Shown here: positions 1-64,000 of the stretch, piece by piece | Numbering within the stretch: the stretch's first letter is position 1 | How the letters are laid out: the number at the start of each line of letters is the position of its first letter | Assembly: GCA_016208165.1 (NCBI GenBank) | Contig: JACQYL010000066.1 | Coordinates: 1-64,000 of the forward strand | Direction: 5' to 3' | Source of the DNA: Deltaproteobacteria bacterium | GTDB lineage: Bacteria; Desulfobacterota; Desulfarculia; JACQYL01 | DNA: 64,000 bases | Program-made: the position numbers and the translations under genes | Notes under the pieces: model-generated | The model's input: only the letters and a program-made list of their open reading frames with translations | Databases searched by the model: none | What the model was told of the DNA's origin: nothing

Positions 1-112
1 GGTTCCCGAATGGACTGGAGAAAAGCCCCCGATTTGGTATACAATATGCTCTCATGTGAGTTGTTCTCGAGATCCCGTTCTTTTGACATAACTTCAGTTG
101 GGGGAGACGGTC

Positions 113-1858
113 ATGAACCGGAAGCCATGGCAGGGGGCCAAATGGCCCGAGGGTGTTCCCTACGACGTCGAGGGATGGCGACAACCACTTTTCTCACTCC
201 TGGACAACTCCGCACGCGAGTTCCCTGACGCCGCCTTCACCATCTTTCAGGGCGCGATTCGTACTTTCCGCCAGGTCAAAGACACGGCAGACCGCCTCGC
301 TCATTTTCTGGTCGGCCGGGGAATCAAACGGGGAGATCGCGTAGCGATTTTCCTCCCCAACATCCCTCAATACGTTCCCATCTTCTTCGGCATCCTGAAA
401 TCCGGAGGCGTGTGCGTTACTTGCAATCCGCTCTACAAAGCTTCGGAATTGAAGTACCAGCTCGCGGATTGCGGCGCCAAAGCGGCGTTCGTCATGGATC
501 ATCCGGCTTTCTATCCCATGCTGTCGGAAGCGGCAAAAGGGACCGCCGTGGACACGATCGTGGTATGCAACATCAAATCCTACCTGCCCACCCTGAGAGG
601 ATTCCTGGGATCCATGCTCGGTAAGATTCCCAAGGCGGACCGGCACGAACCCGGGCATTTGATGTTCGACGACGTGGTGGCGTCCGCGGAGCCCCACCCT
701 CCCGACATATCCATTGATCCGACAAACGATCTGGCGCTTGTCCTTTACACGGGAGGGACGACAGGCGTGCCCAAAGGAGCCTGCCTGACCCATGCAAGCC
801 TGACGTACAACGTGATGAGTTCCCAAGAGTGGATCCGCCTTCCCCCGAGTCCCGGCGCGGCGCCTCGGAAAGCGGTCAAGGGCGGAGCCCATACCTATCT
901 CGGCGTACTCCCGTGGTATCACAGTTTCGGTTTGACCCTGTGCATGCTTATGGCCACGATCAATGCGTCCCGGCTGGTGTGCATACCGGATCCCCGAGCG
1001 GGAAAACCCCCTTTCACGGAGGTGATCAAGTCCATTCAGGATTACAAGATCACGATTGTCACCGCAGTTCCGACGATCTACTCGGCGTTTCTGAACCACC
1101 CCCTCGTCGACAAATTCGATCTTACCTCCATCGTGGGCTGCGGGTCGGGAGCCGCACCGCTCCCGGTCGAAACGCTCAAACAGTTCGAAGAGAAAACCGG
1201 GGCGATTATCTTCGAAGGATACGGACTCACGGAGACCGGGCCCGTGGTGACCATAAATCCCACGAACCTGGAACATCGAAAAATAGGCACCGTGGGAATG
1301 CCCATTCCGGGGTGCGAAATTCGAATCCTTGACCTCGAAGAGGGCATGAACGAGAAAGCCTTGGGAGAAGACGGCGAAATCGCGGTTTCAGGTCCGCAGG
1401 TCATGAAAGGCTATTGGAGCAAGCCGGAAGAGGATCGAAATGTGTTTCGCGAAATCGACGGCAGGCGCTTTTTCCTGACCGGAGACATCGGTCATCTGGA
1501 CGACGACGGTTTCCTCACTATCACCGACAGGAAAAAGGACCTGATCATTGTGGGAGGGTTCAACGCCTACCCGAGGGAGATCGAGGAAGTGCTGTACGAA
1601 CATCCGAAAGTCGCCCAGGCTGCCGTGGTGGGCGTACCCGACTCCCGTACCGGGGAATCGGTGAAAGCATTCATTCAATTGAAACCGGGTGCGCAAGCCA
1701 CGGAGGAGGAAATAATCGGTTTCTGCCGGGAGCGCATGGCCGGTTACAAGAGGCCGCGATCCATCGAGTTTCGAGACGCGTTGCCGATGTCAACCGTGGG
1801 AAAAGTGTTGAGAAGAGTGCTCAGGGACGAGGAACGAAAGAAGCATGGAGCCGCATGA
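113..1858 (+). CDS. Long-chain fatty-acid--CoA ligase (AMP-forming)
   Basis: A 581-residue acyl-adenylate-forming enzyme that activates a fatty or aromatic acid with ATP and joins it to CoA, likely cytosolic or membrane-associated. The P-loop-like signature LYTGGTTGVPKG lies near residue 212, YGLTETGP near 370 and the hinge/A8 region TGDIGHLDDDGFL followed by DRKKDLIIVGG near 465-485; the C-terminal TVGKVLRR supplies the usual catalytic lysine. The start is set at ATG 113 because GGGGAG sits 7 bases upstream; an in-frame TTG at 98 lacks a site. It stands alone, with no beta-oxidation genes in view, so the acid used cannot be told. Family is certain; chain-length preference is inference. Confidence 0.93.
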   Translation: MNRKPWQGAKWPEGVPYDVEGWRQPLFSLLDNSAREFPDAAFTIFQGAIRTFRQVKDTADRLAHFLVGRGIKRGDRVAIFLPNIPQYVPIFFGILKSGGVCVTCNPLYKASELKYQLADCGAKAAFVMDHPAFYPMLSEAAKGTAVDTIVVCNIKSYLPTLRGFLGSMLGKIPKADRHEPGHLMFDDVVASAEPHPPDISIDPTNDLALVLYTGGTTGVPKGACLTHASLTYNVMSSQEWIRLPPSPGAAPRKAVKGGAHTYLGVLPWYHSFGLTLCMLMATINASRLVCIPDPRAGKPPFTEVIKSIQDYKITIVTAVPTIYSAFLNHPLVDKFDLTSIVGCGSGAAPLPVETLKQFEEKTGAIIFEGYGLTETGPVVTINPTNLEHRKIGTVGMPIPGCEIRILDLEEGMNEKALGEDGEIAVSGPQVMKGYWSKPEEDRNVFREIDGRRFFLTGDIGHLDDDGFLTITDRKKDLIIVGGFNAYPREIEEVLYEHPKVAQAAVVGVPDSRTGESVKAFIQLKPGAQATEEEIIGFCRERMAGYKRPRSIEFRDALPMSTVGKVLRRVLRDEERKKHGAA

Positions 1859-2031
1859 TGGGTACTCCGGAACGGAGGGGATCGGATTTCCAATAGACGC
1901 AACGAGGCCGGCTCGTTCTCATCGCTTTCTGGCAAACGATCGCTCTTTCTGATATACAGAGCTGAGCCGAATGGCAGGCTTTTCGGCCGAAACCGCTCAG
2001 AGCGTCCCGCTTTTTTCCCCGGAGGTCGTCC

Positions 2032-2892
2032 GTGACATCATTTTCCGAAACCGCAGAAGATCGGATCCGATCCAGGATGCGTCGGCCTGATAGGAACATC
2101 CTCGACGCCATTCTTGCCTCTTCCTGGACTTCACATAACATTCCACTGACCGACACCCTGAGCACGTTGGGTGACAAGCGCCCGCTCATTACGGACGACG
2201 AACGGGTTCTGGCCATCCAGGGCAGCGTGCGCAAGCTCATTCACAGGGACCCCAAAGACATCCGCTGCCTGGATCTGGGATGCCTCGAAGGCGGCATATC
2301 CTTCGCCATGGCGCGTTTGGGCGTGCGTACGCTGGGAATGGAGGCCAGGCGGACCAACTTCGAAAAATGTTCCCTGATCGCCGATTACTTCGAACTACCG
2401 AACCTGTCGTTCATTCAGGAAGACGTCAAGCACATCTCCCGCCTCCGGCTCGAACCATTCGAGGTCATCCTCTGCTGCGGCATCCTGTACCATCTCGATA
2501 CGCCGTTCGACACCATCGAGGACCTGTCCGATCTTTGTACCGACACGGGACTTTTGTTTCTGGACACCCATTTTGCTCCCGGGCCCGGCGCCATGGATCA
2601 TTGCAGGTATAAGAACGATCTCGGGGAACTGACCTGCGTGGAATTCGATGCGGAGCCCTATTGGGGAAGATGGTACACGGAATGGGAAAACGAGCCCACG
2701 GACGAGCACCATCCATGGGCCGCCGTTTCGAACGCAAAGTCGTTCTGGCCCACGCACGAATCCCTTATCAAGGCCCTCTACTATTCAGGATTCAGACAGA
2801 TTTACGAACTTTACGGTGTATTCGAAATTGAAATGGAATATGCGGCCAAGGCTGAATTCTCCCGCGCCTATTTCATCGCCATGAAACAGTGA
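2032..2892 (+). CDS. Class I SAM-dependent methyltransferase
   Basis: A 286-residue protein with a Rossmann methyltransferase core. Motif I is LDLGCLEGGIS at residues 80-90, the acidic residue after strand 2 is in GMEARR near 102-107, and ILCCGILYHL near 148-157 fits motif IV/post-motif. The N-terminal 75 residues and the long C-terminal part (rich in W and H, residues 200-240) are outside the core and may set substrate. The GTG start at 2032 has GGAGG 6 bases upstream. Its neighbour on the right runs convergently with only 4 bases between the two genes. The methyl acceptor is not predictable; resemblance to methyltransferases of glycan or small-molecule pathways is a guess. Confidence 0.8.
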   Translation: MTSFSETAEDRIRSRMRRPDRNILDAILASSWTSHNIPLTDTLSTLGDKRPLITDDERVLAIQGSVRKLIHRDPKDIRCLDLGCLEGGISFAMARLGVRTLGMEARRTNFEKCSLIADYFELPNLSFIQEDVKHISRLRLEPFEVILCCGILYHLDTPFDTIEDLSDLCTDTGLLFLDTHFAPGPGAMDHCRYKNDLGELTCVEFDAEPYWGRWYTEWENEPTDEHHPWAAVSNAKSFWPTHESLIKALYYSGFRQIYELYGVFEIEMEYAAKAEFSRAYFIAMKQ

Positions 2893-2896
2893 GTGC

Positions 2897-4375
2897 TCAG
2901 TTGGAGTACATTCGGAGCAGGATGGCTGAAACGCAGGAATACGGCGTCCGGCAAGCGACCCGCCTGAACCGCCATTCGACTTCCACCAGCGGATAGCGGC
3001 TTCTCGGCAAGGGCAGCTCAACATCCACGGAGAGTGACTCTCCTCGGATGTCTTTTTCCACGCTGCGCTCTCTTCCTTCGAAATCCCGAACCGTAATCCA
3101 TATCGTGTTCGGCGCATTCAGCAGTCGTTCCGGAACGGCCAAGTCCAAGCTTACCTTTTCAGCCGCCTCGCCCGTCTTCAGGTATAGCACGCCGTGGTCG
3201 GAAAGCGCCCCGTCTTTGGAGATGCCGAAGCCGGGTAGATCCCCAGCTTCACCTCCCGCATGATACTCCTTTTGCGTGCCGGTGACACAATCGCGGATGT
3301 ATTCGTCCACTTCAGCATCCGTTATCATGTGACGGTTTTCCGCCTCGAAGTTTGCCAGAACCTCCTGATCGCTCTCTCCGTAAAGCGGGGTTGGGATCGC
3401 CTGCATTTTACCCATCTGATGCATTAAGCCCAGTGCAATGATTCCGTTGAACCAGGCGCTGGGATGCCCGTCACGAGGAGACTCGGAAACCAGGCGACGC
3501 TTGTCTTCCGCATAGGAGCCGAACGGCAGGAACAACACGGGGACGGTGGGGGGAGTCCGCTCCGAGACGAGAGCAAAAAGGGCGGGTCTGATGTCGATGA
3601 TCAGCAGGAGTACTCCGATTCCCTGTTTCTTTTCAAATTCCTCTATAACCTGCAAGTTATGCCGGTGACGTTCTAAAACAAAGGGCATGGGATAGCTCGC
3701 GTACTTTCCCATCAAGGTCAAGGGCGCGGACTCGGGGTTCTGCGGACTCAGATAATAGCCAAGAACACCCGGGGGCACGACTCCGCCAATATCTTCCGCA
3801 TCGTTGGTGCACATCGCCCATATAATGAAGTCCGGATCCAGAATGCTCCAGTGGCTCCCGAGAAAAGCGTCTTGACTGCGCACGTTCCATCCCGGCATCG
3901 CCACGGTAATCACTTCGTACTCTCGTCCCTTCACCCTGGCTGAAAGAAGCGTCCGCAGTTGGTGTTCCAGTTTGTCCTTCTCTTCCAACAGCCACCCAAA
4001 AAACCATGAATCCCCGACAAGCAGGATCCGCTGTACTCCGGCCTTCTTGGGTTTCACGGGAGCGCCGCGCAGTCCTAAGGAATTCACGGGATACGGACGG
4101 TCGAGAAGCCCCCAGAGCGTGGCTTGCTCCATATGGGGGTTTAACACAAAACCAATGTGTCCCTTCTGATGCGGGTATAATGCATGATCCGTCCGTTGCC
4201 CCTGGAAGAGCCTTTCCTGGACCGCTCGAGCTGAAAGCAACTCGGTTTCCAACGACTTTATGCGAGAGAAATTGAAATACAGGTACGAGCCGCATAAAAC
4301 GGCGAGCGTGAGGCTCACGGACGACAGAATCAACAGGAAGCCGATCAGTCGGTTCGATGGCGGCAACTGGTTCAC
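2897..4375 (-). CDS. Membrane-anchored SGNH/GDSL hydrolase-like protein
   Basis: A 492-residue protein with one N-terminal membrane segment (about residues 9-33) and the rest probably periplasmic. Residues 116-124 (RILLVGDSW) form SGNH block I with the nucleophile Ser123. CTNDAED near 189-195 resembles the Asn block, and DGHPSAWFN at 302-310 gives the Asp-x-His of block V, so a full Ser-Asp-His triad is present. About 170 residues after block V form a beta-rich C-terminal domain ending at the stop. Such proteins often handle O-acetyl groups of glycans; this is family inference and no polysaccharide genes adjoin. It is followed convergently by the methyltransferase gene. Confidence 0.7.
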   Translation of the reverse strand: MNQLPPSNRLIGFLLILSSVSLTLAVLCGSYLYFNFSRIKSLETELLSARAVQERLFQGQRTDHALYPHQKGHIGFVLNPHMEQATLWGLLDRPYPVNSLGLRGAPVKPKKAGVQRILLVGDSWFFGWLLEEKDKLEHQLRTLLSARVKGREYEVITVAMPGWNVRSQDAFLGSHWSILDPDFIIWAMCTNDAEDIGGVVPPGVLGYYLSPQNPESAPLTLMGKYASYPMPFVLERHRHNLQVIEEFEKKQGIGVLLLIIDIRPALFALVSERTPPTVPVLFLPFGSYAEDKRRLVSESPRDGHPSAWFNGIIALGLMHQMGKMQAIPTPLYGESDQEVLANFEAENRHMITDAEVDEYIRDCVTGTQKEYHAGGEAGDLPGFGISKDGALSDHGVLYLKTGEAAEKVSLDLAVPERLLNAPNTIWITVRDFEGRERSVEKDIRGESLSVDVELPLPRSRYPLVEVEWRFRRVACRTPYSCVSAILLRMYSN

Positions 4376-4460
4376 CTGGAATCGGTTCCCTCCTCGTAAG
4401 CTGCGTTGTCGATCGGCTCGAATGGATCGAGGAGTCTCTTTTCCAAACCAATAGAGGATT

Positions 4461-5024
4461 CTAGCTCCCCAGCATCCCTTTTTTCAAACTTGAATCCGCC
4501 GGTTTCTCACCGAGCCAGATCGAAAACACGGCCTTCTTGAAATCAAACCCTTCTATGTTCCCCAATAATTGCCCATTCCTCGTTACGGTGATTCCCTTGC
4601 CGGGGATGTAGATGATGTCGTACACATCGTTCGACTTGGCCTCTTCGGTGAAAAGACCATTGAACCGGTCCACCTGGTTCTTGATAGGAGCGAGGTCGCC
4701 ACCCGTAGCGTTGTTGAAGCCTTAATTCCAGGACTCGACCAGTTTCTCCGCGGATACGCCGTCGTAGATGAAGTGCATACGAATCGCCATCGGCTCGTCC
4801 GCGTCAATAATGGCTCGGGCGTCCGAGTTTGCCTGCTTCAAGTACAGGGCCCCGGAATAAACCTTTATAAACACTTTCTTACGTAACCCTGCTCCGTTTA
4901 ACGCCAATTGAGCATCCCCGGCCATCATCGAATCGGGCAGGTTCACCCCTCCGATTTCTTTGGCGGCAGAAACGGACGTCATCATGAATACGCTCAACAG
5001 CACCCAACACAGTCTTCTGTACAT
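4461..5024 (-). pseudogene. Chalcone-isomerase-like periplasmic protein, broken by one in-frame stop
   Basis: Two pieces lie in one frame. The first, from ATG 5024 (preceded by AAAGGAG), starts with a signal peptide and the family segment LALNGAGLRKKVFIKVY. It ends at a TAA (4722-4724) after SAEKLVESWN. Reading through gives GFNNATGGDLAPIKNQVDRF and then the family C-terminus ITVTRNGQLLGNIEGFDFKK. The stop sits where the pattern SWNxGFxxN suggests Glu, so GAA to TAA would explain it. Without the stop the product is 187 residues, the normal length. Members are secreted proteins of unknown role related in fold to chalcone isomerase. Whether this is a real mutation or a sequence error cannot be told. 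Confidence 0.75.
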
Positions 5025-5225
5025 GGTCGGCTCCTTTCTAGTGAGCTAAGAAACACACCGTGAACGCACGTGCATCCATTCCCTGATCGTGCATTGCGCA
5101 CGCCTGACATTCCATTGATACGGATTCGGCTTTTTCCCGAACGAAGTCACAGCCTTCGAAGGAGTCCGGTTCTCCGGGCACCGGGATCTTTTTCAGAAAT
5201 CGATGACCACGCGTTCTTCTCAGGG

Positions 5226-6725
5226 CTACCCGTTTTGCCGAATCCGTTGGATCAGTCCGGATATGGAAGCTACCGGCTCGAGGGGTATGGCCACCACCCG
5301 CCCTCCATGACGCTCCACCACTTCTCTGCCGCGTATCTGACTGTGCGAGTAATTCGCACCTTTGGTGAGCACGTCAGGTTTGAGCTGATCGAGGAGTTCT
5401 TTCAAGTCGGGAGATGAAAACAGACAGAGAAAATCAACCGAATCCAGCGCCGCCAGGATCCGCAGGCGTTCGTCCTGTTTCAATATGGGTCGACCGTCAC
5501 CCTTCAGTTTTTGGATGGACTCGTCGTCGTCCACTGCAACGATCAGTACATCGCCCAACCTCTTAGACGCTTCCAGAAGCCGGATATGCCCCGCATGAAG
5601 CAAGTCAAAACACCCGTTGGTAAATACCACGGTTTTTCCGCGTCTCTTGAGTTCTTGGACTTCCTGAATGAGGCCGCCGACTTCACGGATCTTCCGTGTC
5701 AGCGGGTCGCGGCTTCCCAAGAGCGCTTCCCTGAGTTCTTGCGGGGTGAGCGTTGCCGTCCCCACTTTACCCACAACGATTCCTGCGGCCGCGTTGGCCA
5801 GCGCAGCGGAACGCTCCAGACTGAATCCGGAACTTATCCCCAGCCCCAGAAACGAGATCACGGTGTCTCCCGCACCGGAAACGTCATACACTTCCCTGGC
5901 CGTAGCCGGAATATGAACCTGCTTCCCGTCTGAAGTGAAGAGGGCCATACCTTTGGCGCCAAGCGTCACCAATATATGGGTGCTATCCAACTCCCGTCGT
6001 AGCCGGTTCACTGCTTCCTTGAGGGAATCCTCGTCGTCATCAATATCGACGCCCGAGGCCAACGACGCCTCCTTTCGGTTCGGTGTGATAATGGTGGCCC
6101 CTGCGTACCGCTTATAATCGACGCCTTTGGGGTCCACAACGATAGGTTTGCGCTTGGATGCAGCTAACTGGATCAGCTCGCGAAGCACGTCCTTGGAAAA
6201 CATGCCTTTGCCGTAGTCGGACAGCAGGACGGCATCCATCGAGTCTATGATTCCCCGGGCGCGTTCGATCACATCCGATGCCAATCCGGGCGACAGAGGA
6301 AGCCGCAGCTCCCGGTCAACCCGCATCATCTGATGGTTGCCTGCGATAATTCGAGTTTTTTGGGTGGTAACCCTCGTTTCGTCTTCCACGAGATCTCGAG
6401 TATCCACACCCAGATCCTCGAAGCATTGTCGGATACGTGCGCCGGCCGCATCGGCTCCCAGGACTCCTATGACAAACACGGTTTGCGCGAACGACACAAG
6501 GTTCTTGGCGACATTCCCAGCCCCCCCCAAGGCGTCGGTCTCATGGGTCACTTCGAGAACTTGCACCGGAGCTTCCGGAGAAATTCGGTTCACCGCCCCC
6601 CAGATGTATCGATCCAGCATCAAGTCACCTATAACCAGGAGTCTGGAAAGGGAAAACCGGCTGAGCATATCTTCGACTTGAAGGCCGCTAAAATTCAATT
6701 CACAAGGATGATCCGTCATCAGCAT
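5226..6725 (-). CDS. hldE: Bifunctional D-glycero-beta-D-manno-heptose-7-phosphate kinase / 1-phosphate adenylyltransferase
   Basis: A 499-residue fusion that makes ADP-heptose for the LPS inner core. The N-terminal PfkB/ribokinase part has GALGGAGNVAKN-type sugar binding (here ALGGAGNVAKNL near residue 70) and the catalytic VSGAGDT near residue 280. The C-terminal nucleotidyltransferase has TNGCFDLLHAGH with HxGH at 377-380. The open frame runs upstream through the antisense of the next gene, so I set the start at ATG 6725 just before MTDHP; a second ATG lies at 6719. Length fits E. coli HldE (477). No gmhA or gmhB is in view. It is divergent from the response regulator gene. Confidence 0.93.
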   Translation of the reverse strand: MLMTDHPCELNFSGLQVEDMLSRFSLSRLLVIGDLMLDRYIWGAVNRISPEAPVQVLEVTHETDALGGAGNVAKNLVSFAQTVFVIGVLGADAAGARIRQCFEDLGVDTRDLVEDETRVTTQKTRIIAGNHQMMRVDRELRLPLSPGLASDVIERARGIIDSMDAVLLSDYGKGMFSKDVLRELIQLAASKRKPIVVDPKGVDYKRYAGATIITPNRKEASLASGVDIDDDEDSLKEAVNRLRRELDSTHILVTLGAKGMALFTSDGKQVHIPATAREVYDVSGAGDTVISFLGLGISSGFSLERSAALANAAAGIVVGKVGTATLTPQELREALLGSRDPLTRKIREVGGLIQEVQELKRRGKTVVFTNGCFDLLHAGHIRLLEASKRLGDVLIVAVDDDESIQKLKGDGRPILKQDERLRILAALDSVDFLCLFSSPDLKELLDQLKPDVLTKGANYSHSQIRGREVVERHGGRVVAIPLEPVASISGLIQRIRQNG

Positions 6726-6864
6726 GGGACCTCGGATGTTTTTCAAACTGACTATGCATACCCTGAAAAAAGCGGGTTTGTAAAGCGAGATTGAGTGGTT
6801 TGACCACGCGCTGACTCGCTTCAAACAGCCCATCCCAAGAGCGCGACGCGCGCATTGATTTTGC

Positions 6865-6893
6865 TTGACAGTGTCGCCTAAGTTTAGGATAGT
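6865..6893 (+). promoter_or_regulatory. Sigma-70-type promoter for the response regulator
   Basis: TTGACA at 6865-6870 and GATAGT at 6888-6893 with a 17-base spacer. Transcription would begin near 6900, downstream of the ATG at 6897, which favours the GTG at 6930 as the translation start of the regulator. Confidence 0.55.
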
Positions 6894-6929
6894 ACAATGG
6901 AAACGATCCAGGAATACGAGGGAGCCGCA

Positions 6930-7334
6930 GTGAAACGCAATGCGAAAATTCTGATCATAGACGACGATTCGGATTTTATCGAAAGCACCAAACTGATTCT
7001 CGAGTCGGGTGGGTATGAGGTAGTCGTCGCCAAGAACGGAACCGAAGGCCTCGAACTGGTTACGCTTGAGGACCCCGATTTGATTATCTTGGACATTATG
7101 ATGGATTCCATGTTCGAGGGCTTTAACGTCAGTGCGGCTCTGAAGATGACCACCGAATACATAGACTACCGGGACACTCCCGTTCTCATGGTCAGCTCGG
7201 TCAGAACCGAGTATGGTGACCGATTCGACGTTCCGGAAGGTGCGGAAGGCATTCAGGGCGATGCTTATATGGATAAGCCGGTGGAACCTAAAGCCTTTCT
7301 GGTCAAGGTCGCGGAACTGCTCAACGCTCACTGA
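6930..7334 (+). CDS. Single-domain response regulator (CheY-like receiver)
   Basis: A 134-residue receiver domain with no output domain. The acidic pocket is DDD at 11-13, the phosphorylated residue is probably Asp55 in LIILDIMMD, the switch Ser is in MVSS, and the lysine is in MDKPVEP near the C-terminus. An insertion-like stretch (TTEYIDYRDTP, RTEYGDRFDVPEGAEG) is longer than in CheY. GTG 6930 is preceded by GAGGGAG; an upstream ATG at 6897 is possible but lies at the predicted transcription start. No kinase gene adjoins, so its partner is elsewhere; the PAS kinase at 60.7-61.9 kb is too far away to assign. Confidence 0.85.
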   Translation: MKRNAKILIIDDDSDFIESTKLILESGGYEVVVAKNGTEGLELVTLEDPDLIILDIMMDSMFEGFNVSAALKMTTEYIDYRDTPVLMVSSVRTEYGDRFDVPEGAEGIQGDAYMDKPVEPKAFLVKVAELLNAH

Positions 7335-7441
7335 CCCTCATTTCGCGCCCGTCAATACTCGTGCCGAAGGTTCCGCTCTTTCTGAGCGAACAATATTGAC
7401 CTGGTCGCATGCATGGGATCTCACTCTTAAATGATCAGACC

Positions 7442-7666
7442 ATGTCCCGGGAAAAGGAACTTGACAAAGAAGGCTGGCGAAAGCAGTTCTTGACCAATGA
7501 GCCGCGTCTGAGCGAAGCTGTCGAAGAGTACAAGGCTCTGGGCTTCGAAGTCCGCCTCGAAGCGGTGGACCTGGACGACGACGATGGCACGTGTAAGGCT
7601 TGCCTCAAGTTCGCGCCCGATGAATTCAAGGTGATCTACACGCGCAAGACCCCTCCCGCCAACTGA
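7442..7666 (+). CDS. Small hypothetical protein with a CxxC motif
   Basis: A 74-residue soluble, charged protein starting MSREKELDKEGW. It has one CKAC-type motif (TCKACLKF) near residue 55 and a run of four aspartates just before it. I do not recognise the family. The chosen ATG follows a weak site; the frame stays open from an ATG at 7409. The high Glu/Lys/Asp content and third-position GC bias are those of a real gene, and it follows the receiver-domain gene by about 110 bases. A metal-binding or redox role for the two cysteines is only a guess. Confidence 0.55.
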   Translation: MSREKELDKEGWRKQFLTNEPRLSEAVEEYKALGFEVRLEAVDLDDDDGTCKACLKFAPDEFKVIYTRKTPPAN

Positions 7667-7990
7667 GACGAAGATCTTTTCTGACCCGCCGTCATCGGTA
7701 GTTCATGTCAGGGTAAGGCGCTTGGGCTCGTTGGACGTCGACGGGCATTCCGGATGTCGGTTGAGGGGGTCGGTTTCGCCGGAAAAACGGAGACTTCGAC
7801 AACGGACATGCGGATCTATCCCGCCTTGCCATGGATTGCGTGATCGCCCGTCCTGGACACGCTTTCAGGCTCTCCAAACTTCCGGAACCGATGTCGCCTT
7901 CTTATCGTCGGCATCGTCGTTAGAGGAGAGCGCCGCGAAATCGGTCGGGAGCTCATCCTGCATTCCCGATAAGCGTTCAAGGAGCGTCAA
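7667..7990. other. Intergenic stretch, no gene seen
   Basis: About 320 bases lie between two small genes. Open frames here have no coding-like composition. Only the AAGGAG site at 7978-7983 that serves the next gene stands out. Confidence 0.5.
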
Positions 7991-8242
7991 ATGCCCCATC
8001 CGAAGGAAAGTCACTGGGTTCGAGTGCATGTTGTGGAAAACCAATTCGAAGCGGACCAGCTCGCGCACGCCTTGAAAGAGGAAGGAATCTCGGTCTGGAT
8101 CAAAGAGTATAAAGATACTGCCTACGATGGGCTATATGTATCCACAAAAGGGTGGGGAGGGCTTTATGTGCCCGAGCCGGACCAGGTTCGAGCGGAAGCG
8201 ATTATTGAAGAAACGGGGAAGGCGTTCGACGAACCGAAGTAG
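7991..8242 (+). CDS. DUF2007-like small protein (putative signal-transducing protein)
   Basis: An 83-residue protein of ferredoxin-like alpha/beta type. The pattern of one beta strand, then NQFEADQLAHALKEEGISVWIKE, then a glycine-rich strand and VPEPDQVRAEAIIEE, matches the DUF2007 family, in which VxVxxxxEAxxxxxxLexxGI is typical. Its role is not known; the family was suggested to bind PII-like or signal partners from sequence alone. The ATG at 7991 has AAGGAG 7 bases upstream. A terminator-like hairpin follows the stop directly. Confidence 0.65.
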   Translation: MPHPKESHWVRVHVVENQFEADQLAHALKEEGISVWIKEYKDTAYDGLYVSTKGWGGLYVPEPDQVRAEAIIEETGKAFDEPK

Positions 8243-8277
8243 CGGGTTTTAGGCGCCCGGATACCCGCGTTCTTTTT
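8242..8277 (+). terminator. Rho-independent terminator after the DUF2007-like gene
   Basis: GCGGGT at 8242-8247 pairs with ACCCGC at 8263-8268 around a GC-rich loop, followed by GTTCTTTTT. The stem begins at the last base of the stop codon. Confidence 0.6.
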
Positions 8278-8416
8278 CCGGGAACCGTAAATCGCCCTAA
8301 GACGATTCGTCCTCCGTCCTGGGTTCCCCACCTTTCCTCAGGCGGAAAAGCGTCTCCCTCACGGAGGAGCGGAATGCGTTGTCCGGAGTCGAACCGTTTC
8401 CGTCTAATTCGGGACA

Positions 8417-8707
8417 TTACCACGAATGCGACATGGCCCCCGGCCGGCACGCGGAAACGCACGGCAAGGGAGGACGTTTTGCCGCAGGTTTACACGGACC
8501 GCACTCGTATTTGATCTTTTTCCGGCGAGCATCGGAAACAACGGCCACGGGCTCCTCACGGAAAGGGTCATTCGGATCTTCATTCAGAACTTCAATCACT
8601 CCGGCGGGACAGGCTTTGGCACAGTCGCCGCAGCCGTTGCACTCGTCCGTATCTATGGTTATGAAATAATCTCCGGACCCGTCCGTATACCCGTAATTCG
8701 CTAACAT
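8417..8707 (-). CDS. Ferredoxin-type 4Fe-4S protein
   Basis: A 96-residue low-potential electron carrier. The first cluster motif is CNGCGDCAKACP at residues 23-34, a standard 4Fe-4S set. The second half has CGPCKP near residue 70, then CVSACRPGAM at the C-terminus, where the spacing CxxCx10CxxxC is wider than in bacterial 2[4Fe-4S] ferredoxins because of the insert AAKRPPLP. It may hold a second cluster with an altered loop. AGGAAA stands before ATG 8707. No oxidoreductase partner adjoins. Family is sure; the second cluster is inference. Confidence 0.8.
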   Translation of the reverse strand: MLANYGYTDGSGDYFITIDTDECNGCGDCAKACPAGVIEVLNEDPNDPFREEPVAVVSDARRKKIKYECGPCKPAAKRPPLPCVSACRPGAMSHSW

Positions 8708-8905
8708 ATGTTTCCTATCAGGAATTTGTTGACCGGATCGACTGACGAGCAGTTCAGGTTTGGTCTACAGGGTGGTTCGGTCGGCAGGAGCCTCTATCCA
8801 GGTCCACCACATCCCGCCTCCCCGTTACAGGCGACGGTCCGAAGGCGGCCATTCCGCCACATCGAGCTGTAAATCATCACAGCATCGGATGCGTCACCAG
8901 CGAGT

Positions 8906-9346
8906 TTACTCAAGCCTTTTCCGCAAGTTGACGAAATTGCTTCGATCGAAGCCGAGGGTTTTGAAGAAAGAAAGAATGTCACCCGAATCCCAGCGAACCG
9001 CCGTGTATACGTCAAGCACGCCTTTGCTTTTGCAGAACTCGAACAAACGCTCCCCAATCGCCTGTCCGATACCCGTACCCATGTGTTTTGGGTCGACGGC
9101 CATCATTTCGATCCAGAAACTTTGTCCCAGCCCGAAGGACCCGAGTTTGATCTCTCCCATCATGAAACCCAATACCCGCCCTCCCATTTCCGCCACGAAG
9201 CCGACTCCTCTGTTCTTCTCGAGGTTCTCGCGGACCAGCATTTCTACTACCGACGGGCTGGGTTTCCGGGTGATTTCGCCATGAATTCGAACAACTTCTT
9301 CGACGTCTTCCTCGCGTAATTCTCTGACTATAAGACCTGGGATCAT
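8906..9346 (-). CDS. GNAT-family N-acetyltransferase
   Basis: A 146-residue GCN5-type acyltransferase. Motif A, the acetyl-CoA pyrophosphate site, is the segment VDPKHMGTGIGQAIGERL near residues 88-105, a variant of the Q/RxxGxG/A loop (here MGTGIG). Motif B follows with VYTAVRWDSGDILSFFKTLGF, where the Asn/Ser pair and FF...LGF are typical. The substrate cannot be told; small-molecule and protein acetylation are both possible. It lies 25 bases upstream of, and on the same strand as, no obvious partner other than the small DUF2080-like gene at 9372-9569, which may share its transcript. Confidence 0.82.
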   Translation of the reverse strand: MIPGLIVRELREEDVEEVVRIHGEITRKPSPSVVEMLVRENLEKNRGVGFVAEMGGRVLGFMMGEIKLGSFGLGQSFWIEMMAVDPKHMGTGIGQAIGERLFEFCKSKGVLDVYTAVRWDSGDILSFFKTLGFDRSNFVNLRKRLE

Positions 9347-9371
9347 AAAGGAACCTTTTGGGGCCGACCGT

Positions 9372-9569
9372 TCAATCGATGCGGATTATTTTTACGTGCT
9401 TACCCACCCAGTCGGGGGGTAGGTACACGCGGCCACTGTTGCCGCTGAGCTTTACTTCTTTGTCGATCATTTCTTCGCCGTAAACCTCAAACCGCACCCT
9501 GTTCCTGTTGGGAGTTTCCTCATCCATTTGAGATTCTCGCTGGCTGTTCGGTGGATCTTTGGGTTTCAT
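9372..9569 (-). CDS. DUF2080-like small protein (putative transposon-encoded type)
   Basis: A 65-residue protein. After a polar N-terminus, the part FEVYGEEMIDKEVKLSGNSGRVYLPPDWVGKHVKIIRID follows the DUF2080 pattern (short AbrB-like beta protein, SGNSGRVYxPxxWxGKxVxVxxxD). This family is labelled transposon-encoded because many archaeal members lie beside transposases; no transposase is seen here. An internal ATG at 9527 could be the true start, and neither start has a strong ribosome site. A DNA-binding antitoxin-like fold is plausible from the AbrB resemblance, but no toxin gene adjoins. Confidence 0.6.
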   Translation of the reverse strand: MKPKDPPNSQRESQMDEETPNRNRVRFEVYGEEMIDKEVKLSGNSGRVYLPPDWVGKHVKIIRID

Positions 9570-9922
9570 GATGTTTTCTTAATATTCATCACAGGTTAAA
9601 CTACTCTTTAGCTACAATGTGACTGTATGATAGCTCTTCGGCGTTGTCAAGGAAAAAGCACCGGCCGGTTCCTGATCAGACGGCTGCTGGTAAGGGTTCG
9701 AGGCCGAAGCACGTTTCACCGATATGGGCTTCTTCCGGGGACTTTCACCAATCAGCGGACCATCGAGCGGGCTCCGGAGGCCCAAGACAACCCGGTTTTT
9801 GTTTGAATTTTCCTGTTTGATCTAGTATTCAGGTAACGCTTTAAGATTCTTTTCATTTTAAGCGACCTAGCGATCCGACGTCCGGTCGGTACACGTACGA
9901 GGTGCGAGGGCCCGTTACGCTT
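9570..9922. other. Intergenic region upstream of the cysK-cysS-like fusion
   Basis: About 350 bases, AT-richer near both ends, separate two divergent genes. Apart from the promoter candidate at 9803-9831 I see no RNA gene, riboswitch core or coding frame. Confidence 0.5.
9803..9831 (+). promoter_or_regulatory. Candidate sigma-70 promoter of the CysK-CysRS-like gene
   Basis: TTGAAT at 9803-9808 and TATTCA at 9826-9831 with a 17-base spacer, about 90 bases before the start codon. Confidence 0.4.
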
Positions 9923-12247
9923 ATGACCAAAAAACGCGGCAATATTCTAGACTTGATTGGCAACACGCCACTGGTGGAGATCCATAAACTCCGGCCCAAG
10001 AACAACGTGCGGATCATGGCCAAACTCGAATTATGCAATCCAGGGGGATCGGTGAAAGACCGCGTCGCCTTGTCCATGATCGAGGGGGCGGAGTCTCGTG
10101 GTGAACTGCCAGGAAAAACGATCCTGGAGCCTACCAGCGGGAACACGGGAATCGGGTTGGCCATGGTGGCGGCTGTCAAAGGATATTCGATCACTCTTGC
10201 CATGCCCGAATCCGCCAGCGTCGAGAGAAGAAGAATACTAGGGGCGTACGGAGCCGAACTTTTACTCACTCCTGCTCATCTTGGGACGGACGGCGCCATC
10301 GAGGAAGTTTACCGCCTGGCCCTCGAATATCCGGAGCGTTACTACGTGCCGGATCAATTCAACAATCCGGATAACATCCGTGCCCACTATCAAGGAACAG
10401 GCGTGGAGATCTGGGAGCAGACGCAGGGCAAAATCACCCACTTCGTTGCGTCTCTGGGCACCTCCGGAACACTGATGGGAACGAGTAAGCGGCTCAAGGA
10501 ATTCAATCCCGACATTCGAATCGTGGGAATGGAGCCCTTTTTAGGGCACAAGATCCAAGGTCTCAAAAACATGAAGGAATCCTATAAGCCCGGGATTTTT
10601 GACCGAAGCGCACTTGACGAGACGGTGAACATCGAGGACGAAGAAGCCTTCGAAATGAGCCGCCGTCTGGCCCGGGAGGAAGGTATCCTGGTGGGCATGA
10701 GCGCCGGCGCCTCCATGGCTCTGGCATACCGAATCGCCCAGGAACTGGATGACGGGCTGATCGTGGTGCTCTTTCCGGACGGAGGCGAACGCTATCTCAG
10801 TACGACCCTCTTTCAGCACAAGCGGCCTTCCCAGCTCCAGTTCTTCAACACACTGACCCGCGATAAAGAGGATTTCACTCCCCTCCAGGAAGGCAAGGCG
10901 ACCATATATTCGTGCGGGCCGACGGCTCACGAACTCCCCCATCTGGATACATGCCGCCGTATCGTATTCACGGACCTGTTGAGACGGCATCTCGAGTATC
11001 GCGGCTTCCAGGTCACGCATGTCATGAACATTACGGATATCGATGACAAGACCATCACCGGCTCCGAGGCTGCCGGAAAAGACCTGAAGACCTTCACCGA
11101 GGAATACATCAACGAAATTCTGAAAGACATCGACCTGCTGAACGTGAAGCGAGCGTCTCATTATCCGCGGCCCACCGAAACCATCAACGAGATGTTGGAC
11201 ATCACGAAAAGGCTTCTGGACAAAGGCTTCGCCTACGAGAAATTTCGGTCGGTTTATTTCGATATCTCCCGGTTCGGGAGGTATGGAAGGCTGTCCCGTG
11301 TAGACTTGAGCAAGATTCACATCGGCAAGACCGTGGATCTGGACGAATACGAAAAGGACAATCCAAGAGATTTCACTCTACTTAAACGTTCAACCCTCGC
11401 GGAACTCAAACGGGGGATCTTTTACAAGACTCCGTGGGGCAACGTACGCCCCGGGTGGCATATACAGTGTGCGGCCATGGCCACGAAACATCTCGGTGAG
11501 TCCATCGACATCCATACAAGCGGCTCGGACCTGATATTCCCCCATCATGAGAATGAGATCGCCATTGTGGAAGCTCTGACTGGAAAGCGGTTTGCCAACT
11601 ATTGGCTGCACTCGGAACCCGTAATGGCTGATGGAAGGAAGATGTCCCGGGCCGAGGGAGGAAGCGTGACGTTCAGGGAACTGGTCCAAGCGGGCTACAC
11701 CGGACGCGAAGTACGGTACTGGCTGCTCAGCCAACACTACCGTAAACCGATCAACTATTCCCCCGAAGCTCTCGAAATCGCTCGCAACACGTTGGGCAGA
11801 CTCAACGAATGTATTCGAAGGCTGACCTTTGCAAAAGGCGGACCTGAGATTAAAGAGACTCCTCAGTTGCTGTACGAGGTAAAGAAAGGGTTCAGCAACG
11901 CCATGGACGACGATTTGAATGCACCCGGTGCGCTGGCTGCGTTATACTCGTTCGTGCGTCAGGTGAATTCCATGATCTCGAAACAAGAACTGAGCCGGGG
12001 GCAGATGAACGAGATTCTGGAGTTACTGAAAAGCTTCGATTCCGTGCTGAAGATTATGGATTTCCCTTCGGATCAACTCACCGAGCAAGAAGAGATACTC
12101 CTTGAAAAGCGGGAACTGGCCCGGCGGGAGAAAGATTGGAAGGAAGCGGACCGGTTGAGGAACGAGCTGCACGAAATGGGCGTTGTGCTCGTCGACGGTC
12201 CGGAAGGGACCCGATGGTATCGCGAAACCCACGACGAGAATGATTGA
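9923..12247 (+). CDS. Fusion of cysteine synthase with a degenerate cysteinyl-tRNA-synthetase-like domain
   Basis: A 774-residue two-domain protein. Residues 1-298 are a complete O-acetylserine sulfhydrylase: PLP lysine Lys45 in GGSVKDR, TSGNTG at 71-76, GTSGT at 179-183. Residues 325-774 follow class I CysRS end to end, with the C-terminal GVVLVDGPEGTRW. Putative zinc ligands that recognise cysteine are kept (Cys331, Cys516, His541, Glu545), as is NITDIDDK. The ATP motifs are not: HIGH is HLDT (340-343) and KMSKS is KMSRA (573-577). A canonical cysS lies at 29.6 kb, so tRNA charging is probably not its job. The second half may bind or activate cysteine made by the first. ATG 9923 is preferred over GTG 9902; GAGGG lies 12 bases before it. 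Confidence 0.85.
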   Translation: MTKKRGNILDLIGNTPLVEIHKLRPKNNVRIMAKLELCNPGGSVKDRVALSMIEGAESRGELPGKTILEPTSGNTGIGLAMVAAVKGYSITLAMPESASVERRRILGAYGAELLLTPAHLGTDGAIEEVYRLALEYPERYYVPDQFNNPDNIRAHYQGTGVEIWEQTQGKITHFVASLGTSGTLMGTSKRLKEFNPDIRIVGMEPFLGHKIQGLKNMKESYKPGIFDRSALDETVNIEDEEAFEMSRRLAREEGILVGMSAGASMALAYRIAQELDDGLIVVLFPDGGERYLSTTLFQHKRPSQLQFFNTLTRDKEDFTPLQEGKATIYSCGPTAHELPHLDTCRRIVFTDLLRRHLEYRGFQVTHVMNITDIDDKTITGSEAAGKDLKTFTEEYINEILKDIDLLNVKRASHYPRPTETINEMLDITKRLLDKGFAYEKFRSVYFDISRFGRYGRLSRVDLSKIHIGKTVDLDEYEKDNPRDFTLLKRSTLAELKRGIFYKTPWGNVRPGWHIQCAAMATKHLGESIDIHTSGSDLIFPHHENEIAIVEALTGKRFANYWLHSEPVMADGRKMSRAEGGSVTFRELVQAGYTGREVRYWLLSQHYRKPINYSPEALEIARNTLGRLNECIRRLTFAKGGPEIKETPQLLYEVKKGFSNAMDDDLNAPGALAALYSFVRQVNSMISKQELSRGQMNEILELLKSFDSVLKIMDFPSDQLTEQEEILLEKRELARREKDWKEADRLRNELHEMGVVLVDGPEGTRWYRETHDEND

Positions 12248-12383
12248 CCCCTGTTTCGTAATTATGGGAGAACAACACGCACGGTCCTCGACTCATCTTT
12301 CCCGGACTGCGACAACAAGGCGCCTGTCAAAAAAGCGGGGCGCATGAATACGTAATGAGAGGCTCACGGTTCAAAATCACCTT

Positions 12384-12427
12384 AACAGCCCGTTGAAAAA
12401 GCCGGGTTGTTACAGGCCGTTGAAAAA
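12384..12427. repeat. Hairpin plus near-duplicate unit (REP-like)
   Basis: AACAGCCCG at 12384-12392 pairs, with one G-T wobble, with CGGGTTGTT at 12403-12411 around TTGAAAAAGC. The unit CCGTTGAAAAA then recurs at 12417-12427 (first copy 12390-12400). It ends 5 bases before the larB start codon. It resembles a dispersed palindromic repeat, but one window cannot show other copies. Confidence 0.5.
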
Positions 12428-12432
12428 CCATA

Positions 12433-13176
12433 TTGAAAACTCTTTTGGAGCAGGTCCGCCGGGGAGAGGTCTCCGTGGATCAGGGCGTCGAACGCTTAAA
12501 AATATACCCCTTCGAAGAGCTGGGGTTCGCCACGGTGGACCATCATAGACCTTTCCGTCAGGGTTTCCCCGAGGTGGTCTTCGGTCAGGGAAAAACCGTT
12601 CCGCAGATCGCGTCCATCGTCAAAAGCCTGGCATCGACAAACGACCGCGTTCTGGTAACCCGTTTGTCCCAGGAAAAGAGCGCCGAGCTCGTTAAACAGT
12701 TCCCCGATGCCGAATACAATCCGACGGCCCGGACGTTTGCCTTGTCCAGAAAGTCCGCGCGGCCCGATCCGGTGGGCTCGATCATGATCATCAGCGCCGG
12801 GACCTCGGACATGCCGGTGGCTGAAGAAGCCGTGAGCGTATCCCGGTTTTTCGGCAACGAAGTCATCCCTCTCTTCGATGTAGGCGTCAGCGGGGTTCAC
12901 CGCCTTCTGGCGAAAAGGGCGCTGATGGAAAAGGCCCGCGTATTCATCGTGGTGGCCGGAATGGAAGGAGCGCTTCCAAGTGTCGTCGGAGGCTTGGTGC
13001 GGCGTCCCGTTATCGCCGTTCCCACAAGCGTAGGTTACGGCGCGAGTTTTGGAGGACTGGCGGCCCTCCTCGGCATGTTGAACTCTTGCGCGTCCAATGT
13101 GGCTGTTGTCAACATCGACAACGGATTCGGCGCCGCCTATCTGGCCTCTCTCATCAATCAAATGGACCGGATCTGA
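12433..13176 (+). CDS. larB: LarB: pyridinium-3,5-biscarboxylic acid mononucleotide synthase
   Basis: A 247-residue protein of the PurE-related LarB family. LarB carboxylates and hydrolyses nicotinic acid adenine dinucleotide, the first step to the nickel-pincer nucleotide cofactor of lactate racemase and related enzymes. The N-terminal part has FPEVVFGQGKT, and the C-terminal PurE-like domain has SAGTSDMPVAEEA (near 120-132), DVGVSGVHRL and GMEGALPSVVGGL, then GYGASFGGLAALLGMLNSC. Length fits the family (246). The only possible start upstream of MKTLLEQVRRG is TTG 12433, with no clear ribosome site and a hairpin just before it. larC and larE are not in this window. Confidence 0.9.
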   Translation: MKTLLEQVRRGEVSVDQGVERLKIYPFEELGFATVDHHRPFRQGFPEVVFGQGKTVPQIASIVKSLASTNDRVLVTRLSQEKSAELVKQFPDAEYNPTARTFALSRKSARPDPVGSIMIISAGTSDMPVAEEAVSVSRFFGNEVIPLFDVGVSGVHRLLAKRALMEKARVFIVVAGMEGALPSVVGGLVRRPVIAVPTSVGYGASFGGLAALLGMLNSCASNVAVVNIDNGFGAAYLASLINQMDRI

Positions 13177-13214
13177 GGGGCCGTATATGTTGTGGAATCA
13201 ATTTGTACGGCCCC
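13177..13214. terminator. Inverted repeat between convergent larB and peptidase genes
   Basis: GGGGCCGTA at 13177-13185 is repeated inverted as TACGGCCCC at 13206-13214. The perfect 9-base stem starts right after the larB stop. It lacks a T-tract, so a role as a two-way terminator or transcript end stabiliser is only likely. Confidence 0.45.
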
Positions 13215-13247
13215 GTATAACAGGCTGAAGTGAAGGTCTGTTGGTTG

Positions 13248-14360
13248 CTAACGTTCCTCGTCAAACCGGTAGAACGTTTTTTCCTCGTTTAAAAGCTCGG
13301 CGCCGTTCTTTCGGATGACCACCATTTCTTCCAGACGCACGCCGCCCCACTCGGGCAGGTAGATGCCGGGCTCGATGGTGATCACCATGTTTTCCGTGAG
13401 TTCGACAGGGAATATGCGTCTCAGGGACGGAGGCTCATGCGTGGCAATTCCTACGCCGTGACCCAGGGAATGCAGGAAGAACTCCCCATACCCGGCCTGG
13501 TCGATGACGTCCCGCGCCAATGCATCGGCTTCGTCGGTCTTCATGCCGGGTTTCAAGCCTTCGATGGCTCGTAGTTGAGCCTTTCTGACGATTCCATAGA
13601 TTTCCCTGAACCGTTCGTCCGGTTCTCCAAGAAACACGGTTCGCGACATATCGGAACAGTACATGTCTTTCCTGGCCCCGATATCGAAAATGATGGGCTC
13701 CCCCTCCCGGATGTTACGGTCCGTGGGCACGGCATGCGGCATGGCGGCGTTGGGACCCGAGGCCACGATGGAGTCAAAAGCCACTCCCTGAGCACCGGAA
13801 GCCGTCATGGCCGACTCGATCATGGAAGCGACCTCCCGTTCGGTCATCCCCGGGCGGAGCTGTTCCAGAACTTCCTTGAAAGCCTTTTCCGTCACCCTCA
13901 GCGCGGCGACAACGCGGTCCAACTCATCAGGATCCTTTATCGATCGTAACGGTTCAACCACGTCTTCGGTTTTGACGAGCTCGACGTTCTTTTGTCCAAG
14001 CCCCTCTGAGAGTTTGTCGAACAGGTATACACTCAGATGCCGGCTTTCAATGCCCAATCGCCGGATGTTCGCCTTTGAAACGGCTTCTTGAAACGTGGGC
14101 AAAAGGTCCGCCGTGTAAACGTAGACTTGAAAATCCGGGCTTTCATTCCTCGCCTGGGTTGCGTACCGGCCGTCGGTGAGGATCGCTCGCGTGTCCCTTC
14201 CCACAAGCACGAAACCGCTGATTTCCATTACCTGAGGATCATCCGCCGCGAAGCCGCTGACATAGTACCTATTATAAGGTATAGAGACCAAAAGGCCGTC
14301 CAGACGAGATTCATCCAGACGTTCTCTCAGGCGATCGATTCTATTCATATATTGAGCCAT
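13248..14360 (-). CDS. M24-family aminopeptidase P (Xaa-Pro peptidase)
   Basis: A 370-residue metallopeptidase that removes an N-terminal residue before proline. The N-terminal creatinase-like domain (about 1-130, with YYVSGFAADDPQ and LTDGRY) is followed by the pita-bread domain. The five metal ligands can be seen: Asp in FDIGARKDMYCSD (two aspartates), His in HSLGHGVG, Glu in TIEPGIYLP and Glu in GGVRLEEMVV. Length is that of the short PepQ/YpdF-like bacterial type. ATG 14360 is preceded by GAGG. It is convergent with larB and divergent from hisB; no peptide-transport genes adjoin. Confidence 0.9.
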   Translation of the reverse strand: MAQYMNRIDRLRERLDESRLDGLLVSIPYNRYYVSGFAADDPQVMEISGFVLVGRDTRAILTDGRYATQARNESPDFQVYVYTADLLPTFQEAVSKANIRRLGIESRHLSVYLFDKLSEGLGQKNVELVKTEDVVEPLRSIKDPDELDRVVAALRVTEKAFKEVLEQLRPGMTEREVASMIESAMTASGAQGVAFDSIVASGPNAAMPHAVPTDRNIREGEPIIFDIGARKDMYCSDMSRTVFLGEPDERFREIYGIVRKAQLRAIEGLKPGMKTDEADALARDVIDQAGYGEFFLHSLGHGVGIATHEPPSLRRIFPVELTENMVITIEPGIYLPEWGGVRLEEMVVIRKNGAELLNEEKTFYRFDEER

Positions 14361-14501
14361 GACCGATCCTCGTAAAGGTTTTGCAGTGTGGAGTCAATAA
14401 GAGATTGCCCGCCTGGTTTGAAGCCGCCTTTTATATCATCTTGCTTTAGATCCTGCTTCGGCTTTGCGTCAGGTTACATGGTTTCTTCACCCAGTATTTA
14501 A

Positions 14502-14532
14502 TTGACACAAACGGGTTATTCTTTATTATAAT
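14502..14532 (+). promoter_or_regulatory. Promoter of the hisB group
   Basis: TTGACA at 14502-14507 and a perfect TATAAT at 14527-14532. The spacer is 19 bases, longer than optimal. The hisB start is about 50 bases downstream. Confidence 0.6.
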
Positions 14533-14580
14533 GCAGAATTAACGTTGAGTTACAGTCCGAAATAAAAAGGGCGACCTGAC

Positions 14581-15168
14581 ATGCAACGCAAAGCTGACAT
14601 CTCCCGGAAAACAAACGAAACAGATATAGAAGTCGCGGTGAACCTGGACGGAACCGGAGTCGCCAACATACGGACAGGCCTGCCTTTCATGGACCATATG
14701 CTGACCCTCATGGCGGCGCACGGTGCGATGGATCTCACCATCCGTGCGCAAGGCGACATAGAAGTCGATTATCACCACACGCTGGAAGATACGGGGATAT
14801 GCCTGGGCCAGGCGCTGAGGCGCGCCCTGGGTGACTGTGCAGGCATCCATCGATACGCATCTCTTGCTTTGCCCATGGATGAAGCCCTGGTTTCCGTGGC
14901 GCTGGATATAAGCAATCGCCCATTCCTGGTTTTGAATCTTCCCCCGGCTCAAAGCGCCTCCTTGAATTTCGACACTCAGGTCATCAAGGAGTTCATGAGA
15001 GCACTGGTGCTTCAGGCAGGTCTGACCTTACATGTAAACTTGGTACATGGCGAGAATACCCACCACATCTACGAGGCATGCTTCAAAGGATTAGGCCGGG
15101 CGCTGAGACAGGCGGTGGCCCTGGATGAACGTTGTCCGGGTATACCTTCGACGAAGGGAACGCTGTAG
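14581..15168 (+). CDS. hisB: Imidazoleglycerol-phosphate dehydratase
   Basis: A 195-residue manganese enzyme of histidine synthesis (imidazole glycerol phosphate to imidazole acetol phosphate). The two duplicated metal motifs are visible: DYHHTLEDTG near residues 62-71 and THHIYEACFKGLGRAL near 160-175, along with MDHML near the N-terminus. It is the monofunctional form without the phosphatase domain found in E. coli. An AAAGGG site precedes ATG 14581. It heads a group hisB, lipoprotein, hisA; the other his genes are elsewhere. Confidence 0.96.
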   Translation: MQRKADISRKTNETDIEVAVNLDGTGVANIRTGLPFMDHMLTLMAAHGAMDLTIRAQGDIEVDYHHTLEDTGICLGQALRRALGDCAGIHRYASLALPMDEALVSVALDISNRPFLVLNLPPAQSASLNFDTQVIKEFMRALVLQAGLTLHVNLVHGENTHHIYEACFKGLGRALRQAVALDERCPGIPSTKGTL

Positions 15169-15326
15169 CGCGGAAAACGATTCGCCGATCCCCGTTTTTC
15201 GACATAAGTAGGCCTTGTTTGTTCGAGGCGTGTTTCGTTACCTCAGACAGAAGACAACCATTCATTGATGATGTTTGTACGGGCACCGGACATTTATTCA
15301 CATCACATGATAAGGAATCCTGGAAA

Positions 15327-16013
15327 ATGAGCTGCAAAATCCCTCGGTGTTGCTCGGCAGTCCTTTGCGCAACCGTACTATTTCTCTCTTTTTCTTGCGC
15401 ACGCGGTCAGAAAGCGGTCGAGCCCCAGACCCTCGACTACCGTTCCGTCGCAGTCTTGCCCTTTCAGACCGTCCGGCCTCCAGTGGGCCAGAATGTTGTT
15501 CGCTCCCCCTTTGGGGGTGGCACATACCTGGCAGGCAGTATAGACGAAGGAGCGGCGGTCAACATGGATCTTTTGTTGAGAGAGCGCCTCGATCGCGACC
15601 CGGGAATGATTTTCGTGGGAACTGAATGGAGCAAGCGCGTATGGCGCGAGTACGATATCGAATCGGGACCGGATAAGGAATCGTTGGCCAAATTTTCAAA
15701 AGAGATCGCGGAATCGACCGGAGCGGAAGTTGCGCTGTTGTGTCACTTGTTCGCCTTCGAAGACAAGAAGGGAACCGCTTATGGAGTCGAATTCCCGGCG
15801 TACGTAGCTTTCGATTTGGCCTTGCTCCGCCTGGCGGACAGCAGCGTTTTGTGGAGAGGATCTTTTGTGCGGCGACAGAAGGATCTGTCGAGAAACATTT
15901 TCGACGTGGGAGAGTTTGTCAAAGCCGGGGGACGTTGGCTGACCGCGAGCCAGCTCGCTGCTTTGGGACTTGACGAGGTCATGGAGACTTTCCCCCTCAA
16001 GCAGGGACGTTAG
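15327..16013 (+). CDS. Putative lipoprotein between hisB and hisA
   Basis: A 228-residue protein with an N-terminal signal peptide ending in a lipobox-like SFSC at about residues 21-24, so it is probably an outer- or inner-membrane lipoprotein. The mature part has VAVLPF near residue 44, a hallmark of lipoproteins that assemble or regulate (CsgG/GNA1162/DUF799-like), then an alpha/beta region with ESTGAEVALLCHLFAFEDKKG and a strand-rich stretch ending VLWRGSFVRRQKDLSRN. ATG 15327 has AAGGA at 15312-15316. It lies 10 bases before hisA with no terminator, so it is cotranscribed with a histidine gene for no clear reason. Exact family not recognised. Confidence 0.65.
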   Translation: MSCKIPRCCSAVLCATVLFLSFSCARGQKAVEPQTLDYRSVAVLPFQTVRPPVGQNVVRSPFGGGTYLAGSIDEGAAVNMDLLLRERLDRDPGMIFVGTEWSKRVWREYDIESGPDKESLAKFSKEIAESTGAEVALLCHLFAFEDKKGTAYGVEFPAYVAFDLALLRLADSSVLWRGSFVRRQKDLSRNIFDVGEFVKAGGRWLTASQLAALGLDEVMETFPLKQGR

Positions 16014-16023
16014 GAGATTTGTT

Positions 16024-16770
16024 TTGATTGTCATTCCGGCGGTGGACATAAAAAACGGTAAATGCGTTCGGCTGTTTCAGGGACGCATGGACAGAGAAAC
16101 CGTATTTTCGGAAAATCCGGCTCAAATGGCGGAACGATGGCAGCGGTGCGGGGCGGAACGTTTACACGTGGTCGACCTCGACGGAGCCGTCAAAGAGAGC
16201 CCGCAGAACAGGCGCGCAATTCAGGAAATTTTGAAAGCGGTTTCCATACCGGTTCAGATAGGAGGCGGCATAAGGGATCTTCACAGCATCGAATCGTACC
16301 TGGATCTTGGATTGGATCGGGTCATTCTGGGAACCGTGGCGCAACAGAATCCCCAGCTGCTCGAGGAAGCGTGCAGGAGGTTTGAAGGAAAGATCGTTGC
16401 AGGAATCGATGCCCGGAATGACCGTGTAGCCGTTCAGGGTTGGACTGAAACAACGGCTGTGAATCCCTTCGATTTGGCGCGAAGTCTCGCAGCGTCCGGA
16501 GTGGCTGCCATCATATTCACCGATATCGGTCGCGATGGGATGCGTTCGGGCCCGAATATCGAAAGTACGAGGCGGATGTGCCGTACGGTACAACTACCGG
16601 TCATCTGCGCCGGAGGGATCCGGTCCCTGGACGATGTTCGTGAACTCATGCCGTTGGAAATGGAAGGCCTGGCCGGAGTTATCACCGGCAGAGCCATATA
16701 CGAAGGCACGCTGGACCTTTCGGAAGCCCTCGCTTTGGTGCGGAGCCACCCTTCGAGCGTTCCGGATTAG
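16024..16770 (+). CDS. hisA: ProFAR isomerase (phosphoribosylformimino-5-aminoimidazole carboxamide ribotide isomerase)
   Basis: A 248-residue TIM-barrel isomerase of histidine synthesis. Signs are IPAVDIKNGKCVRLFQG at the N-terminus with the catalytic Asp8-equivalent, HVVDLDGA near residue 48, QIGGGIRD near 80, and IFTDIGRDGMRSGPN near 165-180 with the second catalytic Asp. CAGGIRSLDDV forms the second phosphate site. The start is TTG 16024, placed by GGAG at 16013-16016; the frame remains open farther upstream inside the lipoprotein gene, but that stretch is not HisA-like. Confidence 0.95.
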   Translation: MIVIPAVDIKNGKCVRLFQGRMDRETVFSENPAQMAERWQRCGAERLHVVDLDGAVKESPQNRRAIQEILKAVSIPVQIGGGIRDLHSIESYLDLGLDRVILGTVAQQNPQLLEEACRRFEGKIVAGIDARNDRVAVQGWTETTAVNPFDLARSLAASGVAAIIFTDIGRDGMRSGPNIESTRRMCRTVQLPVICAGGIRSLDDVRELMPLEMEGLAGVITGRAIYEGTLDLSEALALVRSHPSSVPD

Positions 16771-16908
16771 GTGCATTTGGATCGGGCTGCGTCCAATGCC
16801 GGCGGGAACCGGGGTTTTTTTGTCGCGGCCGGGCTGAAGGCCGGGCAGGCGTCACATTCGTTGGAGGAAGCGGATATTTCCGGCGGGAACAGAAAATAGA
16901 AAAATAAC

Positions 16909-16939
16909 TTGACAAAACGGTAATAATGAAGCATATTAT
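16909..16939 (+). promoter_or_regulatory. Promoter of rpsU
   Basis: TTGACA at 16909-16914 with TATTAT at 16934-16939 (spacer 19), or CATATT at 16932 with spacer 17, in an AT-rich stretch that stands out from its surroundings. Confidence 0.6.
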
Positions 16940-16989
16940 ATCTTTTAGTTGGATTGGATCGATACCTTACCGGAGGGAGTGATTATTAC

Positions 16990-17187
16990 ATGCCAGGCGT
17001 CCGTGTGAAAGAGGGCGAACCTTTCGAGCTCGCTCTGAGACGCTTCAAGAAACAGTGCGAAAAAGCGGGAATTCTATCTGAAATCCGAAAACGCGAACAC
17101 TACGAAAAACCAAGCATCAGGAAAAAACGAAAAGCCTTGGCCGCCAAGAAACGCGCGCTAAAGCGGATGAGACGCATGCGGGGCTAA
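16990..17187 (+). CDS. rpsU: Small ribosomal subunit protein bS21
   Basis: A 65-residue, very basic protein of the 30S platform that aids initiation near the anti-Shine-Dalgarno region. [27 protein letters not shown] and the Arg/Lys-rich tail RRMRG are typical of bS21. ATG 16990 follows GGAGGG by about 10 bases; the frame is open for 12 more codons upstream (from 16954) but these lie at the promoter. The next gene starts 3 bases after its stop, so the two are coupled, an arrangement often seen (rpsU-yqeY, then dnaG and rpoD nearby). Confidence 0.97.
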
Positions 17188-17190
17188 CCT

Positions 17191-17637
17191 ATGTCCCTCT
17201 ACGAAACCCTGGATTCGGCGTTCAAAGAATCTTTGAAGTCCAGAGATGCTTTGAGGGTGTCCGTACTTCGCCTGGTTCGTGCGGCCTTGAAAAACAAGGA
17301 AGTCGAACTTATTAGAAAATTGGATGACGACGAAATCCTCAGGGTGCTTTCCTCCCAGGTCAAGCAGCGGAAAGAGGCTATTGACCAGTTCCGCCAGGGA
17401 AATCGGTCCGATCTGGCGGACAAGGAGGAACAAGAGCTGGCCATCCTGGAATCGTTCATGCCCAAGGCCCTCGACCGGCAGGAACTGCAAAACGGCATCG
17501 ACGCCATTATTGCCGAAATGGGCGCTTCGGGCATGAAGGATATGGGCAAAGTCATGAAAGAAGCCATGCGTCGCTTCGCGGGACGCGCCGACGGAAAAGA
17601 AGTCAGCGAGATGGTCAAGAAACAGCTCGCCGGCTGA
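17191..17637 (+). CDS. YqeY/GatB-domain protein
   Basis: A 148-residue helical protein of the GatB/YqeY family, which shares the tRNA-binding tail domain of the amidotransferase GatB. Its job in the cell is not established. ALRVSVLRLVRAALKNKEVE near residues 20-40 and the C-terminal FAGRADGKEVSEMVKKQLAG are the family signatures. It begins 3 bases after rpsU with no ribosome site of its own, so translation is likely coupled. It belongs to the macromolecular synthesis neighbourhood rpsU-yqeY-(mutS2)-dnaG-rpoD. Confidence 0.9.
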   Translation: MSLYETLDSAFKESLKSRDALRVSVLRLVRAALKNKEVELIRKLDDDEILRVLSSQVKQRKEAIDQFRQGNRSDLADKEEQELAILESFMPKALDRQELQNGIDAIIAEMGASGMKDMGKVMKEAMRRFAGRADGKEVSEMVKKQLAG

Positions 17638-17941
17638 ACTTCTTTCGGCGCTCGCGGCCGCAACCTGGAGTGTCGGCGGACATGAGGCAGAGGCTCTTGT
17701 ATCACTGTGCGCACCGCCTGCCGACAAAGCGAGTCGGCTCGGCAAACAGTCGGAGCCTTCAATGTCATGTCGTACGGGAAACTCCGATAACGAGCTCTAA
17801 ACTTGTACTGGGAGACGGCATTCGTATCCATCACGAAGTAATTCTCTTCGGAGTTCACTCAAGTGGTGACAACGCGTTACCGCGGGGCACCGGCGAGGAG
17901 GAAATGGCCTGAGTTGAAGATCTTCATTCAGGCCTTTTTCT
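17638..17941. other. Intergenic region before mutS2, with a hairpin
   Basis: About 300 bases. An 80-codon frame (17670-17912) lacks coding character. The right end has AGGAGG followed by ATG GCC TGA (17904-17912) and then the hairpin listed separately. Confidence 0.5.
17906..17939 (+). terminator. Terminator-like hairpin abutting the mutS2 start
   Basis: GGCCTGA (17906-17912) pairs with TCAGGCC (17928-17934), with an inner palindrome TGAAGATCTTCA, followed by TTTTT. The T-tract ends 2 bases before the mutS2 ATG. It may end rpsU-yqeY transcripts or act as an attenuator. Confidence 0.7.
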
Positions 17942-20314
17942 ATGGATCAAGAGAGTTTAGAGGATCTTGAGTACCCGGCGTTGCTCAGGCATCTCGCCGA
18001 GTATGCCGTGTCCTCCATAGGCCGTGAGCGGTGTTTGGCCATCAGGCCCAGCCACGACGAATCGACTGTACGTTCTCAGCTCAAAGAGGTCTCCGAAGTC
18101 CAAAGACTGCTGGACAGCGGCGCCGGATGTCCGTTGAGTTCGTTTCCCGAGGTGCGTCCGATTTTGGAACAGGCCTCCATGCCGGGGTTCGCACTGGAAG
18201 GCGAGGACTTTCTAAACGTATTGTCTTTCGTTCAGGCTTCTGAAAACGCGCGAGCTTTTATCCAGGAAGACCGTGCACCCTTCCCTTTTCTGGCTGCCTA
18301 CCTCGCAAAACTGGTCTCCCTGAACGACCTGCAGCAAAGAATCGAACGCACAATCCATATCGACGGAACGGTTCGCGACGACGCCAGTCCTGAACTCGCC
18401 AGGATAAGGCACAGGCTCCCGAAAGAGAAACAGAAAATTCTCGATAGCCTCGAAGGGCTTCTCAGCAAGACTGTGCTCAAGGATGTCTGGCAGGATAAGC
18501 TCATCACCTTTCGGAACGATCGGTACGTAGTGGCTGTGAAGTCCGGTTTGCGTCATGCGCTGCCCGGCATCATCCACGACATGTCCCACAGCAGAGCCAC
18601 CTGCTTCATCGAGCCTTCCCAAACCGTCGAACTGAACAACCAGTTGAGTATGCTGGTTCGCCAGGAGCGCGACGAGGTTCGAAGGATCCTCATGGCCCTT
18701 ACGGATTGCCTCCGCTCGAATATGGACGCCCTACGGACCAATCTCGAGACATTATCCCTACTGGATATGATCTGGTCAAAAGGCAAAATGAGCCGCGCTC
18801 TTGACGCCGTCGAGCCCGAAATCGGTATGGTTGGGCCCGGTTATATCAACGCCACCCATCCCCTGTTGGCTTTTCGCTACAAACGCCTGGGAGGGTTTGC
18901 ACCCAAACCGATCAACCTCGAGTTTCCGGAAGGGATTCGATGTCTTGTGGTTTCAGGGGCCAACATGGGCGGCAAGACCGCCGCGCTCAAGACCTTGGGA
19001 CTCCTGAGTCTAATGGTCCAGTCGGGGTTGCACGCGCCCGCCGGGGAACCTGCCCATGCCGTGGTTTTTGACCAGGTATTCGCTGTAATCGGGGACAATC
19101 AGGACCTGGTGCTTGATTTGAGCACCTTTTCCTCTCAGATGAAACGGATCATGTCCATATTCGAAAAGATAAGTCCCAACTCTTTGGTCCTGCTCGATGA
19201 AATCTGCACGAACACGGATCCGGTCGAGGGAAGCGCGCTGGCGCTGAGCATCCTCGAGAAGCTGGATTCCATGGGCTGTCGAACCCTGGTCACAACCCAT
19301 TACAACGGGTTGAAAGGATACGCCACCACCCGAAGTCATGCGATGAACGTGTCGGTGGACTACGAGGAAACGACGCACACGCCTCTGTATTCACTGACCT
19401 ACGGTGTCCCGGGCGCAAGCAATGCCATTCAGATCGCACGGACGCTGGGGATGTCCCGGGAGATTTTGCAGGCCGCGGAGCATCATCTCTCCCCCGGTGA
19501 CAAACGGACGATCCACTTAATCCAGGACCTGGACAAGACCTACCGTGAGTTGAAAGACACAGAAAAGCGGGTGCGGTTGCTGAAGAGCCAACTGGAAGAA
19601 GCCAAGAAGGCCTACGAGGGGCTTTCCCGTGAACTCGAACGCGAGCGTCATCGTATCCTCACCGAGGAGCGCGAACATGCGAAGCAGTTAGTACGTCGGG
19701 CGGAGTCCAACTTCCGAAGAATATTGCTGAAGGCGAAGCGCCCTCCGGAAGAAGCACCGGATACGACGGATACGACGGGGCTGCAGGATGAGCTGAAACG
19801 AGCGCAGAAGCTCCTGTTGGCGAAGTTGAATCCACCTACGCGAATACCCAGAAAGCCCCAATTGGAACGATTGGTTCCCGGCTGCAGGGTCAGAATCAAA
19901 GGCTCGAATCAGACGGGCGTCCTGGTGTCTCTGGATGATAACGGAGAAGCCGCACAAGTTATCATAAAGGGAATGAAGGTTCGGACTCAGGCCGTCAATC
20001 TTGAATTTGTTCAACCTGCCGCCCCGGTATCCGCGGGCCACCGGGTGGACGTGGATTCGTTCCCACACCCCACTCGAGAGGTGAACCTGCAGGGCATGAC
20101 GGTTGAAGACGCGCTGCAATTTCTGGATAAGACCATAGACAGCGCCCTGATTTCCGGCGTCGATCAGATCGATCTCATACACGGTGTGGGCACGGGAAGA
20201 CTGAAAGCGGCTATCCGGCTTTATCTCAAGGACCACGCCCAGGTCAAAGATTTTCGCCATAAGGAACCTCACCTGGGCGGTGTGGGAGTCACTGAAGTCG
20301 AACTTAGGACGTGA
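17942..20314 (+). CDS. mutS2: Endonuclease MutS2
   Basis: A 790-residue MutS-family protein that acts in suppression of recombination and, in some species, rescue of collided ribosomes. There is no N-terminal mismatch-recognition domain. The core starts MDQESLEDLEYPALLRHLAEYA. Walker A is GANMGGKT at residues 339-346, the Walker B/signature region is VLLDEICTNTDPVEGSALA, and TTHYNGLKGYA follows. A long coiled coil (about 525-600) joins to the C-terminal Smr nuclease domain with VNLQGMTVEDAL and LIHGVGTGRLKAAI. The ATG lies directly after a terminator-like hairpin and has no Shine-Dalgarno sequence. Confidence 0.94.
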   Translation: MDQESLEDLEYPALLRHLAEYAVSSIGRERCLAIRPSHDESTVRSQLKEVSEVQRLLDSGAGCPLSSFPEVRPILEQASMPGFALEGEDFLNVLSFVQASENARAFIQEDRAPFPFLAAYLAKLVSLNDLQQRIERTIHIDGTVRDDASPELARIRHRLPKEKQKILDSLEGLLSKTVLKDVWQDKLITFRNDRYVVAVKSGLRHALPGIIHDMSHSRATCFIEPSQTVELNNQLSMLVRQERDEVRRILMALTDCLRSNMDALRTNLETLSLLDMIWSKGKMSRALDAVEPEIGMVGPGYINATHPLLAFRYKRLGGFAPKPINLEFPEGIRCLVVSGANMGGKTAALKTLGLLSLMVQSGLHAPAGEPAHAVVFDQVFAVIGDNQDLVLDLSTFSSQMKRIMSIFEKISPNSLVLLDEICTNTDPVEGSALALSILEKLDSMGCRTLVTTHYNGLKGYATTRSHAMNVSVDYEETTHTPLYSLTYGVPGASNAIQIARTLGMSREILQAAEHHLSPGDKRTIHLIQDLDKTYRELKDTEKRVRLLKSQLEEAKKAYEGLSRELERERHRILTEEREHAKQLVRRAESNFRRILLKAKRPPEEAPDTTDTTGLQDELKRAQKLLLAKLNPPTRIPRKPQLERLVPGCRVRIKGSNQTGVLVSLDDNGEAAQVIIKGMKVRTQAVNLEFVQPAAPVSAGHRVDVDSFPHPTREVNLQGMTVEDALQFLDKTIDSALISGVDQIDLIHGVGTGRLKAAIRLYLKDHAQVKDFRHKEPHLGGVGVTEVELRT

Positions 20315-20329
20315 TCGGCAGAAACGGAA

Positions 20330-22129
20330 ATGGCCCCTGACGACACATTGGAAGAAGTAAGACGTGCGGCGGACATCGTCGAGACGATCTCTTCCGTGGT
20401 GCCCTTGAAGAAAGCGGGAGCGTATTATCGAGCGCCATGTCCGTTTCATAAGGAGACTAATCCCTCGTTTACGGTGAATCCGACCACCCAAACCTTTTAC
20501 TGCTTCGGCTGTCAAGAAGGTGGTGACGTATTTTCCTTTTATATGAAATATCACAACCTTTCTTTTGGCGAAGCCGTGCGCGAGCTGGCGGCTCGATTTG
20601 CCGTGCCCCTTTCGTACAAAGGAGGAAAGAGGCCGAAGGATTCGAAGGAAAATGAAGAAAAGCAGAGGCTGTACGAACTCAATGAGCTTGCCGCTTCGTA
20701 TTACCACCGAAGCCTGCTTCAAGACGATCAAGGCCGGCCGGCGCGCGACTATCTCGAAAAACGAGGTATCGGAAAAGAGATCATTCGTGAATTTCGCCTG
20801 GGATTCGCACAACCGGGATGGGATAATTTAGTAAACGTTTTCAAGCGTAAAGGAGTCGATCTTTCTGAGGCGGTAACGGCGGGGCTTCTCGTTCCGGGCA
20901 AGAAGACAAGTCACTATGACCGTTTTCGCGAGCGGATTATTTATCCCATCATGGATCCCCAGAACCGGGTAATGGGTTTAGGGGGACGGGTGATGGACGA
21001 AACCTTGCCCAAGTACCTGAATTCGCCCGAAACGCCCATTTATCACAAAGGTCGGGCTCTGTACGGCCTGCACATGGGTTTGAAGGAGGGCAGACGGGCG
21101 GGACAATTGCTGCTTGTGGAAGGATACATGGATCTGCTTGCTCTCAACGCGTATGGCATCCGGAATGTCGTGGCGTCCTTGGGAACGGCCTTGACGCGCG
21201 AACAGGTTCGGCTCTTGAAGCGTGCGGGAGCGACCGTGGTGGTCGCATTCGATTCCGATGAAGCGGGCAGGAAAGCCGCCTTCAGGGCCGCGCCCCTATT
21301 TTTCGAGGAAGATGTCCGGGCTACCGCGCTTCAGTTCGATCCCGGGGAAGATCCGGATGAGTATGTGCGACGAGTGGGCAGGGAAGCGTTTCTTCGCCAT
21401 CTGGATGACGCGGTTCCCATTATGGACTTTTGCCTGAACCGGGTCCTGAAAAGAGATATCCGCAGTGCGACGGACAAGGAAGATATCCTGGACGAGATCG
21501 TACCTCTCATCCGATCTCTTCGAGGCAGAATACAGCAGATGGAAGCCGTCGCCAGTTTATCCAGATCTCTGCAAGTGGATGATGAAATCGTCTGGAAGGC
21601 GGTTCAGGGAGGCTCGAAAAGAACGGATTCAGTATCTCAACCCGTTGTCCTACAGGATGTGTCTTTAAGAACGGAGGAGAACACGCTGGGGTTTTTCATT
21701 CGGAATCCCCAGTATGTTGCCGCTTTTCTGGAGGAGGAATTGGGCGTGCAGTTTAATTCGCAACCCATAAAAGCGCTCTTTGATTCTCTCTTGAACCTGT
21801 TCGAAGAGGAAGGCTCGATCGATGTCGCCAGACTGGTGGCGCGTCATTCCGATGCGGATTCCAAGAAGATCATCGCTCGATTGGTGGCGGGACAGGATGA
21901 AGGTGAGGAAGAGTACGCCGAGGAGATTGCGCGTGACCTATTACGTGCTTATCGACTTAAGAAGATATTGGAACAAGAAAAAAAACTGACGGTACGCATT
22001 CGGGAGGCCGAGAAGAACGAAGACTGCGAACTGCTACTGTCTCTACTGCGCGAGCAAAAAGAACTGATCGCGCAAAAAACACAAACCATGCAAGAGGATA
22101 CCGTTTATGGCCAAGTCAAACATGGATGA
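20330..22129 (+). CDS. dnaG: DNA primase
   Basis: A 599-residue primase that makes RNA primers for replication. The zinc-binding domain has CPFHKE...[11 protein letters not shown] with Cys37, His40, Cys58 and Cys61. The catalytic core carries the TOPRIM motif [12 protein letters not shown] near residue 262 and [15 protein letters not shown] near 303. The C-terminal part is the shorter, less conserved DnaB-binding helical domain. It starts 15 bases after mutS2 and overlaps rpoD by 23 bases, so the three are probably one transcription unit. Confidence 0.95.
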
Positions 22130-23909
22130 GCTCAAGCGGTTAATTTCTTTGGGTAAAGAGAAGGGGTACATTACGTACGAAGAGCTCAATGACTCTTTAC
22201 CGGATAACATTGTTTCGTCCGAACTCATCGACGACATGCTGATGATGTTCGATGAACTCGATATTCAAGTCGTGGACAGCCCCCAACAGTTCAAAATCAA
22301 GGCCGCTGCAGCGGATGCCGCCGCGGATCAAGACGCCGGAGACGTCAAACCGGCTGCCGACGCCATTGAGCCCGCCGGAAAAATCTCCGACCCGGTGAAG
22401 ATGTATCTGCGCGAGATGGGCATGGTCTCTCTTCTCACCCGCGAAGGCGAGGTGGAAATCGCCAAACGGATCGAAGAGGGGCAGAAAATGGTCCTGGAGA
22501 CGATTTTCACTTCCTGGCTGGGTCTCAAGGAACTCAGGGAAACTCGGGACCAACTGGTTCGTGAAGAGATCAAACCTAAGGAGATCATCACCGGAATCGA
22601 CGACGACGAGGAGCCCTATTCCGAGGCTGAAAACAGGCTCAGACTGGACTTGCTGGAACGCCTGGACAAAGTCATGGCCATTGCCTCCGAGTACGAGCAA
22701 CTCTTTACAAAGCAAGATTTCCCGGATCCGCTGGGCTATCTGAAATCGGACGACGCAGTCCAGATGAAGGACGAATCCTGGGTCGGCGAAAGCACTTGCT
22801 CTCCTGAATTGGAGCCTTGCAAAACGCGGATCATTGAAGTTCTATCGAATCTGAAATTCGACAATCGGCCTGTCCAGCGCGTCTCGGATAGACTCAGAAA
22901 AGAAGTGAAAAACATCCAACGAGCCGAGAGAGCCATCAGGAAATGTTCCGAGGAAACGGGCCTGTCCATTAGTAGCCTCGAGGAATTCTCCACGAGCGAG
23001 GGAGTCGAAAAGCGGTCGTCCTATTGTGAAAAAATGGGAATTCCCAAAGAGCTTCTGGAACGCGTATGTGAGGATTTCAGAAAGAACTTTAAAATCATAG
23101 AAGAGGCGCAATGTCGCTGCAGGACCACGGCCAGCATGCTCAAAGCAAACTATCGGCATATCTTGACAGGGTGGGAAGTCGCCAATAACGCCAAGAGAGA
23201 GCTCGTCGAAGCGAACCTGCGGTTGGTGGTCAGCATCGCCAAGAAATATACGAACAGAGGCCTTCAGTTTCTGGATTTGATACAGGAAGGCAACATCGGT
23301 CTCATGAAGGCCGTGGACAAGTTCGAGTATCAGCGCTGCTACAAGTTCAGCACATACGCCACGTGGTGGATACGTCAAGCCATAACCCGAGCGATAGCGG
23401 ATCAGGCAAGGACGATACGAATCCCCGTTCATATGATAGAAACCATAAACAAGCTGGTCCGCACTTCGAGGTACCTCGTTCAAGAGTACGGACGGGAACC
23501 CACTCCTGAAGAGATTGCGGAAAAGATGGAATTCTCCCTCGAGAAAGTGCGAAAGGTCCTGAAAATCGCCAAAGAACCCATCAGCCTCGAAACCCCTATA
23601 GGCGAGGAGGAAGACAGTCACCTGGGGGACTTCATCGAAGATAAAAAGGTCATGTCGCCGTCCGAGGCGGTGATCAATCTGGACTTGAGCGAGCAGACCC
23701 GAAAAGTACTGGCCACACTGACCCCGAGGGAAGAGAAAGTCTTGCGGAAGCGATTCGGTATTGGCGAAAAAGCGGATCATACGCTCGAGGAAGTGGGCAA
23801 GGTCTTTGACGTAACCCGCGAACGCATTCGGCAAATCGAGGCCAAGGCGCTTCGCAAGCTCAGGCATCCCAGTCGGGCACGCAAGCTCAAAGCGTTTGTC
23901 GAGAGCTAG
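22107..23909 (+). CDS. rpoD: RNA polymerase sigma factor RpoD (sigma-70)
   Basis: A 600-residue primary sigma factor. Region 1.1 is at the N-terminus ([21 protein letters not shown]), region 1.2 has [29 protein letters not shown], and a large acidic non-conserved insert follows. Regions 2.1-2.4 are clear ([43 protein letters not shown]), as are region 3 and region 4.2 ([28 protein letters not shown]). The ATG overlaps the end of dnaG by 23 bases. A hairpin and T-tract follow. Confidence 0.97.
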
Positions 23910-23921
23910 GCGTTTGCCGGC

Positions 23922-23960
23922 GTGTGCGGGTAAACGAGTACCCGCGCGTTGGCCTTTTTT
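23922..23960 (+). terminator. Terminator after rpoD
   Basis: GTGTGCGGGTA (23922-23932) pairs with TACCCGCGCGT (23939-23949), allowing G-T pairs, around AACGAG. GGCC and six T residues follow at 23955-23960. Confidence 0.65.
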
Positions 23961-23982
23961 GGCGGTTGCGACTGGGTTTTAC

Positions 23983-24012
23983 TTGACAGGATTCCAAGAC
24001 TGATCCTATAGA
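23983..24012 (+). promoter_or_regulatory. Promoter of the tRNA gene
   Basis: TTGACA at 23983-23988 and TATAGA at 24007-24012 (spacer 18), about 18 bases before the tRNA 5' end. Confidence 0.55.
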
Positions 24013-24029
24013 TGTTGGAATTAACAAGC

Positions 24030-24102
24030 GGGCCCATAGCTCAGTTGGCAGAGCCACCGGCTCATAACCGGAAGGTCCCAGGTTCGACCCCTGGTGGGCC
24101 CA
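24030..24102 (+). tRNA. tRNA with CAU anticodon (probably elongator tRNA-Met)
   Basis: A full cloverleaf of 73 nt. The acceptor stem pairs GGGCCCA with TGGGCCC and the discriminator is A. The D arm is GCTC/GAGC, the anticodon loop CTCATAA (CAT at 24063-24065), the variable loop 5 nt and the T arm CCAGG TTCGACC CCTGG. The anticodon stem has four pairs (CCGG/CCGG) plus an A-A mismatch at position 27-43. No 3' CCA is encoded. It is not the initiator, because the first acceptor pair is G-C. A tRNA-Ile2 whose C34 is changed to lysidine cannot be fully excluded. Confidence 0.92.
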
Positions 24103-24211
24103 CATTCATGGACGGAATCTCATACCTCTATAGAAGATCAGGGTCGCTTGTCGGCCTAAGGGGGCGTTCACCAAAAGGTACGCCCTCATCTTTATTTTTC
24201 GCCGGTTTGAT

Positions 24212-25327
24212 ATGTTAAGGGTCAAGGATGTCATAGGGTTTCTTGAAGTTTTGGCTCCTCCGCATTTGGCGGAGGATTGGGACGAAGTAGGACTCCAGAT
24301 AGGAGATCCGGACCGATCCCTGGATTCGGTTCTTCTGGCCCTGGACCCTTCCCTCGAAGCTCTCCACAAAGCCAAGTCACTTGAATTTCAGCTCATCGTC
24401 ACCCATCACCCTCTTTTCTTCAAGCCTCTAAAAAGACTCCATTACCACGATCCTGTCACCCAATTCGTCAAACTGGCTCTCGAACACGACATCGCCGTAT
24501 TCTCCGCACACACCAACCTGGACGCAACCTCGGGAGGCGTAAACGACGTGTTGGCGCGTCTGCTCGGGATCGAGGTGCAGGACGTCCTCGCGGAGGAGCC
24601 GTCGGAACGCATGGCGAAGCTGGTAGTCTTCGTACCCGGAGATTTTCAGAACCTGCTGCGTCAGGCCATCTTCTCTGCAGGGGGAGGTAGGATCGGTAAA
24701 TACTCCGGCTGCTCGTTCAATCTGCCCGGCGCCGGAACTTACACCCCCATGGAGGGGGCGGCGCCGTTCGAAGGAAAAGTCGGGGTGACGAGCGAAGCCG
24801 ACGAGGTCCGCATCGAGGTGTTGGTGCCTCGCGATCGTATCCGAGAGGCCGTGGCCAAGGCCCGCGAGGTGCATCCTTACGAAGAGATGGCTTATGACGT
24901 GATTCCATTGTTGAATCCTACGCACTCGGGAGGAACGGGCCGATGGGGAAAATTATCCGAACCCACGACTCTCGAACATCTGGCGCGACGGATTTCCGAA
25001 CGGCTGGGGCTGGAACGTATCAAGTGCGTTGGCGATCGCCTCAAACCCATTCGAACCGTCGCATTATGCGGTGGCTCAGGTGCGTCGCTGTATCCTCACG
25101 CGCTACGAAAAGGCGCGGACGTTTTTATTACCGGTGAGTTTACCTATCATCAGGCGTTGGAAGCATCCGCCCGCGGTTTGGCCCTGTTGGACGTGGGCCA
25201 TTTCGCTTCGGAAAGGCCGGTGCTGAACGAACTATCCGTCATTCTCGATCGTCGGTTCAGGCCGCTTCTGCCGGAATTCAGGGCTGTGGTGTTCCAAGAA
25301 GAAAAAGACGTATTTCAGTATATATAG
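24212..25327 (+). CDS. Nif3-like dinuclear metal centre protein
   Basis: A 371-residue member of the Nif3/YqfO family (also linked to GTP cyclohydrolase I type 2 by annotation). It is the long bacterial form: Nif3 halves at both ends with a PII-like insert domain (about residues 127-235, VFVPGDFQNLLRQAIFSAGGG...VHPYEEMAYDV). Metal ligands can be seen in THHPLFF (His pair near 71-72), SAHTNLDA near 104 and GHFASERP near the C-terminus. The precise role of the family is unsettled. It is followed after 9 bases by the zinc-ribbon gene, its frequent neighbour in this phylum. Confidence 0.9.
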   Translation: MLRVKDVIGFLEVLAPPHLAEDWDEVGLQIGDPDRSLDSVLLALDPSLEALHKAKSLEFQLIVTHHPLFFKPLKRLHYHDPVTQFVKLALEHDIAVFSAHTNLDATSGGVNDVLARLLGIEVQDVLAEEPSERMAKLVVFVPGDFQNLLRQAIFSAGGGRIGKYSGCSFNLPGAGTYTPMEGAAPFEGKVGVTSEADEVRIEVLVPRDRIREAVAKAREVHPYEEMAYDVIPLLNPTHSGGTGRWGKLSEPTTLEHLARRISERLGLERIKCVGDRLKPIRTVALCGGSGASLYPHALRKGADVFITGEFTYHQALEASARGLALLDVGHFASERPVLNELSVILDRRFRPLLPEFRAVVFQEEKDVFQYI

Positions 25328-25336
25328 GGAGGGGTT

Positions 25337-26071
25337 TTGATCGAAATCATAAAGCAACTTCTTGAACTGGCCGGAGAAGACGGCGTCATTCGGCAACTTC
25401 AGCTTGACTACAAAGCGATACCTGCAAGAATTCAGCAGCTGGAAAAGCGGGTCAATGGCGCGGAAGAAGGTCTCGAAGATTGTACAAATCGTCTTCTGGT
25501 AGTCGAAGAGCGCAAGAACCAGGCGGAAAGAGAGCTCGAGGAGATCCGTTCGAACATTGCCAAGAGCAATTCGAAACGTTCACGGGTGAAAACAAACCGC
25601 GAGTATTGGGCCACCATGAAAGAGGTCGAAGACTTGAAGGTGCTGATGAAAACCAAGGAGGAAGAAGTCCTTTCCATTCTGGAGGAGTCGGAATCCTTGG
25701 GCAAAGAAAAGGCCGGTTTGCTCGAGAAATTGGAAGCGGCGAAGCCCGGCCTCGAGACGGAGATCAGGGACCTCAAGGCGAGACTGGAAGTGGCGCAAGC
25801 CGAAATCGACAGGCGGTTGGAGGCTCGGGGGAAATTGGCCTGTGCGGTCGAAAAGAACCTGTTGGAACGATACGAGGCCCTGACTAGCGCCCCCGGGGGA
25901 CAAGCATTGGCGGGCGTTCGGGACGGTATATGCATGGCCTGCAATATGTCCATTCCGCCTCAGGTGTACAACCAACTCTTGCGGAACGATCAGTTGCTGA
26001 GTTGTCCCAACTGCCAGCGGATCATCTACTGGCTCGATCACGAAGATCTGGAAGGCTCTGCGGGTCAATAG
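25337..26071 (+). CDS. Coiled-coil protein with C-terminal C4 zinc ribbon
   Basis: A 244-residue protein. Residues 30-185 are almost all heptad-like coiled coil rich in Glu, Lys and Leu. The C-terminus holds a zinc ribbon, ICMACNMSIPP...LLSCPNCQRIIYW, with two CxxC pairs near residues 201 and 224. The TTG start at 25337 has GGGAGGGG upstream. It is the family annotated as C4-type zinc-ribbon domain proteins, found beside nif3 and rnpB in many Desulfobacterota. A nucleic-acid or tether role is only suspected. Confidence 0.85.
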   Translation: MIEIIKQLLELAGEDGVIRQLQLDYKAIPARIQQLEKRVNGAEEGLEDCTNRLLVVEERKNQAERELEEIRSNIAKSNSKRSRVKTNREYWATMKEVEDLKVLMKTKEEEVLSILEESESLGKEKAGLLEKLEAAKPGLETEIRDLKARLEVAQAEIDRRLEARGKLACAVEKNLLERYEALTSAPGGQALAGVRDGICMACNMSIPPQVYNQLLRNDQLLSCPNCQRIIYWLDHEDLEGSAGQ

Positions 26072-26150
26072 CGGGGCGGAATCTTCCGATTCACGCTGAT
26101 CTTCAAAAGTGGGACGGGTTTTGGTACGGTTGTTCCGTGCAGGGATGATC

Positions 26151-26170
26151 TTTGAGGTCCTTTGAGGTCC
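26151..26170. repeat. Tandem duplication of a 10-base unit before rnpB
   Basis: TTTGAGGTCC occurs twice in a row, 28 bases before the mature RNase P RNA. It may be replication slippage. Confidence 0.6.
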
Positions 26171-26197
26171 GACGAAACGAGTGTTTCCGAACATTTT

Positions 26198-26577
26198 GTG
26201 CCGGAGTAGTCCAGGTGATCGCCGGCTCTCCTCGTGGGAGCGGGAGGAAAGTCCGAGCTCCACAGGGCGGGGTGGTCCGTAACGCGGACTGGGGGCGACC
26301 CTAAGGAAAGTGCCACAGAAAACAAACCGCCTCCGTATCGGAGGTAAGGGTGAAACGGTGAGGCAAGAGCTCACCAGATTCGATGGTGACATCGAATGCT
26401 AGGTAAACCCCACCCGGAGCAAGACCAAATAGGAGGGCGCTACAAGGCGGCCCGTCTTTTGCCCTCGGGTAGGTCGCTCGAGGTTCCGGGCAACCGGAAT
26501 CCTAGATGAATGATCACCGCCCCGCATCGGGCAACCTGTGCGGGGAACAGAACTCGGCTTATGGACTGCTCCGGCAC
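26198..26577 (+). ncRNA. rnpB: RNase P RNA, class A
   Basis: The catalytic RNA that matures tRNA 5' ends. The end helix P1 pairs GTGCCGGAGTAGTCC at 26198 with GGACTGCTCCGGCAC ending at 26576. Conserved elements are in place: GGAGGAAAGTCCGAGCTCC (CR-I), ACAGAAAACAAACCGCC, GGTAAGGGTGAAACGGTG, GATGAATGATCACC and ACAGAACTCGGCTTA. Length (about 380) is normal for class A. A T-rich run, TTCTTTTTCTC, follows and may be the terminator. The ends are set from the P1 pairing and may be off by a few bases. Confidence 0.95.
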
Positions 26578-26645
26578 TTCTTTTTCTCTGGAACACCGGT
26601 CGTATCGGTCCGGGTGTACCCTTCTCAACCCACAGCTCCCGGAAT

Positions 26646-27368
26646 ATGAAATACAGCGACGAGCCCATACCCAGACCTTTCTGTTATGCCGTTATCCCCG
26701 CTGCCGGGCAAGGCTTGCGCATGGGAACTCCCCTGCAAAAACAGTTCTTGCACCTGTGGGGAAAACCGATACTTGCCCGGACGATCGAAGTGTTCGAACA
26801 ATCCGCAAGCATAGACGGCATCATAGTGGTCACGCCGGAAGACCGACTCGATTTTTGCCGGGATGAAATCATTGACCGGTACCATTTTCACAAGGTCCGT
26901 GACGTCGTCCCCGGCGGCAAAGAGCGACAGGATTCCGTATTCAACGGGCTATGCGCGGTACCGGAAACCGCGGACGTGGTCGCGATACATGACGGCGTGA
27001 GGCCCCTGGTTACCGTTGAACTCATCGCGAACACGATTCTCGCGGCGTACGAAAAGGGCGCTGCCATAGCGGCTCAGCCGGCGCATGAAACGGTGAAACT
27101 GTCCGAAGACGGCGCCACGGTGGCTCGAACGCTGGACCGTAACCGGATCTTTTTGGCTCAAACTCCCCAAACGTTCAGGCGCAGCCTGATATGGGAGGCG
27201 CACACAAAGGCCAGAGAAAGACGGTTTTACGCTACGGACGATGCCATGCTGATCGAGGCGCTGGGATATACGGTGCAGATCGTTCCCGGCATTCCACAGA
27301 ACATCAAAATTACCACACCCGCGGATCTCAAGCTCGCCGAAGCGCTTGGAAATGGATCTGCTTCCTGA
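26646..27368 (+). CDS. ispD: 2-C-methyl-D-erythritol 4-phosphate cytidylyltransferase
   Basis: A 240-residue enzyme of the MEP isoprenoid pathway that makes CDP-methylerythritol. The CTP-binding loop is IPAAGQGLRMG with Lys in QKQFL, then VPGGKERQDSVFNGL, IHDGVRPLV, and RIFLAQTPQTF. Its reading frame is open back to 26538 inside rnpB, but the family begins near the ATG at 26646. It is followed by ispF after 240 bases. ispD and ispF act two steps apart in the same pathway and are commonly linked or fused. Confidence 0.94.
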   Translation: MKYSDEPIPRPFCYAVIPAAGQGLRMGTPLQKQFLHLWGKPILARTIEVFEQSASIDGIIVVTPEDRLDFCRDEIIDRYHFHKVRDVVPGGKERQDSVFNGLCAVPETADVVAIHDGVRPLVTVELIANTILAAYEKGAAIAAQPAHETVKLSEDGATVARTLDRNRIFLAQTPQTFRRSLIWEAHTKARERRFYATDDAMLIEALGYTVQIVPGIPQNIKITTPADLKLAEALGNGSAS

Positions 27369-27609
27369 ACGAATACGTAAGCAAGCCCATCAATCGGCCC
27401 TGTTGATCGGGGAAACCTCTGGGCATCAGACGCTTTGCCGGATTCCGGTTTTTCCGGACCCGTGAAAAAGACCCTTGTGCTGACCCCATTCTTTTGCTTA
27501 AGTACGGACGGTGAATCGGCCCGGACCGTTCCGGCCCGGCCCAGAGGAAAGAGGGAAAGGCGCAACGTTTGAAACCCTTACCGTCAGACGGAGAGACGCA
27601 TCGGTCAAC

Positions 27610-28086
27610 ATGCGTGTAGGTATAGGATACGACAGCCACCGGTTTCTCGAAGGACGCAAACTGGTTCTCGGTGGAGTGGAAATTCAGCATACGTTGGGCT
27701 TATCCGGACACTCGGACGCGGACGCGCTGATCCACGCCATCTGCGACGCCCTGCTTGGAGCCGCCGGATTGGGTGACATCGGCGCTCTATTTCCGGACTC
27801 GGATCCGGCCAACAAAGACCGGTCCAGTCTTGAATTCTTGCGGCAAATACGCGACCTGTTGCATGATCACCACCTCAAGCCGGTGAATATAGATGCAACC
27901 GTGATTGCGGAGGCGCCGAAACTGAGACCCTATATATCGGATATGTGCGGCGCCATGGCCCGGGTCCTCGGTATGGACCCCACGCGCATCGGCGTCAAAG
28001 CCAAAACCAACGAGACAATGGGATTTGTGGGGCGCGGCGAAGGTATTGCCGTTTTCGCGGTCGCCCTTCTCGAGGAGAATACATGA
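27610..28086 (+). CDS. ispF: 2-C-methyl-D-erythritol 2,4-cyclodiphosphate synthase
   Basis: A 158-residue trimeric zinc enzyme of the MEP pathway. Metal ligands are Asp8 and His10 in GYDSHRF and His34 in SGHSDAD. Other family marks are GDIGALFPDSDP and the C-terminal KAKTNETMGFVGRGEGIA. The start is ATG 27610; upstream codons in the same frame are not IspF-like. The stop overlaps the gltX start (ATGA at 28083-28086), so the two are translationally coupled. Confidence 0.96.
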   Translation: MRVGIGYDSHRFLEGRKLVLGGVEIQHTLGLSGHSDADALIHAICDALLGAAGLGDIGALFPDSDPANKDRSSLEFLRQIRDLLHDHHLKPVNIDATVIAEAPKLRPYISDMCGAMARVLGMDPTRIGVKAKTNETMGFVGRGEGIAVFAVALLEENT

Positions 28087-29543
28087 GTGACAGGGTGAGG
28101 GTCCGCTTTGCTCCCAGTCCCACAGGAGAACTGCACATCGGCAACGCTCGAACCGCTCTGTTTAATTGGCTGTTCGCACGTAGGCATAACGGCGAGATGG
28201 TTCTGCGGATCGAGGATACCGATCTGGATCGGTCTGCGACCAAATATATCACATCGACCATGAAAGAGCTCCAGTGGATGGGTATCCGCTGGGACGAGGG
28301 ACCGGACGTCGGAGGCCCTTACGGCCCGTATCGGCAGACGGAGCGTCTGGAAATCTATCACGAATTTCTCGAGCGGCTAAAACAATCCGATCAGGCTTAT
28401 CCCTGTTATTGCTCGCAAGAGGACCTCGAACGCGAGCGTAAAGAACAGCTCGCGCGGGGCCTGCCTCCCCGGTATTCGGGGAGATGTCGCCGCCTGACTC
28501 AGGCTGAACGAGACAAACTGGAAAACGAAGGCATGATCCCTACCCTGCGCTTCCGCGTGGGTTCAGGCGCGGTTTCCCTCGAAGACGAGCTGCATGGTCC
28601 GATTACGTTTCCCGCGAATACGCTTGGCGATTTCATCGTGGTGCGATCCACGGGGGTCCCTTCGTATAACTTTGCCGTTGTGGTGGACGACATCCTCATG
28701 AAGATCACCCACGTTATCCGGGGAGAAGATCACATCAGCAACACTCCGAGACAGCTTCTCTTGTACCGGTTCTTCGGTGCAACGCCACCGAAATTCGCCC
28801 ATCACGCCCTTATCGTCGGTAAGGATCGGGCCAAATTGAGTAAACGGCACGGCGTCACTTCCGTGTCCGCCTTCCGCGAAAGAGGCTATCTGCCTCAGGC
28901 ATTGACCAACTACCTGGCCTACCTCGGCGGCCATTTTCCGGGTCCCAAGGAAGTGTACGGTGCGGACGAGCTGGCAAACATGTTCGACCTGCAGTCCCTC
29001 AGCAAGAAAAGCGCCACCTTCGATCCGGACAAACTGAACTGGTTCAATGCTCAGCACTTGCGGCTCTTGAGCCCCGACGAGGCTATACGCGCGATGATTC
29101 CTTTCCTTGAAAAGGAGGGTTTCAACGTAAACGAATATCCGGCTGAATGGTTGGCGGAAGCGGTCGAGGCCATACTCCCCAATGCAGTCACCCTCGAGGA
29201 CGCCGTTTCTTTCCTGCGATGTTTCCTTTCGGACGAACCGGAGATATCCGAGGAAGCGCGAACTCAACTTGCGGAACCCGATACACGGCCAATGCTTTCA
29301 ACTACAGCGGACGTCATTTCCGGAGTCGAAGCGATCACTCCGGAATCCGTGGGAAGCTTGCTGAAATCCGCCCAAAAGAGAACCGAACTGCGCGGAAAAC
29401 GCTTCTACCACCCTCTGCGGGCCGCTCTTACCGGTTCCACTCAAGGTCCTGAATTGGATAAGGTCCTGCTGGTGCTCGGCAAACAGAGAGTACTGGAACG
29501 CATTCACCGGGCCCTGGAGATGTCGAAGAGAGACCAAGGATAA
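28083..29543 (+). CDS. gltX: Glutamate--tRNA ligase
   Basis: A 486-residue class I synthetase. The HIGH-type motif is HIGN at 18-21 in RFAPSPTGELHIGNARTAL, normal for GluRS, and the second motif is KLSKRHG. A CYC...GRC cluster near residues 103-138 fits the zinc-binding form. The C-terminal anticodon domain is present. An open frame extends to 27945 inside ispF, but the ATG at 28083 starts at the family N-terminus. Whether it also charges tRNA-Gln (non-discriminating) cannot be told; no gatCAB is in the window. Confidence 0.95.
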   Translation: MSDRVRVRFAPSPTGELHIGNARTALFNWLFARRHNGEMVLRIEDTDLDRSATKYITSTMKELQWMGIRWDEGPDVGGPYGPYRQTERLEIYHEFLERLKQSDQAYPCYCSQEDLERERKEQLARGLPPRYSGRCRRLTQAERDKLENEGMIPTLRFRVGSGAVSLEDELHGPITFPANTLGDFIVVRSTGVPSYNFAVVVDDILMKITHVIRGEDHISNTPRQLLLYRFFGATPPKFAHHALIVGKDRAKLSKRHGVTSVSAFRERGYLPQALTNYLAYLGGHFPGPKEVYGADELANMFDLQSLSKKSATFDPDKLNWFNAQHLRLLSPDEAIRAMIPFLEKEGFNVNEYPAEWLAEAVEAILPNAVTLEDAVSFLRCFLSDEPEISEEARTQLAEPDTRPMLSTTADVISGVEAITPESVGSLLKSAQKRTELRGKRFYHPLRAALTGSTQGPELDKVLLVLGKQRVLERIHRALEMSKRDQG

Positions 29544-29579
29544 AGCGAGCACAGAATATCCGGATCATGGAGTAGTGGA

Positions 29580-31058
29580 ATGTCTCAAGTCATATATAAT
29601 ACGTTGTCCAATAAGAAAGAACTGCTGACGCCCCTCTCCGGTAATCGAATCAACGCGTACGTTTGCGGCATCACGGCATACGATTACAGTCACATTGGCC
29701 ACGCCCGATCCGTCGTTGTCTTCGATGTGATCGTTCGATACTTGCGGCAGAGAGGATTTGAAGTCCGTTTTGTCAGAAATTTCACGGACGTCGATGACAA
29801 GATCATCAAGCGGGCTCAGCAGGAACAGAGCACGTGCGAAGCCGTCTCCGGAAAATTCATCCAGGAATTCCGAAAGGACATGGCGGCCCTGGGAGCCTTG
29901 AATCCCGACCAGGAGCCGCTGGCCACGGAATACATTCCCAACATGATCGAGACCATCCGACTCCTCGTGGAAAAAGGGCACGCTTATGAATCCCAGGGAA
30001 GCGTCTATTTTTCCGTGTCCTCCTTTCCCGGGTACGGCAAGCTGTCCGGGAGAGATACGGACGAGTTGATGACCGGCGTCCGGATCGAAGTGGACGAAAA
30101 CAAACGAGAACCCCTGGACTTCGCGCTCTGGAAGGCCGCCAAGCCGGGGGAACCGCACTGGAGCAGCCCTTGGGGAGAAGGCCGTCCGGGCTGGCATATT
30201 GAATGCTCCGTCATGAGTACCTCGATTCTGGGACCCACCCTCGACATCCATGGCGGAGGCAAGGATTTGATCTTTCCCCACCACGAGAATGAAATCGCCC
30301 AGGCCGAAGCCGCTACCGGCAAACCCTTCGTTCGCTTCTGGCTTCACAACGGATTCATCAACATCGATCGCCAAAAGATGTCAAAATCGTTGGGAAATTT
30401 TCTGACGGTACGGGACATCCTGAAACAATTTCATCCGGAATCCGTACGCCTTTTTCTGCTGTCCAAGCATTATCGGAGTCCTCTCGACTACTCTGACGAG
30501 AGTCTGCGGGAAGTGGAAAGCAGCGTCGAACGCGTGTACAACACTCTGAAACGCATAGATGAAATCTGCGTCGGCGTCGAGCCTGAGACGCCTGCCTCCG
30601 GGAATCTTTCCACCGTGGCCGACGAGCTGCTGGAAAAAAGCGGAACCCTGTCTGACCGATTTGCGGAAGCCATGGATGACGACTTCAACACGGCCAAGGC
30701 CACCGGCCTTCTCTTCGACCTGGTACGATCCATGAACCGGTTTCTGGACGAAATCGCCGGCGCTCCGACCCCCGAACAAGCCTTTGTGCTCAAACGCAGC
30801 CAAGCGGCAATGATCGAGACGGCGAGGACCCTCGGTGTGTTTCAGATGGGGTGGAATACGTTTTTCGAATCCAGAACCCGGAAAGCGCTCGAGGAAGAAG
30901 GCGTTTCCGTCGAAGAAATCGAGCGTCTGATCCAGGAACGCACCACGGCGCGAAAAGAAAGAGACTGGGCCAAAGCTGATCGGATCCGCCATTCCCTCGA
31001 GGGGCGTGGTGTTCTTCTCGAAGATACTCCGGAAGGGACCCGCTGGAGGACGAACTGA
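29580..31058 (+). CDS. cysS: Cysteine--tRNA ligase (canonical)
   Basis: A 492-residue synthetase with intact motifs: zinc ligand Cys29 in VCGITAYDYSHIGHARS, HIGH at 38-41 and KMSKS at 266-270, plus WHIECSVMS and FPHHENEIAQ with the other zinc ligands. It ends with GVLLEDTPEGTRW. It lies 36 bases after gltX and directly before uvrB. As this copy has every catalytic motif, it is the likely source of Cys-tRNA, and the related domain in the 9.9-12.2 kb fusion is spare for another job. Confidence 0.96.
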   Translation: MSQVIYNTLSNKKELLTPLSGNRINAYVCGITAYDYSHIGHARSVVVFDVIVRYLRQRGFEVRFVRNFTDVDDKIIKRAQQEQSTCEAVSGKFIQEFRKDMAALGALNPDQEPLATEYIPNMIETIRLLVEKGHAYESQGSVYFSVSSFPGYGKLSGRDTDELMTGVRIEVDENKREPLDFALWKAAKPGEPHWSSPWGEGRPGWHIECSVMSTSILGPTLDIHGGGKDLIFPHHENEIAQAEAATGKPFVRFWLHNGFINIDRQKMSKSLGNFLTVRDILKQFHPESVRLFLLSKHYRSPLDYSDESLREVESSVERVYNTLKRIDEICVGVEPETPASGNLSTVADELLEKSGTLSDRFAEAMDDDFNTAKATGLLFDLVRSMNRFLDEIAGAPTPEQAFVLKRSQAAMIETARTLGVFQMGWNTFFESRTRKALEEEGVSVEEIERLIQERTTARKERDWAKADRIRHSLEGRGVLLEDTPEGTRWRTN

Positions 31059-33077
31059 GTGGCCGACCGGCGATTTCGGATGGAGACGGAATTCACCCTC
31101 AAGGGAGACCAGCCTCGTGCCGTGGATGAATTGACGCGGGGCCTTGAAATGAGACTGAAACATCAGGTCTTACTTGGCGTGACCGGCTCCGGTAAAACAT
31201 TCACCATGGCCAAGGTGGTGGAAACGGTCCAGCGCCCTACCCTTATCATTGCCCCCAACAAGACCCTGGGGGCTCAACTGTACGGCGAATTCAAGGAGCT
31301 GTTTCCACACAACGCGGTCGAGTATTTTATTTCCTACTACGATTACTACCAGCCCGAAGCGTACATCCCCAGCACGGACACCTACATCGAAAAAGACGCG
31401 AACATCAATGAACATATCGACAAGATGCGTCATTCGGCCACTCGTTCTCTGCTCGATCGCCGCGACGTGGTCATCATCGCTTCCGTTTCGTGCATCTACG
31501 GTCTGGGATCTCCGGAAGCTTACTACGGCATGCTGCTCATGCTCGAGCCGGGAATGGAAATCTCCCGAGATCAGGCGCTCCGAAAGCTGGTGGAAATTCA
31601 TTACGAACGCAACGATTACGATTTCCACCGTGGCGCCTTTCGCGTTCGAGGCGACGTGGTGGAAATCTTCCCCGCGTACGAAGAAGATCGGGCCCTCCGA
31701 GTGGAGTTCTTTGGCGATGAAGTCGACACTCTGAAACTCTTCGATCCCCTCACAGGCAAAACGCTCGGTTCCGTGGAACGGGCGGCCGTTTACCCGGCCA
31801 GCCACTACGTCACTACGCGGGACCGCCTGCAGCAAGCGACCAAAGCCATCAAGGAGGAGATGAAGGAACGGGTGGCGTACTTCCTGGAACAACGGCGGTT
31901 TATCGAGGCCCAGCGCATCGAGGAGCGGACCATGTTCGATCTCGAAATGATTCGGGAGCTGGGATTTTGCCACGGCATCGAGAACTATTCCAGACACTTG
32001 ACCGGAAGGCGTCCCGGAGAACACCCCCCTACCCTCCTCGAGTACTTCCCGGACGATTTCCTGTTGATTATTGACGAGAGTCATATCACGGTTCCGCAGA
32101 TTTCCGCCATGTATCGTGGAGACCGTTCCCGAAAAGAGACCCTGGTGGAATACGGGTTCAGGCTGCCTTCGGCCCTGGACAACCGTCCTCTGAATTTCCA
32201 GGAATTCGAGGAAATGATAGACCAGGTCATCTATGCTTCGGCCACACCGGGCGATTACGAACTTCACAAGGCCGAAGGCCGGGTGGTCGAACAGATCATT
32301 CGTCCCACCGGTCTCATCGACCCCGCCGTAGAGGTCCATCCCGCCCAGAACCAGGTGGACGATCTGTACGGGGAAATACGACGGCGCGTCGAGCGAAACG
32401 AGCGAGTACTCGTGACCACCCTCACTAAACGAATGGCCGAGGATCTGAGCGAGTACCTGGCCAATCTGGGTGTGCGCGTCAACTACATGCATTCGGACAT
32501 TTCCACGTTGGATCGCATCGAACTCATCCGGGACCTGCGTCTGGGCAAATTCGACGTCATGGTGGGCATAAACCTGCTGAGGGAAGGCCTGGATTTGCCC
32601 GAGGTCAGCCTTGTAGCCATACTCGACGCGGATAAGGAGGGGTTCCTGCGCTCGGAGCGCTCCCTCATTCAGACCATCGGCCGCGCCGCCCGCAACGTAA
32701 ACGGTGAAGTCATTTTGTATGCGGACCGGATGACCCCCTCCATGGAGCGCACCATCCAGGAAACCCAGCGACGCCGGGAACTCCAGGAGGCATATAATAC
32801 CGAACACGGCATAACTCCACAGACCGTGCGCAAGAACATTTCCGACGTGCTTTGCTCGGTTTACGAAACCGACTACTACACGGTCGCCGTGCCCGGTGAC
32901 GGGGGCGAAGTGGCCGAAGACCAGGTTCCCTATAAATCCACCAAAGAGATCGGCGGCCTTATTAAAGATCTGGAGGCCAAGATGCGCGGCGCCGCCAAGG
33001 AACTCCGTTTCGAAGAAGCCGCCGTATACCGGGATCGCATCAAGGAACTGAAAGAAATGGAATTGGAAGTGCTCTGA
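31059..33077 (+). CDS. uvrB: Excinuclease ABC subunit B
   Basis: A 672-residue nucleotide excision repair helicase-like ATPase that verifies lesions handed over by UvrA and recruits UvrC. Walker A is GVTGSGKT at 40-47, the beta-hairpin has [21 protein letters not shown] near 95, DESH is in [11 protein letters not shown], and helicase motif VI is QTIGRAARN. The C-terminal UVR motif ([24 protein letters not shown]) is present. GTG 31059 follows the cysS stop with no gap; GGAGG lies in the last cysS codons. Confidence 0.96.
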
Positions 33078-33230
33078 GCGTGCCGCACCGCCGACGGCGG
33101 AGCGGCGGAATTCTTGACCTACCCTCTCGGCCTTATCGGGATTCAAGAGCTTAGTTGCCTGTCTTGCAAAGCTACAACTCAGGAAGGGCTAATCAAACTT
33201 TGAGTGCTTGCCGCAAAAGCAAATCATCAG

Positions 33231-33911
33231 TCAACCTATTTGGAGTTCCTGGTAAAACTTGAGTATCTCGTCTTTGACCTTCTTTAATTCATTATTGCCC
33301 TTGGCTTCTCCCTTACGGTGCGCGTAGCTAAGCGTCTTGATTATCTTACATTTTGGCAAAATGTTTTTAATATCACGACCATATGAATGTGTTTTGAATC
33401 CAGATAAGATTACCAAATCAGGACCAATCTCTTTGATAAGTCTTCCGGTGTGTAGGCCGAAGCATTGATTAAGCATTCCTTTCCACGTCTTGTCGGACTT
33501 CGATGCGCACCATGCGATATTTGCAAATGCAATGTGATTCAGCTTTAGCCCCATGCCTGTTATGTAGAATTCTGTAAACTGCCCTGGCCTATTTCCCCAG
33601 GTTTTCATGGCTTTGGCTTGGAAAGCAAATAATTCTTCTAGTCCAACTTTTCCATTCTTGTATTCATACAAGATTTTTCGAAATCGCTTGTTCAGTTCTC
33701 TATGCTCAGGTTTATTGCCGACACCTGGCTGCTTACATACCACCATTATTCTGTGATCAGTCTTGAAATAATCCTTTCCGATAAAACGAGGCTGCGCAAT
33801 ATCAATTAATGCGGGTTCGGCCATTCGCATATCAAAGCACTTACGGCAGTTCAAAGACTCCTGAAAAATTTGCTCAACGTTTTGCCACTGAGCAGGACTC
33901 GTCATGTCCAC
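33231..33911 (-). CDS. Uracil-DNA-glycosylase-like protein, AT-rich
   Basis: A 226-residue protein that looks like the UDG superfamily fold: CRKC near residue 22, a strand and loop IMVVCKQPGVGNK in the place of the GxxPGxxE motif, NIAWCASK in mid-protein and LVILSGFKTH-SYGRD later. The usual HPS loop is replaced by SYAHRKG. The catalytic residues of families 4 and 5 are therefore not clearly kept, and the substrate may differ. GTG 33911 has a near-perfect GGAGGAGGTG site. Base composition (about 40% GC by eye) is far from the neighbours, which suggests recent transfer. It is convergent with uvrB. Confidence 0.55.
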   Translation of the reverse strand: MDMTSPAQWQNVEQIFQESLNCRKCFDMRMAEPALIDIAQPRFIGKDYFKTDHRIMVVCKQPGVGNKPEHRELNKRFRKILYEYKNGKVGLEELFAFQAKAMKTWGNRPGQFTEFYITGMGLKLNHIAFANIAWCASKSDKTWKGMLNQCFGLHTGRLIKEIGPDLVILSGFKTHSYGRDIKNILPKCKIIKTLSYAHRKGEAKGNNELKKVKDEILKFYQELQIG

Positions 33912-34243
33912 GGTTCACCTCCTCCGTTTTTAGCAGTCTCTTGATAAGTATACTCTCAAGCTGCAAAACCGTGTCAAGTGGATTGATTGGTCGGATTTGC
34001 GGCGCTTGCTCCTATATCCCTCACTGAGGCGGGAGAAGTGCTGATTAAAGGGATCAAATAATCCAAAGTAGCTCGGATGGATTTCTTCTGTTTCCCGTTC
34101 TTCACTGGAGGATTCAAAGGCGCGGCCTTTTTCCAAAAAGGAATCTCTCCGAGCAATCACACGGGGAGCAATCGTAATAAAAAACGCCATCCCCGATCCG
34201 GCGGGATGGCGTCTGTTCGAGTATTCTCTCGGTAAATTTCCGG
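33912..34243. other. Intergenic region between UDG-like gene and fdhA
   Basis: About 330 bases. The right end holds the fdhA terminator. The left part is AT-rich like the UDG-like gene and may carry its promoter. No gene seen. Confidence 0.5.
34177..34212 (-). terminator. Rho-independent terminator of fdhA
   Basis: On the minus strand ACGCCATCCC (34212-34203) pairs perfectly with GGGATGGCGT (34193-34184), followed by TTTTTATTA. Stem of 10, loop of 9. Confidence 0.9.
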
Positions 34244-36283
34244 CTAAGCCGCCTTTTCCAGTCGGACCGAGCAGACTTTCAGCTCCGGTATCTTGGCAAT
34301 GGGATCGAAGGCCGTGTTGGTCAGCACATTGGCCGAGGCCTCCGCGAAATGGAACGGCATGAACACCGTCCCCTTATCCACGCGGTTGGTGATATGGACA
34401 TCCGCCACGATGGATCCCCTTCTGGAAATGAGTTTCGCCGAACCGCCCTCCTTAAGACCGATCTTCTTGGCGTCGTCAGGATTCACTTCCATGAACCCTC
34501 TGGGCATTTCGCGATCCAGGGATGGGGAGTTACGCGTCATGGTGCCGGTGTGATAATGCGCGTACACCCGCCCGGTGCTCAGCCAGAACGGATATTCCTG
34601 GTCCGGTGACTCGGCCGGGGACTTGTATTCGATGGCGTGGAACAGTCCTTTTCCCCGCACGAAACGATCTTTGTGCAGGAACTTGGTGCCCGGATGGTCG
34701 GCCGTGGGGCACGGCCAGCACAAGCCTTCGCCCTCGAGTCGATCATAGGTGATACCACCGTACGAAGGCGTAACCGTGGCTATTTCGTCCTGGATCTCTT
34801 TGGGAGAAGCGTAGTTCGCCCGGTATCCCATACGGCTGATCATGTCCGAGATGATTTCCCAGTCGGCCCGGGCTTCTCCCGGCGGCTCGACGGCCTTTCG
34901 AACCCTCTGAACCCGGCGCTCGGTATTCGCGAATGTCCCGTCCTTTTCGGCGAAAGCGGCTCCGGGTAAGACCACGTGCGCAAGTTCCGCCGTGGGCGTC
35001 ATGAAGATATCGATGACCAGCAGGAAGTCCAACTTCTTCAGGGCATCCACAACATGGTGGGAATCCGGGTCGCTCACAACGGGATTCTCTCCCAGGATCA
35101 CCAGTCCTTTCATCTTGCCCGCGTTGATGGCCGGGAACATGTCCGTGATGGTGAGCCCGAGGTTGGGATCGAGCTTCAGTCCCCACGCCTTTTCGAATTT
35201 CTCGCGCGCCGCATCGCTGGTCACCGGTTGGTAGGCCGGGTATACGTTGGGCAGACCGCCCATGTCGCAGGCCCCCTGCACGTTGTTCTGCCCGCGGAGC
35301 GGGTTCACGCCCGTGGATTCCCGCCCGATCTGACCCGCGATCATGGCCAGGTTGGCAAGGGATTTGACATTGTCTACACCGGTGGTGTGCTGGGTGATGC
35401 CCATGGTATACAGAATGGTGCTCTTTTCGGATTTGGCGTACCATTCCGCGATCTGAACGATGGTCTCAGGCGCCACACCCGTAATCTTAGACACCTTCTC
35501 TGGAGGATAGTTCTCGAGGACAGCGACCAGGGCCTCGAATCCTTCCGTCCGCTCCTTGATAAACGCATCGGCATGCCAGTTGTTCTTGTAAATCGCGTGC
35601 ATGATGCCATTGATGAGCGCCACGTCCGTCCCTAATTTCATGCGGGCGAAAACATCCGCTATGGAGGACATGTGGATCTCTCGCGGATCGCACACGATGA
35701 TCTTGGCTCCCTTGGCCTTGGCGCGGAATACCCGCGTAGCCACCAGCGGATGCGCCACCGTGGTATTCGAGCCGATGATCAGAATACAGTCGGCGTCCTC
35801 GATCTCCGCAATCGAGTTGGTCATGGCGCCGCTGCCGAACGCCGTGGCAAGACCTGCCACGGTGGAAGAGTGTCAGAGACGTGCGCAGTGGTCTACGTTA
35901 TTCGTTCCGATGACCGCCCGCGCGAATTTCTGCAGCAAATAGTTCTCTTCGTTGGTGCACTTGGCCGAAGTGAAAAAACCGATACTGTTCGGACCGTGCT
36001 GGTCCTTGATTTTCTGCAGTTGTTTACAAGCCACATCCATGGCCTCATCCCAGGAAACCTGCTGCAGTTCGTCCACTTTCCGTACATACGGATGGGCGAG
36101 CCGCTTGGGACTACTTATAAACTCGTGGGCTTTCCAGCCCTTGATACACAGTTTGCCTTCGTTGACAGGACCGGTCTTGTTGGGGAGAACCCCGCGTAAT
36201 TTTCCGTCCACAACTTCCAGTATCATGGAACACCCGCAGCCGCAGTAGGGGCAGGTGCTGATGACCGATTTATACATCTCCAT
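34244..36283 (-). CDS. fdhA: Selenocysteine-containing formate dehydrogenase, catalytic subunit
   Basis: A 679-residue molybdenum/tungsten bis-MGD enzyme that oxidises formate or reduces CO2. A 4Fe-4S site is formed by Cys11, Cys14, Cys18 and Cys46. An in-frame TGA at 35875-35873 encodes residue 137 in the context VDHCARL-Sec-HSSTVAGLA, matching the CARxU-H-x3-VAGL site of E. coli FdhF (Sec140). A SECIS hairpin follows after 10 bases. After it come the MGD-binding blocks (ILIIGSNTTVAHP, PLRGQNNVQGACDMG, STGRVYAHYHTGTMTR). Ordinary gene callers would split it in two. AGGAG precedes ATG 36283. No FdhB or FdhC partner is adjacent; maturation genes lie upstream. Confidence 0.95.
35842..35862 (-). 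promoter_or_regulatory. SECIS element of fdhA
   Basis: On the minus strand CCGTGGCA, loop GGTCT and TGCCACGG form a perfect 8-base stem, starting 10 bases after the TGA. The loop GGTCT is the one SelB recognises in the E. coli fdhF SECIS. Confidence 0.9.
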
Positions 36284-36494
36284 TCAAAAAACTCCTCCAT
36301 AGGGACAGAGGTGACGTCGGTGACCGCGGAAAGCGGTCTTTCGAAACATCGCTTCCGGGAATGTGTCCGTCAGAAAAAACCCGGATGCGTTATATTATTT
36401 TAGAAAGCCGGATCTAAAGGGAAATATTATACAAATCTCTCGTGGAAAGTAAAATGAAAAACGAGACACTGCGGGCATGCCCCTCTCGGAAACG

Positions 36495-37304
36495 TCAAGC
36501 CCCCGATTCCGAATGGCCTATTATGCGCCGGAATCCCGAGTAGGCCGTGAATTTGCCGCCCCGTACAAGTCCGATCAGCGTTCTCTTGTACTTTACGCCC
36601 AGTTGGACCGCCAGGTCCGTGGCCGCGTGGCGGGATATCAGCACGGGGAGCCCCATACGGCCGATCTTCAGTACGATCTCCGAAGTGATCCGCCCCGTGG
36701 TGATGAGGATCTTGTTGTCCATGGGTATGCCTTCCATGGCGCACTGGCCGTAAATCTTGTCAACGGCGTTGTGTCTGCCCACGTCCGCGCGGAACACCAG
36801 CAATTCCCTTCCCTCCGCCAGGGCGCAGTTATGCGTGCCGCGCGTCTCCTTATAGAGGCTGGAACTTGCCGTCAGTTCGTGCATCAGGTGAAATATGTCA
36901 TCCGGTCCGATACGCAGGTCGTCCGAGGCTTCCTTGATATCGCCTTCCACCGAAAAGTGGAACGTGGTGCCTCGCCCGCAACCCGTTGTAATAACCGGCT
37001 TCTCGCGCGCCGCGATTCGATCGGACGTGCGATCCTCGGAGGTCCGAACGCGGACCGTCCCCGCCTTCCCGTCAACGTCCACCGACTCTATTCGACCGGC
37101 GTCCCGGATCAATCCCTCGGACAGGCAGAAGCCTACGGCGAGGTAGTCCGGCGCATCGTCGATACACAGCAGCGTCACGATCTCCTCGCCGTTCAGAACG
37201 ATGGTGACAGGAGTTTCCCGGACCACCTGGGTCCGGCTTGCGGTAAAGGACCCCTCCTTGAAAGTGAGGGCCCGCACCTTTCTGGAAACGGTGTGATTCG
37301 ACAT
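36495..37304 (-). CDS. fdhD: FdhD, sulfur-transfer protein for formate dehydrogenase
   Basis: A 269-residue accessory protein that passes sulfur from a cysteine desulfurase to the Mo-bis-MGD cofactor, which makes FDH active. VRETPVTIVLNGEEIVTLLCID at the start, ITTGCGRGT near residue 106 with the important cysteine (only one Cys here, not CxxC as in E. coli), ADVGRHNAVDKIYG, and ITTGRITSEIVLKIGRMGLPVLISRHAAT are the family blocks. It lies 210 bases upstream of fdhA on the same strand, and after the ModE-type gene. Confidence 0.95.
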   Translation of the reverse strand: MSNHTVSRKVRALTFKEGSFTASRTQVVRETPVTIVLNGEEIVTLLCIDDAPDYLAVGFCLSEGLIRDAGRIESVDVDGKAGTVRVRTSEDRTSDRIAAREKPVITTGCGRGTTFHFSVEGDIKEASDDLRIGPDDIFHLMHELTASSSLYKETRGTHNCALAEGRELLVFRADVGRHNAVDKIYGQCAMEGIPMDNKILITTGRITSEIVLKIGRMGLPVLISRHAATDLAVQLGVKYKRTLIGLVRGGKFTAYSGFRRIIGHSESGA

Positions 37305-37345
37305 GAGTTACCCTTGAGAAACCATAACCCGGTCCGCCCGAGCAT

Positions 37346-37705
37346 CTATTCGGGGGGCAGGTCCCGCGCGCTCTGCGAGGGGAAAAATTCGACAAAAACG
37401 TGATCGTCCGCTTCGACACAGGCCCGTTTCATGCCGTCGTATCGTTCCACCAGTTCTTCCCCGGCGTGCGTCAATCGGGAACCTCTCTTGTTGTCCGTCT
37501 CGACGATCTTCATGTTCAGGCATTGCTCGGTGGCCTTGACCCTGGCCCAGACCCCTCGATACGACATGCCCAATTCCTTGGCCGTCCGGTTCATGGAGCC
37601 CGTCCTCCGGATGGTCTTGAAAATCTTCAAGCGCCCTTCGCCCATGAACACGTTGCCATCCTCATCCTCGAGCCAATGCTTGGACCGGATCCTGATTTTC
37701 ACCAT
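37346..37705 (-). CDS. ModE N-terminal-type winged-helix protein
   Basis: A 119-residue LysR-like winged-helix protein of the ModE DNA-binding domain type (GRLKIFKTIRRTGSMNRTAKELGMSYRGVWARVKATEQ at about 23-57). The molybdate-binding TOBE domains of full ModE are absent. AGGAGG lies 6 bases before ATG 37705. It sits between moeA-PBP and fdhD, so it probably controls molybdenum or tungsten cofactor genes or FDH. With no ligand domain of its own, it must sense metal through a partner or act as a constitutive factor; similar one-domain proteins are known in sulfate reducers. Confidence 0.85.
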   Translation of the reverse strand: MVKIRIRSKHWLEDEDGNVFMGEGRLKIFKTIRRTGSMNRTAKELGMSYRGVWARVKATEQCLNMKIVETDNKRGSRLTHAGEELVERYDGMKRACVEADDHVFVEFFPSQSARDLPPE

Positions 37706-37743
37706 AGTCGTCCTCCTATACCCTGCAGCGGCCGTGGAAAGGC

Positions 37744-39681
37744 TCACGGGCCGATCTCCGTCCAGAATTCCCCGCTCATTCCCGGATCGTACCCACCCAG
37801 GGACATCATGCGCTCCCGAAATGGCTCCGTCGCCGCCGTATCGAGCAGCATTCGAACCCGTTCGTCTTCCAGGAAAGGAGAAGGAATAACCAGATCGTAC
37901 TGCTCTTGCACCACGGGGATAAAATCCAGATCCAGCGCACGGGCCGCTGCAAAAATTCCCAGTCCCACATCTGAAACACCACTCTTTACGTCCACGGCTA
38001 CAGCCATGTGAGTGTATTCTTCCCTGTCGTATCCGTGAATGGCCGTCGGATCGATCCCCTGCTGTTTCAGGCGGAAATCCAGGAGAATCCGAGTGCCGGA
38101 TCCCGCCTGACGGTTCATGAAGGTGACGTCCTCTCTGGCCAGATCTTCCAGCCCCCGGATGCCCTTGGGGTTGCCTTTTCGAAGGATGAGCCCCTGCTCC
38201 CGCCGCACTAGATGAAACAACGAAACCTTCATGCCCGGGAGGTACTTCTTTACGTAAGAACGATTATACTCGCCGGTGTCCTCCTCGAGGAGGTGGGAAC
38301 CGGCCGCGTGGGCGCAGCCGTTCCGGAGTGCGAGCAGTCCTCCGAGGCTTCCGACATTGGCTGAACTGAGGCGGAATCCCCTGGGGTCCCGTTTCATGAG
38401 GTCTCCCAGAACGTCTATACTCATGTCGTGGCTGCCGATCACCACCAGGGTCCGATCGAGCACTGCGTCTTCCACCAGCAGCTCGGCTTCGGCCTCAGCG
38501 TCACGCGGAAGACCTTCCGAAAATTCTGAAAGCCGGACGATACCCTCGGCCCGAGTCAACGTTGTGATCGAGCCCGCGCCCCTGGGTAACGGCGTGGCGA
38601 CGATGCGGTCATTCACCCTGCCCAGGTTCACCCGCAGAAACTCCTCTACTCCCAGTTTCGATGGGACCGCCCTGGATAGATGTACGCGCACCCGTTTCCG
38701 GGTCTTCTCAGGGATTCCCTGCAAGGCGTACAAGAGCGGCGCGGCGAATTGATCGAAGGAAAGGGTCGCCGACACGGAGTATCCCGGATTACCGATAACC
38801 GGCTTACCGGACACCTCGGCCAGAATGGTGGGTTTTCCGGGCATCATGGCCACGCCGTGCACCAGCACCTCCCCCAACGCCTCCAGAACGTGATACGTGT
38901 AGTCTTCGCTTCCCGCCGAAGATCCCGCGTTGACGATCACCATATGGGCATCCGACTCCACGGCCGTCCGAACGGCCTCGTGGAGGTCTTCGTACACGTC
39001 ACGCACGATGCCCTCGATTCGAGGAATGCCGCCGGATTCCGTGACCATGGCCGAGAGAATCACTGAGTTGGATTCGGGAATTCGCCCTTGAACTCCGACG
39101 CTCTCCGTTCTCTCACCGACAGGGCCCAGCAGTTCATTCCCCGTAGGAATGATCGTCACCCGGGGACGCTTCCAAACGAGAATCCGATCGACGTCGGCCG
39201 CCAACAGAGCGCCCAGATCGTAGGGGCGGATCCGGTGATTCCTGGGAAACAGCAGTTCCGTGGCCACCACGTCCTCGCCGACCTTGCGTACGTTCTCCCA
39301 GGGGTAAGCCGCCGTATGGATCTCGATGAATCCATCCGCGAGTTCCAGGAGCTTTTCCACCATGATCACGGAGTTGGCGCCTTCAGGAATCGGCTGACCG
39401 GTATTGATCCAGAACGCGTCCCGGTTCAGTTTCAATTTCTTGGGAGTGCGCTCCTGGGCGCCGTAAGTCCGTTCCGCGTGCACGGCCACACCGTCCATGG
39501 CCGCGGCATGAAAAGGCGGGGAAGAAATCCCGGCAAACACCGGATGGGAAGTGATCCTCCCGAGCCCCTCCAATACGGAAATCTCCTCCTCGCCCAGCAG
39601 GTTCCTGCCTGCAAAGCGATTCAACCACAATTCACGCGCTTCAACAAGGGACTTCATTTTCAGATAGATTTTGCGTTTCAT
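37744..39681 (-). CDS. MoeA fused to a periplasmic-binding-protein-like domain
   Basis: A 645-residue protein. Residues 1-410 are MoeA, the molybdotransferase that inserts metal into adenylated molybdopterin: IPTGNELL, VNAGSSAGSEDYT, MPGKPTILAEVSGKPVIGNPGYSVSA and the C-terminal MoeA-C region. Residues 415-645 match the PBP-like domain of LysR/ModA-related proteins (LSSANVGSLGGLLALRNG, MNRQAGSGTRILLDFRLKQQGID, VKSGVSDVGLGIFAAA). This fusion is known in anaerobes. The domain could hold a tetrahedral oxyanion or a nucleotide-type ligand. It lacks a signal peptide and is cytosolic. ATG 39681 follows AGGGG. Confidence 0.9.
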   Translation of the reverse strand: MKRKIYLKMKSLVEARELWLNRFAGRNLLGEEEISVLEGLGRITSHPVFAGISSPPFHAAAMDGVAVHAERTYGAQERTPKKLKLNRDAFWINTGQPIPEGANSVIMVEKLLELADGFIEIHTAAYPWENVRKVGEDVVATELLFPRNHRIRPYDLGALLAADVDRILVWKRPRVTIIPTGNELLGPVGERTESVGVQGRIPESNSVILSAMVTESGGIPRIEGIVRDVYEDLHEAVRTAVESDAHMVIVNAGSSAGSEDYTYHVLEALGEVLVHGVAMMPGKPTILAEVSGKPVIGNPGYSVSATLSFDQFAAPLLYALQGIPEKTRKRVRVHLSRAVPSKLGVEEFLRVNLGRVNDRIVATPLPRGAGSITTLTRAEGIVRLSEFSEGLPRDAEAEAELLVEDAVLDRTLVVIGSHDMSIDVLGDLMKRDPRGFRLSSANVGSLGGLLALRNGCAHAAGSHLLEEDTGEYNRSYVKKYLPGMKVSLFHLVRREQGLILRKGNPKGIRGLEDLAREDVTFMNRQAGSGTRILLDFRLKQQGIDPTAIHGYDREEYTHMAVAVDVKSGVSDVGLGIFAAARALDLDFIPVVQEQYDLVIPSPFLEDERVRMLLDTAATEPFRERMMSLGGYDPGMSGEFWTEIGP

Positions 39682-39696
39682 GCTTGACCCCTGCGG

Positions 39697-40935
39697 CTAA
39701 TGCCTCAGATTCAACACTTGCACTTCATCTCCCTCGTAGAGGCCCTCGGTGTTGCGATCGATCCGCACCAGACCGTCGGCTTCCACCAGCGTGGAAATGA
39801 GGCCGGATTTGCCCAAAACAGGAATGGCCACCCACCCGTCAGACTCCCGCGCCAACCGGACCCGTATGAAATCGTCGCGCCCTTGCGCCGAAGCCAGGTT
39901 GCGGCTGAGCCGGGCCGAGATCCGTCCAAAAGGCCCGTCGTCGGTGGTTGGCTTTCCGCTCAGCACGTTCAGCATGGGCCGAATAAACACCATAAACACG
40001 ACCATGGCCGAAGCCACATGGCCCGGTATACCCCAGACCGATTTCGCGCCTGTCCGAGCCAGGATGGTGGGCTTGCCCGGGCTGATGCTTACGCCGTGAA
40101 CCAGGATCTCCGAATCGGGCAGAGACCGGAACACGGACAGGGTAAAATCTCGAGCGCCCACGGAACTTCCCCCGGATATCAGGAGCATGTCGGCCGACTC
40201 GAGACCCTCGGTCGTTTTACATTTCAGGGCCTCGAAATCGTCCCGCACTAGCCCCAGGTCGAACACCAGGGCCCCGGCCTGCCGGCTCAAGGCTGCCAGG
40301 GTCACGCTGTTGATGTCCCGGACCTGCCCTGCTCCGGGCGTTTCCCCGGGTGAAACCAGTTCATCTCCGGTGGACAGGATGGCGACCCGGGGTCGACGGA
40401 AGACCGGGACGTTCCGGATACCGAGGCCCGCCAGGAGCCCCAGTTCCTGAGCCCTCAGCACGGCGCCCTTTCCGATCACCGTCTGTCCCAGGGCCACGTC
40501 TTCACCTGGTTGGATGACGTTCTCCCAGGGGGTCAGCGACTTCGAGATCTCGATCGTTTGCCCATCGAGGGCATGGGAATATTCCGCCATGACTACCGCA
40601 TCCGCACCCCTGGGCAGCATTCCGCCCGTGGGAATGCGCGCCGCCTCGCCCGGTCCGAGTTCAAACTCCGCTTCTTCCGCCATGCCGATGTCGCCCGCAA
40701 TATGGAGCAGGGCCGGCATCTGCTCGGATCCGCCGAACGTATCGCGGGCCCTTACCGCGTAGCCATCCACTGTTGAACGGGGAAACGGCGGAAGGTCCTC
40801 AGGGGACGTCACAGGTTCGGCCAAGACCCGGTCGAGGGCGTCGTCCAGGACAATGGTCTCCGGTTCCAGGGGGCCGAACGATTGAACGATTTCGAGGACT
40901 TTTTCCGTACTCACAACATTGAAAAACAGTTCCAT
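39697..40935 (-). CDS. moeA: Molybdopterin molybdotransferase MoeA
   Basis: A 412-residue MoeA of the plain type: PFPRSTVDGYAVRARDT near 50, RIPTGGMLPRGADAVVM, AILSTGDELVSPGE, LLISGGSSVGARDFT and ISPGKPTILARTGAKSVWGIPGHVASA. It inserts molybdate or tungstate into molybdopterin. The start is ATG 40935, with GGAG 7 bases upstream; a longer frame reaches 40998. It lies 15 bases before the second, PBP-fused MoeA. Two MoeA forms side by side are often taken as a sign of separate handling of Mo and W; that is inference here. Confidence 0.93.
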   Translation of the reverse strand: MELFFNVVSTEKVLEIVQSFGPLEPETIVLDDALDRVLAEPVTSPEDLPPFPRSTVDGYAVRARDTFGGSEQMPALLHIAGDIGMAEEAEFELGPGEAARIPTGGMLPRGADAVVMAEYSHALDGQTIEISKSLTPWENVIQPGEDVALGQTVIGKGAVLRAQELGLLAGLGIRNVPVFRRPRVAILSTGDELVSPGETPGAGQVRDINSVTLAALSRQAGALVFDLGLVRDDFEALKCKTTEGLESADMLLISGGSSVGARDFTLSVFRSLPDSEILVHGVSISPGKPTILARTGAKSVWGIPGHVASAMVVFMVFIRPMLNVLSGKPTTDDGPFGRISARLSRNLASAQGRDDFIRVRLARESDGWVAIPVLGKSGLISTLVEADGLVRIDRNTEGLYEGDEVQVLNLRH

Positions 40936-41169
40936 CCAACACTCCGCGCGTCCGGGCGACACGCTCTCCGCAAATCCAACCCGCCGGCAAAATTCCACGA
41001 ATCGGAAAGGGAGGAAACAGTTTCCAGGACATTTAAGGACCGAACACGAAAACGATAATGATTATGTCACACACGATATAACTATGCAAGTCCGGAATGG
41101 AACGGGGTATCGGGTGGATTCGAGCGCGAAGCCGCTCCACGACTCGGTTCGGGATGGAGATTTGGAATT

Positions 41170-42480
41170 GTGAGCTTTGTACCCGAGCACGTTTTTACGG
41201 ATGCTCCATGCATGATGCCGTTCCGCGATTTGGCCGGCCAACCGCCGATTTTCAAGGTTGCAGGCTTTACAGGGTCTCGTAAGCGTCTTACTCTATTATC
41301 TATGAGGGACATTGACAACAATGCCGACCCCATGGTCCGCGACGAGATGCTCGAGTTTGCCCGACGGACCGGGCTTTCACCGGCAAGCAGCACTCCGACG
41401 CGCTACTTGTGGACGGACGCGTTCGCCGTGTGTAACTTCCTCGAGCTGTTTCGTCAATCCGGGGATGAAACCTACCGGCGTCTGGCCATGGACCTCGTTG
41501 AACAGGTACATCATACCCTCGGCCGGTACCGGCAAGACGGCCATCGAACCGGCTGGATCAGCGGTCTCGACGAGCAGGAGGGCCAAAACCACCCTACTTC
41601 AGGCGGCTTGCGAATCGGCAAGGCGATGAACGAACGGGGGCCTTTGGATCCCTTTGATGAACGTCTCGAGTGGGATCGGGACGGTCAGTACTATCACTAC
41701 CTTACCAAATGGATGCATGCGCTTCACTGTTTGGGCAAGGTCATCCGGAACTCCATCTACCATACCTGGGCCGTGGAGCTGGCGAAAACGGTCCACGTCC
41801 GGTTTACTTATGAGCTTCCGTCCGGCGGTCCCAAGCGCATGTATTGGAAGATGAGCATTGACCTTTCCCGCCCCCTGGTGGAATCCATGGGGCGCCACGA
41901 TCCCCTGGACGGTTTCATCACGTACAACGAGCTTCAGGCCGCGACGACCACGGGCGCCAACGCATCCGGGCACCCGGATCTTCAAGCGGAGATCGCCGAT
42001 ATGGCTCGCATCTGCGAGGGAAGAAGTTGGGCCACGGACGACCCGCTGGGGCTGGGCGGTCTTTTGTGTGACGCGTACAGAGTGGCGCAACTGACGGTCA
42101 ACGGGCATTTTAAACAGACCGATTTCCTCGAGACCTTACTCGAGGCTTCCCTGTCAGGGCTGCAATCTTTTGCTCAACAGCATCAGTTGGCTCTGCCGCC
42201 GGATTACCGCTTGGCGTTTCGCGAACTGGGATTGAGCATCGGATTACACGCCGTCGAGCGGCTCCAGGCATGCATCGGGGAACATGCCGGCGCTTTCGAC
42301 ATCAAACGGCTGCGACCCACAATGGAGACCCTCATGAGGTACCGGCCGCTCTACGAAATCATCGAAGGATTCTGGCTGAAACCCATGATCAGAAGAGCCG
42401 ACAGTTGGACGGGCCACCAGGATATTAATATGGTGATGCTGGCCACGAGCCTGGCTCCGGACGGATTTTTGAGGGTTTAG
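41170..42480 (+). CDS. Unrecognised 436-residue protein, probably alpha-helical toroid
   Basis: I do not recognise this family with certainty. The protein is soluble, has no signal peptide, and is rich in Trp, His and Tyr. Repeated paired helices (DAFAVCNFLELFRQSGDETYRRLAMDLV, YYHYLTKWMHALHCLGKVIR, TWAVELAKTV) recall the (alpha/alpha)6 toroid of six-hairpin glycosidases and isoprenoid-type enzymes. GWISGLDEQEGQNHPTSGGLRIGK near residues 137-160 is Gly-rich and may form the active site. The start is uncertain: GTG 41170 is used here, but ATG 41215 or ATG 41305 (MRDIDNN) is possible. It is divergent from moeA and precedes the OYE-type gene by 125 bases. Confidence 0.65.
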   Translation: MSFVPEHVFTDAPCMMPFRDLAGQPPIFKVAGFTGSRKRLTLLSMRDIDNNADPMVRDEMLEFARRTGLSPASSTPTRYLWTDAFAVCNFLELFRQSGDETYRRLAMDLVEQVHHTLGRYRQDGHRTGWISGLDEQEGQNHPTSGGLRIGKAMNERGPLDPFDERLEWDRDGQYYHYLTKWMHALHCLGKVIRNSIYHTWAVELAKTVHVRFTYELPSGGPKRMYWKMSIDLSRPLVESMGRHDPLDGFITYNELQAATTTGANASGHPDLQAEIADMARICEGRSWATDDPLGLGGLLCDAYRVAQLTVNGHFKQTDFLETLLEASLSGLQSFAQQHQLALPPDYRLAFRELGLSIGLHAVERLQACIGEHAGAFDIKRLRPTMETLMRYRPLYEIIEGFWLKPMIRRADSWTGHQDINMVMLATSLAPDGFLRV

Positions 42481-42493
42481 TCTGGAATATTTT

Positions 42494-42530
42494 CCGGGGG
42501 ACTCCATTTTTACAGAAAGCCGTCCCCCGG
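42494..42530. repeat. Inverted repeat after the unrecognised gene
   Basis: CCGGGGGAC (42494-42502) and GTCCCCCGG (42522-42530) form a perfect 9-base stem with a 19-base loop. A further TCCCCCGG follows. There is no T-tract; it could still stop or stabilise the transcript. Confidence 0.5.
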
Positions 42531-42605
42531 TCCCCCGGCGAAAAACCTTTCACAGACGCCACACACCATGGGCGAGGCGTTTTCAAAAAGGAAATGGGGA
42601 AAGTC

Positions 42606-43724
42606 ATGGTTGAGACCGCAAATACCGGCGCGCTGCTGAATCCGTTCGACTTGTACGGACTTCGATTAAAAAACAGGGTTGTCATGTCCCCCCTGACGCG
42701 AGGGCGGGCCGGCGTGGAGCGTCTTCCCAATGCATTGATGGCCGAATACTATTGCCAGCGGGCTTCCGCGGGCATGATCGACTCGGAAGCCACGGTGGTG
42801 TCAAAGCAAGGCATCGGGTGGCTGAACAGTCCGGGCATCTATTCCGACGAGCAGGCGGAAGGCTGGAAGAAAGTCGTCGATGCGGTTCACGCCAAGGGAA
42901 CCGTCATGTTCCTCCAGCTCTGGCACTGTGGAAGAGCCTCCCACAGCAGTTTTCATGAGCATGGGGAACTCCCGGTGGCTCCTTCGGCCGTCAGACTGGA
43001 GGGAGACACCATCCGTACACCCACGGGCAAACATACGCATGAAACGCCACGGGCGTTAGAAACGGAAGAAGTACCCCTGGTTGTCGAAGACTATCGGAGC
43101 GCCGCCGAACGGGCCAAAGCCGCCGGATTCGACGGTGTGGAGATACACGCGGCCAATGGATACCTCATTGACGAGTTCCTGCAATCCAAGACCAATCATC
43201 GCACCGATCGCTATGGGGGGAGTATCGAGAACCGGTACCGCTTCCTGGACGAGATCGTGAACGCCATACTCACGGTCTGGCCTTCGAATCGGGTAGGTGT
43301 GCATGTATCGCCCAACGGCAGTTTCAACGATATGGGCTCACCGGATTTTCGTGAGACCTTTCTCTATGTGGCTGCTCAGCTCAACCGATACAAGCCGGCG
43401 TACTTGCACGTGGTGGACGGCCTGGCCTTCGGCTTTCACAAACTCGGACCCGCGATGACCTTGCCCGAATTCCGGAAGGTGTTCGGAGGTCCGCTCATCG
43501 GGAATTGCGGGTACGCGCAGGAGACCGCGGAGGCCGCAATTCGGAGCGGTCAGGCCGATCTCATCTCCTTTGGCCGTCCGTTTATCAGCAATCCCGATCT
43601 CGTGGAACGCTTTGCCAACGGTTGGCCGTTGAATCCGCCGGCGGATCCGAAAATCTATTACTCATTTGATGAAATCGGGTATACGGATTTTCCCCGCTAC
43701 GAGGCTTCCGGCCTCGCCTCATAA
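42606..43724 (+). CDS. Old-yellow-enzyme-family flavin oxidoreductase (ene reductase)
   Basis: A 372-residue FMN-dependent TIM-barrel enzyme that reduces activated C=C bonds with NAD(P)H. LKNRVVMSPLTRGRA at the N-terminus, QLWHCGRASHSS, then GVEIHAANGYLIDEFLQSKTNHRTDRYGGSIENRYRF with the His/Asn pair that binds the substrate oxygen, and LISFGRPFISNPDL at the phosphate site. There is no C-terminal Fe-S or second flavin domain, so it is the NemA/YqjM type, not the dienoyl-CoA reductase type. ATG 42606 has GGGGAA close by; an in-frame ATG at 42594 is possible. Confidence 0.92.
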   Translation: MVETANTGALLNPFDLYGLRLKNRVVMSPLTRGRAGVERLPNALMAEYYCQRASAGMIDSEATVVSKQGIGWLNSPGIYSDEQAEGWKKVVDAVHAKGTVMFLQLWHCGRASHSSFHEHGELPVAPSAVRLEGDTIRTPTGKHTHETPRALETEEVPLVVEDYRSAAERAKAAGFDGVEIHAANGYLIDEFLQSKTNHRTDRYGGSIENRYRFLDEIVNAILTVWPSNRVGVHVSPNGSFNDMGSPDFRETFLYVAAQLNRYKPAYLHVVDGLAFGFHKLGPAMTLPEFRKVFGGPLIGNCGYAQETAEAAIRSGQADLISFGRPFISNPDLVERFANGWPLNPPADPKIYYSFDEIGYTDFPRYEASGLAS

Positions 43725-44069
43725 CAGTAAGCTCACCGGTTTTGCAGGGCTATGCCCTTCGACGGGCCTGCAGGGCGGCCTTTCGATTGCTCCGGAATGC
43801 CGCCTCACACCCGATTTTCACGCCCCGTGGAACTTGGCCCTCCGAGAAAGTTCTTGCTTTCCGTGCCCCGATTGTTTCTATTTACTCGTCCAAAACCCGG
43901 CTGCTGTTTTTCCTGACCCGGGATATTCACGAAGCGCAATCTGCCTGCCGGCAAGGCGGCAGGGACCCTCCGGCAGCCTCAGGCCGGGGCGAAGCTGCAT
44001 CCCGATGGGTGAACGGGATACGACGTAAGATTTCATGAATATTTCAGGCTGACTCCTCGAAGGTATCTC
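43725..44069. other. Intergenic region, no gene seen
   Basis: About 345 GC-rich bases before the exchanger gene. Short frames have no coding character and I see no clear promoter or RNA fold. AAGG at 44060 is the likely ribosome site of the next gene. Confidence 0.45.
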
Positions 44070-45008
44070 ATGTCGTTATCGCTTTTTTGGATCGCGTTTT
44101 TCATCGCCGGCGGCATAGCACTTCTTTTTTACTGCGGAAACCTGCTGGTCCGGGGTGCGGCCTCACTTGCCATGCGTAAGGGGTTGTCCCGGATGACGGT
44201 AGGCTTGACTCTAGTGGCCCTAGGCACCTCCGCTCCGGAGTTCTTCGTGTCGTTGCTCGCCGGTGTGAAAGGAAGCTCCGAGATATCCATTGGGAACATC
44301 ATGGGGTCCAACATCGCGAATATCGCGCTCATCTTGGGCTTTTCCGCAGCCCTACGCCCGATGCTGGTTCAGAGACGGACCCTGCGATTCGAGATGCCGT
44401 TCGTGATGGCTTCCTCGTTGATCTTCTATTTGTTTGCACTGGGCGGACGAATTGCGAGGTGGGAAGGACTCGTTCTGATAGCGCTCCTGGCGTTATTCCT
44501 TACCTACTGTGTCCGGACCGCCCGTGAAAAACATCCGCATATCGGAATGGTGACCCTCGTAGGGAACTTGAAAACCGACCTCTTCTGCATCGTCGTTGGG
44601 TTGGTGGGGCTCACCGCAGGTTCTGAAATGTTCGTGCGGGGCGCCTCTTCCCTTGCGCGAATGCTGGGCGTTTCGGAATATGCGATCGGACTTACGGTAG
44701 TCGCTCTGGGCACGTCTCTTCCCGAATTCGGGGCTTCGATTGTGGCCATTGTCCGCAAAGAAACCGAGATCTCGGTAGGCAATGTCATCGGGTCCAACAT
44801 TTTCAACATCCTGTTCGTGCTCGGCACGGTTTCAACCATCCGTCCGCTTTACTGCCCTCCTGAAGCGCTTCAGGTGGATTTACCCATGATGATCCTCACC
44901 GCGGCCACGGCCTACGTGTTCCTGTATTCGCAGAAGAACCTGGCTCGGTGGGAAGGCGTCTTCCTGATGGCAACGTACGCAGCCTATCTGGCGATTATCG
45001 CGTGGTAA
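44070..45008 (+). CDS. Sodium/calcium exchanger family protein (CaCA, YrbG-like)
   Basis: A 312-residue inner-membrane antiporter of about ten helices. The two alpha repeats are clear: ALGTSAPEFFVSLLAGVKGSSEISIGNIMGSNIANI near residues 50-90 and ALGTSLPEFGASIVAIVRKETEISVGNVIGSNIFNI near 212-247, with the cation-binding Glu in each GTSxPE. Ion choice (Ca2+/Na+ or K+) cannot be read. It is convergent with pgpA. Confidence 0.93.
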   Translation: MSLSLFWIAFFIAGGIALLFYCGNLLVRGAASLAMRKGLSRMTVGLTLVALGTSAPEFFVSLLAGVKGSSEISIGNIMGSNIANIALILGFSAALRPMLVQRRTLRFEMPFVMASSLIFYLFALGGRIARWEGLVLIALLALFLTYCVRTAREKHPHIGMVTLVGNLKTDLFCIVVGLVGLTAGSEMFVRGASSLARMLGVSEYAIGLTVVALGTSLPEFGASIVAIVRKETEISVGNVIGSNIFNILFVLGTVSTIRPLYCPPEALQVDLPMMILTAATAYVFLYSQKNLARWEGVFLMATYAAYLAIIAW

Positions 45009-45068
45009 GCTCATTAGCACGGAAACTCCTAGGGCGTACCGCAAGGCTCCGATCGTGGATCAGCAGGC

Positions 45069-45587
45069 CTAAAGTTGGATCCACTGAGGCAGAAGCCATG
45101 CCAGAAGCCGAAGGGTGAGGTTGGCGTAGCAACCGGCCAGCACGTCGTCCAGCACGACGCCCAGTCCGCCGCTCAGGTTAGCGTCGATCCAGGATGCCGG
45201 ATACACCTTAAAAATATCGAATATACGGAAAAGGATCAGGCCGAACAAGGCGGTCTCGAAGGACCACGGTAGAAACGCCACGGCCACCAGATATCCCACC
45301 CACTCGTCCACTACGATCAGAGGGCTGTCTTTTTCAGCCAGCAGCTTTTCCGACGTGTGGGAGGCCCACAGGGCCAAAAGAAAAGCCACACAAACCACCA
45401 CGGTGTACGTTGGCCGGGAAATCCAACCTAGCATCAAAAAGGTCGGTATCCCCCAAACGATGGTGGCGGCTGTCCCCGAGGCGAAAGGAAAACGCCCGAC
45501 GTGCGCCAAAGTAGCCACCAACAACGCAACACGACGCAAGCCGGCGCCGGCGGGAAGCGGCTTCAGATGAAAGCGATCTTTCAACAT
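45069..45587 (-). CDS. pgpA: Phosphatidylglycerophosphatase A
   Basis: A 172-residue inner-membrane phosphatase that makes phosphatidylglycerol. Family marks are GRFPFASGTAAT near residue 28, VVDEWVGYLVA near 85, FRIFDIFKVYPASWID near 117 and GGLGVVLDDVLAGCYANL near 137; the acidic residues bind Mg2+. Several membrane helices follow the pattern of PgpA. The ATG at 45587 (MLKDRF) has a weak ribosome site; the frame is open to a TTG at 45698, where TTGACA might instead be a minus-strand promoter. Confidence 0.9.
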   Translation of the reverse strand: MLKDRFHLKPLPAGAGLRRVALLVATLAHVGRFPFASGTAATIVWGIPTFLMLGWISRPTYTVVVCVAFLLALWASHTSEKLLAEKDSPLIVVDEWVGYLVAVAFLPWSFETALFGLILFRIFDIFKVYPASWIDANLSGGLGVVLDDVLAGCYANLTLRLLAWLLPQWIQL

Positions 45588-46025
45588 GAAAGTGTACGCA
45601 CGTTCGGGATAAGTTAAAATTGCATGTTCGTTCTTGCCTGAGGTCAAGACGATCAAGGGTGATGGTGCGACTACAACAAAGCCTAAGGCTCCTGTCAAGC
45701 TTTGGATGCACGTATGCGAGAAATTGTAACCATCGGGAAAATTTCCCCGGACTTCCTTGGTTGCGTTCCTTCCCCGTTCAGGCGCGAAAGATAGCCTCTG
45801 TCAGCCGGCTCGCCTTGTATCCGCCGCCTCCCCGCAAGGCTGATTCAAGAGCTGAGACCGAGGTGTCACTCCGGTGCAAAGCTTCACCGGAAACTTGCCC
45901 CGCGCTCAAGAATAGTCTACATTGCACGATCGGGTTGTCGGTCCCGGTCGGTTATGCCTCCGCGGAGGCGCGGAACGTTTTACTACCGGGCCCCATTGTG
46001 AATCAATTTAGAAGGAAGACCTTCT
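45588..46025. other. Divergent intergenic region between pgpA and the mltA remnant
   Basis: About 440 bases. A minus-strand TTGACA (45698-45693) with TGTAGT 17 bases on (45675-45670) could drive pgpA. No riboswitch or RNA signature seen. Confidence 0.4.
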
Positions 46026-47001
46026 GTGACGGAACGCGTACTTAATCCGGCGTATGGAGTTTTGTGCTGTCTTATGGCGATCGCTCTAGCCACCTGCGCC
46101 ATAGAACCCCAACGACCGGTCGCCAAAGAGACGGCCGCCCGGAAGCTGGACCCGCGCGAATGGCCGTCGTTCACCGACGACATGGACACTCCCTCTCTTC
46201 TCAGGGCGATCAAAAACAGTCTTGACTATTACCAAGGCGCGCCCCAAGGTACTGTCTTTCAATTCGGACAAGACGCGTATCCGGTCGAGCACATGCGGGA
46301 ATCCAATCGGAGGCTGCTGGAGTGCCTGACCGCGGACGGGACTGGGGACAAGTTTCGCCGGCTGATTCGAGAACAGTATAACGTGTATCAGGCCGTAGGA
46401 GTCCGTGGCGACGGGGACATGTTGTTTACCGGGTACTACGAACCGGTTGTGGATGTGGACAAGGTTCATTCCGACGGCTATCCCTTCCCGATCCATTTAG
46501 CTCCCCCCGACCGGATTAAACCGGGTGGACGTGTTCTTTATGCAGGTACAGGGCTCGGGCGTGATCCGTTATCCGGACGGCTCCCATGTTCGTTTGGGCT
46601 ACGCCGGCGGGAACGGTCATCCGTACGTCAGCATCGGCAAGGTTCTCATCGAAGAAGGGCTCCTGGAGCGAGAAGAGATGTCCATGGGCGCCATCCGTTC
46701 TTACTTTGATTCGCATCCCGAGGAAATCGATCGTATATTGTCACAGAACCCGAGCTACGTATTTTTCCGTGTCGTCGAAGGCGGCCCCTTCGGCAACATC
46801 GCCGTTGAGCTCACCTCGGGCCGTTCCATAGCCACGGATGCAAGACTGTTTCCAAAAGGCGCTTTTGCATATATACGATCTCAGAAGCCGGTCCTGGGAT
46901 CCGGGAAGGCTCCGGAGCAGTGGGTCGAGTATGGACGCTTTGTGTGTAACCAGGACACAGGTGGAGCCATCAGGGGGCCCGGCCGGGTGGACGTGTTTTG
47001 A
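46026..47001 (+). pseudogene. mltA: Decayed membrane-bound lytic transglycosylase A (mltA)
   Basis: Two frames carry one MltA. The first (46026 on) has a lipoprotein signal ending LATC and the domain up to MLFTGYYEPVVDVDK...PFPIHLAPPDR. The second, in the next frame, starts at VDVFFMQVQGSG, runs through RLGYAGGNGHPYVSIGKVL and reaches the catalytic Asp in NQDTGGAIRG. Between them the 30-60 residues found in intact homologues are missing, and the frame shifts. It then ends at VDVF-TGA, where the family has VDxFWG, so the last 25 or so residues are also lost. A direct repeat CCGGGTGGACGTGTT (46521-46535 and 46983-46997) flanks the second part. Intact MltA cleaves peptidoglycan. Confidence 0.75.
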
Positions 47002-47015
47002 GGAGGCGGTCCCTA

Positions 47016-47534
47016 GTGAGCTATTTCGATCAGGCCATCCGGGAGAACCCGGAATTTGGAGCCGCTTACCACGACCGGGGTGTCGCCTATCAGAAAATGG
47101 GCGAAATGGAGAAGGCAATCCGGGATTTTGATGAGGCCATTCGGATCAGCGATCAAAACGTGAGCGCCTATTATAACCGAGGCGTCTGCTATACCATCAC
47201 ACGTGTGTATAAGCGCGCCATAGCGGATTTTCAAAAGGTCATCGAGCTCGCGCCGGAGGATCCTCGAGCCTACAACAACCTGGCATGGATCTACGCGGTT
47301 TCGAACGTCAAGAAATTCAGAAACCCGGAATTGGCCGTCGAGAACGCCCGGAAAGCCGTCGAGCTGACGAAGGGGGGTTACGCCGCTTACGTGGACACAT
47401 TGGCCGAGTCGTATTACGCTGCGGGAGACATCGAAAATGCCCAGGTGTGGGCGGAGAAGGCGATCTCCCTCGAACCGCAAAACAAGACCTACAAGGACCA
47501 CCTCGAGAGGTTCCGAAAGCCGCCCGAACAGTGA
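47016..47534 (+). CDS. TPR-repeat protein
   Basis: A 172-residue protein of four to five tetratricopeptide repeats (FGAAYHDRGVAYQKMGEMEKAIRDFDEAIRI, VSAYYNRGVCYTITRVYKRAIADFQKVIEL, PRAYNNLAWIYA, YAAYVDTLAESYYAAGDIENAQVWAEKAISL), a scaffold for protein contacts. There is no signal peptide with the GTG start at 47016, which has AGGAGG at 47002-47007. It opens within 15 bases of the mltA remnant stop. It may be the tail of a longer TPR protein that lost its N-terminus, because it begins abruptly within a repeat. Confidence 0.8.
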   Translation: MSYFDQAIRENPEFGAAYHDRGVAYQKMGEMEKAIRDFDEAIRISDQNVSAYYNRGVCYTITRVYKRAIADFQKVIELAPEDPRAYNNLAWIYAVSNVKKFRNPELAVENARKAVELTKGGYAAYVDTLAESYYAAGDIENAQVWAEKAISLEPQNKTYKDHLERFRKPPEQ

Positions 47535-47636
47535 AACGGTGATTTCGTCATTTCTAAACAGGCAGCGGTCGCGCCATCCGGACGAAAAGGGAATTCCGGC
47601 GATCGGAGGAGACGGACTTGTCGACTGTCGTAACGG

Positions 47637-48917
47637 CTAGAACAGACTCAATTGCTTGGAATATTTGGCGCGATCTTCTGCATCGAAAATCCGGATCTTT
47701 CCGAAAACGCCGTCATAACCAGGGGATATATGCAACCTGCCGTCACGCACGCGCAGGATGGCCTCAGCAATGAGTTCGGAACCGTGTTCTCGCAGGAGCG
47801 GCAGAGACGTTTCCAGGAGGATGTGCAACTCGGGACCCAGTCGGTTCAGCAAGTCCATGTAGAGGCGTTGCACCGGTTGGGTGTTCACTCCTTTTTCCAT
47901 GACCTCGGACAACACTTCAATCACTGGAACGATATGTTTGCAGACCGGGCTTCCCGACGGCCGGTATCCCGCGGGACGATCCGCCAATTCGGCGACCCGA
48001 TGCATGACTCCAACCGTAACTTTCGCGTTGCAATCCGGACACAGATATCGACTTTGTATCGTTTCCTCCGGGCTCATGCTTCTGCCGCACGGGCGATGGC
48101 CGTCGTAGTGATACTTGCCTTCCTGAGGATACATGTCCAGCGTCCCGGACAGCCCTCTTCGGGTGTGCAAAGCCCTCGCGATTCCGGCGAAGGATACTTC
48201 GCAATCGAACAGGTTGGCATTGCGTCCCAATTTGGACGGGGAATGAGCGTCCGAATTGGACACCAATGCGAAACCGTCTAAACCGGATATCCGCCAATTC
48301 ATAGGTGGATCCGATGAAAGCCCCGTTTCGATGGCGAAGATGTGGCCGGTCAAATCCCCATAGCAATCCTCGACCGAGTTGAAACCGGACTTGGCGCCCA
48401 ACACGCTGAAATGGGGCGTCCAGGCGTGTGCCGGAATAAACAGGATTTCGGGCGACACTTCGAGCGCCAGTTCCACAAGATCCCGGCTGTCCAATCCCAA
48501 AATGGGTCTGCCATCGGATCGGATGTTCCCTATTCGGTCGAGCTTTGCGTTCAGTCTTGAAGCGGTGTCTACATCGGGCAGCAGCAGCAGATGGTGCACT
48601 TTTCGGACCTTGCCGTTTTTCTTGTAGATCGTGCTGATCTCCGCCGAGAGTACGAAACGGACCTCCGATCGGCAGCTCTGCGGCACACCGTTCCTTTTAG
48701 AAAAATCGTAATCGGGGGAAAGAGCAAACAGCCCGTTGCCCGTTGGGACCAATTGCTCCTGTATCTCCTGGAACCATTTGGGGTGCGTGCAATCCCCGGT
48801 GGCGAGGACCTGTATCCCTTTGAGCTGCGCCCAGTGGTGAATGTGGGGCAGGTCCATGTCCTTGCTCGTGGCAACGGAAAATCGGGAATGCACATGCAGA
48901 TCGGCGATAAACTTCAT
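47637..48917 (-). CDS. Endonuclease-Q-like PHP-domain protein
   Basis: A 426-residue protein that matches the PHP-type endonuclease Q family: FIADLHVHSRFSVATSKDMDL at the N-terminus with metal ligands Asp6, His8, His10, then TGDCTHPKW, PAHAWTPHFSVLGAKSGFNSVEDCYGD, SNSDAHSPSKLGRNAN, and the zinc region with YLCPDCNAKVTVGVMHRV near residue 300. EndoQ, first described in archaea, nicks DNA 5' of deaminated bases or abasic sites. The family also holds proteins annotated only as PHP hydrolases, so activity is inference. It is convergent with the TPR gene. Confidence 0.82.
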   Translation of the reverse strand: MKFIADLHVHSRFSVATSKDMDLPHIHHWAQLKGIQVLATGDCTHPKWFQEIQEQLVPTGNGLFALSPDYDFSKRNGVPQSCRSEVRFVLSAEISTIYKKNGKVRKVHHLLLLPDVDTASRLNAKLDRIGNIRSDGRPILGLDSRDLVELALEVSPEILFIPAHAWTPHFSVLGAKSGFNSVEDCYGDLTGHIFAIETGLSSDPPMNWRISGLDGFALVSNSDAHSPSKLGRNANLFDCEVSFAGIARALHTRRGLSGTLDMYPQEGKYHYDGHRPCGRSMSPEETIQSRYLCPDCNAKVTVGVMHRVAELADRPAGYRPSGSPVCKHIVPVIEVLSEVMEKGVNTQPVQRLYMDLLNRLGPELHILLETSLPLLREHGSELIAEAILRVRDGRLHISPGYDGVFGKIRIFDAEDRAKYSKQLSLF

Positions 48918-49346
48918 TCAGGTCCGCCCGTGGGTGAGATGAGCAGACCTTAGGGAAGTCGATGCTGCTTGTCAAGGACTACCCCCACTCTATCCCCGGC
49001 TTCTGATTTCGGAACGCCGAGCGGTCTCGACAATTCGAGGGCGCCGTGCACTTCGAGACGACGACGACGGGAAGGAGACGCCGCCCATGAAAGGGTAATC
49101 AGGGAAAAGGACTTCATCCGATCTCCGTCAGGAGCTTCGTCTCGACAAAAGTGTGTCAAATTAAACACGGCGGCCGCACCAGTTGTGGCATTTTCCCAAC
49201 ATATGCCATGATACGAACGCGGGTCTCTTCCCCGATCGAGGGAATTCCCTAACAAATATATAAGCATAAATCCTATTCAAGTTTGGATGTGACTCCTGGC
49301 CCGATATTTGCTATTAGATGATTCCAAGGAAAGAGGAGAAGAGAGT
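48918..49346. other. Divergent region between EndoQ-like gene and lpxC
   Basis: About 430 bases with no gene. A perfect 12-base palindrome AGGGAATTCCCT lies at 49239-49250, followed by an AT-rich stretch at 49251-49280. It could be an operator before lpxC; no clear -35/-10 pair was found. Confidence 0.45.
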
Positions 49347-50279
49347 TTGACTACATGGCAGCAGCGAACGATTCGTAGAGAAATCGGGTGCACCGGTGTA
49401 GGGCTTCATACCGGAGAGCGGATTGCATTGAAACTCAAACCGGCGGATCCCGATTCGGGCATCCGTTTCGTACGGGCTGACCTGGATTCCCGGCCCGAGA
49501 TTCCGGCGTGCCTCGAGTGCGTTGCGGATACTCGATTGGCGACCACGTTGGCGGAAGGCGGAAACCGCATTTCCACCGTCGAGCATCTGTTGGCGGCTCT
49601 TAGAGGCATGGGTGTCGACAATGCGACCGTCGATGTCGACGGTCCCGAAGTACCTATTATGGACGGCAGCGCAGGTCCGTTTGTCGCGCTCATCAGCGAC
49701 GCCGGCGTCCGGGAACAGAACTGTCCGAGAAACTTCATTATTATCGAAAAACCCATTTCCGTTCATGATGGTGAGAAATCCGTGGCGATCGCCCCGTCAA
49801 ACGGATTCGAGATCAAATACACCATCGACTTTGATCATCCGCTTTTGAGACGCCAGTCTCTTTCCATGAGTATTTCAAAGCGCACCTTCCAGAAAAAAAT
49901 TTGCAGGGCGCGTACGTTTGGTTTCCTGAAGGAAGTTGAATACCTGTGGAACAACGGTTTGGCTCTCGGCGGCTCCCTGGAAAATGCGGTGGTGATCGAC
50001 GATTCCAGGATTCTGAACGAAGGCGGGCTACGATATCCCGACGAATTTGTTCGCCACAAGATTCTTGACTTCATTGGGGACGTGTCCTTGCTGGGCTTGC
50101 CCCTCTTGGGCGCGTGCACGGTTTACAAATCCGGACATGCGTTGAATCACAGTCTGATCCGCCGACTCTGCGACAGTCCGACCCATTACCGCGTGGGCCG
50201 GCTGGACGAGATCATCCCGGGAATGGATCGGTCCGCACCGCAGCGCCTGTTTCCTCTGGTACGGCCTGCCGCAGCCTGA
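49347..50279 (+). CDS. lpxC: UDP-3-O-acyl-N-acetylglucosamine deacetylase
   Basis: A 310-residue zinc enzyme, the committed step of lipid A synthesis. GVGLHTGE near residue 18, STVEHLLAAL with zinc ligand His near 76, then EFVRHKILDFIGD with the second His and the Asp ligand near 235-239, and SGHALNHSLI with the catalytic His near 263. TTG 49347 is chosen because AGGAG/AAGAGAG stands before it; other starts upstream are possible (49308). It is standalone here, not next to the other lipid A genes. Confidence 0.95.
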   Translation: MTTWQQRTIRREIGCTGVGLHTGERIALKLKPADPDSGIRFVRADLDSRPEIPACLECVADTRLATTLAEGGNRISTVEHLLAALRGMGVDNATVDVDGPEVPIMDGSAGPFVALISDAGVREQNCPRNFIIIEKPISVHDGEKSVAIAPSNGFEIKYTIDFDHPLLRRQSLSMSISKRTFQKKICRARTFGFLKEVEYLWNNGLALGGSLENAVVIDDSRILNEGGLRYPDEFVRHKILDFIGDVSLLGLPLLGACTVYKSGHALNHSLIRRLCDSPTHYRVGRLDEIIPGMDRSAPQRLFPLVRPAAA

Positions 50280-50519
50280 TCTTCGCTTCCTGCCGCGGTT
50301 TCCCTTCAAACATAAGACTTGAATTTTTTCATGGTCTGGCCTACAACTATGTCTGTTTCTTAACCGGCAGACTCCCGCCTCCAACGGGTCGAGCTCCGTA
50401 TGCGCGCATACGAGACGGCAAGTTTTTCCACCAACTGGGGTACGCTCTGTTGAATGGCCGGGCGAGTGGAGATGCAGCCTCTTTACCTTGGCCGAATCAC
50501 CTGAAACAAACATATTTTC

Positions 50520-51140
50520 ATGGTCCAATTGATCGCCTCAGACAGAAAGAGTCCGCCAGGCTCGTGGATTGCCTTCGCGATTCTTGCAGTCCTTATTTTC
50601 GTATTTGGACCCGACCTTTCCCATGCCGAGAACGCCACCATCGACGATGTTCTGATCACACCGGCCGGAGAGCATCTTCTTCTCTACTGTCGCGCTAGAA
50701 ACTGCTTCACCGAAGAGATGAACCGGGCCATCCTCAGCGGAATTCAGACAACATTTACCTTCCGTGTTCAGTTTTACAAAGAGACGCGCTTATGGTTCGA
50801 CGAGGAATTGGCCGATCTTCATATTGATCATACGATCAAATACAACTCACTGAAAAGGCAGTTCGTGGTGACGATAGGTGACGGCCGTTCCGGGAACGAA
50901 AATATCACTCTCCGGGAGTTCTATAAAGCAAAAGCCCTCCTCACCGAACTCAACGGCATCCAGCTTGCCCCATTGACCGGCCTGGACCCGGAAGCAACTT
51001 ACCGACTGCGGGTAAAAGCCGAACTCAACAAGGTTCGCTTACCTTTCTATCTCCACTATGTCCTTTTTTTTGTTTCTCTATGGGATTTCGAAACGGAGTG
51101 GCACGAAATCGAACTCACCTACGAGGGAAATCCTTTGTAG
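50520..51140 (+). CDS. DUF4390 protein upstream of the NtrY/NtrX pair
   Basis: A 206-residue exported or anchored protein. Residues 15-36 are a signal sequence or anchor, and the rest is a beta-rich domain with LLYCRARNCFTEEMNRAILSGIQTTFTFRVQFYK, typical of DUF4390. Its function is unknown. It is 18 bases before the ntrY-like gene, an arrangement kept in many Desulfobacterota, so it may pass a periplasmic signal to the kinase. That is inference from context. Confidence 0.85.
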   Translation: MVQLIASDRKSPPGSWIAFAILAVLIFVFGPDLSHAENATIDDVLITPAGEHLLLYCRARNCFTEEMNRAILSGIQTTFTFRVQFYKETRLWFDEELADLHIDHTIKYNSLKRQFVVTIGDGRSGNENITLREFYKAKALLTELNGIQLAPLTGLDPEATYRLRVKAELNKVRLPFYLHYVLFFVSLWDFETEWHEIELTYEGNPL

Positions 51141-51158
51141 CTCGGGCGGAAGATCGCC

Positions 51159-53387
51159 ATGAAATCCGATAAAAGCGTCCCTATTGACAAAGAGACTCGC
51201 AAGCGCCGCAGGGAGAGGGTCGCCATCCTTGTCGTTCTGATTGCCTTGGTGGTGGTCACCTACATCGAGGTCCATTCCGATGAATACGGGATGGGTCTCC
51301 CCCTCTGGAACAGTGTACTGTTTTTCGCTCTGGTCAACATCAACACCACGCTACTGCTCCTGCTCATATTCCTGGTCGTGCGCAATCTGGTCAAATTGCT
51401 CTTCGAACGGAAGCAGGGCATACTGGGAGCCAAGCTGAGAACGCGGTTGGTGGTTGCGTTCACCGGCTTGTCGCTGATCCCCACCATTCTTCTGTTTTTT
51501 CTATCCCTGCAATTCATCTCATCGAGCATCGAGCGCTGGTTCAGTCTGAACGTCGAGCATTCCCTGCAGAACGCTCTGGATCTGGGTACAAGCTACTATC
51601 AGGATATGACGGATGAAGTTCTGCATCTCGGGAAGATAGCAGCCCAAAGGATAGAGAAGGAGGAGGCTTCTTCCGGAGGGCCGACGGTTGAGACCGTTCT
51701 GTCCGAAGAAATGGACAGAGCCAACCTCGCTTTCCTCTCTTTCTATTCCCTTCCCCGGAAAACTTGGATCACCGCCGGGAATCAATACGATTGGTTTTCG
51801 CCGACCGCACCTTTTTTCGCAGAGCCGTTTCGAAAGGCTCTTGTTAACGGTGAATCCGAAATCTCCGTCCTTTCCCGAAAGGATGGAGATTGGCTGGTGG
51901 CCTTTGTGCCCTTGAGTTCAAAAGATGAAACGGGCGCGGACAGGACCGTCGTTATCGCGGCTAGAAATATCTCCTCCGATCTGATCGAAAAAATGGAGCA
52001 CGTTTCGGCCGGCTACGAGAGCTACAAGCAAGCGCTGCTACTAAAAAATCCGATCAAGACCACACATTACATCATCCTCTCGATGGTGACTCTCATTATC
52101 CTGTTTTTTGCCACCTGGTACGGGTTCTATCTGTCGCGAGAGCTGACGGATCCGATTCAGAAACTGGCGGAGGCCACCAACCGTGTCGCTCTCGGAGACT
52201 ACGACGTCGAGATCGACATCGAGTCCCGGGACGAAATCGGCACCCTTGTTCGCTCTTTCAATCAAATGGCGCAGGACTTGATGAAGAATAAGCGACAGTT
52301 GGACAGCACCAACCAGCAGCTTGTGCGCCGGAACCTCGAGATCGAGCAGCGAAGACAGTATATGGAAGTCCTGTTGAAGAACGTCGCGGCGGGCGTCATA
52401 GCCGTGGACGCCCAGGGACGTATCACGACGGTCAACAAATCCGCCGAGAGGATGCTGAGCATACGCGCGGATAAGCTCCTGAATCGCCACATCGACTATT
52501 TCATTCGCCCTCCCTACGGGGACGTTATCCAGGGATTCCTTGACGAGCTTGAGTTACTCAAAGTGGACTCATTGGAGAAGCAGGTCAAGATCCCCATAGG
52601 TTCCAGCACCCTGTCGCTGCTCGTCAAAATCAATCAATTGAAGGATGAAGACGATCAATACATGGGAATGGTCGTTGTGCTGGACGATCTATCCGAGATG
52701 GAAAAGGCGCAACGTATTATAGCATGGAGAGAAGTCGCCCGGAGGATTGCTCACGAAATCAAGAACCCACTCACTCCAATCCAGTTGTGCGCCCAACGTC
52801 TGCAGAAGCGGTACGGGGATCGATTCCAGGATGACGGCCAGGTGTTTAAAGATTGTACATCCACCATTGTTCAGCAGGTAAAAGAGCTGAAGAGGCTGGT
52901 GAACGAATTCTCGACATTTGCCCGCATGCCCGCGGCCAACCCCATGCCCAACGATCTGAATGAGATTATCGAAGAAACCCTGCCCTTGTATAAAGAGTCT
53001 CATAAGCGAATTGCATTCAGTTACGAGAGGAACAAAGCTGTGCCCCTGTGCAATGTGGACAAGGAGCAAATGAAGCGGGTGCTCGTGAACCTTCTGGACA
53101 ATGCCGTTAGCGTTGTGGAGGCCGATGAGGGAGAAGTGCTGATATCAGCGGATTACGATCCGGTCCTGAAGCTCGCACGCATCGAGATTGCAGACAACGG
53201 CCCCGGCATTCCTGCAGAGGATCGACCGAGACTGTTCGAACCGTACTTTTCGACGAAGAAATCCGGGACAGGCCTGGGTCTGGCCATTGTGAACACCATT
53301 ATCCAAGATCATGACGGGTATATTCGCGTGCGTGACAACAAGCCGAAAGGGACCCGTTTTGTAATCGAACTCCCCGTAAGGAGATGA
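51159..53387 (+). CDS. NtrY-type membrane sensor histidine kinase
   Basis: A 742-residue kinase. Three N-terminal membrane helices (about residues 12-110) lead to a periplasmic or extracellular sensing part (near 130-295), a fourth helix (near 305-325), HAMP (DPIQKLAEATNRVALGDYDVEI), a PAS domain (KNVAAGVIAVDAQGRITTVNKSAERML) and the HisKA box with phospho-His532 in AHEIKNPLTPIQLCAQRL. The ATP-binding lid is LVNLLDNAV, ADNGPGIP and GTGLGLAIV. The stop is one base before the GTG of the regulator gene, so the pair is coupled. The ligand is unknown. Confidence 0.93.
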   Translation: MKSDKSVPIDKETRKRRRERVAILVVLIALVVVTYIEVHSDEYGMGLPLWNSVLFFALVNINTTLLLLLIFLVVRNLVKLLFERKQGILGAKLRTRLVVAFTGLSLIPTILLFFLSLQFISSSIERWFSLNVEHSLQNALDLGTSYYQDMTDEVLHLGKIAAQRIEKEEASSGGPTVETVLSEEMDRANLAFLSFYSLPRKTWITAGNQYDWFSPTAPFFAEPFRKALVNGESEISVLSRKDGDWLVAFVPLSSKDETGADRTVVIAARNISSDLIEKMEHVSAGYESYKQALLLKNPIKTTHYIILSMVTLIILFFATWYGFYLSRELTDPIQKLAEATNRVALGDYDVEIDIESRDEIGTLVRSFNQMAQDLMKNKRQLDSTNQQLVRRNLEIEQRRQYMEVLLKNVAAGVIAVDAQGRITTVNKSAERMLSIRADKLLNRHIDYFIRPPYGDVIQGFLDELELLKVDSLEKQVKIPIGSSTLSLLVKINQLKDEDDQYMGMVVVLDDLSEMEKAQRIIAWREVARRIAHEIKNPLTPIQLCAQRLQKRYGDRFQDDGQVFKDCTSTIVQQVKELKRLVNEFSTFARMPAANPMPNDLNEIIEETLPLYKESHKRIAFSYERNKAVPLCNVDKEQMKRVLVNLLDNAVSVVEADEGEVLISADYDPVLKLARIEIADNGPGIPAEDRPRLFEPYFSTKKSGTGLGLAIVNTIIQDHDGYIRVRDNKPKGTRFVIELPVRR

Positions 53388-53388
53388 C

Positions 53389-54756
53389 GTGGAAGCGCCG
53401 GAAAGCATTCTCCTGGTGGATGACGAAATCAGCATATTGCAGTCGCTGAGCGGTATTCTTGAAGATGAAGGGTACGAAGTCCTGACCGCTCAATCGGGAG
53501 AGGACGCTCTGCGACTTCTCGACCAAGCGGACATAGACCTGTTCATCCTTGATATCTGGCTTCCGAAAATGGACGGTATCGAACTGCTTGAACGGATCAG
53601 GACGAGGAACGCCTTGATACCGGTTGTCATGATAAGCGGTCACGGCAGCATAGAAACAGCGGTGAAGGCGACCCGACTGGGGGCGTTTGATTATCTCGAG
53701 AAACCGCTCTCCCTGGAAAAGGTTCTGGTAACGGTCAATAATGCCTTACGCTACGGGAGGTTATCCAGGGAAAATCAATTGCTGAAGTCGAAAACGGCGC
53801 AGGTACGCCAAATCAACGGCAACAGTATCCCAATTCGAAAGCTTACCGAGCAGATACGCATTGTCGCACCAACCCAGGCGAGCGTTTTGATCACCGGTGA
53901 AAACGGCACGGGAAAGGAGCTCGTAGCCCACTCGATTCACCGGCTCAGCGATCGCGCATCGAGACCTCTTATCGAAGTCAATTGTGCCGCAATTCCGGAG
54001 GAACTCATCGAAAGCGAACTATTCGGACATGAAAAAGGCGCTTTTACCGGCGCAACTGAACAAAAAAAAGGCAAATTCGATCTGGCTCACGAAGGAACAC
54101 TTTTCCTGGACGAGATCGGGGATATGAGCCTAAAAACCCAGTCGAAGATACTCCGCATACTGCAGGAGAGGCGCTTCGAACGGGTGGGCGGCGCCAAGAC
54201 CATCATGGTGGATGTACGGGTCCTGGCAGCCACAAACAAGGATCTGGAGAAGGAAATCCGGGAAGGACAATTTCGTCAAGATCTATACTACCGCCTCAAT
54301 GTGATTCCGATTCACGTACCCCCCCTTCGCGATCGAACCGAAGATATACAGGTGCTGGCCAGGGAGTTTCTCCGCGAATACGCACTCGGTTCAGGGTCGC
54401 GCCCCAAGAAGCTCACCTCACGAGGAATCGATCTTCTGACCCACTATGGATGGCCGGGAAATGTGAGGGAACTTAAGAATCTGATGGAACGCGTCGCTAT
54501 CTTATCCCCGGATGAAGTGATCAGTGATGATCTGTTGGAAAGGTTCATCCGGAAGGGCGACTCCTATCCTCCCGAGAAGACAAGTCTGGATGCGCCGACC
54601 TTGAAGGAAGCACGACAGGAGTTCGAACGGGCCTACATAGCCAGAAGGCTGGCGGAGCACGGGGGGAATGTTTCTCAGACGGCTGCAGCCATTGGTATTG
54701 AGCGGAGCCATCTGCACAAAAAAATGAAGGCCCTCGGGCTGACGGAAACCTCCTGA
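53389..54756 (+). CDS. NtrX/NtrC-type sigma-54-dependent response regulator
   Basis: A 455-residue regulator. The receiver has DDE at 11-13 and phospho-Asp55 in LFILDIWLPKMDG. The AAA+ domain has Walker A GENGTGKE near 170 and the sigma-54 contact loop EKGAFTGA near 214-221, then the Walker B region GTLFLDEIGDM. The C-terminus is a Fis-type helix-turn-helix (GGNVSQTAAAIGIERSHLHKKMKALGL). It should activate sigma-54 promoters on signal from the adjoining kinase. The GTG start follows GTAAGGAG. Confidence 0.95.
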   Translation: MEAPESILLVDDEISILQSLSGILEDEGYEVLTAQSGEDALRLLDQADIDLFILDIWLPKMDGIELLERIRTRNALIPVVMISGHGSIETAVKATRLGAFDYLEKPLSLEKVLVTVNNALRYGRLSRENQLLKSKTAQVRQINGNSIPIRKLTEQIRIVAPTQASVLITGENGTGKELVAHSIHRLSDRASRPLIEVNCAAIPEELIESELFGHEKGAFTGATEQKKGKFDLAHEGTLFLDEIGDMSLKTQSKILRILQERRFERVGGAKTIMVDVRVLAATNKDLEKEIREGQFRQDLYYRLNVIPIHVPPLRDRTEDIQVLAREFLREYALGSGSRPKKLTSRGIDLLTHYGWPGNVRELKNLMERVAILSPDEVISDDLLERFIRKGDSYPPEKTSLDAPTLKEARQEFERAYIARRLAEHGGNVSQTAAAIGIERSHLHKKMKALGLTETS

Positions 54757-55074
54757 TCTGCGCTTCCGGTTGCCTCGCTTCCCGCGTGGCATTTCCCTTG
54801 ATCCCATAGAAACGAGCCTGGCAGCGAGTCTACCGTCGCGCCTCCGACCTTCCGTCTGTACACCGAAACACTTGTTGGGGCGACCTTAAGAATCATTATG
54901 AAGGTAGATCTTTCAGGCGGGTGCGCAGGTTTTCCGATTTCGATTCACGCGGGAGACCACTGAACCCGGTTCAAGGCTTCACTGTGAGCACGTAGTGTGA
55001 TATGAGGAGCCCACTGTGCCGTTCATATTCGACGATGCACTTGCAGCACATACGATGGAATAGGAGAATGATCG
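54757..55074. other. Intergenic region before rdgB
   Basis: About 320 bases with no gene. AGGAG at 55061-55065 serves rdgB. No convincing promoter or terminator. Confidence 0.45.
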
Positions 55075-55719
55075 ATGACTACAACAGCGACGCCCCTCAT
55101 TCTGGCAACCTATAATACGGGAAAAACTAGAGAAATCAGATCGATCCTGAAAAACTACCCTGTGATTATACGCGATCTGAGTGATTTTGGGGTCATCCCT
55201 TCGGTGGAAGAAGACGGCGCCACTTTCGAAGACAACGCGTTCAAGAAAGCGTCATTCACGGCAAAGGTACTGGGCCTTCCAACATTGGCCGACGATTCCG
55301 GCCTTGTGGTCCCCGCCTTGAACGGCGCCCCGGGGATCTATTCCGCCCGTTACGCCGGCCCCGGCGCTTCGGATGCGGACAACAATCAAAAGCTTCTCCG
55401 GGAAATGCAGGGAATCGAGGATCGTTCCGCCGTTTTCGAGTGTGTCCTGGCGCTGGCCGTTCCTACCGGACCGGCGCTGATCTACGAGGGTCGGTGCGAA
55501 GGCTTGATCCTCGAGGAATTAAGGGGTTCGGGGGGATTCGGATACGATCCGTTGTTTTTCTACCCGCCTCTAGGTAAAACCTTTGCGGAACTGAGCGGCG
55601 AAGAGAAGAACGAGGTGAGTCACAGGGGGCGGGCATTACGGGAATTAGCTCGAGAATTCGATAAGGTGTTGATCTGGTTGCGGCACCGTCTCGAAGAAGC
55701 TCCCATCAAGTGGGCGTAA
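55075..55719 (+). CDS. rdgB: dITP/XTP pyrophosphatase (RdgB/HAM1)
   Basis: A 214-residue house-cleaning enzyme that hydrolyses dITP, ITP and XTP to monophosphates, keeping deaminated purines out of DNA. ILATYNTGKTREI near residue 9 holds the NTP-binding SxN-K loop, EEDGATFEDNAFKKA the metal-binding Glu, LADDSGLVVPALNGAPGIYSARYAG the catalytic Asp, GGFGYDPLFFYPPLGKTFAEL the base site, and the C-terminal NEVSHRGRAL. ATG 55075 is preceded by AGGAGAATGATCG. It fits with the repair genes elsewhere in the window (mutS2, uvrB, EndoQ-like). Confidence 0.95.
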   Translation: MTTTATPLILATYNTGKTREIRSILKNYPVIIRDLSDFGVIPSVEEDGATFEDNAFKKASFTAKVLGLPTLADDSGLVVPALNGAPGIYSARYAGPGASDADNNQKLLREMQGIEDRSAVFECVLALAVPTGPALIYEGRCEGLILEELRGSGGFGYDPLFFYPPLGKTFAELSGEEKNEVSHRGRALRELAREFDKVLIWLRHRLEEAPIKWA

Positions 55720-56186
55720 CTGCCCGATGGTGTGATTCCTCGAGATTCACGCGAGGCTCCGAGCAGTGAAATTCTCCCGGATTTCAAGCCCCTGGCTTGC
55801 CGAACGATTACGTAGAGGACCATTCGGAATACCCTCCGACCCATAGCCCGGTAGGCGTTCAGCCGTCTTCGCGTGCAAACATGAAAAGTCCTTGACTTAG
55901 CGCACAACTTTAAGGAAGTCTTCGTTTGAAAACATGCATCGAGCAAGAGCGAGATCGCATTCTCGGATGGAGCCGAAAAGGGGCGGTGATTGACCTCCGA
56001 CGGCTGTCTCCGCTTGTCCGGGATCTCTACGACAACGGATTCACCTGTTCGGGCTCAAGAAGGCCTGCGTTTTTCCCCTCCCCTGAAGACCCCGGCAGCC
56101 TTTTTTGAAAGCGATCCCGGCTGCCTGGAGCGATACTGTGAACACTTCATAATACCAGATCAAAAGGATCTGGGAGAGGAGCGTAC
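55720..56186. other. Long intergenic region with one doubtful small frame
   Basis: About 470 bases. A 60-codon frame from TTG 55926 to 56108 has AAGGAAG 7 bases before it, but its product (polar, then Pro-rich) matches nothing I know. I do not call it a gene with confidence. The right end holds GAGAGGAG for the next gene. Confidence 0.3.
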
Positions 56187-57512
56187 ATGGAAGTGGCTAA
56201 AGTATGGTTTATGGATGCACGTGCACGGCGTTTCCTGGAATCAACGGCCATCAAGGGCGATCAGCTTCTGGTGCAGTCGGGCTTTCTCGACAACATCCGC
56301 AAGGGCGATCTTGTAGCTGTGAAGACTCACATGGGAGAAGCCTATAACGTCGGGTATCTCAGACCCATCATTGTAAGAACTCTGGTCGATACCATCAAGT
56401 CCAGGGGCGCCCGGCCTTTCGTTACAGACACCACAACAATGCCCTACCACCCCTGGATCAGCCGGACTTTGGCCCTCGACCACCTGGAGACGGCCAACAG
56501 AAACGGGTTCAACGAAGCATCCATGGGCTGTCCGGTGATTATCGCGGACGGCTGGCTCGGAACGGACGACGTTATCGTGGAATTGGACGGCCGTGGCTCC
56601 TATCTCTCCAAACAGTTTGTGGCCCGTGCGATCGCGGATTCCGATGCAATCGTGTCCGTTGCCCATTTCAAGGGGCATCCGGCCGGCGGATACGGCGCCG
56701 CCATTAAAAACATCGGTGTGGGGTGCGCGTCGAAACGCGGAAAGATGAATCTTCACGGCGCGTTGGCGGGCGACAAGCCGGTCCTCCATCCTGAACGATG
56801 TCCGGGCAGAGACTGCGACTGGTGGGAGACCTGTCAGGACTGCTGCCCCGAAGGAGCGATCACGATCACGGAAGCCGGCTACGACATCGACCAGGACGCT
56901 TGTGTCTACTGCTTTGCCTGCGCCAACCTTTGTGTGAACATGGCCGGCCGAAACGGCATCCAACGATTCGACCATTTGCCCGCTCTCGGGAGACGCATCG
57001 CCGACTCGGCTCTGGCCGTGGTCTCCACAAAAGAGCAGGGTAAATCCTTCTTCCTGAATTACGCCGTGGACATCACTCCGATCTGCGACTGTTATGGGTG
57101 GACCGATACGCCGATCGTCAACGGCCTGGGCGTGCTCGCCTCTTTCGACCCCGTGGCCGTGGACAAGGCATGCATGGACCTCATGAACGCGGCGCCCGGT
57201 TTGGTCAACTCGGCGGCTGAAGAGGCAGGAGCTCTGGCGCCCGGACAACGGAAACTGAACATGATCCGGGATAAGGACGTCGAAGTGCAGATCTACGGAG
57301 GAGTACAAAACGGCCTGGGCACGGACCGGTATGAACTTGAAGAAGTGGAACTTGATCGGAGCCAGGAGACCATAAATCGCTACTATCCGGAGGTTCCGGC
57401 CCGGAGGCTTAAGCCCATGTATGCCCGCCAGCATCCACTGGCCGGTTTGGACACGGCCTCGTTCGGGCGACCGACCGAAGGCGTTACTTCGCCCAGGTAT
57501 CCCAGGAAGTAA
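56187..57512 (+). CDS. DUF362-domain protein with 4Fe-4S motifs
   Basis: A 441-residue protein. The DUF362 domain (about 1-195) has KTHMGEAYNVGYLRP, FVTDTTTMPYHPW and VAHFKGHPAGGYGAAIKNIGVGCASKRGKMNLH. Then come two ferredoxin-like cysteine groups: CPGRDCDWWETCQDCCP (atypical spacing) and CVYCFACANLC near residue 243. The C-terminus returns to DUF362 with GLGVLASFDPVAVDKACMDLM. The family has no settled activity; many members occur in anaerobes. GAGAGGAG precedes ATG 56187. It stands alone. Confidence 0.88.
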   Translation: MEVAKVWFMDARARRFLESTAIKGDQLLVQSGFLDNIRKGDLVAVKTHMGEAYNVGYLRPIIVRTLVDTIKSRGARPFVTDTTTMPYHPWISRTLALDHLETANRNGFNEASMGCPVIIADGWLGTDDVIVELDGRGSYLSKQFVARAIADSDAIVSVAHFKGHPAGGYGAAIKNIGVGCASKRGKMNLHGALAGDKPVLHPERCPGRDCDWWETCQDCCPEGAITITEAGYDIDQDACVYCFACANLCVNMAGRNGIQRFDHLPALGRRIADSALAVVSTKEQGKSFFLNYAVDITPICDCYGWTDTPIVNGLGVLASFDPVAVDKACMDLMNAAPGLVNSAAEEAGALAPGQRKLNMIRDKDVEVQIYGGVQNGLGTDRYELEEVELDRSQETINRYYPEVPARRLKPMYARQHPLAGLDTASFGRPTEGVTSPRYPRK

Positions 57513-57562
57513 CCATCACGGGAAACGATGTCCGGTTCGGAATGGCTTGATTCCTAAGAATC

Positions 57563-58966
57563 TCAATTTCCCGGGACGATCGGACCGTCGATCCGTTTTG
57601 ATTGTTTCTCGCGAGAAAGCGGCTGGGGATCTTGCTTTAGCAGAAGAGGGAGTAGAATGGCAGGACCCAGCAGTCTTTTCGCTGGAGATTCGGTCAGCGT
57701 GATATAGCCCGGCTTGGTCACGATGTCCGACCCCGAGGGTCCGTTCACTGTGAGCGCCACCGTGTACTGGCCGGCCGCCGTGTACGTGTGCAGCGGGTTC
57801 TGCGCGGAACTCGTTCCGCCGTCTCCGAATGTCCAAAACCAGGAAGTCACGGCGTCCGTTGTTAGATCCGTGAAGTTGACCGTGAGCGGGGCCGCACCCT
57901 GGGTTGCATTTGCCGTGAAGTCGGCGACCAGGCCGGTTGTCACGGTATATAGCACGGGCCGGTAGTTCTCCAATGCGCAACGTAAACGCCGCGCCTGTTC
58001 GGGAGTGTAGTTGGTCATACAGGTGTCGTCGGTGTAGTCCATGTAGTTGTGGATGGGGTCCGGGCTGTTGCAGGTCACACTCGCCGAAGGGCAGCCGAAG
58101 ACGGGCGATTGTTCACTGTTGGTGTCACAGATCAGGTCACCGCTGGAGTAGCAGCCGGGGGGAGTTGCCGTTTGACAACCACCTTCAAACGTATGTTCAA
58201 GTCCCAAATAATGACCCACTTCGTGCGTCGTGGTTCTACCCTGGTCGTAAGGGGGATTTCCGCTGTCTCGTCCAAAGGCGGAGTATAGAATGACCACTCC
58301 ATCCCACACCGATCCGGCATCCGACTGCGGTAGATAAGCGTACCCGAGATACCCGCCGGCCGAGTTTGTGTATATGTTCAGATAGCGCGACCGATCCCAA
58401 CCCAGGGCGCTTTTAAACCCATATTCGTCATTGTCTTGGAACCAGTTGTCGTTGGTAGTCCGGGTAATGCCGGAAGTGGGATTTCCGGATGGATCCACCG
58501 AAGCAAGACGAAAGCGTACTCCGCTTATCGTTCCGTTTTCTCCAGGCGTTCCTAAAATCGCCATAAAGTCTTCGTTGAGGATGTCTATCTGACTCTGAAC
58601 ACGGCTATCCGAAATATTCCCCACGCCGTCGCTTCGTATGATGATATGAACCACGACCGGGATCTCGTAGATCTGGGCTGGTGCATAGTCATCAAGATTA
58701 GCGGACTGGTTGGCGCCGCAATCAGAGGGACCTCCATCGGGTTCAAAACGAACAGACGGCGACACCGTGCCGCAGCGTCGCCCCGACTGTTTGAACGCAT
58801 CTGAACTGAAGTAGTGAGAGAAGCCGGCGTAGGTAGAGCCGTCGACCGTCAACCGGCCGTCCTGATGAATCGTCCACCCTCTCGCATGCGCTTGGGAAAA
58901 GGAAACCAATAGGAAAATCACAGCCGCCGCTGCAAACCAACATCCAATTGCTGTTCGTTTCATCAT
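57563..58966 (-). CDS. Secreted M43-type zinc metalloprotease with PKD domain
   Basis: A 467-residue exported protein. A signal peptide (residues 1-29, ending SQAHA) is followed by a pro-region and the protease domain. The zinc site is HEVGHYLGLEH, with a Met-turn candidate NYMDYTDDTCM, as in cytophagalysin/pappalysin-like M43 enzymes. A PKD domain follows (VADFTANATQGAAPLTVNFTDLTTD, WTFGDGGTSSAQNPLHTYTAAGQYTVALTV). The C-terminus has a hydrophobic run LLGPAILLPLLL and then a basic tail, which could be a sorting signal or anchor. Alternative start ATG 58999 has a GGAAGGGAG site right before it. Substrate unknown. Confidence 0.88.
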   Translation of the reverse strand: MMKRTAIGCWFAAAAVIFLLVSFSQAHARGWTIHQDGRLTVDGSTYAGFSHYFSSDAFKQSGRRCGTVSPSVRFEPDGGPSDCGANQSANLDDYAPAQIYEIPVVVHIIIRSDGVGNISDSRVQSQIDILNEDFMAILGTPGENGTISGVRFRLASVDPSGNPTSGITRTTNDNWFQDNDEYGFKSALGWDRSRYLNIYTNSAGGYLGYAYLPQSDAGSVWDGVVILYSAFGRDSGNPPYDQGRTTTHEVGHYLGLEHTFEGGCQTATPPGCYSSGDLICDTNSEQSPVFGCPSASVTCNSPDPIHNYMDYTDDTCMTNYTPEQARRLRCALENYRPVLYTVTTGLVADFTANATQGAAPLTVNFTDLTTDAVTSWFWTFGDGGTSSAQNPLHTYTAAGQYTVALTVNGPSGSDIVTKPGYITLTESPAKRLLGPAILLPLLLKQDPQPLSREKQSKRIDGPIVPGN

Positions 58967-59411
58967 TGCTCGTTTTCGCCCCGGAACCTCGCCGCGCATC
59001 TCCCTTCCGTGAGACCCGATAGGAAAACGACGGCAGCCGCCTCCAGGAGGGATTTAAGCTTCGGCGTCGGAGTTCCGATTTCTTTGCCCCAAAACCTGTG
59101 CGTTGGGACGGGGTTTTCAGTTGGCATATAAGACCGATACGACGGAATGAACGATTAATCGCCTTGTGAAGTATTATCGGAAGAAGTTCTGATTTCTTGA
59201 GCGTCTGGTCACTTGAAATACCATTTCGGTCCGACTTGCCCTTGGGAGGGTCCCGACCGATGACTAAAGAGGGGTGAAGCGGGGAAGGAGAAAAAGGCGC
59301 TTTTCGCGCAAATGAGAAAACCACGGGATGCATCTCGAACGTCGGAGTAATCCGCAAACTTCTGCGTCACTTCCGAGCCTGCAGTATTAAATCTTGGGTC
59401 CGGATTCGCTG
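58967..59411. other. Intergenic region, no gene seen
   Basis: About 445 bases between two minus-strand genes. It should hold the promoter of the metalloprotease. I see no coding frame or RNA fold. Confidence 0.45.
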
Positions 59412-60563
59412 CTACGCTTCACCTAGACGATTCAGTAGTTCTTCAGCCTGGGAAAAACCGGGGTTCAGCTTGACGGCAATGGAGAGAGATTTTGCTGCGC
59501 TCTTCTTGTCCTTTCCTTCAAGAAAAGCCACGCCGAGATTGTAGTACAGATTCTCATCGTTCGGGGAAATCTTGAGGGCTTGTTGGTAGTTGAGGATGGC
59601 TTCTTTAACTTTTCCTTGCTTCCTGTAGGCGATTCCCAATCGGTTGTATACGTCACGCATGGAGGGATTGAGGCTCAACGCATTTCCAAACGCTTCTTCG
59701 GCCTCTGCATGGAGGCCTGCCTCCATATATGCTTCGCCGATGGCCTTCGCCAGGGTCGCATCCTCAGGAAAAAGCTTTCGGGCCTGGGTCAACACCTCTT
59801 TGGCTTCGCCGATACGTCCTGATTTCAGAAGATCTTTTCCCAGTTCCATCTGGCGTTCCTGGTTTATCGGACTCAGCGCCACGGCTTCCTCGAGGGCTTT
59901 CATCGCTTCCTCATTCTTTCCGACGGCCTTGAAGACCCGATGCAGTCCCTCGAAGCCTTTGACGTATTTTGAGGATAATTCAACCGATTTCTTCATTGAA
60001 CGGATGGCGCTCTTGTAGTCTTTATTCTTTTCGTGGGCCAAACCCAAATGATAGTGAGATCTGGGACTGAGGGAATCCACCATCAGCGCTTTCTTGAACT
60101 CTGCGATGGCTTGATTGGTATTTCCCGAGTTCAAATGAGCCAGACCCGTTTTGATATGCATTTCGATGGGGGTTGGTTTCTCTTTTCGCTCCAGTATCTT
60201 GGTCAGCTTTTCGATCAGGGTCTGGGCCTTGAAGGGTTTAATAATGTAGCCGTCAACCTCGCCTTCCAGGGCCTGCATCACGGTTTTTTCATCCACTTCG
60301 GCCGTAATCATAAGGAACGGAGTGTCTCGGGTCGCATCATGGTTCCGCATCCATTGAAGGACCTGTACCCCTTTCATTTTAGGCATGTTCCAATCACAGA
60401 CAACGATGTCAACACCGCCCTCCTCCATCTTGGCCAATGCGTCTGTTCCGTCCGGAGCTTCCACTACATGCTGGAAGCCGTGGGATTTGAGCATGTTGAC
60501 GATCATTTTGCGCATGTTGAGGTGATCGTCCACCACCAGCACCCGTAAGTCTTTCCATTTCAT
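59412..60563 (-). CDS. CheY-like receiver fused to TPR repeats
   Basis: A 383-residue response regulator. Residues 1-125 are a CheY-like receiver (VVDD at 10-13, phospho-Asp57 in VVCDWNMPKMKGVQVLQWMR, ITAE switch, KPF lysine) close to true CheY. Residues 135-383 hold about seven tetratricopeptide repeats (for example AHLNSGNTNQAIAEFKKALMVD, AYRKQGKVKEAILNYQQALKIS, LGVAFLEGKDKKSAAKSLSIAVKL). Output is thus by protein contact, not DNA binding. The histidine kinase gene lies about 100 bases upstream on the same strand and may be its partner. Confidence 0.92.
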   Translation of the reverse strand: MKWKDLRVLVVDDHLNMRKMIVNMLKSHGFQHVVEAPDGTDALAKMEEGGVDIVVCDWNMPKMKGVQVLQWMRNHDATRDTPFLMITAEVDEKTVMQALEGEVDGYIIKPFKAQTLIEKLTKILERKEKPTPIEMHIKTGLAHLNSGNTNQAIAEFKKALMVDSLSPRSHYHLGLAHEKNKDYKSAIRSMKKSVELSSKYVKGFEGLHRVFKAVGKNEEAMKALEEAVALSPINQERQMELGKDLLKSGRIGEAKEVLTQARKLFPEDATLAKAIGEAYMEAGLHAEAEEAFGNALSLNPSMRDVYNRLGIAYRKQGKVKEAILNYQQALKISPNDENLYYNLGVAFLEGKDKKSAAKSLSIAVKLNPGFSQAEELLNRLGEA

Positions 60564-60661
60564 AGGGAATCCCGATTCACCCGCAAGTTAATGAGAACAA
60601 AAAAACGACGCTGACCTCGTGGTCCGGCGCCCAGCCGTACCACCGCTTCAAGCCCGAGATC

Positions 60662-61921
60662 TCACAAACGGCCACGAGTCTGGAGTTCGCCGGACACAGG
60701 CAGAGTAAAACTGAAGGTCGTGCCTTCTCCCTCTCTGCTGGAAAACCAGATGGTTCCCCCGTGAGCTTCCACAGCCATTTTGCAGAAATTCAAACCGAGT
60801 CCTGTGCTGTTCCGATGGTCCGAATCATCCGACGCCGGAGCAAACTTTTGAAACACAAGATGCCGGTAGCTTTCCGGTATGCCGAGGCCCGTATCACGAA
60901 CATCAAAACGCATTATACCACCTTCTCTCAGGGAAGACACCATGATGGCGATTTCTCCCCCTGCCGGGGTGGCATTGATCGAATTGGTCAACAGGTTCTG
61001 CAGAATCCTCTCCAGCAGCACCCGATCCGCCTTGACTCGATCCCGTCCCTGAACGCCTATGCGCGCCCTCAACCCGCCGAGGCGCAGGAGCGTCTTGAAC
61101 TTGGAAACTATTTTGCCTATCACCTCCTCCGGATCAAGGCTCGCAGGGTTCAACTGCAACCGTCCTTCCTCCATCCGGCTTAAGTCCAGCAGGTTCATAA
61201 TCATTCGGAGCAGGTCTTCACATCCGGATTCAGCCATCTCTATGGATTCCAGTTGCCGCTCGGACAACGGTTCCAATTTTGCGAGATCGAGGTTGCCTAT
61301 CACCTCACCGACCGGCCCTTTCATGTCGTGAACCACCATCTGGATGAGATCCTTCTTGAGCTTTTCGAGTCGGATCAACTCGTTGTGGGCTTCCTCGAGT
61401 CGCGTCTTTTCGAGAAGCAATTCGTCTTGCGTCCTTCTAAGGTCCGCTGTTCGTCTCTGAACCTCCTCCTCCAGGAAATCACCATGCAGTCGCGCCTTCT
61501 CCTCGAGGCGTTTCAGGGGCGTGACGTCACGATACACCACAACCGCCTGCTCGGGAGGACCATACTCGCTCGCTACGGGCGAAACGCTCACCTCCAGACA
61601 GTATGTATCCCCAACTGCATCTTTCTTTTCTATATACTTCCGAATCGGCCGACCCGTCTCGAAAAAGGATCGGGCGAGGCAACCTTCCTCGGAACAAATG
61701 CCGAAAGGGTTTCCAAAGAGGCAGGTCGACTCGCTACATCGGCGTCCAATGACCTCTCTTGGATGAGCGTTTAACCGGGAAGCAAAGGCTTTGTTAACGG
61801 CAATAACTCGAAGGCCGCGGTCCACAGTGAATACCGGCTCCAAAATGGAATCGATCAGATCCCTGAGCTTATCACGGCTTTCCAGTAAGATCGAAGTCAG
61901 GTTCTTGTCGGATTGCGTCAT
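60662..61921 (-). CDS. PAS-domain sensor histidine kinase with a Cys cluster
   Basis: A 419-residue soluble kinase with no membrane helix. The PAS domain (about 20-140) contains four cysteines, in GRRCSESTCLFGNPFG and ICSEEGC, which could bind a metal or Fe-S cluster, or sense redox state. A coiled coil (about 145-200) joins to HisKA with VVHDMKGPVGEVIGN (phospho-His) and to the ATPase (LLERILQNLLTNSINATPAGG, VRDTGLGIPE, STGLGLNFCKMAV). ATG 61921 has GTAGGTG upstream; the frame extends to a GTG at 61960. The CheY-TPR gene lies just downstream on the same strand. Confidence 0.9.
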   Translation of the reverse strand: MTQSDKNLTSILLESRDKLRDLIDSILEPVFTVDRGLRVIAVNKAFASRLNAHPREVIGRRCSESTCLFGNPFGICSEEGCLARSFFETGRPIRKYIEKKDAVGDTYCLEVSVSPVASEYGPPEQAVVVYRDVTPLKRLEEKARLHGDFLEEEVQRRTADLRRTQDELLLEKTRLEEAHNELIRLEKLKKDLIQMVVHDMKGPVGEVIGNLDLAKLEPLSERQLESIEMAESGCEDLLRMIMNLLDLSRMEEGRLQLNPASLDPEEVIGKIVSKFKTLLRLGGLRARIGVQGRDRVKADRVLLERILQNLLTNSINATPAGGEIAIMVSSLREGGIMRFDVRDTGLGIPESYRHLVFQKFAPASDDSDHRNSTGLGLNFCKMAVEAHGGTIWFSSREGEGTTFSFTLPVSGELQTRGRL

Positions 61922-62466
61922 CACACCTACTGCCGGACGATCGGAACCAAATTTTCGCACATTTTATGGAGAGACCCGTCGTTATCCGACCGGATCGAAG
62001 CACCACGAACCACAGCTATTCGGTCGTTCGTGGACTCTGGGAAGGCTCTTTCGTACGTTGCAGCCCCCCAAAAGCGAGCCATCCTTCCCTCTGAAGCAAG
62101 ATCTTAAATAAAAACCATTGCTTAGATCAAAATATACATTAGTGGAAGCTCCAATGTCATCAAAAAACCGATAAGGAGCCTTCAGCTTATAACAAAACCC
62201 TCTTTCCTCTCCTCTCGCGAGATACCCCGTCCATAGGACAACCTCAGCCTGGCCTGCCGGGGCTGCTCTTCCGAGAGTCTCATCAGGGCAGAATGCAATT
62301 GTACACGATACATTCGGAAATTGCCACTATTAGGGAGATATTTTCGACTACGTCTCTGAAATCTCTCTCAAAACGAGAGAAACAATCGACGCCGTAGATG
62401 GACGATGCTGCATCTTCCAGCAGGATGCCTGCATGTCGCGGGGAATGATTGGCCTATGATGGTGAT
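61922..62466. other. Intergenic region of about 545 bases
   Basis: AT-richer than its surroundings. It lies upstream of the PAS kinase and downstream of the Spy-like gene, both on the minus strand. No coding frame of convincing composition or RNA signature was found. Confidence 0.45.
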
Positions 62467-63141
62467 TTACTTAGGGGTTTCCTCTGTCTCAACTTCCGTG
62501 GGTTTCATTAGCTTGAACCTCTTCACTTTTGTGGAAGGGGAACCGGTATCCACGGCCCGACTCAACGCTTCCCGAAAAATATACTGAAGTTCCATGTTAA
62601 AACGCTGTCCAAAAAGGATATATTGAGCGAGCTGTTTAGGGGTCAACAGGGATTCCAGTTTGGTCGATTCCTCTCGATACAGCTCGTATTTTCTCTTTTC
62701 ATTAAGTCTATAGTCATCCAACAGGCTCTGGATTGTACGTTCGTCGTGCGTTTCACGTCCGATCTCCGCAGCCAACATTCTTTCTATCCGCCTTCCCTCA
62801 GCCATCAGTTGGCCTCTACGCTCCTGGAACGCGTTCAGAATAGGGAAGAGGTCTCTCGCCGTATTTTCGTTGAGGTTCAACTCTGAGGTGAGCCTCCAGA
62901 TACGAATCATATGTATGCGTTTTCGTACCCGCTCTTTCTCTTGCTCCAACGCGTCCGCCGTGGCCGAATCCGATGTGCCGTGGTCCAAAGGATTCCCCGA
63001 CTGAACGGACTCCTGAGCATCCGCGCCCGCCGTCGGTCCGGTGGAACTTGTTTCCGCATAGGAATAGCAAATTGGAGTGCTCATGGTCACGACGAGGCCT
63101 AACACGAGCATTCGTTTGACTGCACTGTGCTTCATTCTCAT
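62467..63141 (-). CDS. Spy/CpxP-like periplasmic helical protein
   Basis: A 224-residue exported protein with a signal peptide (about residues 1-30, ending SYAET). A Ser/Thr/Gly-rich linker is followed by a helical region rich in charge (LTSELNLNENTARDLFPILNAFQERRGQLMAEGRRIERML, KLESLLTPKQLAQYILFGQRFN). LTPKQ matches the LTxxQ motif of Spy/CpxP-type chaperones and metal-resistance proteins. It lies 46 bases after the anti-sigma gene, so it is likely made in response to the same envelope signal. Confidence 0.75.
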   Translation of the reverse strand: MRMKHSAVKRMLVLGLVVTMSTPICYSYAETSSTGPTAGADAQESVQSGNPLDHGTSDSATADALEQEKERVRKRIHMIRIWRLTSELNLNENTARDLFPILNAFQERRGQLMAEGRRIERMLAAEIGRETHDERTIQSLLDDYRLNEKRKYELYREESTKLESLLTPKQLAQYILFGQRFNMELQYIFREALSRAVDTGSPSTKVKRFKLMKPTEVETEETPK

Positions 63142-63187
63142 AAACTCATTGCCTGCGTAATTGGGGTTGGGTCAACGTTGCCTCATG

Positions 63188-63892
63188 TCAATTTGACATC
63201 ATATAGTCCAAGGAGTGGGCCACCCTGGTAAGTTCCGCCGGACTGAGGTTCGAGAGCCTGGACTCGAGAGCGGACACGTATCGCGCCGAATCCGTCATTT
63301 CCATGTCCGGGACGAAAACATCCTGAAATTTATCCAATCTTTCCTGTCTGGCGAGTCTACTGAGCAATCCATTGCACAAATACACAAGTTCTTCCTGGGA
63401 TAGGTTCTCCAAAGGAACGGACACATGGTCGTCAAAGGTGGAAAGAGGAAAAGAAATGGGCATGGCTGCGACATTGGAGGAAATCGGGCGTCCGACCGCG
63501 GAATCGGCCGTAAAAAGATAGCGTCCGGTCTTCATGATGCGGGGGCTCATAATTACGAAAACGGCAAGCAAGGCCACTGCTACCGCTCCATAGGCATACC
63601 GGGGTCTCGAAAACCACGCGAGGAATCGTTCGAGATCCACCCAAGGACCCTTCTCAGGGTGACAGGCCTCGGCAAGCAGCCGGTTTCGAACGTCCCGCAC
63701 AAAATGGTCCCAGTCCGGTTCGACACTCCCGGTTCTCGCCGGACCCGCTTGACGCAGGGTCGTCACCAAATCATAACTGGCTTTGCATTCAGGACAATGC
63801 TTAATATGACCCAAAATGACAGGGTCCGTGCGCTCGTTCAGCACCGTTGAGTCCATTTCTAAAATATGTCGCTCAACTTTTTTGCAGTCCAT
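63188..63892 (-). CDS. Anti-sigma factor with zinc-finger HC2-type domain
   Basis: A 234-residue single-pass membrane protein. The N-terminal anti-sigma domain has HIKHCPECKASYDLV near residue 30, a HxxxCxxC zinc site of the zf-HC2 type. A membrane helix lies at about residues 97-115 (YAYGAVAVALLAVFVIM), with the C-terminal half probably periplasmic. It overlaps the end of the sigma gene by 20 bases, so the two are coupled. The Spy-like gene comes next. Confidence 0.85.
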   Translation of the reverse strand: MDCKKVERHILEMDSTVLNERTDPVILGHIKHCPECKASYDLVTTLRQAGPARTGSVEPDWDHFVRDVRNRLLAEACHPEKGPWVDLERFLAWFSRPRYAYGAVAVALLAVFVIMSPRIMKTGRYLFTADSAVGRPISSNVAAMPISFPLSTFDDHVSVPLENLSQEELVYLCNGLLSRLARQERLDKFQDVFVPDMEMTDSARYVSALESRLSNLSPAELTRVAHSLDYMMSN

Positions 63893-64000
63893 AGACCTTT
63901 CCCAGCTTTTTCTTCAGTTTTTGCAGCGCGAAATGGAAGTTGGCTTTCGCCGCTCCCTCGCTGCACCCCAGAATACGGCTCACATCCGCATAACTGAGGT
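63873..64000 (-). CDS. ECF-type sigma factor, C-terminal part (cut by the window edge)
   Basis: Only the last 41 codons are in the window. They read LSYADVSRILGCSEGAAKAN, then a Lys-rich helix ending in LQKS and TGA. This is the region 4.2 helix-turn-helix of an ECF sigma factor, in the usual SYxEIAxxLGCSxGTVKSR place. The anti-sigma gene begins inside it. The 5' part lies beyond base 64000. Confidence 0.8.
   Translation of the reverse strand, partial: LSYADVSRILGCSEGAAKANFHFALQKLKKKLGKVYGLQKS

Follow-up and report, generated by a model that had tools for sequence, protein, structure and literature searches.

In the window, the 64,000-nucleotide stretch of DNA analysed here, five genes lie on the minus strand in the order moeA, moeA-PBP, modE, fdhD and fdhA, an arrangement on which ORFs and domain searches agree with the original prediction. 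The first gene (39697-40935) encodes a molybdopterin molybdotransferase without a PBP domain. Its longest ORF begins at 40998; the ATG at 40935 is where the homologues start and is also the boundary adopted originally. The second gene (37744-39681) encodes a 645-residue MoeA-PBP fusion whose PBP_like domain (PF12727, 2.5e-73) spans residues 428-615 (37837-38400). It is followed by a gene with AGGAGG preceding its ATG (37346-37705), encoding a one-domain, ModE-type winged-helix regulator of 119 residues. Next are fdhD (36495-37304), called from profile matches as the sulfurtransferase for the formate dehydrogenase cofactor, and fdhA (34244-36283), a candidate operon member encoding the formate dehydrogenase alpha subunit (TIGR01591, 867.6 bits; cut-off 666); fdhA forms one uninterrupted frame only when selenocysteine is assumed at its in-frame TGA (35873-35875). 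A predicted palindromic operator, to which no strand is assigned, occupies 41060-41083; its core, TTATATCG-N4-TGACATAA, spans 41062-41081 and precedes the moeA ATG by about 127 bp. The gene order is repeated in other families of the phylum, which is more than chance.

Does the regulator have a metal-sensing domain of its own? The original prediction held that it does not, and this is borne out: Pfam detects no TOBE match in the protein, the two TOBE/Mop domains of canonical ModE are missing, and the four TOBE matches of this genome are all on other contigs. The protein matches PF00126 (2.5e-12) and also TIGR00637 (E 5.1e-17), the latter with 61.7 bits, below the cut-off of 98.5. Its AF2 monomer model (pLDDT 93.3), in which the last helix comprises residues 80-107, aligns with E. 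coli ModE (1b9m_A; VIA Z 14.5, rmsd 2.2, 102 residues), and the domain is a winged helix of the ModE type. What is shared with E. coli ModE (1b9m, 1o7l) is the fold of the DNA-binding half, here without TOBE domains. Similar one-domain proteins, each a single DNA-binding domain without molybdate-binding domains, are described from Desulfovibrio and D. psychrophila in the available text of PMC545781, which in 2004 called their sensing mechanism unclear.

The last helix of the window's ModE carries a clade-specific signature, K-x2-C-x3-D (K93, C96, D100; the Cys96 codon is at 37418-37420). C96 is present in the window and in 78 of 80 loci, and in 0 of the 24 other one-domain ModE proteins compared; the two loci that lack it (L236, L245) were retained among the 34 loci that are unlinked or short. 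The frequency of K93 is 0.94 in the clade versus 0.04 in the other rows, and that of D100 is 0.91 versus 0. On the ModE tree C96 appears as a single gain (support 98). As judged from sequence, one-domain ModE with this signature is a distinct clade. The window protein belongs to it by virtue of Cys96 and of its position directly behind moeA-PBP, features that, going by the available text of PMC545781, set it apart from the Desulfovibrio and D. psychrophila proteins: in this clade the cysteine is invariant and the operon combines moeA with moeA-PBP.

The fusion protein itself cannot be claimed as novel. It belongs to a known family, NF011068/PRK14498 (725.4 bits; curated cut-off 534; see also PMC11733289), and Pfam gives the NF011068 layout of MoeA_N, MoCF_biosynth, MoeA_C and then PF12727. 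The new element is the pairing of MoeA-PBP with the one-domain ModE clade. The AF2 model of the fusion (pLDDT 77.9) appears by Foldseek to have the MoeA fold; the Foldseek matches to the whole model were all taken up by MoeA entries. Compared by sequence with solved structures, the PBP domain alone gave nothing convincing, and profile comparison gave weak matches only, to phosphate- and sulfate-type binding proteins. Even so, its assignment to an oxyanion-binding type, as first proposed, gains from the finding that PBP_like is also the C-terminal domain of HTH-PBP proteins in a Mo/W context, including one encoded by this genome. Moreover, 43 of the 92 genomes with MoeA-PBP in the phylum sample have no ModE among the matches listed, and so the PBP domain must have its own job. 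Channelling of oxyanion into MoeA by this domain has already been proposed (PMC11733289), and feeding oxyanion to MoeA is its most likely role; the ligand is presumably an oxyanion. Which one? Selection of Mo over W had been suggested. The pointers instead favour tungsten: an aldehyde oxidoreductase (AOR) gene in the candidate regulon, the reported co-occurrence of TupA with MoeA-PBP (PMC11733289), and data from D. vulgaris, in which the tungsten cofactor of Aor requires both moeA genes (PMC10102598). We infer that tungsten rather than molybdenum is the main metal of the operon.

How closely do the two genes go together? A sequence search found the order moeA, moeA-PBP, modE, on the same strand and with MoeA-PBP ending <600 bp upstream, at 46 of the 80 loci. 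Of the remaining 34 loci, 13 have <1.5 kb of upstream sequence; 26 of the 34 genomes hold MoeA-PBP elsewhere, and one more has an upstream fragment. By hand count, clade ModE is present in 42 of the 48 genomes of the G088 class; MoeA-PBP is present in 42/42 of these and adjacent in 41, three genomes have the fusion without clade ModE and three have neither. Because the 80 loci and the class genomes partly overlap, neither count is independent of the other. Within this one clade, then, the proposed link is near-obligatory; as a general pair across the phylum it does not hold up. The original prediction named as its own refutation that one-domain ModE would be just as common without the fusion, and in the phylum sample it is nearly so: among the matches listed (PF12727 down to E 3.8e-56), MoeA-PBP occurs in 49/88 ModE genomes versus 43/109 without ModE (odds ratio 1.9, p 0.03), leaving 39/88 ModE genomes with no MoeA-PBP among those matches. 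For the 88 genomes, matches starting inside the HTH of LysR-type proteins were dropped, and a few full-length ModE proteins are included (for example L164 and L165). With an odds ratio of 1.9, one-domain ModE plus fusion is rejected as a general pair.

The pairing within the clade could mean, in a sharper form of the original prediction, that MoeA-PBP senses in trans: depending on whether it carries oxyanion, the PBP domain would bind or release the one-domain ModE and so couple metal supply to the operon. That clade ModE is never without the fusion in the 48 class genomes argues for this, as do the 46 adjacent loci, the 26 genomes with the fusion elsewhere and the precedent of TaoR, an HTH plus PBP-like protein cited in the available text of PMC11980592 as regulator of the tungsten enzyme Aor. 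However, the phylum-wide counts of each protein without the other speak against it, and dependence of modE on moeA can be trivial because moeA is a core pathway gene. Nor was a fusion of a ModE HTH to PBP_like found among 13 PF12727 rows of <450 residues (including L009, a partial MoeA-PBP at the end of a contig); the ModE-HTH fusions that were met are two proteins with a MobB-like domain instead (Pfam was run on one). We regard sensing in trans as possible but doubtful.

Ordinary synteny would be another account: modE and moeA-PBP would sit in one vertically inherited operon with no relation beyond common regulation. All 80 loci appear to come from one phylum, and mobB and other maturation genes travel with the operon too, MobB standing in most relatives where the window has FdhD. 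Vertical inheritance is harder to reconcile with the trees, in which the window's MoeA-PBP clusters with operons of another class and not with those of its own (support 98), and the ModE proteins closest to the window's come from that other class too; in the window's own class a different ModE type is divergent from moeA. We consider synteny alone an unlikely explanation.

The palindrome TTATGTCA-N4-TGACATAA precedes moeA in 38 of 43 modE-linked loci with a moeA ORF, and three of the five exceptions are at contig edges. The dyad was found de novo in 22 of 40 upstream regions and in none of the shuffles, and leave-one-out matrices recovered it in 33/39 loci. Because the first matrix contained the window site, the scan was repeated with the window left out: the site then scored 23.5, the runner-up in the 64 kb scored 5.7, and the maxima of 50 shuffled windows averaged 7.5, the highest being 17.6. 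The palindrome was absent before moeA in all 20 moeA-PBP loci examined from genomes without clade ModE. These comprise 18 of the 43 fusion genomes without a ModE match plus G171, whose ModE is of another type (E 1.2e-25) and is counted as ModE in the co-occurrence comparison, and G315, from the class sample; L268, L271, L272, L273 and L274 have no plain moeA ORF, so the control for moeA proper rests on 15 loci. G147, G171 and G315 fall inside the same MoeA-PBP clade, without clade modE, and the palindrome is absent from them. It was also absent before moeA in 20 loci from genomes whose ModE locus is not directly behind moeA-PBP (20 of 26 such MoeA-PBP genomes; L316 has no moeA ORF), indicating that the operator is tied to moeA only where the operon includes modE. 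Few unlinked modE genes have a related palindrome in front of them (4 of the 28 regions), which may mean that clade members do not all use one and the same site. In G213, a clade member with the operon, no site scoring 14 or more was found at the moeA locus L129.

The palindrome differs from the E. coli ModE operator type, ATCGNTATATA-N6-TATATANCGAT, and from the site CGGTCACG-N14-CGTGACCG predicted in the available text of PMC545781 upstream of mod genes for the Desulfovibrio and D. psychrophila proteins. The moeA-moeA-PBP-modE cluster occurs, on sequence evidence, in many sulfate-reducing bacteria and relatives, and the palindrome looks like a ModE binding site; we infer that ModE binds it. 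Rfam searches at gathering thresholds found no Moco riboswitch in the window or in loci L166, L172, L204, L214 and L075, and this candidate input was set aside; a sigma-70 scan found no promoter-like match near moeA.

At eight loci, this site separates one-domain ModE genes of other types from neighbouring moeA, fdh or tupA genes. This bears on the idea that clade ModE senses alone through its K93-x2-C96-x3-D100 face, for example by a switch that spans the dimer and works through a thiol, a persulfide or a metal. The single gain and near-invariance of C96, the frequencies of K93 and D100 and the location of all three residues in one helix would fit such a switch; FdhD is a sulfurtransferase, and the named hosts include sulfate reducers. 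On the other hand, residues can be conserved for dimer folding or for protein contacts, and since a like palindrome is found near both ModE groups, DNA recognition does not require the cysteine. Sensing by ModE alone is, in our estimate, as tentative as sensing in trans.

Sites elsewhere suggest a regulon. The strict pattern gave 56 sites against 12 for a reversed-pattern control in the ModE genomes of the phylum sample and 21 against 13 in the remaining genomes; 57 of the 88 ModE genomes have no strict match. In 19 hand-picked genomes there were 38 matches versus 6 for the control, with a pattern drawn up after the window site was known. Genes behind other sites, as identified by Pfam in 10 proteins picked from 20 site loci, include AOR, xanthine-dehydrogenase type, formate-dehydrogenase type, MoaA and molybdopterin oxidoreductase; at L287-L289, L292, L294 and L299-L301 there is no clear Mo/W gene, and the L300 and L301 sites are inside ORFs. 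The window's genome has two further sites, before a tungsten AOR gene and an oxyanion-type porin gene (Porin_O_P).

The palindrome also precedes a TaoR-like gene (L291) and an XRE-PBP gene (L293). Might it belong to another Mo/W regulator, with modE a passenger in the operon? The window's genome offers candidates in an XRE-HTH plus PBP_like protein facing modABC and an integrase-like protein with two TOBE domains, and aor of D. vulgaris is cited as regulated by TaoR in the available text of PMC11980592. TaoR and the XRE-PBP regulators share the PBP_like domain in a Mo/W context; they have HTH and PBP in one chain, whereas the window has them in separate genes with an HTH of the ModE type, and so does not have the TaoR layout. 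Against a foreign owner, there are genomes that have the site but no strong excisionase-HTH PF12727 match (the window's; G031, G027 and G020, with L075, L077 and L080), and G147 and G315, which encode an additional PF12727 protein about as large as an HTH-PBP, have no clade ModE and no site before moeA. Presence of the site also tracks presence of modE in the operon (38/43 versus 0/20 and 0/20). Ownership by another regulator is quite improbable.

The reading we consider probable, and the best overall, is that of a W/Mo cofactor assembly operon and regulon with its own one-domain ModE and a predicted operator. The domain content, the gene order, the tie between palindrome and modE, the enzyme genes and K93/C96/D100 all emerge from comparison. 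MoeA and MoeA-PBP would carry out metal insertion, with the PBP domain as a cytoplasmic oxyanion-capture domain serving the active site of MoeA. A later step of cofactor maturation would fall to FdhD, or to MobB in most relatives. The one-domain ModE would be an autoregulator acting on the palindrome upstream of moeA and would also control some W/Mo enzyme and uptake genes elsewhere, here those of aldehyde:ferredoxin oxidoreductase and the porin. Its input would be a signal from the cofactor machinery or one through the C96 thiol, which we favour because ModE has no ligand domain of its own; the foremost candidates for that signal are MoeA-PBP in trans and the cysteine itself. The two could be combined in a two-protein sensor, with MoeA-PBP both W/Mo insertase and sensor, setting DNA binding by ModE via the PBP domain and the K93/C96/D100 face. 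We think this unlikely; if true, the cell would read the loading state of the insertase and not free oxyanion, which would answer the question left in the available text of PMC545781 of how one-domain ModE senses metal. With a defined protein pair, a predicted operator, a short target list and three clade-specific residues, the sensing question becomes testable. The system may be a route by which anaerobes couple the expression of enzymes such as AOR and formate dehydrogenase, which use tungsten, to assembly of the tungsten cofactor.

We found no description of the set of operon, modE and operator in the open-access literature. The closest known counterparts of the fusion, archaeal MoeA1 and D. 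vulgaris DVU0951, have in common with it the MoeA domains followed by PF12727, a second plain moeA in the genome, and proposed oxyanion capture and W use (PMC11733289, PMC10102598); in the available texts, neither a one-domain ModE nor an operator nor a mobB/fdhD operon is connected with it. The W-specific MoeA1-MobB-FdhD pathway of Methylorubrum extorquens (PMC13197769) likewise uses a moeA paralogue, mobB and fdhD for a tungsten formate dehydrogenase; PBP or periplasmic binding is absent from its available text, where no ModE-type regulator is reported. The window's genome also carries tupABC and a third moeA with mobB.

The original prediction had placed moeA, a MoeA-PBP fusion gene, a modE lacking TOBE, fdhD and fdhA on one strand, and all five were confirmed on the minus strand of the window. 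Behind moeA (39697-40935) lies moeA-PBP (37744-39681), whose product, a MoeA with a C-terminal PBP_like domain, clearly belongs to NF011068 (725 bits, cut-off 534). The ModE-type gene (37346-37705) was identified by profile match and structure model; no TOBE was found in its 119-aa protein, the match is confined to the DNA-binding half of ModE, and the top alignment of the model (pLDDT 93.3) is to that same region in E. coli ModE (Z 14.5). Next come fdhD (36495-37304) and fdhA (34244-36283), a single frame if the TGA at 35873-35875 is read as selenocysteine; from this in-frame codon (context CARL-U-HSS), fdhA is predicted to encode a selenocysteine formate dehydrogenase. PMC11733289 already describes the fusion, including a groove that leads to the active site, and connects it with TupA. 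According to PMC10102598, D. vulgaris needs two MoeA proteins for the W cofactor of Aor, the fusion (DVU0951) and a plain one (DVU2990), and PMC13197769 describes a W-specific route through MoeA1, MobB and FdhD.

What might a ModE with only a DNA-binding domain do here? A predicted operator and regulon indicate that it is probably an autoregulator of the W/Mo insertase operon, acting through that operator. With no prior motif, dyads were counted in 40 moeA upstream regions, those of the window and of 39 loci with modE directly behind moeA-PBP (linked loci). ATGTC-N6-GACAT occurred in 22 of them and in none of the shuffled regions. The full palindrome is TTATGTCA-N4-TGACATAA. A matrix trained without the window places the predicted operator at 41060-41083 (score 23.5; runner-up in the window, 5.7), and leave-one-out matrices recover the site in 33 of the 39 other linked loci. 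It lies within reach of moeA in 38 of 43 linked loci, three of the misses being contig edges. Two control sets of 20 moeA-PBP loci each gave no site: one from genomes that lack this ModE (15 with an adjoining plain moeA ORF), the other from genomes whose ModE locus is not directly behind moeA-PBP (19 with a plain moeA ORF). The first set includes G147, G171 and G315, which fall inside the same MoeA-PBP clade on the tree and have lost this modE. The palindrome thus goes with modE in the operon, as expected of an autoregulator. Upstream of unlinked modE genes, variant dyads of the TATGTTA-N4-TAACATA type occur in 4 of 28 regions.

Could the palindrome instead belong to TaoR, an HTH plus PBP-like regulator cited in PMC11980592? 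At eight loci (L075, L077, L080, L136, L139, L151, L157, L162) a site of this kind separates another one-domain ModE gene from moeA, fdh or tupA. The first three loci are in genomes where no strong HTH-PBP match was found, which argues for assigning it to the one-domain ModE family, as a putative site, in preference to TaoR. This family seems to have diverged according to target (mod, tup, fdh, moeA). PMC545781 describes a one-domain ModE to which no sensing mechanism had been assigned; the site predicted there differs from our palindrome.

The pattern TATRTCRNNNNYGAYATA has three matches in the window's genome (5.7 Mb, 142 contigs), the reversed control none. The first is the moeA operon and the second lies 84 bp ahead of an ORF with AFOR_N (E 7.5e-66). 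The third is a pair of overlapping palindromes, found as matrix hits, where a Porin_O_P ORF begins (locus L282, contig C46, 4543-4582); this porin may let tungstate or molybdate through the outer membrane. In other genomes, Pfam-checked genes behind sites include AOR (two), xanthine-dehydrogenase, FDH and molybdopterin oxidoreductase types, MoaA and an XRE-PBP regulator; several other sites inspected had no clear target. Across the phylum sample the excess over control is far larger in genomes with ModE (56 pattern matches vs 12) than in the remainder (21 vs 13).

The original prediction also asked whether modE and moeA-PBP co-occur across genomes. Across 197 evenly drawn genomes of the phylum they do so only weakly (both 49, ModE only 39, fusion only 43, neither 66; p 0.03). 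The clade that includes the window's ModE, however, has habits of its own. Scanning a ModE alignment against one genome per species retained 80 loci. In 46 of these, modE and moeA-PBP share a strand and fewer than 600 bp separate modE from the end of the moeA-PBP upstream of it; moeA usually lies ahead and mobB behind. In the other 34 genomes MoeA-PBP is elsewhere in 26, and a fragment precedes modE in one more. A hand count of 48 genomes in the class of G088 found this ModE in 42, all with MoeA-PBP and 41 with the two adjacent; three (G147, G171, G315) have the fusion without this ModE and three have neither. Co-occurrence is close within the clade and weak phylum-wide. Relatives from the window's own class carry another type of one-domain ModE, transcribed divergently from moeA-moeA-PBP and often followed by a Mod/Tup-type ABC transporter. 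In the MoeA-PBP tree the window falls with the other class (support 98), which points to transfer of the operon. Other one-domain ModE types occur at modABC clusters (L144, L147, L159, L161, L110-L114).

The sensing step is now open to testing. That MoeA-PBP senses for ModE in trans, as the original prediction proposed, fits the asymmetry just described, the clade ModE never occurring without the fusion among the 48 genomes, and its PBP domain is of the same family as that of HTH-PBP regulators, with many residues in common; the fusion is, however, widespread without ModE, and we consider this route rather unlikely. The interpretation in the original prediction is upheld in part. An input through the last helix (80-107) is about equally doubtful. 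Judged by spacing, K93, C96 and D100 would share one face of this helix, whose counterpart in DNA-binding domains of LysR type is the dimer helix. The three residues are absent or rare outside the clade (K93 0.94 vs 0.04, C96 1.0 vs 0, D100 0.91 vs 0, against 26 other ModE rows) and map to one gain on the ModE tree (support 98), a tree of few columns and weak interior. MobB is a third candidate partner, since a ModE-type HTH is joined to a MobB-like P-loop domain in one chain at L082 (8444-9466, minus strand) and L087 (2807-3835, minus strand; Pfam MobB 1.3e-6, the Pfam check covering L087 only). This architecture was not found in the literature compared, and no description of the operon-modE pairing, the palindromic operator or the cysteine signature was found in open-access literature.

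A TIGR00637 search of the whole genome gave a single ModE-type match. On contig C100 (L039) an XRE-HTH plus PBP_like gene (6116-7054, minus strand) diverges from modABC (7205-9798, plus strand); its product, with a TaoR-like layout but a different HTH type, is a candidate sensor of molybdate. A second such protein, at L293, has a palindrome upstream of its gene. Two TOBE domains occur in an integrase-like protein (L119, contig C52, 4879-5988, minus strand), which resembles the integrase-MOP chimeras of PMC545781. With these candidate Mo/W sensors elsewhere in the cell, the one-domain ModE would be an additional regulator. The genome also has tupABC and a third moeA, adjoining mobB. In the window, ARAGORN called a starred tmRNA of 669 bases (18685-19353, minus strand), which may be false, there being no Rfam match at the gathering threshold; a class A RNase P RNA lies at 26203-26576 (plus strand; Rfam 331 bits).
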